From contig JBFJWU010000026.1 in the NCBI GenBank assembly GCA_041623475.1, positions 1 to 16,932 on the forward strand: 16,932 nucleotides of DNA, in the 5' to 3' direction. Under the pieces are notes generated by a model. That model saw only the letters and a program-made list of their open reading frames with translations. It was not told the origin of the DNA and did no database searches. The position numbers and the translations under genes were made by a program. This stretch comes from JBFJWU01 sp041623475 [NCBI: bacterium] (GTDB lineage: Bacteria > J088). Positions 1 through 16,932 of the stretch are shown piece by piece; the first letter of the stretch is position 1, and each line of letters opens with the position of its first letter.

Positions 1-1
1 C

Positions 2-415
2 GGTTACAGCTGGGGCGGATACCACTCGGCGCTGCTGGCCGGGATCGAACCCAACATCGACTACGCCATCCCCGTGTCCAGTGTTGTCAGCATCGCCGAT
101 GTCATGATGGGTTGGAAGTTCGGTGCCTATGTTCGCCGGACGGTGCCCGACTATGGCGAGGTCCTCCGAAAAATGCGGCGGATGATCGCGGTTCACGCAC
201 CCATCAGCCACCAGCTGCAACTGCCCCGTGAAAATGTGATGCTGGTTGCCGCCGTCGGTGACCGGATCGCACCGCCCGTCCACACCGAACTGCTGTGGGA
301 ACACTGGGGCCGACCGAAACTGGTCTGGAGCCGCGGTGCCCACGTGCTGTATTACGACAAGTCACGGATCCTGGCACAGAAACTGAAATTCCTGAAGCGC
401 CTCGATATCCTTTAG
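2..415 (+). CDS. Alpha/beta hydrolase, C-terminal part (5' end outside window)
   Basis: The reading frame is open from the first bases, so the N-terminal part of the gene lies before the window; 137 codons remain. It begins right at a nucleophile elbow, GYSWG (catalytic Ser codon at 8-10). A GDRIAPP segment follows with the likely acid Asp, then GAHVLYY with the likely catalytic His near the C-terminus. This order and spacing (Ser, about 80 residues, Asp, about 27 residues, His) is the alpha/beta hydrolase triad. The substrate cannot be told: esterases, lipases, acyltransferases and peptidases all share the fold. A GTG at 74 could be mistaken for a start, but it would remove the nucleophile, so the frame is read from the window edge. 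The next gene starts 58 nt downstream on the same strand and could be co-transcribed. Confidence 0.8.
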   Translation, partial: GYSWGGYHSALLAGIEPNIDYAIPVSSVVSIADVMMGWKFGAYVRRTVPDYGEVLRKMRRMIAVHAPISHQLQLPRENVMLVAAVGDRIAPPVHTELLWEHWGRPKLVWSRGAHVLYYDKSRILAQKLKFLKRLDIL

Positions 416-473
416 CCGGGCTGGCTGCGGACCCCTGACTGACAAAACAGATCGAAACAGGCACGCTGTAACC

Positions 474-869
474 GTGACTGAACAAACCGAAGAAATTCGA
501 AACCCCTGGCCGGGTCGGATCCTGCTGGTCCTGGCCGTCGCCGGATTCGGCTGGTGGATCTTTGCCACCGCCCGCCAGCAGTCGGCGTTCCACGTCCGCG
601 ACTATACGGTCGTCCAGCAGGCCGGGTCCTGGCAGATCCAGGGGCGCGCGGTCAACAACGGCCCGGCGGCAACCCGGGTCTACCTGGAAGTCCAGTACTA
701 CCCTGCCGGCCAGCGCAAACATACGCTGCAACAGTTCATCCTGACCAACATCCCCGGCAATTCCGAGTTCGAGTTCGTCCGCGGCCCCCTGCCCGGCATA
801 AACCCCGACGACCTGGACAGGGTTTCGGTCTACCTGGGTACCCAACCCAATCCTTACGGATCGATGTAA
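474..869 (+). CDS. Small membrane-anchored protein of unknown function
   Basis: This gene encodes 131 residues from a GTG start; no strong Shine-Dalgarno is visible. Residues about 15-31 form one hydrophobic helix (ILLVLAVAGFGWWIF), preceded by a short polar N-terminus with few positive charges. The rest is a soluble domain of about 95 residues rich in beta-prone stretches, such as the segment around GSWQIQGRAVNNGPAATRV and the YLEVQYYPAG strand. The 'own-strand, then xNNG, then VYLEV' pattern resembles FxLYD-type beta-sandwich domains found in small periplasmic or outer-face proteins. That resemblance is from memory and weak. A single-pass protein with its domain outside the cytoplasmic membrane is the simplest reading. 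It lies 58 nt after the hydrolase and ends just before a strong hairpin. I do not recognise a specific function. Confidence 0.65.
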   Translation: MTEQTEEIRNPWPGRILLVLAVAGFGWWIFATARQQSAFHVRDYTVVQQAGSWQIQGRAVNNGPAATRVYLEVQYYPAGQRKHTLQQFILTNIPGNSEFEFVRGPLPGINPDDLDRVSVYLGTQPNPYGSM

Positions 870-870
870 C

Positions 871-905
871 AAAAATCCCCGGGGCGGCAATCGGCCGCCC
901 CGGGG
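871..905 (-). terminator. Strong GC hairpin, terminator for the minus-strand pair
   Basis: A perfect 12-bp stem (877-888 pairing with 894-905, CCCCGGGGCGGC against its complement) closes a 5-nt loop. It is flanked on the left by AAAAA at 871-875, which reads as a U-tract after the stem on the minus strand. It sits 1 nt after the stop of the plus-strand gene and 46 nt past the stop of the minus-strand gene ending at 952. The U-tract side shows that it mainly terminates the minus-strand transcript. The stem alone may also slow plus-strand transcription. Confidence 0.75.
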
Positions 906-951
906 TATACGGGCGCTTCATCAATCCATGTCAGCCGCCAGGCGGCCGTAG

Positions 952-1179
952 TCAATTCGTGGTGCTTCTGCGCATCTCTTTGGCAATTTCGGCAAGCCCG
1001 ACCAGAAACTCCTGGCGGTTGAAAAAGAATCCTTCCTGTTGGGCCAGGAGCAGGACGCCGTCCACGTCGCCGATCCGCATCCGTTGCACAAACTGTGCCC
1101 GAATCGGTTCGGTCGACCGGGCGACATCGACGAACAACCGGACATCTTCGACCCGGGATGGCAGCAGGTGGGGAACCAT
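952..1179 (-). CDS. Nif11-like small protein, second of a pair
   Basis: This gene encodes 75 residues from an ATG whose first base is 2 nt after the stop codon of the upstream gene. It has no visible Shine-Dalgarno, so translation probably depends on reinitiation. After a short leader, residues about 10-68 follow the Nif11 pattern: a hydrophobic F-V-x-V-A helix, a charged I-R-x-x-F helix, then GDVDGVLLLAQQEGFFFN and a final amphipathic helix. Nif11 domains occur as leader regions of ribosomally made peptides and as stand-alone small proteins. I see no double-glycine cleavage site and no Cys/Ser/Thr-rich core after the domain. No modifying enzyme or exporter is nearby, so a peptide-precursor role is not supported. 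A frameshift splitting a formerly fused two-domain protein is possible. The Nif11 assignment is moderately sure; the function is unknown. Confidence 0.55.
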   Translation of the reverse strand: MVPHLLPSRVEDVRLFVDVARSTEPIRAQFVQRMRIGDVDGVLLLAQQEGFFFNRQEFLVGLAEIAKEMRRSTTN

Positions 1180-1181
1180 AA

Positions 1182-1397
1182 TCAGACTGAAACCCGGGGC
1201 GTCGTTTCCGGCGCCTTCATACCGGCCATATAGACAACACGAACAATGTCGTCGGGTTCGAAATGAAATCCCTGCTGGCGACCCGCATCTGCGATCGCCG
1301 ACAGGTCACGTCGGGCCAGGTCGCTCTGGACCTGGCGCCGCATTCGTATCGAGACCCTGGCCAGCTCCATAAAGATCTGCGCGTCACTCTTTGACAT
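1182..1397 (-). CDS. Nif11-like small protein, first of a pair
   Basis: This gene encodes 71 residues from an ATG preceded by an excellent Shine-Dalgarno (AAGGAGGAG on the minus strand, plus-strand positions 1401-1409), which fixes the start. The layout matches Nif11-type domains: a Phe at position 9 in the first helix, a basic RMRRQV segment, then DLSAIADAGRQQGFHFEPDD, where the A-x-x-x-GF-x-F element is the family's most recognisable part. The last 12 residues are Pro/Thr/Val-rich and show no GG or GA processing motif. The gene is divergent from the acyl-CoA synthetase across a region with two CRP-type sites, and the second Nif11-like gene starts 2 nt after its stop. The two proteins look like diverged duplicates. 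The gene itself is fairly sure; the family call is moderate; no function is assigned. Confidence 0.6.
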   Translation of the reverse strand: MSKSDAQIFMELARVSIRMRRQVQSDLARRDLSAIADAGRQQGFHFEPDDIVRVVYMAGMKAPETTPRVSV

Positions 1398-1477
1398 GAA
1401 CTCCTCCTTGACTTGTGGGCACTGTTGCCCGGTGACGTCCGTACACCCACGTTTTAACCCCGATCATCGGCCAGGAA

Positions 1478-1493
1478 TGTGATCTGGCGCACA
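1478..1493. promoter_or_regulatory. CRP-type operator, copy 1
   Basis: The sequence is TGTGA-TCTGGC-GCACA. It has one perfect half site and one half site with a single mismatch to the CRP/Vfr/Clp consensus TGTGA-N6-TCACA. It shares TGTGATCTGG and CACAG with the second copy. It is the copy nearer the Nif11-like genes. Confidence 0.6.
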
Positions 1494-1527
1494 GATCGGT
1501 CCTGCCGGTGAGTGAAATTTACGCCTT

Positions 1528-1543
1528 TGTGATCTGGGTCACA
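1528..1543. promoter_or_regulatory. CRP-type operator, copy 2 (perfect half sites)
   Basis: The sequence TGTGA-TCTGGG-TCACA matches both half sites of the CRP consensus with the correct 6-nt spacer. It starts exactly 50 bp after copy 1, so the two sites lie on roughly the same helix face (nearly five turns). Its centre is about 86 bp upstream of the start site predicted from the -10 at 1610. That distance suits an upstream activator, or control of the divergent genes. Confidence 0.7.
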
Positions 1544-1586
1544 GGGATCCGGCCGATTCGGCCCCGCCAAGGGCCGACAAAGCCGC

Positions 1587-1615
1587 TGGAAACCAGCAAA
1601 CGACGGTGCTAGAAT
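1587..1615 (+). promoter_or_regulatory. Candidate promoter of the acyl-CoA synthetase
   Basis: TAGAAT at 1610-1615 is preceded by TGC, giving an extended -10 (TGnTAGAAT). The -35 position, 17 nt upstream (TGGAAA, 1587-1592), is poor. Weak -35 promoters with an extended -10 are often activator-dependent, which fits the CRP-type sites upstream. The start site would be near 1622, giving a leader of about 100 nt. Confidence 0.3.
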
Positions 1616-1723
1616 CTGAACTGCCTGCAATTGCGGGTGCGAGGACATTGGGCGAGCCAGACCGGGCCGCTCGATCCGGGAAAACGAATATATTTTTGAC
1701 CCAAACTGTTGGAGGGGCGAGCC

Positions 1724-3391
1724 ATGTCAGGTTCAGGAAAACTGCTGCTGGAATCGGTATACGAATGGGAACAGAACGAACCCAACCGGATGTACCTGAC
1801 CCAGCCCATTGGCAATGGTGAAGTTGTCAATTACACGTGGGGCCAGGCGATGGACGAAGTCCGCCGGATGGCAGCCCACCTGAAGTCCCTGGACCTGGAG
1901 CCCGGTTCCAAGATCGCGCTGCTGTCCAAGAACTGCGCCCACTTTATCCTGGCGGACCTGGCGATCTTTATGGCGGGCCACGTCACCGTCGCGCTGTACC
2001 CGACCCTGAACGCCGAAACCGTCGGCTACATCCTCGACCATTCAGACTCCAAGCTGCTGTTTGTCGGCAAACTGGACGACTGGGATTCCATGAAGAGCGG
2101 CGTCCCCGGTGATATGCCGTGCATCGCCTTTCCCCTGGCACCCAAAACCGACTACACGACGTGGGACGACATCATCGCCAAAACAGAGCCACTGCAGGGC
2201 AACCCGACCCGCGCTGCAGACGAGCTGGCCATTATTGTTTATACGTCCGGCTCAACGGGGCAGCCCAAAGGCGTAATGCACAATTTTGCTGCAATGTCGG
2301 TCGCCGGCCGCGGTATGGTCCGCGAACTGAAGATCGGCAAGAACGAGCGCCAGCTGAGCTACCTGCCTCTGGCACACGTATTCGAGCGATTGATCGTCGA
2401 AACGGCGTCCTTTTATTCCGGCGCCCACATTTTCTTTGCCGAGTCCCTGGACACGTTCCTGCAGGACCTGCAACGCTGCAAGCCGACCCTGTTTGTCTCG
2501 GTACCTCGGCTGTGGCTCAAGTTCCAGTTGGGTGTTTTCCAGAAGATGCCGCCGGAGAAACTGGACCGCCTGCTGAGGATCCCGATCATTTCCGGAATCG
2601 TCAAGAAAAAGGTCCTGTCCGGACTGGGGCTGGAACACGTCCGCCTTGCCGGCAGTGGCAGCGCCCCGATCCCGGCTGACCTGATCGAATGGTACCGCAA
2701 ACTGGGCCTGGTCCTGCTCGAAGGCTATGGCATGAGCGAGGACTTTGCCTATTCCCATCTGTCGACGCCGGAAAAGAACAAGCCGGGATATGTTGGCGTG
2801 CCATTTGACGATGTTGATGTCCGCATCAGCGACGAGGGCGAAATCCAGATCAAGAGCCCCGGCAACATGATGGGCTACTACAAAGAGCCCGAAATGACCG
2901 CCGAATGCTATACCGAAGACGGCTATTTCAAGACCGGCGATCGCGGTGAACGACTGCCCAATGGGCTGCTCAAGATCACCGGCCGGGTCAAGGAACTGTT
3001 CAAGACCTCCAAAGGAAAATACGTCGCACCGGCCCCGATCGAAAACATCATCAACGCCGACAGCAGCGTCGAAACCAGCTGTGTATCCGGTTCCGGACGG
3101 CCGCAGCCGTACGCGCTGGTGATGCTCAGCGAAGACCTGCGGGCCAGCCAGGATGACCCGGCAACCCGCGAAAAGGTCACCGCTGCCCTGGAAGCGCTGC
3201 TGAAAAAGGTCAACGGCGAAGTCGAAGGCTACGAAGCGCTGCAGTTCCTGGCGGTTGTCCGCGACGAATGGCAGATCGAAAACGGTTTTCTGACGCCGAC
3301 GATGAAGATCAAACGCCCCGTCATCGAGGACCACTACGACTCGAAGCTGGACGAATGGTACGATTCCGGCCAGAAAATTGTCTGGGAATAG
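1724..3391 (+). CDS. Long-chain fatty acid-CoA ligase (AMP-forming)
   Basis: This gene encodes 555 residues of the ANL (acyl/aryl-CoA synthetase) superfamily, long-chain type. It adenylates a fatty acid with ATP and transfers the acyl group to CoA, feeding beta-oxidation or lipid synthesis. Visible motifs are the phosphate loop YTSGSTGQPKG (residues 173-183), EGYGMSE (333-339), GYFKTGDRG with the ribose-binding Asp (about 406), the hinge region GRVKELFKTSKGKYVAP, and the C-terminal lysine segment LTPTMKIKR. The absence of a signal peptide suggests a cytosolic or membrane-peripheral enzyme. The ATG at 1724 is chosen because GGAGGGG at 1711-1717 sits 6 nt upstream; a TTG at 1709 would place the start on top of that site. 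Upstream CRP-type sites suggest cAMP-linked control, a familiar theme for fatty acid catabolism. Chain-length preference cannot be read from sequence. Confidence 0.93.
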   Translation: MSGSGKLLLESVYEWEQNEPNRMYLTQPIGNGEVVNYTWGQAMDEVRRMAAHLKSLDLEPGSKIALLSKNCAHFILADLAIFMAGHVTVALYPTLNAETVGYILDHSDSKLLFVGKLDDWDSMKSGVPGDMPCIAFPLAPKTDYTTWDDIIAKTEPLQGNPTRAADELAIIVYTSGSTGQPKGVMHNFAAMSVAGRGMVRELKIGKNERQLSYLPLAHVFERLIVETASFYSGAHIFFAESLDTFLQDLQRCKPTLFVSVPRLWLKFQLGVFQKMPPEKLDRLLRIPIISGIVKKKVLSGLGLEHVRLAGSGSAPIPADLIEWYRKLGLVLLEGYGMSEDFAYSHLSTPEKNKPGYVGVPFDDVDVRISDEGEIQIKSPGNMMGYYKEPEMTAECYTEDGYFKTGDRGERLPNGLLKITGRVKELFKTSKGKYVAPAPIENIINADSSVETSCVSGSGRPQPYALVMLSEDLRASQDDPATREKVTAALEALLKKVNGEVEGYEALQFLAVVRDEWQIENGFLTPTMKIKRPVIEDHYDSKLDEWYDSGQKIVWE

Positions 3392-3434
3392 TCGGGCAGA
3401 CGGCGGCAATACTTTGATGTACACTGTTTGAACT

Positions 3435-3563
3435 ATGGATGCGCAAGGCGATTTCATAACTGTATTCATGGCGTCCGGAATCCCCGAATTCCTCAAGATC
3501 GTCGGTGTGGGCATGGCCCTCTGCATCGTCGGCATGGTGGTTGACAAAGCCACCTCCAGCTGA
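3435..3563 (+). CDS. Possible 42-residue single-pass membrane peptide
   Basis: A short frame opens with ATG at 3435, directly after an in-frame TGA (3429-3431), and closes with TGA at 3561. The product would have a polar/mixed N-terminus (MDAQGDFITVFMASGIPEFL), a Gly/Val/Met-rich hydrophobic stretch at about residues 20-36 (LKIVGVGMALCIVGMVV) and a short polar tail (DKATSS). That is a plausible small membrane protein in the gap between the synthetase and the next operon. No clear Shine-Dalgarno precedes it, and the frame is short enough to occur by chance, so it is listed as tentative. I do not recognise it. Confidence 0.35.
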   Translation: MDAQGDFITVFMASGIPEFLKIVGVGMALCIVGMVVDKATSS

Positions 3564-3644
3564 CCTGCCCCTGCGACCCAGCGCCTGATTCAAACCATTC
3601 TGTGATGACTGCCGGCTCGACAACGGGTCAGGCGAACCGGACCG

Positions 3645-4154
3645 GTGCGTCTGATGCCTGACCCTGCCGACCACCAGCCGTTTGATGCCGCCTATCGGCA
3701 GGGCCGATTGTTTGCCGCCGATGTCCAGGCGTCGGCCCTGATCAGCGCACCTGCAAACCGCGTCTGGTCAATCCTGACAGACCTCGATCGATATTCCCAA
3801 TGGAATCCGTTTACACCAACCGTCGAGTCCGATCTGCAGCCCGGATCAGCGGCGGTGCTGCACGTCCGTATGCCCGGCCGACCACCAATGGTACGAACCG
3901 AATGGGTGAATTCAATGATTCCCGGCCAGCGTCTGTGTTGGGGCATGGTCATGGGACATCGCTGGCTTCTGGTGGCCAACCGCGAACAGCGTGTCGAACC
4001 GATCAGCGACGGATCCTGCCGCTACGTCACCGTTGACCGCTTCAGCGGCCTGCTGACGCCACTGATGCTGCTGCTGTTCCGCAGACCAATGCAGCGCGGT
4101 TTCCAGGCCGCGGCCGACGGCCTGAAGCACGCCGCCGAGGCGACTGCCGAATGA
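3645..4154 (+). CDS. SRPBCC (START/polyketide cyclase-like) family protein
   Basis: This gene encodes 169 residues from GTG 3645; ATG 3654 is an equally possible start, and neither has a strong Shine-Dalgarno. Residues about 25-165 fit the SRPBCC helix-grip fold. A first strand leads into the SAPANRVWSILTDLDRYSQW element with WNPF, which is typical of this family. Further strands follow, then a long C-terminal helix (MQRGFQAAADGLKHA). The fold encloses a hydrophobic pocket used for lipids, sterols or polyketide-like ligands, either as a carrier or as a small cyclase/dehydratase. The stop overlaps the next start (ATGA), placing it first in a translationally coupled four-gene set with a DUF1214-type protein, a sulfotransferase and an SDR enzyme. 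A ligand-binding or ring-modifying role on the cassette's substrate is an inference. Confidence 0.75.
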   Translation: MRLMPDPADHQPFDAAYRQGRLFAADVQASALISAPANRVWSILTDLDRYSQWNPFTPTVESDLQPGSAAVLHVRMPGRPPMVRTEWVNSMIPGQRLCWGMVMGHRWLLVANREQRVEPISDGSCRYVTVDRFSGLLTPLMLLLFRRPMQRGFQAAADGLKHAAEATAE

Positions 4155-5344
4155 AAAAGGTGTTTTTTCTAATCCTGGGCGCATTTCGCCGCGCCTCGCT
4201 GTGGTGGCAACGGCTCCGGGGCAGGACCCCTGATACCATTGCCGAACAACGGATCGTCAGCGGCCAGGCATGGGACGAGTTCTGCGACGCCCTCAAAGCC
4301 GCCGGGGCCACCCTGCAGTTTCCCGGCGCCCCGCGCGATCCCTTTACCCAGGCCGAGGGCTATCGGTACCTGAGCCGCCTGACGCGGGCTGGCCTGGAAG
4401 CCTTTGTCGAATATGCCGATCCCCAGGCACCGGTCCTGCGCCGGATGGTCCACGAAACCGCAAAAATGGGCGCCGATAACCCGGACAACTACTACCAGAA
4501 CGCCACCATCGACGGGCAGTTGACCTACCGGATTCGCGGCAACCGGAGTACCGTCAACTACCTGGGGTTCGGCACCCAGGCAGGACAGTACGGCCAGGAT
4601 GGCGGCATGCGAACGACCGGATACGTCGAGGCATCAGAACTGGACATTGAACCGGACGGATCTTTTGAGCTGATCGTCAGCGCCACCAGGCAGCCCGGCA
4701 ACTGGCTGCCTATGGACCCGGAATCAACCCTGTTGATTGTCCGCCAGACGTTCCTCGACCGCGACACCGAACAGATTGCCGACCTGGTCATCGAGCGTGC
4801 CGACGGCCCGACGATTCCGGTACCGCTGACACCCGCTGCACTGGACCAGGGACTGCAACAGACATCATTGCTGGTCGCGGGCGCGTCCATGTTATTTGCC
4901 AAATGGGCACGGGATTTCCAGAAACATCCTAACCAGCTGCCGCGCTTTGACCAGGCCGTATCGGATGCCGCCGGTGGCGACCCCAACATCGCCTACTACC
5001 ACAGTTACTGGTCGCTGGAACCGGACCAGGCGCTGGTCATTGATGCCCGGCCACCCGACTGTGAGCACTGGAATTTCCAGTTGAACAACCACTGGATGGA
5101 GTCCCTCGATTACCGCTACCACCAGGTCCACCTGAACAAGCATAGCGCCCGGCCCAACCCCGACGGCACGGTCACCCTGGTCGTCGCCCACAAGGACCCC
5201 GGCCATCCCAACTGGATCGAAACGATCGGCCACGAATGCGGCACCATGTGCTTCCGCTGGATTCGGGCAACCGAGCACCCGCAGCCGCAAACCCGTGTGG
5301 TGCCGTTCGCCGAGCTGGACAACATTCTCGCTGGCACCGCGTGA
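4151..5344 (+). CDS. DUF1214-type protein
   Basis: This gene encodes 397 residues; the ATG overlaps the SRPBCC stop by 4 nt. The first 14 residues (MKKVFFLILGAFRR) are short and hydrophobic, but too weak to call a signal peptide. The middle has a conserved-looking PFTQAEGYRYLSRLTRAGLE segment (about 63-85). The C-terminal third carries YYHSYWSLEPDQALVIDARP, then WNFQLNNHWMESLDYRYHQ and a GTMCFRW element near the end. I associate these with the DUF1214/DUF1254-related beta-sandwich proteins, which have no established reaction. The assignment is from pattern memory and is moderate. The gene sits between the SRPBCC protein and the sulfotransferase, with overlaps on both sides, implying a fixed-stoichiometry role in the same process. 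Conserved His/Trp/Asp residues in the C-terminal block could mark an active or binding site; this is not known. Confidence 0.65.
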   Translation: MKKVFFLILGAFRRASLWWQRLRGRTPDTIAEQRIVSGQAWDEFCDALKAAGATLQFPGAPRDPFTQAEGYRYLSRLTRAGLEAFVEYADPQAPVLRRMVHETAKMGADNPDNYYQNATIDGQLTYRIRGNRSTVNYLGFGTQAGQYGQDGGMRTTGYVEASELDIEPDGSFELIVSATRQPGNWLPMDPESTLLIVRQTFLDRDTEQIADLVIERADGPTIPVPLTPAALDQGLQQTSLLVAGASMLFAKWARDFQKHPNQLPRFDQAVSDAAGGDPNIAYYHSYWSLEPDQALVIDARPPDCEHWNFQLNNHWMESLDYRYHQVHLNKHSARPNPDGTVTLVVAHKDPGHPNWIETIGHECGTMCFRWIRATEHPQPQTRVVPFAELDNILAGTA

Positions 5345-6597
5345 GCAACATCGTCACCGGCAATCGTTACGCCGACCCGCCCCGCCCGATGCTGGTGCGG
5401 CTGATTAACCTGTTGGGGACCGTGCTGCCGGTTGGCCCGTTTGCACGGCGGCTGAACGTCGACAACCTGGTCCGTAACGCCCGGCGGCGGTCTGGACTGA
5501 CCGACTTCGGCGACGAATGGTTCACAGAGCCGCTGGCGGTCCTGGTCGATGCCATCAATGCCAATGCCAGGTTGACCCCGATGGGACGACTGATCCAGCG
5601 GACCCGCCTGGTTGGTGCGCTGGAAAACCGCCTGCGCGCGCGACAACTGTTTCGGCAGAATCCGGAAATCCTTGACCAGGAGCTGGGCAAGGTCATCGTA
5701 ATCGCCGGCCTGCAGCGAACCGGAACGACCATGCTGCACCGGCTGCTGGCATCGGACCCGGCGGCCCGGTCTTTGTTGTCGTGGGAAGCGCTGAACCCGG
5801 CACCCTTCCCCGGCGACCAGGACAACCGCCACCGTCATGCCGAAGCCCGCAAGGCCCAGAAAGCCCTGGCGTGGCTGGCACCGCAGTTCTTTGCAATCCA
5901 CCCCGTTGAATGGGATGCGCCCGAAGAGGATGTCCTGCTGCTGGACCTGAGCTTTATGAGCCAGGCACCAGAAGCAACAATGACCGTTCCGGCATATGCA
6001 ACCTGGCTGGAATCCGCCGATCATCGGCCGGCCTACGAATACCTGCGAGACCTGATGAAGCTTCTGCAGTGGCAGCGACCGGGCACGCACTGGGTCCTCA
6101 AAACCCCCCACCACATGGAATACCTGGACACACTGCTGGATGTCTTTCCCGATGCAACGATCATCCAGACCCATCGCGATCCGCGCCGGACCATGGGCAG
6201 TTTCTGCAGCATGGTGGCCCACGGCCAGGGTGTGTTCAGTAACCATGTCGACCCGGTAGCAGTCGGCCGCCACTGGACCCGCAAGGTCCGCATCATGCTG
6301 GAAAACACGATCGCCGCCCGCCAGGCCCGCGCCGATCGCCACGTCGTCGACGTGCTGTACGATGACCTGATGACCGACCCGATCACCCAGATCCAACGTA
6401 TTTATGACACCGCTGGAATTGAACTGGCCGACGCAGCCCTGCAGTCAATGAACGCCGCCCGCCAGGCCAACCGCCAGCACAAATACGGACGCCACGTCTA
6501 CGACCTGGCAGATTTCGGGCTGTCAATTGAACAGATCGACCGGGATTTCGACTTTTACCGCCAACGACACGGAATACCGGTCGAGGTTCAGTCATGA
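5341..6597 (+). CDS. Sulfotransferase family protein (PAPS-dependent type)
   Basis: This gene encodes 418 residues. The GTG at 5341 overlaps the previous stop (GTGA); an in-frame ATG at 5236 would run deep into the upstream gene and is not used. The PAPS 5'-phosphosulfate loop is seen as GLQRTGTT at 123-130. A WVLKTPHH element follows at 251-258, and the 3'-phosphate-binding segment THRDPRRTMGSFCSM starts near 277 with the usual Arg and Ser. Together these match the sulfotransferase_3 (PF13469) type, which moves a sulfuryl group from PAPS onto a hydroxyl or amine acceptor. No signal or membrane helix is evident, so it is probably cytosolic. Acceptors for this subfamily are mostly unknown; lipids, sterols and other hydrophobic alcohols are plausible given the SRPBCC and SDR neighbours. 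Its stop overlaps the SDR start (ATGA). Confidence 0.88.
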   Translation: MSNIVTGNRYADPPRPMLVRLINLLGTVLPVGPFARRLNVDNLVRNARRRSGLTDFGDEWFTEPLAVLVDAINANARLTPMGRLIQRTRLVGALENRLRARQLFRQNPEILDQELGKVIVIAGLQRTGTTMLHRLLASDPAARSLLSWEALNPAPFPGDQDNRHRHAEARKAQKALAWLAPQFFAIHPVEWDAPEEDVLLLDLSFMSQAPEATMTVPAYATWLESADHRPAYEYLRDLMKLLQWQRPGTHWVLKTPHHMEYLDTLLDVFPDATIIQTHRDPRRTMGSFCSMVAHGQGVFSNHVDPVAVGRHWTRKVRIMLENTIAARQARADRHVVDVLYDDLMTDPITQIQRIYDTAGIELADAALQSMNAARQANRQHKYGRHVYDLADFGLSIEQIDRDFDFYRQRHGIPVEVQS

Positions 6598-7616
6598 ACC
6601 AGTCGCCTGCCACCGCTGGCACCGGTGCTTCGGGCGTCGGTCATGACAGCGTTCCCAGGGCGGTGTTGACTGCAATCATGGACCTGTTCAGTCGCGAGGG
6701 CCGGATTGACCCGCTGCCGGATGATTGTCGCCTGGATGGACAGACGGCGCTGGTGACCGGTGCCAATACCGGCCTGGGCAAGGCGGTCGCCACTGACCTT
6801 GCCCGCCGTGGCGCCACCGTTATTATGGCCTGCCGCAGTGGCATCCCCGATGCGGGCGCGGATGTCCGGCACCAGTCCGGCAGCAACCGGGTCACGATGG
6901 AACACGTCGACCTGGCCAGCATCGAGTCGATCCGTGACCTGTGCCGGCGCCTGGCCGACTCCGGGACCCGGCTCGACACTCTGGTCCTGAACGCTGGCCT
7001 GATGCCCCGCACCGCGCGCCGGTCTGCCCAGGGATTCGAGGTCATGTTTGCCGTCCACTATCTGGCCAACCGGCTGCTGGTCGAAAATCTGACTGAATCC
7101 GGTGTCGTTGACATATCCGTTGGCACTTCGCGCCGTCCCCGGGTCATTTTCGTATCATCCGAGGCCCACAAGTCCTCGGCCCCGATCGATTTCGCCAATT
7201 TCGGCGCATTCCACGATTATGGCCTGACCGACGGCATGAAATGGTATGCCCACAGCAAATTGCACATGAGCACCTACGCGACCGAGCTCGCCCGCCGGTT
7301 TGCGGCCGACCCGGATAGCGATTGCGGCGTTTACCATTTGTGCCCGGGTCCAATCAACAGCAGCATCGCCCGCGAAACGCCGATCTGGCTCAAGCCAATC
7401 CTGATTCCGCTGATGGCGCTGTTCTTTCGCTCGCCGGAAAAAGCTGCCGAACCGGTCATCTGGCTGGCCGGCCATCCCGACCTGGACGCTGAAACCGGTG
7501 TCTACCTGCACATGATGCGCCGCAAGGATCCGTCGCCATTGGCTACTGACCCCGAAAACGGGCAGCAACTGTGGACGGTAGGTGCGGACCAGTTGTCACG
7601 CCTGACCAGTACGTAG
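6594..7616 (+). CDS. Short-chain dehydrogenase/reductase (retinol dehydrogenase-like)
   Basis: This gene encodes 340 residues. The ATG overlaps the sulfotransferase stop by 4 nt. About 47 residues precede the Rossmann fold. The cofactor loop TGANTGLG is at 55-62, ACRS (79-82) lies at the position that often favours NADP through the Arg, and NAG is at 133-135. The catalytic set is SS at about 188-189 and YAHSK with Tyr218/Lys222, followed by a CPGPINS segment. The order and the C-terminal extension resemble retinol-dehydrogenase/WWOX-like SDRs, which oxidise or reduce hydrophobic alcohols and ketones. It is the last of the four overlapping genes. An alcohol/ketone step next to a sulfotransferase suggests formation or removal of the hydroxyl that is sulfated, which is an inference. 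The exact substrate is unknown. Confidence 0.9.
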   Translation: MNQSPATAGTGASGVGHDSVPRAVLTAIMDLFSREGRIDPLPDDCRLDGQTALVTGANTGLGKAVATDLARRGATVIMACRSGIPDAGADVRHQSGSNRVTMEHVDLASIESIRDLCRRLADSGTRLDTLVLNAGLMPRTARRSAQGFEVMFAVHYLANRLLVENLTESGVVDISVGTSRRPRVIFVSSEAHKSSAPIDFANFGAFHDYGLTDGMKWYAHSKLHMSTYATELARRFAADPDSDCGVYHLCPGPINSSIARETPIWLKPILIPLMALFFRSPEKAAEPVIWLAGHPDLDAETGVYLHMMRRKDPSPLATDPENGQQLWTVGADQLSRLTST

Positions 7617-7631
7617 CACCGGTCCTGATCG

Positions 7632-8699
7632 ATGACGCCGTGGCGCTTTTTCTGGGGGCAGTTCCACAAACGAACCCAGTTCCAATGGTTCCTGGATTCG
7701 ATCTGGAAGCAAATGGACTGGGTTGGACATCCACCGCAACCGCTTCAGCCAGGCCAGATTGCCTGCATTACGACGATCAGGGACGAGCGCGGGTTCCTCG
7801 ATCGTTTCGTCGAACACCATCTGGACATTGGCATCGATCGGATTATTCTTATCGATAACGGGTCGACCGACGGGTCGCTGGAAGCCGCTGTAGCGCTGGA
7901 CCGGGTTTCGGTCCTGCAGACTGGCCTTGATTATCAGACCTGGAAGGCCTTTTTGCCGCTTCCCGTTATCCAGCGTATCGCACCCGACAACTGGGTCGTG
8001 ACGCTCGATATGGACGAGTTGTTACGGCTGCCGGCCGACGAACCTGATCTTAAGCTGCCTGAGTTTACAGATTATTTGCAACAATCCGGGGCTTCGGCTG
8101 TCGTCGCCCATATGCTGGACATGTTTCGTCCCGGTCCAATTGACGACCAATCGCCCGAGCGAATTCAGAACGGTAATTGGCATTGGACTCCCGAGGGCCT
8201 GGTCAGCACAAGTATCGCTGACGAGATCCGCTGGGGACGCAATCGATACCTGAATCCCGAAATCAGGTTTCTTCGCGGGGGCGCCCGAAAATTACAGTTC
8301 GGCACGTCGCCGTTGTTAAGCAAAGTCCCCCTGTTCAGAAGTGGAACCGGTGTGCAACGGCTCGGCATACATCGCGTCCGCTGTGCTGTCTATGCCAATG
8401 TCAACTGCATCCTTCAGCACTTCCTGATCAACTCCAATTTGTACCGGAAAGTACGCCGCGAGTCGCGTCAAGTTGGCTGGCAGGCCGGCGAATTTTACGG
8501 TTCTGTCCAGTTTCCATCGGGCGAACAACAAATTGTCGTTGATATCCCCGGAAGTCGCCCCTTCACGAACGTGGCCGATCTGGAATCGACTGAATTCCTG
8601 AGGGTAAGCGACGACTATCGACGCTGGCTGACGACACGTCGGACAGGCAAAAAAAAGCGCCCGCCGGATAAATCCGCGGGCGCCTTTGGAATCGACTAA
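7632..8699 (+). CDS. Family 2-type glycosyltransferase
   Basis: This gene encodes 355 residues; the ATG lies 15 nt after the SDR stop, with no clear Shine-Dalgarno. The GT-A nucleotide-sugar fold begins near residue 42 (IACITTIRDERGFLDRFVEHH), continues with IDNGSTDGS (74-82), and has the metal-binding DMDE at 126-129. The short DxD-containing form resembles the Glyco_tranf_2_4/GT92-like group often found in surface polysaccharide loci. Donor and acceptor cannot be predicted. The last 20 or so residues are very basic (TRRTGKKKRPPDK) and are encoded by a terminator-like hairpin for the opposing gene. Third positions look more AT-tolerant than in the preceding cassette (several TTA, TTG and AAT codons), so it may have a separate origin. 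It may be read through from the upstream operon. Confidence 0.85.
   Translation: MTPWRFFWGQFHKRTQFQWFLDSIWKQMDWVGHPPQPLQPGQIACITTIRDERGFLDRFVEHHLDIGIDRIILIDNGSTDGSLEAAVALDRVSVLQTGLDYQTWKAFLPLPVIQRIAPDNWVVTLDMDELLRLPADEPDLKLPEFTDYLQQSGASAVVAHMLDMFRPGPIDDQSPERIQNGNWHWTPEGLVSTSIADEIRWGRNRYLNPEIRFLRGGARKLQFGTSPLLSKVPLFRSGTGVQRLGIHRVRCAVYANVNCILQHFLINSNLYRKVRRESRQVGWQAGEFYGSVQFPSGEQQIVVDIPGSRPFTNVADLESTEFLRVSDDYRRWLTTRRTGKKKRPPDKSAGAFGID
8649..8683 (-). terminator. Rho-independent terminator for the DUF427 gene, inside the glycosyltransferase 3' end
   Basis: Read on the minus strand, an 8-bp GC stem (GCGCCCGC at 8657-8664 pairing with GCGGGCGC at 8676-8683, 11-nt loop) is followed by eight U residues (A8 at 8649-8656 on the plus strand). 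It lies 29 nt beyond the minus-strand stop at 8712. It is a textbook terminator for that gene, yet it lies wholly within the coding frame of the convergent glycosyltransferase. Confidence 0.8.
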
Positions 8700-8711
8700 C
8701 GTGTCGACTGG

Positions 8712-8990
8712 CTACTCTTCGATCTCGACCTTGCGAAACGCAACATAATCTTTGATCGGTTTCGCGTGCTTGCGGGGCCGTGGGTAACACCACGCCGCGT
8801 CCATATTGCGATTGCCGTCGACCGTTACCGTAAAGTAGTGTGCCTCGCCTTTGCGGGGGCATCGCGTCCTGGTCGCACTGGCTTCCAGAACGCCGTCACG
8901 GATCGACTTGGTCGGGAAATAGTGTGCCCCGTCCAGCTCGATAACCTTGCTGCTTTCAGCGAGTACTTCGCCTTTCCAGACTACTTTCAT
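8712..8990 (-). CDS. DUF427 domain protein
   Basis: This gene encodes 92 residues, essentially one DUF427 (PF04248) domain. The start is the ATG at 8990, because AGAGGA (plus-strand 9000-9005) lies 9 nt upstream and the protein then opens with MKVVWKGEVLAES, the usual beginning of this family. An upstream start at 9023 would read through that site. Family hallmarks visible are YFPTKSI, the TRTRCPRKGEAHYFTV stretch, and AAWCYPRP near the C-terminus. These small cytosolic proteins are widespread and have no firm biochemical role. The gene appears monocistronic: it has its own ribosome site, about 300 nt of upstream spacer, and a strong terminator downstream. Confidence 0.88.
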   Translation of the reverse strand: MKVVWKGEVLAESSKVIELDGAHYFPTKSIRDGVLEASATRTRCPRKGEAHYFTVTVDGNRNMDAAWCYPRPRKHAKPIKDYVAFRKVEIEE

Positions 8991-9299
8991 TGCGTACTGT
9001 CCTCTCTTCCTGTACCCATTCAATCATTAAAACGTCGCCGCCTGCCGCGCCCGATGCCCGGCAACCTGCTGTAGATATTGCACTGCCTGTATACGTCGTG
9101 GATCGCCGTCGTGCCAATCGGCACAGCAACCGGGCCCCCTCCCGAAGCAAAGATGATCCGTCAGGACCACGCCTTGCAGGAACCGCGTAGATTACCTCGG
9201 CAATCGGACAGACAGTATACCAAACGGCCATCGGCCGGTGCCAGAACAACATGGCCGGAAGAGCCGTAAACCACTGCAACGGTTAGTATTTTTTGAAAA
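8991..9299. other. Intergenic stretch without a supported gene
   Basis: These 309 nt hold the Shine-Dalgarno of the DUF427 gene (9000-9005) and presumably its promoter. There is a small perfect hairpin GTGCC-AATC-GGCAC at 9111-9124 and a weak AACC/GGTT hairpin followed by T6 at 9269-9294. I could not identify a convincing -10/-35 pair, a tRNA or a real small gene. A minus-strand frame at 8956-9279 is open, but its product is low-complexity and Arg/Gly/Ala-rich, as expected of a chance frame. Confidence 0.5.
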
Positions 9300-9962
9300 T
9301 TACGGGTTTGCCTGCTGGCTGTCCCGGACCGCGTTCAGCAGTTTTTCCAGATCAACGCGAATTTCGTCGAATTGTCCACCGGCAAGGCGTTCACTGTCAA
9401 AAATACTGCCGCCAAATGCAATCGCTGCCGCCCCGGCCGCCAGCCAGTCGACTGCATTCTCTGCAGTAACACCGCCGACCGCCATCAGCGGTACGTCATC
9501 CAGGGGCCCCAGCAGTTGCCGGAGGTAGGCGGGGCCAAATGCGGCGGCCGGAAACACTTTGATCATCGCCGCCCCGGAATGCCAGGCGGCGTCGACTTCA
9601 GTCGGTGTCAGGGCCCCCGCGATGACCGGCACCTGGCTGTTGGCCGCGGCCTCCAGGACCACAGGTCTCGATGTCGGGGTTACCAGGTAGGCAGCTCCGG
9701 ACGCGACGGCAATCCGGACATCGGCAACGGTCCGAACGGTTCCGGCCCCCACCCGGATCCTGTCGCCAGCCAGCTCGCGCAGCCGCCCGATCAGGTCCGG
9801 AGCATTCGGGGTATTCAGCGTAATCTCCAGCGCCGACAGGCCTGCCTGGATGCAGACGTCGACCACCGGCTCCAGTTGCCCGGCCGTTACGCCGCGCAGG
9901 ATGCCCAGGACCGGCGGGCCCGCGCCAAAGATGGAGTTGTTTGAACGAGCTGCGGAACTCAA
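9300..9962 (-). CDS. KDPG/KHG-type aldolase (class I)
   Basis: This gene encodes 220 residues of the 2-keto-3-deoxy-6-phosphogluconate/4-hydroxy-2-oxoglutarate aldolase family, which cleaves or forms 2-keto-3-deoxy acids through a Schiff base with pyruvate. The opening GILRGV, the EITLNT segment with general base Glu46, VGAGTV (71-76) and MIKVFPAA with Schiff-base Lys135 are all present. The length is close to E. coli Eda. The start is a TTG overlapping the upstream stop (TTGA). No ATG or GTG lies between it and the first conserved strand, so coupling to the upstream aldolase gene is likely. The partner is another pyruvate-type aldolase rather than a 6-phosphogluconate dehydratase (edd). A role outside the classical Entner-Doudoroff pathway is therefore possible. 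I leave the symbol empty because the substrate is not settled. Confidence 0.88.
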   Translation of the reverse strand: MSSAARSNNSIFGAGPPVLGILRGVTAGQLEPVVDVCIQAGLSALEITLNTPNAPDLIGRLRELAGDRIRVGAGTVRTVADVRIAVASGAAYLVTPTSRPVVLEAAANSQVPVIAGALTPTEVDAAWHSGAAMIKVFPAAAFGPAYLRQLLGPLDDVPLMAVGGVTAENAVDWLAAGAAAIAFGGSIFDSERLAGGQFDEIRVDLEKLLNAVRDSQQANP

Positions 9963-10909
9963 TCCAGCGTTGCGTCGCCGGTCACGTCGTCGTAAAACGC
10001 AACCAGTTCATCCTTCTTATCCGAATCCATCGCCGCCATTGCAGCGCGAGGATGCTGGTTCATAATCCCGGTCACCATGTAAGGAATGAAATAACCCCAG
10101 TCGATCTTTTCCCGCCAGGGCAGTATTTGTTCTTCGATGGCGCTCAGGATCGGCCGGACATCAAACTTTGGATTCTTCAGGAACGACACCAGCAGTTCCA
10201 GCGGGCAGTTTCCGGCACCGCGTCCCATCCCATACAGGGTGCCATCCAGGAAATTGGCCCCGGCAATGATTGCGGCAATCGTATTGGCAAATGCCAGTTG
10301 CTGGTTGTTGTGGGCGTGGATCCCGATCGTCTTGCCCTGCAGCCGTTCCATATAGCGCTTGACCAGGTAGTCGACATCCTCTGAATAAAAGGCGCCAAAG
10401 CTGTCAACCACATAGATCGTCGGGACGCGGCTTTTGGCCAGGTCATCCAGTGCCTCGTCCAGGTCGCGGCCACCGACCGTCGACACGGCCATCAGGTTGA
10501 TCGTCGTCTCGTAACCGCGGTCCATCACCAGATGCGCCAGCTCCACTGCCTTGTCAACCTGATGGACGTAACAGGCGACACGAATCATATCCAGACTGCT
10601 GTCCGCCGCATCCGGGATATCGTCGTAGTCGATCCGGCCGATATCAGCCATCGCACACAGCTTCAGGTCGTTTTCCGTATCGCCGATGATGCGCTTCAGG
10701 TCCGGCTCGGCGCAGAACCGCCACGGACCGACTTCATTGCGGTCGAACGCCGACTCCGAACTCAGGTAACCGATTTCCATATAATCGACGCCCGCAGCGG
10801 CCAGTGAATGATAAACCTTGCGGACGAATTCGTCCGAGAATTGCCACTTGTTCATCAGCCCGCCATCGCGAACTGTGCAATCCATGACCTTGATTTCTGG
10901 TCGATACAT
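9959..10909 (-). CDS. HMGL-like (DRE-TIM) aldolase, 4-hydroxy-2-oxovalerate aldolase-related
   Basis: This gene encodes 316 residues. It belongs to the metal-dependent DRE-TIM lyase/aldolase barrel family (HMGL-like). It has MDCTVRDGG near the N-terminus (Asp10, Arg14, Asp15), the metal-binding HAHNN at 198-202, and a GMGRGAGN glycine-rich segment at 227-234 that matches the aldolase branch. Members such as 4-hydroxy-2-oxovalerate aldolase cleave 4-hydroxy-2-oxo acids to pyruvate and an aldehyde. The substrate here is unknown, and no acylating aldehyde dehydrogenase partner is adjacent. The ATG at 10909 is chosen because the conserved MYRPEIKVMDCT opening starts there and GAGG lies about 11 nt upstream; a longer frame from 10999 would add 30 unlikely residues. 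The stop overlaps the KDPG-type aldolase start, making a two-aldolase operon. Confidence 0.85.
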   Translation of the reverse strand: MYRPEIKVMDCTVRDGGLMNKWQFSDEFVRKVYHSLAAAGVDYMEIGYLSSESAFDRNEVGPWRFCAEPDLKRIIGDTENDLKLCAMADIGRIDYDDIPDAADSSLDMIRVACYVHQVDKAVELAHLVMDRGYETTINLMAVSTVGGRDLDEALDDLAKSRVPTIYVVDSFGAFYSEDVDYLVKRYMERLQGKTIGIHAHNNQQLAFANTIAAIIAGANFLDGTLYGMGRGAGNCPLELLVSFLKNPKFDVRPILSAIEEQILPWREKIDWGYFIPYMVTGIMNQHPRAAMAAMDSDKKDELVAFYDDVTGDATLD

Positions 10910-10970
10910 GATGGTCTGTTCCTCGCTTACCGGGCACGACCGCCATGTCGGCGGCCCGCACAAACCAATC

Positions 10971-10999
10971 AGGGTATCAAAGACCGAAAAAAAGTCCAA
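10971..10999 (-). promoter_or_regulatory. Weak candidate promoter of the two-aldolase operon
   Basis: Read on the minus strand, TTGGAC (10994-10999) is followed after 17 nt by TACCCT (10971-10976) with a TGA just before it, resembling an extended -10. The match to consensus is partial. The leader to the ATG at 10909 would be about 55 nt. Confidence 0.25.
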
Positions 11000-11042
11000 T
11001 CACGGCAACACAATACGCCCTGCCAACGGGGCAGCCTGCCGA

Positions 11043-12407
11043 CTAGTCTGCGATGACAAAAGTGACCGCCAGTGGATCCTCGCCGATGGCGTACACATCG
11101 TCCGGGGGCCGGGGCACGTCGGTCCCGTCCAGCACCCGGACCGCGTGGTCAAACGTCCAACCGGCAGGCGGCTGCAGTTCGCGACGTTCGTCCGACCCGG
11201 GATCACTGTGCCAGGCAATCTGTACCAGCCTGCCTGGCGCCGCCAGCGAAACCAGGAACGAACCATCGTCATCGGGGATATCACTGAACCCGGGATCCCG
11301 CACCACAGCTGTCCCCCGGGCCAGGTTCAGCAACCGCGAAACCGCCGTGTATGCCGGTTTTGGCAGGTTGGTCTGTCCGTCAGTCGGATCTACGTCGTAA
11401 TAGACCATTCCGTAGTGACGCTCGGCCTCCAGCGGCACGCCCTTGTCCGGGTCACCATCGACCGCATTGAACATGTGGAACCGTTCGACGCCCAGCCAGG
11501 CGCTGATCAGCAACGCCCGCACGCGATACAGCGCCTGGTCGCGTTCACCGACCAGGTCACTGGACCAGCCCGCCTCGGTATTCCACAGCCGTTGCGGCCC
11601 GCCAACCGCATCTGCAAATGCACGGATCTGGTTGGTCATCCTGACCAGGGACGGCTGGACATCCGAATCCTTGCCGGTTTCCGGCGCCGCCTGCTGGAAT
11701 TGCGTATACGGGTGGTAGCTGAGGATATCCATCGCGCGACCAATCTGCGGATGAGCGTCGGCGGTGTCATAAAGGAACCCCCACAGCCGATCCTCCAGCA
11801 TTCCCGGGATCGAAAAGGTACCGCCGATGACAACCTGGGCCTCCGGATCAGCCGCGCGTATATCAGTTGCCGCCTGCAGGAACAGTGCGCCGTACACGTC
11901 CGGATCCGGTTCCGGCCGCCAGAAAACCCAGTTCGGTTCATTCCAGACCTCGTAATAGCTGATCGTTCCCGCATAGCGGTCCGCAACAGCACCGGCAAAC
12001 CGCCCGAAATCCTCCGGGGCAATCGACGAATCGGATTCATCAACGGTTGCCCACGGCGTGGCATAGGTCACCAGCGCCAGGATATCCAGGCCTGCCCGGG
12101 ACAACTTCTCGACGACGGTATCGTAGGCCGCAAATTCAAACTGGCCTTTTTGGGGTTCGATCTCACGCCACAGGACGTCGAACCGGATACAGCCGATTCC
12201 AGCCGTGACCAGTAGTTCAATTTCCTGGTCCTGCCGGACCATGTCTGCGTCTGATGGTCCAACCGGGATATGACTGTTGGTACAAACCGTGTCATTAAAG
12301 GGTTGTTGATCCAACTCCGCAGGCTGCCAGACCGACACCGACGTACCCAGGCACCCTGTCAGCAGTACGGCCGCCACAGCGGTCAGTCCATGAGATACCC
12401 TAGCCAT
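11043..12407 (-). CDS. Glycosidase-like lipoprotein (clan GH-A / GH39-like)
   Basis: This gene encodes 454 residues. The N-terminus is a lipoprotein signal: MARVSHGL, a hydrophobic AVAAVLL stretch, then the lipobox LTGC with Cys19. Leu at +2 argues for outer-membrane sorting in a proteobacterium. The mature part reads as a (beta/alpha)8 glycoside hydrolase of the GH-A type. The strand 4 motif is YYEVWNEPN, with Glu157 as acid/base. The strand 7 motif is RLWNTEAGW, with Glu278 as nucleophile. RFDVLWREIEP and ILSYHPY at other strand ends are also typical of GH5/GH39-like enzymes. A C-terminal beta domain follows residue 330 or so. It probably attacks a polysaccharide or glycoside at the cell surface or in the periplasm; the substrate is unknown. 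No Shine-Dalgarno stands out. It lies upstream of the aldolase operon on the same strand, separated by 133 nt. Confidence 0.8.
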   Translation of the reverse strand: MARVSHGLTAVAAVLLTGCLGTSVSVWQPAELDQQPFNDTVCTNSHIPVGPSDADMVRQDQEIELLVTAGIGCIRFDVLWREIEPQKGQFEFAAYDTVVEKLSRAGLDILALVTYATPWATVDESDSSIAPEDFGRFAGAVADRYAGTISYYEVWNEPNWVFWRPEPDPDVYGALFLQAATDIRAADPEAQVVIGGTFSIPGMLEDRLWGFLYDTADAHPQIGRAMDILSYHPYTQFQQAAPETGKDSDVQPSLVRMTNQIRAFADAVGGPQRLWNTEAGWSSDLVGERDQALYRVRALLISAWLGVERFHMFNAVDGDPDKGVPLEAERHYGMVYYDVDPTDGQTNLPKPAYTAVSRLLNLARGTAVVRDPGFSDIPDDDGSFLVSLAAPGRLVQIAWHSDPGSDERRELQPPAGWTFDHAVRVLDGTDVPRPPDDVYAIGEDPLAVTFVIAD

Positions 12408-12544
12408 GTGTGTCAGGCTAGCATAGGCCCGAGCGTAACAAGAGCGGTGCTCAGACGCCGATGGCGACCGGGCCGACGACTACCGCCTGTCGCAGGTGTT
12501 AAACTGGACCGTCCATACCCGTAAAATTCATTCCGGAGGAATTC

Positions 12545-13054
12545 ATGAGCGATCTGACCGCAGTTATCAAAACCAACAAGGGCACCATCAAGATTGACCT
12601 GTACGCCGACGAAACACCGGTTACCGTGGCCAGTTTCGTCAATCTGATCCAGCGCGGGTTTTATGATGGCCTGACGTTCCACCGGGTGATTTCCGACTTT
12701 ATGATCCAGGGTGGCTGCCCTGACGGTATCGGCACCGGTGGACCTGGATACCGGTTCGAAGACGAATGTCGCGGCGACCTCAAACATGACTCGGCCGGGA
12801 TTCTGTCCATGGCCAACGCCGGACCGGGCACCAATGGCAGCCAGTTCTTTATTACCCATCTGGCAACGCCACACCTGAACGGCAAGCACACGGTTTTTGG
12901 CAAGGTCCAGTCGGATGAGGACCAGGAGATCGTCGACAGCATCGAGCAGGGCGATTTTATGGAAACCGTCACCATCGAAGGCGACCCGTCCGGCCTGCTG
13001 GCCGCCCAGGCAGACCGGATCAACGAGTGGAATTCGGCCCTGGACGCCCGCTGA
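12545..13054 (+). CDS. ppiB: Cyclophilin-type peptidyl-prolyl cis-trans isomerase
   Basis: This gene encodes 169 residues of the PpiB type, the cytosolic cyclophilin that speeds cis-trans isomerisation of Xaa-Pro bonds during folding. [13 protein letters not shown] (45-57) carries the catalytic Arg47 and the substrate-binding Phe/Met/Gln. GSQFFIT (98-104) and [12 protein letters not shown] (110-121) complete the active-site face. There is no signal peptide, which separates it from periplasmic PpiA. GGAGGA at 12535-12540, 4 nt before the ATG, supports the start. It is divergent from the glycosidase lipoprotein and converges on the adenylate cyclase gene with only 14 nt between stops. I see no hairpin terminator there. 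Confidence 0.93.
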
Positions 13055-13068
13055 GCAGGGCTGGTTGA

Positions 13069-14301
13069 TCAGTCCGGTCGTTCGCCCGTCAGGATAAAAG
13101 CGGGCAACTGCCCAACGCCCTTGATATCAATGTTGCCTCGCGGCTCAAAATCGAACTGATCGGCCAGCAGGTCGCGGGTGGCCTGGCTGACCTGGATTGC
13201 TCCGGGCAGGCCGTGGGCTTCCATGCGCGCGGCAATATTGACCGCGTCCCCCCACAGGTCGTAAATAAACTTCTTTTTGCCGATCACGCCTGCGACAACG
13301 GGGCCGGAATTGATTCCGATCCGGATCTCCATCGGCAAGGCGCTGCTTTCACTGAAATCGTTCACATAGTCACGGATGTCCAAAGCCAGCCGCGCGACGA
13401 CCGCGGCATGGTCCGGTCGGACCTGTGGCACGCCGGCCACGGCCATATAGGCGTCGCCGATGGTCTTGATCTTTTCAACGCCGTAGTAATCGGCCAGGTC
13501 GTCAAAGCCGCTGAAGACAGCGTTCAAAAGATCAACCACCTGCTCTGCGGATATCGTCCGCGACAGCTGTGTAAAGCCGACAATGTCGCAGAACAGGACG
13601 GTCGCGTTGTCGTATGCTTCGGCGATCGTTCCCTCGTGTTCCTGCAGACGCCGGGCAATCGGCTCAGGCAGGATGTTCAACAACAATCGCTCAGCGCGCT
13701 GATGCTCCTGTTCCAGGGCCGTCTCAGCCTTGTACAAATCGCGGACGAACAACCCCAGGTACAACACCATCCCGACCAGGACTGTCGCCAGGTTCACGTG
13801 CTGGTTTTTGATCAGGTCCTGGGGAAAAGAATACAGCGGCGAGATATCCACCATTTTGAAATGGGCGATATAAAACAGCCCCATGCTGACGACGGCGCTG
13901 ACCAGCATGTGCGGCCAGCGGCCCAGCGGAAACAGCAGGATCGGCACCATCGCCAGAACCAGGAACCAGTAATGGACATTGGTTTCCGGCCCCAGCAGCA
14001 CAAATGCAAAGGTCACGATCAAACCGTGGAAGACCAGGTTCAACCCCCACGCGGACAGGAACGGATCGACCCGGCGCGTCACATAAAACAATGGCAGGAT
14101 CGCGGCACCGGCAACAGCGTTCGCCTCGGCCATCACATAGGCCTCGATAACCAGCGAATTGATGGCCCAACCGGCACACAGCACCAGGCCGATGATCGAG
14201 CCGATATTGACGAACCGGACCTGACGCCGCACCCGGCGATCGGAATACCGGTGCGATCCACCATCAACCAGACTACGAACCGTATGTCGCAAGACGCTCA
14301 T
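13069..14301 (-). CDS. Membrane-bound class III adenylate cyclase
   Basis: This gene encodes 410 residues. Residues 31-187 form about six membrane helices. A short helical linker follows (about 188-212, ETALEQEHQRAERLLLNILP), the type that transmits a signal in such cyclases. The catalytic domain runs from about 230. Both metal-binding Asp residues are present (Asp239 in LFCDIVGFT and Asp283 in TIGDAYM). The base-selecting pair is Lys279 (EKIKTIGD) and Asp348 (YDLWGD), the ATP-specific combination; guanylate cyclases have Glu and Cys there. Transition-state residues Asn355 and Arg359 (NIAARM) complete a homodimeric active site. It makes cAMP from ATP. The ATG is supported by GAGG 6 nt upstream. 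It lies 46 nt after the TetR stop on the same strand, so co-transcription is likely. What the membrane part senses is unknown. Confidence 0.92.
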   Translation of the reverse strand: MSVLRHTVRSLVDGGSHRYSDRRVRRQVRFVNIGSIIGLVLCAGWAINSLVIEAYVMAEANAVAGAAILPLFYVTRRVDPFLSAWGLNLVFHGLIVTFAFVLLGPETNVHYWFLVLAMVPILLFPLGRWPHMLVSAVVSMGLFYIAHFKMVDISPLYSFPQDLIKNQHVNLATVLVGMVLYLGLFVRDLYKAETALEQEHQRAERLLLNILPEPIARRLQEHEGTIAEAYDNATVLFCDIVGFTQLSRTISAEQVVDLLNAVFSGFDDLADYYGVEKIKTIGDAYMAVAGVPQVRPDHAAVVARLALDIRDYVNDFSESSALPMEIRIGINSGPVVAGVIGKKKFIYDLWGDAVNIAARMEAHGLPGAIQVSQATRDLLADQFDFEPRGNIDIKGVGQLPAFILTGERPD

Positions 14302-14347
14302 ATGCGCCTCACAATATCAAGATTCAGGGAAAACCCGAGAACGCGGC

Positions 14348-14977
14348 TCAGGCGACCAGCAGACGGCGGAGCAGATCCTGGATCTCTGCGACCACTTCCG
14401 CGGGGGACTGTTTCTGGCCGTTCAGCAACCAGTCGCCCAGTATGGCCTGGTAGATCGCCATAACCAGCCGGGCAAATCGGTCAGGGTCACCGTCCCGGAT
14501 CGGGCCCTCTTTGATTCCGGTGGCAATGGTCTGGCTGAGGATCTGGTGCCCGGCAGCCCACTGCTGGGCCTGGATGTCATTTTGCTGGCTGTCCTGGGAC
14601 CAGGATGTCGCCTGGTGCAGCAGGATCCGCAGGTAATTCGTGTGTTCGCACAGGTACGAGACCGTCACCGATGCCCCGTCCAGCATCTTCTGCCAGACAT
14701 CGGTATCGGCCGCGGCAACTTTGGCACTGCGGGCCACCAGCTCCTCGCTGTGCCGCTGGTGCACCGCCAGGTACAGCTCGGTCTTGCCCTCGAATACCCG
14801 GTATACGGAGCCGACTGCCACATCGGCCCGGGCAGCGATATCGCGGATCGTCGCGCCATCGTATCCGGATTCAGCAAAAACCTGCTCCGCCGCGTTCAGG
14901 ACATGTTTGCGATAGACATTCGCCCGGGCGACTTCCAGCTCGAAATCAAGCGTCTTGTGCTCTGCCTGTTTTGCCAT
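14348..14977 (-). CDS. TetR-family transcriptional regulator
   Basis: This gene encodes 209 residues. The N-terminal DNA-binding domain (about 20-70) shows the TetR pattern: AAEQVFAESGYDGATIRDIA, then ADVAVGSVYRVFEGKTELY as the helix-turn-helix and following helix. The remaining 140 residues are helical and diverse, as expected for the ligand-binding/dimer domain. AAGG lies about 9 nt before the ATG. The gene is divergent from a membrane hydroxylase, and the 128-nt gap holds a perfect 14-bp palindrome and a second imperfect copy. These are the likely operators for autorepression and for control of the hydroxylase genes. A hydrophobic ligand such as a fatty acid or its derivative is a reasonable guess from the neighbour, but it is not shown. 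The adenylate cyclase gene follows it on the same strand. Confidence 0.92.
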   Translation of the reverse strand: MAKQAEHKTLDFELEVARANVYRKHVLNAAEQVFAESGYDGATIRDIAARADVAVGSVYRVFEGKTELYLAVHQRHSEELVARSAKVAAADTDVWQKMLDGASVTVSYLCEHTNYLRILLHQATSWSQDSQQNDIQAQQWAAGHQILSQTIATGIKEGPIRDGDPDRFARLVMAIYQAILGDWLLNGQKQSPAEVVAEIQDLLRRLLVA

Positions 14978-15034
14978 CGTACTACCTTAGCCCAGCCTCA
15001 GCCGCAATGCACCTGAACGTCCGTAGCGAAATTG

Positions 15035-15048
15035 TGAACATATGTTCA
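15035..15048. promoter_or_regulatory. Palindromic operator 1, probable TetR site
   Basis: TGAACATATGTTCA is a perfect 14-bp inverted repeat in the gap between the divergent tetR and hydroxylase genes. Its position and symmetry fit a TetR-dimer operator. Confidence 0.7.
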
Positions 15049-15055
15049 TTTCATG

Positions 15056-15069
15056 GTAACATGCGTTCA
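15056..15069. promoter_or_regulatory. Imperfect operator 2, probable TetR site
   Basis: GTAACATGCGTTCA matches operator 1 at 10 of 14 positions. Its centre is 21 bp from that of operator 1, two helical turns, so two dimers could bind on the same face. It lies closer to the hydroxylase start. Confidence 0.5.
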
Positions 15070-15105
15070 TGTTGCTAAAAACACGACCAAAGGATCAACG
15101 TCGCA

Positions 15106-15915
15106 ATGGCTGAATTGGACTGGGGACGCCTGGGCTACTGGCTGGGCTTCACATTGGTTGTTGGACTGGGCACGTTCCATCTTGTGGCCGGTTACTACCA
15201 CCTGCGCTATTACGTGCTGCGCAAGGACGACCCGAAAAGCTGGAAATGCCAGCCGGACCGGTTCCTGTCACCCAAACTGCAACGGCGCGCCGCACTGTCC
15301 AGCACGACCAACCTGGCCTATGGCGGCGCGTTGACGGCGCTGCTGTTGTTCGCCACCGAGCAGGGACTGATCTCGCTGCCGGTCTATTTCGACGTCGCGG
15401 ACTACGGATGGCCATACCTGGTTTTCTCAACCGTCCTGCTGTTTGTGCTTGAGGACGCGATCGCCTTTTACGTCCATTGGGCGATGCATCACGAACTGCT
15501 GTACAAACGGTTTCATCGGTCGCACCACACCTACGTCGCGACGACACCGTACGCGACAATTGCGATCCATCCGGTCGTGTTCATCGCCCTGCAGTTCGCG
15601 TCGGCCATCCCGATCCTGCTGATTCCGTTTCACGTCTATTCGATCGCCGCTGTGTTTATCTACATTTTTGTCTTTAACATCATTGACCACTCGGGGGTCA
15701 ACCTGGAGTCGCGACTCCCCTGGCAGGCATCCTCCAACTACCACGACGATCATCACGCGCTGTTCCATGTCAATTTCGGGCAACACCTGACGATCTGGGA
15801 CAAACTGCACGGCACGCTGCGTCGCCGTGGCCAGACCTACGGACCGGCAATATTCGGCGGCCGCGGCAAATCGGCTGAACAGGATGCCCACCCCGGGCCG
15901 TTCTACGAGTATTGA
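15106..15915 (+). CDS. Fatty acid hydroxylase / sterol desaturase superfamily membrane protein
   Basis: This gene encodes 269 residues. The three histidine clusters of the superfamily are present: HWAMHH (124-129), HRSHH (137-141) and HDDHH (213-217). His195 in NIIDHSG is a further likely ligand. Together they hold a di-metal centre that uses O2 to hydroxylate or desaturate a lipid chain, sterol or carotenoid. Hydrophobic segments near 10-30, 70-88, 103-123 and 153-195 place it in the membrane with the clusters on the cytoplasmic side. AAGGA 11 nt before the ATG supports the start. The two palindromes upstream suggest repression by the divergent TetR protein. The next gene starts 24 nt after its stop and is also a membrane protein, so the two probably form an operon. 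The substrate is not predictable from sequence. Confidence 0.9.
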   Translation: MAELDWGRLGYWLGFTLVVGLGTFHLVAGYYHLRYYVLRKDDPKSWKCQPDRFLSPKLQRRAALSSTTNLAYGGALTALLLFATEQGLISLPVYFDVADYGWPYLVFSTVLLFVLEDAIAFYVHWAMHHELLYKRFHRSHHTYVATTPYATIAIHPVVFIALQFASAIPILLIPFHVYSIAAVFIYIFVFNIIDHSGVNLESRLPWQASSNYHDDHHALFHVNFGQHLTIWDKLHGTLRRRGQTYGPAIFGGRGKSAEQDAHPGPFYEY

Positions 15916-15939
15916 TCCCCGGGGCTAGGATAAAGCAAC

Positions 15940-16932
15940 ATGATCGAAGCCGATGCCATTCCGAACCAGCATATTTCCTACGCCATGCGCAATGCCCAGG
16001 CGACCGATTCGCTGGTCTACCTGAATTCGCCGGTCAACCTGATGGACTGGACCCATCTGGCCATCGAACTGCTGATTACCGCCGGCTTTGTCCTGGCGGT
16101 CCGACACGCCTGGACCCAGTGGCAATCAAACGAAAACCCGGCGGCCATTCGCACCCTGGTGGTCTGCCTGCTGTATGGACTGGTGATGGACATCACCTCG
16201 TACTACACCGTCGAAAATTTCTGGCACGGCGAGTTTACAGTGATGCTGTTATACAACCGCCTGCCGTTGTACATCGTATTTTTCTATCCAGCGTTCCTGT
16301 ACCACGTCTATATGACGGTGCGGCGCTTTGACCTGGATCCGCTGACCGAAGCGATCAGCGTCGGCTTTGTCAGCGGCCTGCTGTATCAGGTATTTGACAA
16401 TTTCGGCCCCATGGTCGGCTGGTGGATCTGGCAGACCGACGACCCGACCACCTGGCCGTACCTGAATTCGGTCCCGGTCACCAGCTACCACTGGATGTTC
16501 CTGTTTTCCGGTGTCCTGGGCTGGGTCGTGCGGCGGTTCTGCTGGGATGGGCCTGCCAGCGGCCATGCGGATGGCCGTACCCGCCTGGCGATCGGCTTGT
16601 CGCCCGTCGCAATCATCCTGGTCGGAACGCTGCTGTTTATCCCCTATAACCTGTTCGCCTACAACGGGATGCTCGGTGCTGCGGCCGCCCTGCACGCATT
16701 GTCATTTTCCGCCGCGGGCCTCTGGTTCCTGCTGGGAATTGGCAAGGTCAGCGAACCGCGTGATACCAGCTTGATGCTGTTCCCGCTGGTCTACCTGGTC
16801 GGTCACCTGCTGCTGTACGTTGCCAAGGCCGACCTGTTTTTCAACATTGACCCGGATGGCCTGGCCGTCAACGGCCTGGCCGTCGGCAACCCGTTCGCCG
16901 CCATGGCTGGCATCATCGCCGGCATCGCCATC
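15940..16932 (+). CDS. Polytopic membrane protein of unknown function (3' end outside window)
   Basis: The frame is open for 331 codons from ATG 15940 to the window edge. AGGA at 15927-15930 sits 9 nt before the start. A polar N-terminus of about 35 residues is followed by roughly nine hydrophobic segments: near 38-57, 71-90, 101-125, 137-155, 183-198, 215-240, 244-265, 277-296 and from 315 on. Conserved-looking polar residues lie inside or next to helices (for example MDITSYYTVENFWHG, YNRLPLY, DNFGPMVGWWIW, SYHWMF). These could form a binding or active site within the membrane. I do not recognise the family with confidence. It lies 24 nt after the hydroxylase gene, so it probably serves the same lipid or terpenoid pathway, for example as a partner enzyme or a transporter. 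That link is inference from position alone. Confidence 0.8.
   Translation, partial: MIEADAIPNQHISYAMRNAQATDSLVYLNSPVNLMDWTHLAIELLITAGFVLAVRHAWTQWQSNENPAAIRTLVVCLLYGLVMDITSYYTVENFWHGEFTVMLLYNRLPLYIVFFYPAFLYHVYMTVRRFDLDPLTEAISVGFVSGLLYQVFDNFGPMVGWWIWQTDDPTTWPYLNSVPVTSYHWMFLFSGVLGWVVRRFCWDGPASGHADGRTRLAIGLSPVAIILVGTLLFIPYNLFAYNGMLGAAAALHALSFSAAGLWFLLGIGKVSEPRDTSLMLFPLVYLVGHLLLYVAKADLFFNIDPDGLAVNGLAVGNPFAAMAGIIAGIAI

What the first reader, a model, noticed from the sequence alone, without database searches (positions are those of the whole stretch)
3645..7616. Four-gene overlapping cassette: SRPBCC, DUF1214-type, sulfotransferase, SDR
All three junctions are 4-bp stop/start overlaps (ATGA at 4151, GTGA at 5341, ATGA at 6594), which is strong evidence of translational coupling and a shared task. 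The families (hydrophobic-pocket protein, a protein of unknown reaction, PAPS sulfotransferase, retinol-dehydrogenase-like SDR) suggest modification and sulfation of a hydrophobic alcohol or ketone. I know of no characterised pathway with this set. An acyl-CoA synthetase lies just upstream on the same strand, and a glycosyltransferase follows 15 nt downstream.
Basis: partly seen in the sequence, partly recalled or inferred. Interest (0 to 1): 0.65.

Follow-up and report, generated by a model that had tools for sequence, protein, structure and literature searches.

The report
Conserved sulfation operon, probably for steroids
Four overlapping bacterial genes form a sulfate-transfer unit whose core recurs side by side in ten bacterial phyla and tends to occur in bacteria that carry a steroid-hydroxylase-type gene, which gives an unstudied protein family (DUF1214) a likely job and a testable setting.

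Summary
In detail: four genes, three 4-nt stop/start overlaps. The reading (one task, sulfation of a hydrophobic alcohol) holds and can be sharpened. In 80 loci chosen by the DUF1214-type protein (D) alone, a PAPS-type sulfotransferase (ST) lies near it in 77 and an SDR in 71; with enough flanking DNA in 56 and 54 of 56; ten phyla. SRPBCC is optional (24 of 56); the upstream acyl-CoA synthetase and downstream glycosyltransferase do not recur. PAPS-forming genes stand beside the module in 10 of 80 loci and in plasmid and actinobacterial relatives. D co-occurs with the steroid 9-alpha-hydroxylase family KshA: 44 of 44 D genomes against 9 of 106 without D in one order, 4 of 6 against 1 of 363 in one class. 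A mycobacterium-like relative (D-SDR-ST, another SDR subfamily) sits near KshA behind a KstR-type box. Most likely a PAPS-dependent sulfation module for a steroid-like alcohol, usually in degradation, with D acting on or presenting the ST substrate. Substrate and D's reaction are inferred, not shown.

The parts
3645..4154 (+). SRPBCC / polyketide-cyclase-like protein, 169 aa, optional member; in other loci it lies upstream of D or after the SDR(s)
   Evidence: Pfam PF10604 E 8.1e-15; homologue on the same strand near D in 28 of 80 loci
4151..5344 (+). D: DUF1214-type protein, 397 aa, two-beta-domain fold with a predicted N-terminal helix
   Evidence: PF06742 35.1 bits; PDB 6ans E 1.5e-129; AF2 model pLDDT 88; Z 46 to 6ans, 13-14 to VPA0106 and VPA0735
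5341..6597 (+). ST: PAPS-type sulfotransferase, 418 aa, GTG start overlapping the D stop
   Evidence: PF13469 E 3.7e-43; PDB 2zq5 E 4.7e-52, 2z6v E 1.6e-49, with the GLQRTGTT and THRDP stretches aligned
6594..7616 (+). SDR: short-chain dehydrogenase, 340 aa, nearest PRK06197 / protochlorophyllide-reductase-like SDRs
   Evidence: PF00106 E 3.4e-16; G56, G60, G62, N133, A134, S189, Y218, K222 conserved in at least 97% of 68 rows, window included; nearest NCBIfam and PDB rows

Best explanation
The four genes encode one functional unit, a PAPS-dependent sulfation module for a hydrophobic, most likely steroid or steroid-like polycyclic alcohol, usually in a degradative setting. Steps: (1) the SDR interconverts a ketone and a secondary alcohol on the substrate [inferred]; (2) the ST transfers sulfate from PAPS to the hydroxyl [inferred from family, conserved PAPS stretches and linked PAPS genes]; (3) D, the near-constant partner of this ST family, binds the acceptor or acts on the sulfate ester [inferred]; (4) SRPBCC, present in about half of the eligible loci, carries or shapes the hydrophobic ligand [inferred]. 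Shown here: conserved neighbourhood, parallel divergence of the genes, linkage to PAPS synthesis and recycling genes, and co-occurrence with the steroid 9-alpha-hydroxylase family.
For: D-chosen loci: ST in 77 of 80, SDR in 71 of 80; eligible loci 56 and 54 of 56; ten phyla. Distance matrices correlate: D-ST r 0.91 (71 loci), D-SDR 0.86 (67), ST-SDR 0.88 (66); highest of 999 permutations 0.21, 0.30, 0.21. Actinobacterial D paralogues: ST in 19 of 20 regions that I picked, 17 on the same strand with at most about one gene between. PAPS genes: 10 of 80 loci (L007, L018, L027, L033, L038, L040, L042, L045, L049, L072; L018 and L072 on the other strand), plasmid loci L001, L004, L006, and L122, L123, L125, and 4.7 kb off in L116. 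KshA: 44 of 44 D genomes against 9 of 106 in the order of G002, 4 of 6 against 1 of 363 in the class of G001; at least 15 of the 44 have a D match within 6 kb of a KshA match. General ring-hydroxylase control PF00848 much weaker: 32 of 44 against 46 of 106, and 5 of 6 against 58 of 363. L115 and L120: D, SDR, ST and KshA in one neighbourhood, KstR-type box 10-11 nt before D.
Against: No activity is known for any of the four. The window has no KstR-type box, and none of the window proteins scanned is a steroid-ring enzyme. Of 31 cassette genomes 24 have a KshA_C match, but only 8 at E below 1e-50; 16 lie between 8e-18 and 2e-29 and may be other Rieske oxygenases, and 7 have none, among them the three Bacteroidota tested. 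The genomes are related, so Fisher values overstate independence; the 44 D genomes include distant paralogues (9 of the 44 have a match of 43% identity or more over most of D). The mycobacterium-like set uses another SDR. L071 has 3.3 kb after D and no ST. D might be only a binding subunit.
Confidence: 0.57

Rival explanations
1. Biosynthetic reading: the module makes a sulfated end product (sulfated sterol, hopanoid, carotenoid, quinone or other lipid) used by the cell, not a degradation intermediate.
For: Patchy spread over ten phyla with many MAGs; only 6 of 369 genomes of one class have D; a CYP102-like P450 downstream in three Ketobacter-like loci and P450 homologues in L029 and L037; FA_hydroxylase-family gene upstream in four Acidimicrobiia loci; cassette genomes without KshA (7 of 31) or with only a weak match (16 of 31); characterised bacterial sulfotransferase products are mostly end products (recalled).
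Against: KshA co-occurrence; mycobacterium-like relatives behind a KstR-type box near KshA; many D matches per genome in that order, more like a catabolic family expansion.
Confidence: 0.24
2. Activation by sulfation (a special case of the best explanation): ST sulfates a hydroxyl so that D can eliminate or displace the sulfate, giving net dehydration or C-O cleavage of the steroid-like compound, comparable in logic to sulfation-driven decarboxylation in CurM (recalled).
For: D has many invariant polar residues, as expected of a catalyst, and higher identity to the window (median 63%) than ST (51%) or SDR (48%), although the loci were chosen by D similarity, which favours D in that comparison. 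D and ST stay together through paralogue expansion. A degradative setting gives little reason for a sulfated end product.
Against: No homology to a known lyase or sulfatase; the clear fold neighbours are uncharacterised; the ST match to the polyketide-synthase chain 4gox is weak (E 0.013).
Confidence: 0.2
3. Overflow or detoxification: steroid intermediates are reduced by the SDR and sulfated for export or storage; D is a non-catalytic acceptor-binding partner of ST.
For: Sulfation as a phase-II step is common in animals (recalled); ST and SDR together would suffice; D resembles carbohydrate-binding and other beta proteins at low Z.
Against: No transporter is a constant neighbour among the clusters looked at (a nucleoside transporter in 8 loci is the most frequent seen). 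[quoted passage not shown]
Confidence: 0.15
4. The four genes are neighbours by chance or only share a promoter, with unrelated tasks.
For: SRPBCC is not found near D in 32 of 56 eligible loci.
Against: D, ST and SDR together in 54 of 56 eligible loci, ten phyla, parallel divergence.
Confidence: 0.03

Closest known systems
   Same: D and ST are homologous (31% and 34% identity to the L120 proteins) with an SDR between them; the L120 ST matches PDB 2zq5 at E 1e-236 (that 2zq5 is the tuberculosis protein STF1/Rv3529c is recalled, so the link from L120 to these locus names is an inference).
   Different: Order D-SDR-ST, a different SDR subfamily, no SRPBCC hit beside it, near KshA and behind a KstR-type box; the window has none of these.
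PDB 6ans, uncharacterised Burkholderia cenocepacia protein
   Same: D family: E 1.5e-129, 53-54% identity, Z 46 to the model.
   Different: No function assigned; its gene neighbours were not examined here.
Plasmid-borne D/ST sets of Novosphingobium (L001), Sphingobium (L003), Paraburkholderia (L006), Tsukamurella (L004)
   Same: D next to ST, or D-SDR-ST in L004; in L001, L004 and L006 also PAPS genes.
   Different: No SDR of the window's type hit beside D; SRPBCC only in L001, 7 kb away; L006 has a VOC protein after ST.
Four-gene D-ST-SDR-SRPBCC sets in actinobacterial genomes (L109, L110)
   Same: D 44-48%, ST 42%, an SRPBCC homologue 32-35%, all on one strand; L109 has an inositol-phosphatase-family gene (CysQ kind, inferred) directly before D.
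   Different: The SDR matches the Tsukamurella type, not the window's.
CurM-type sulfation and decarboxylation (polyketide synthase; 4gox is a polyketide-synthase chain)
   Same: Would share the idea of sulfate as leaving group, if rival 2 is right.
   Different: No thioesterase or carrier protein among the four; the sequence match is weak (E 0.013).

Membership tests
PAPS-dependent sulfotransferase (PF13469 / Stf group) | Family profile match | tested here: met
   148.7 bits, cut-off 27
PAPS-dependent sulfotransferase (PF13469 / Stf group) | Conserved PAPS stretches (5' phosphosulfate loop, 3' phosphate site; motif names recalled) | tested here: met
   GLQRTGTT and THRDPRRTMGS align with the same places of 2zq5 and 2z6v; G123, R126, T129, T130, R279, S287 conserved in at least 97% of 72 rows
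PAPS-dependent sulfotransferase (PF13469 / Stf group) | PAPS binding and sulfate transfer | not testable with these tools
   needs protein
DUF1214 (PF06742) | Score over the Pfam cut-off | tested here: met
   35.1 bits, cut-off 25; but 6 of 15 cassette genomes gave no PF06742 match at E 0.001 (G001, G003, G005, G010, G012, G013), so the cassette group is a divergent branch that the Pfam model often misses
DUF1214 (PF06742) | Fold shared with solved DUF1254/DUF1214-type proteins (family of VPA0106/VPA0735 recalled) | tested here: met
   Z 13.8 to VPA0106 (rmsd 4.0, 253 aligned), 13.4 to VPA0735 (rmsd 4.7, 271 aligned)
Classical SDR | Nucleotide-binding glycines, NAG, Ser/Tyr/Lys (motifs recalled) | tested here: met
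   TGANTGLG, NAG, S189, Y218-x3-K222 in the window; conserved
NCBIfam PRK06197 / PRK06196 oxidoreductases | Score over curated cut-off | tested here: not met
   121.4 of 268 and 111.8 of 414 bits
Mycobacterial cholesterol-cluster D-SDR-ST group | Homologous D and ST | tested here: met
   31% and 34% identity, E 7e-38 and 4e-54
Mycobacterial cholesterol-cluster D-SDR-ST group | Same SDR subfamily and gene order | tested here: not met
   order differs; the window SDR gave no hit at the SDR between D and ST in L004 at E 1e-4, and in L115, L120, L122, L123, L125 the Tsukamurella SDR, not the window's, was the best hit there. One search compared with a wrong frame of L120 and is not used
Mycobacterial cholesterol-cluster D-SDR-ST group | KstR-type box and KshA close by | tested here: not met
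   0 boxes in the window; no KshA among the window proteins scanned
CurM-type sulfation-decarboxylation module | ST with thioesterase and carrier protein | tested here: not met
   none of the four genes is either

The most novel reading that the evidence does not exclude
Bacteria of many phyla use sulfation as an activating step in the degradation of steroids or other polycyclic isoprenoids: ST turns a hydroxyl into a leaving group and D, the first DUF1214-family enzyme with a reaction, eliminates or displaces the sulfate. The module moved between phyla as a unit and was multiplied in mycobacterium-like genomes, where one copy sits in the cholesterol regulon with no known step.
Probability: 0.18. 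Interest if true: 0.87.

Novelty: new variant of a known kind. Interest (0 to 1): 0.68.

Why it matters
DUF1214 is named in one paper of the library searched and in none together with a sulfotransferase. A near-constant sulfotransferase partner, PAPS genes alongside and co-occurrence with KshA give this family a concrete, testable role. [quoted passage not shown] L115 and L120 suggest that it is a D protein. If sulfation is part of steroid degradation, the accepted pathways lack a step.

Tried and rejected
Acyl-CoA synthetase and glycosyltransferase as module members: rejected; no GT homologue appears in the loci, and ACS homologues appear only on the other strand, more than 6 kb from D.

CurM-like chemistry by homology: only a weak hit, kept as analogy. 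A sulfatase or lyase identity for D by fold: Foldseek and VIA-align gave 6ans, VPA0106 and VPA0735 as the clear matches, then low-Z beta proteins; a missing match excludes nothing. A paper search for DUF1254 or sulfatase showed 12 of 7,305 papers, none of the 12 with DUF1254. Searches for the gene set (0 papers) and for sulfate as leaving group (8 papers, listing only) gave nothing to the point.

Natural D-ST fusions: the long frames in L107 and L108 looked to me like the ST frame running on upstream (frame arithmetic for L107 only), not fusions. L118 holds a 635-aa D variant with no ST hit.

Loci against the pattern: ST was not found in 3 of 80; L050 and L056 end within 200 nt of D, but L071 has 3.3 kb after D and no ST or SDR; SDR was not found in 9 of 80, of which L028 and L059 have enough flank. 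A CysQ-like hit in L076 (32%, partial, other strand) was not counted as a PAPS gene.

Window origin: no whole genome is held; not resolved. Nearest D row in the tree is Gordonia rhizosphera (support 95), which says little about the host.

Not done: acceptor-cleft analysis of ST, SRPBCC structure (second structure job unused), D-ST complex prediction, phylogenetic correction of the KshA association.

Changed on re-checking: confidence of the best explanation lowered from 0.60 to 0.57 and the biosynthetic rival raised from 0.22 to 0.24, because only 8 of the 24 KshA-positive cassette genomes have a strong match.
Full report
What is there. The window carries four + strand genes: SRPBCC 3645-4154, DUF1214-type protein (D) 4151-5344, sulfotransferase (ST) 5341-6597 and SDR 6594-7616, with ATGA, GTGA and ATGA overlaps at the three junctions. 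Pfam confirms each family. D is 53-54% identical to the solved but uncharacterised Burkholderia cenocepacia protein 6ans; ST is related to two solved sulfotransferases, 2zq5 and 2z6v (that both are mycobacterial is recalled).

Is it more than chance. The loci were chosen by D alone. tblastn with the window proteins (E up to 1e-4, same strand as D, within 7 kb) finds ST in 77, SDR in 71 and SRPBCC in 28 of the 80; of 56 loci with at least 1.5 kb before and 4.5 kb after D, ST in 56, SDR in 54, SRPBCC in 24. Of the three without ST, two contigs end within 200 nt of D and one, L071, has 3.3 kb without it. Orders in the 56: D-ST-SDR 24, D-ST-SDR-SRPBCC 20, SDR-D-ST 6, the window's order SRPBCC-D-ST-SDR 4, D-ST 2. 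A second SDR lies between SDR and SRPBCC in a subset of loci. A tree of 80 D rows (window and 79 loci) has 75 rows assigned to ten phyla and needs 18 phylum changes against a minimum of 9; MAG binning errors may inflate this (L082, labelled an alphaproteobacterium, sits with Bacteroidales). Distances of D, ST and SDR are strongly correlated (r 0.86-0.91), as expected of genes inherited together; shared species history contributes. Median identity to the window is 63% for D, 51% for ST, 48% for SDR and 46% for SRPBCC (11 usable rows); choosing loci by D favours D in this comparison.

What it needs. PAPS genes stand next to the module in 10 of 80 loci (APS kinase, or CysD-CysN-CysC; Pfam APS_kinase for the L045 gene). 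Plasmid relatives agree in 3 of the 6 fetched: Novosphingobium L001 has ORFs of the CysD, CysNC and CysQ kind directly before ST and D, Paraburkholderia L006 has D-ST-VOC-cysQ-cysD-cysN, Tsukamurella L004 has cysC and cysD beside D-SDR-ST. In 20 actinobacterial regions that I picked around D paralogues (not a random draw; eight are from one genome), ST is present in 19, on the same strand with at most about one gene between in 17, and CysD, CysN or CysQ in 4, one of them 4.7 kb away; L118 has a long D variant and no ST.

What it acts on. In two unnamed, mycobacterium-like genomes, L115 and L120, a D-SDR-ST set lies near KshA (PF19298 E 9e-91 and 3e-88); in L120 also a PPE gene, an acetaldehyde-dehydrogenase and a DmpG-type aldolase (HsaG/HsaF-like, names recalled) and a FAD-binding dehydrogenase (KstD-like, inferred). 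A KstR-type box ends 10-11 nt before the D start in both, perfect in L115 and with one mismatch in L120 (five matches each against about 0.2 expected per region). I take this to be the place of Rv3531c-Rv3530c-Rv3529c: the L120 ST matches 2zq5 at E 1e-236, which I recall as STF1/Rv3529c; no named tuberculosis sequence was compared. [quoted passage not shown] PMC1995591 (passages) reports a KstR motif between Rv3531c and Rv3532 with positive binding; PMC2905415 (one passage) lists Rv3530c and Rv3531c with cyp125 and fadD19 among hypoxia-repressed, reaeration-induced genes.

The steroid link was then tested across genomes. In 150 genomes of the order of the Gordonia genome, 44 have a D match (E up to 0.001, distant paralogues included; 9 have a match of 43% identity or more over most of D) and 53 a KshA_C match: all 44 D genomes have KshA against 9 of 106 without D; four of those nine have only weak matches. 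A by-eye pick of 17 genomes with both on one contig, measured, shows 15 with a D match (as a rule a distant paralogue) within 6 kb of KshA. In 369 genomes of the class of the Pseudomonadales genome G001, 6 have D (E up to 1e-20), 5 have KshA, 4 have both; without the seed genome 3 of 5 against 1 of 363. A general ring-hydroxylase family (PF00848) gives 32 of 44 against 46 of 106 and 5 of 6 against 58 of 363: D genomes are also richer in this family, but far less sharply. Of 31 cassette genomes searched (32 handles given, one not held, chosen by me from the 80 loci) 24 have a KshA_C match, 8 of them at E below 1e-50 and 16 between 8e-18 and 2e-29, which may be other Rieske oxygenases; the seven without include the three Bacteroidota tested. 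Relatedness among genomes makes the test values optimistic.

How it probably works. SDR sets the oxidation state of a ring or side-chain oxygen, ST sulfates the alcohol with PAPS, D handles the acceptor or the ester, SRPBCC carries the hydrophobic ligand. The chemistry of SDR and ST follows from their families; the roles of D and SRPBCC are inference. D folds as two beta domains like VPA0106 and VPA0735 (Z 13-14), with a predicted N-terminal helix of moderate confidence; its many invariant polar residues favour a catalyst over a scaffold but do not show one.

Against this reading. The window shows no KstR-type box and no steroid-ring enzyme in the proteins scanned; its SDR differs from the mycobacterium-like one; the Bacteroidota tested carry the module without KshA and many other cassette genomes have only a weak KshA match. 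A biosynthetic end product is not excluded.

Status in print (one library of 5.39 million open papers, without most subscription journals). DUF1214 with sulfotransferase: 0 papers; DUF1214: 1 paper (listing); sulfotransferase, short-chain dehydrogenase, SRPBCC and gene cluster together: 0 papers; Rv3529c: 10 papers (listing); two or more of Rv3529c, Rv3530c, Rv3531c: 3 papers, two of them seen in passages, the third by listing.

Noticed in passing
window 9300-9962 and 9959-10999, - strand: KDPG/KHG aldolase-like gene and 4-hydroxy-2-oxovalerate aldolase-like gene, themselves joined by a 4-nt overlap; both below NCBIfam cut-offs.
   Followed up: no
L118 6812-8719: A 635-aa D variant with a long N-terminal extension in a mycobacterium-like genome, without a sulfotransferase hit in the 18 kb fetched.
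   Followed up: partly
genomes G022, G110, G131, G157 and others: D relatives are strongly expanded in mycobacterium-like genomes, up to 12 matches per genome (some are pieces of one protein; at most 12 candidates were scored), several with their own ST neighbour.
   Followed up: partly
L012, L020, L030 about 16400-18300: Ketobacter-like loci carry a CYP102-like P450 (86% identical between loci) and, in L012 as scanned, a SnoaL-like gene downstream of the cassette.
   Followed up: partly
window 15106-15915 +, and L038, L042, L045, L049: FA_hydroxylase-family gene in the window 7.5 kb from the cassette; distant homologues (22-25%) lie just upstream of D in four Acidimicrobiia loci.
   Followed up: no
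L082 and L084: Very similar cassettes and flanks in bins labelled Alphaproteobacteria and Bacteroidales: one bin is probably mislabelled.
   Followed up: no
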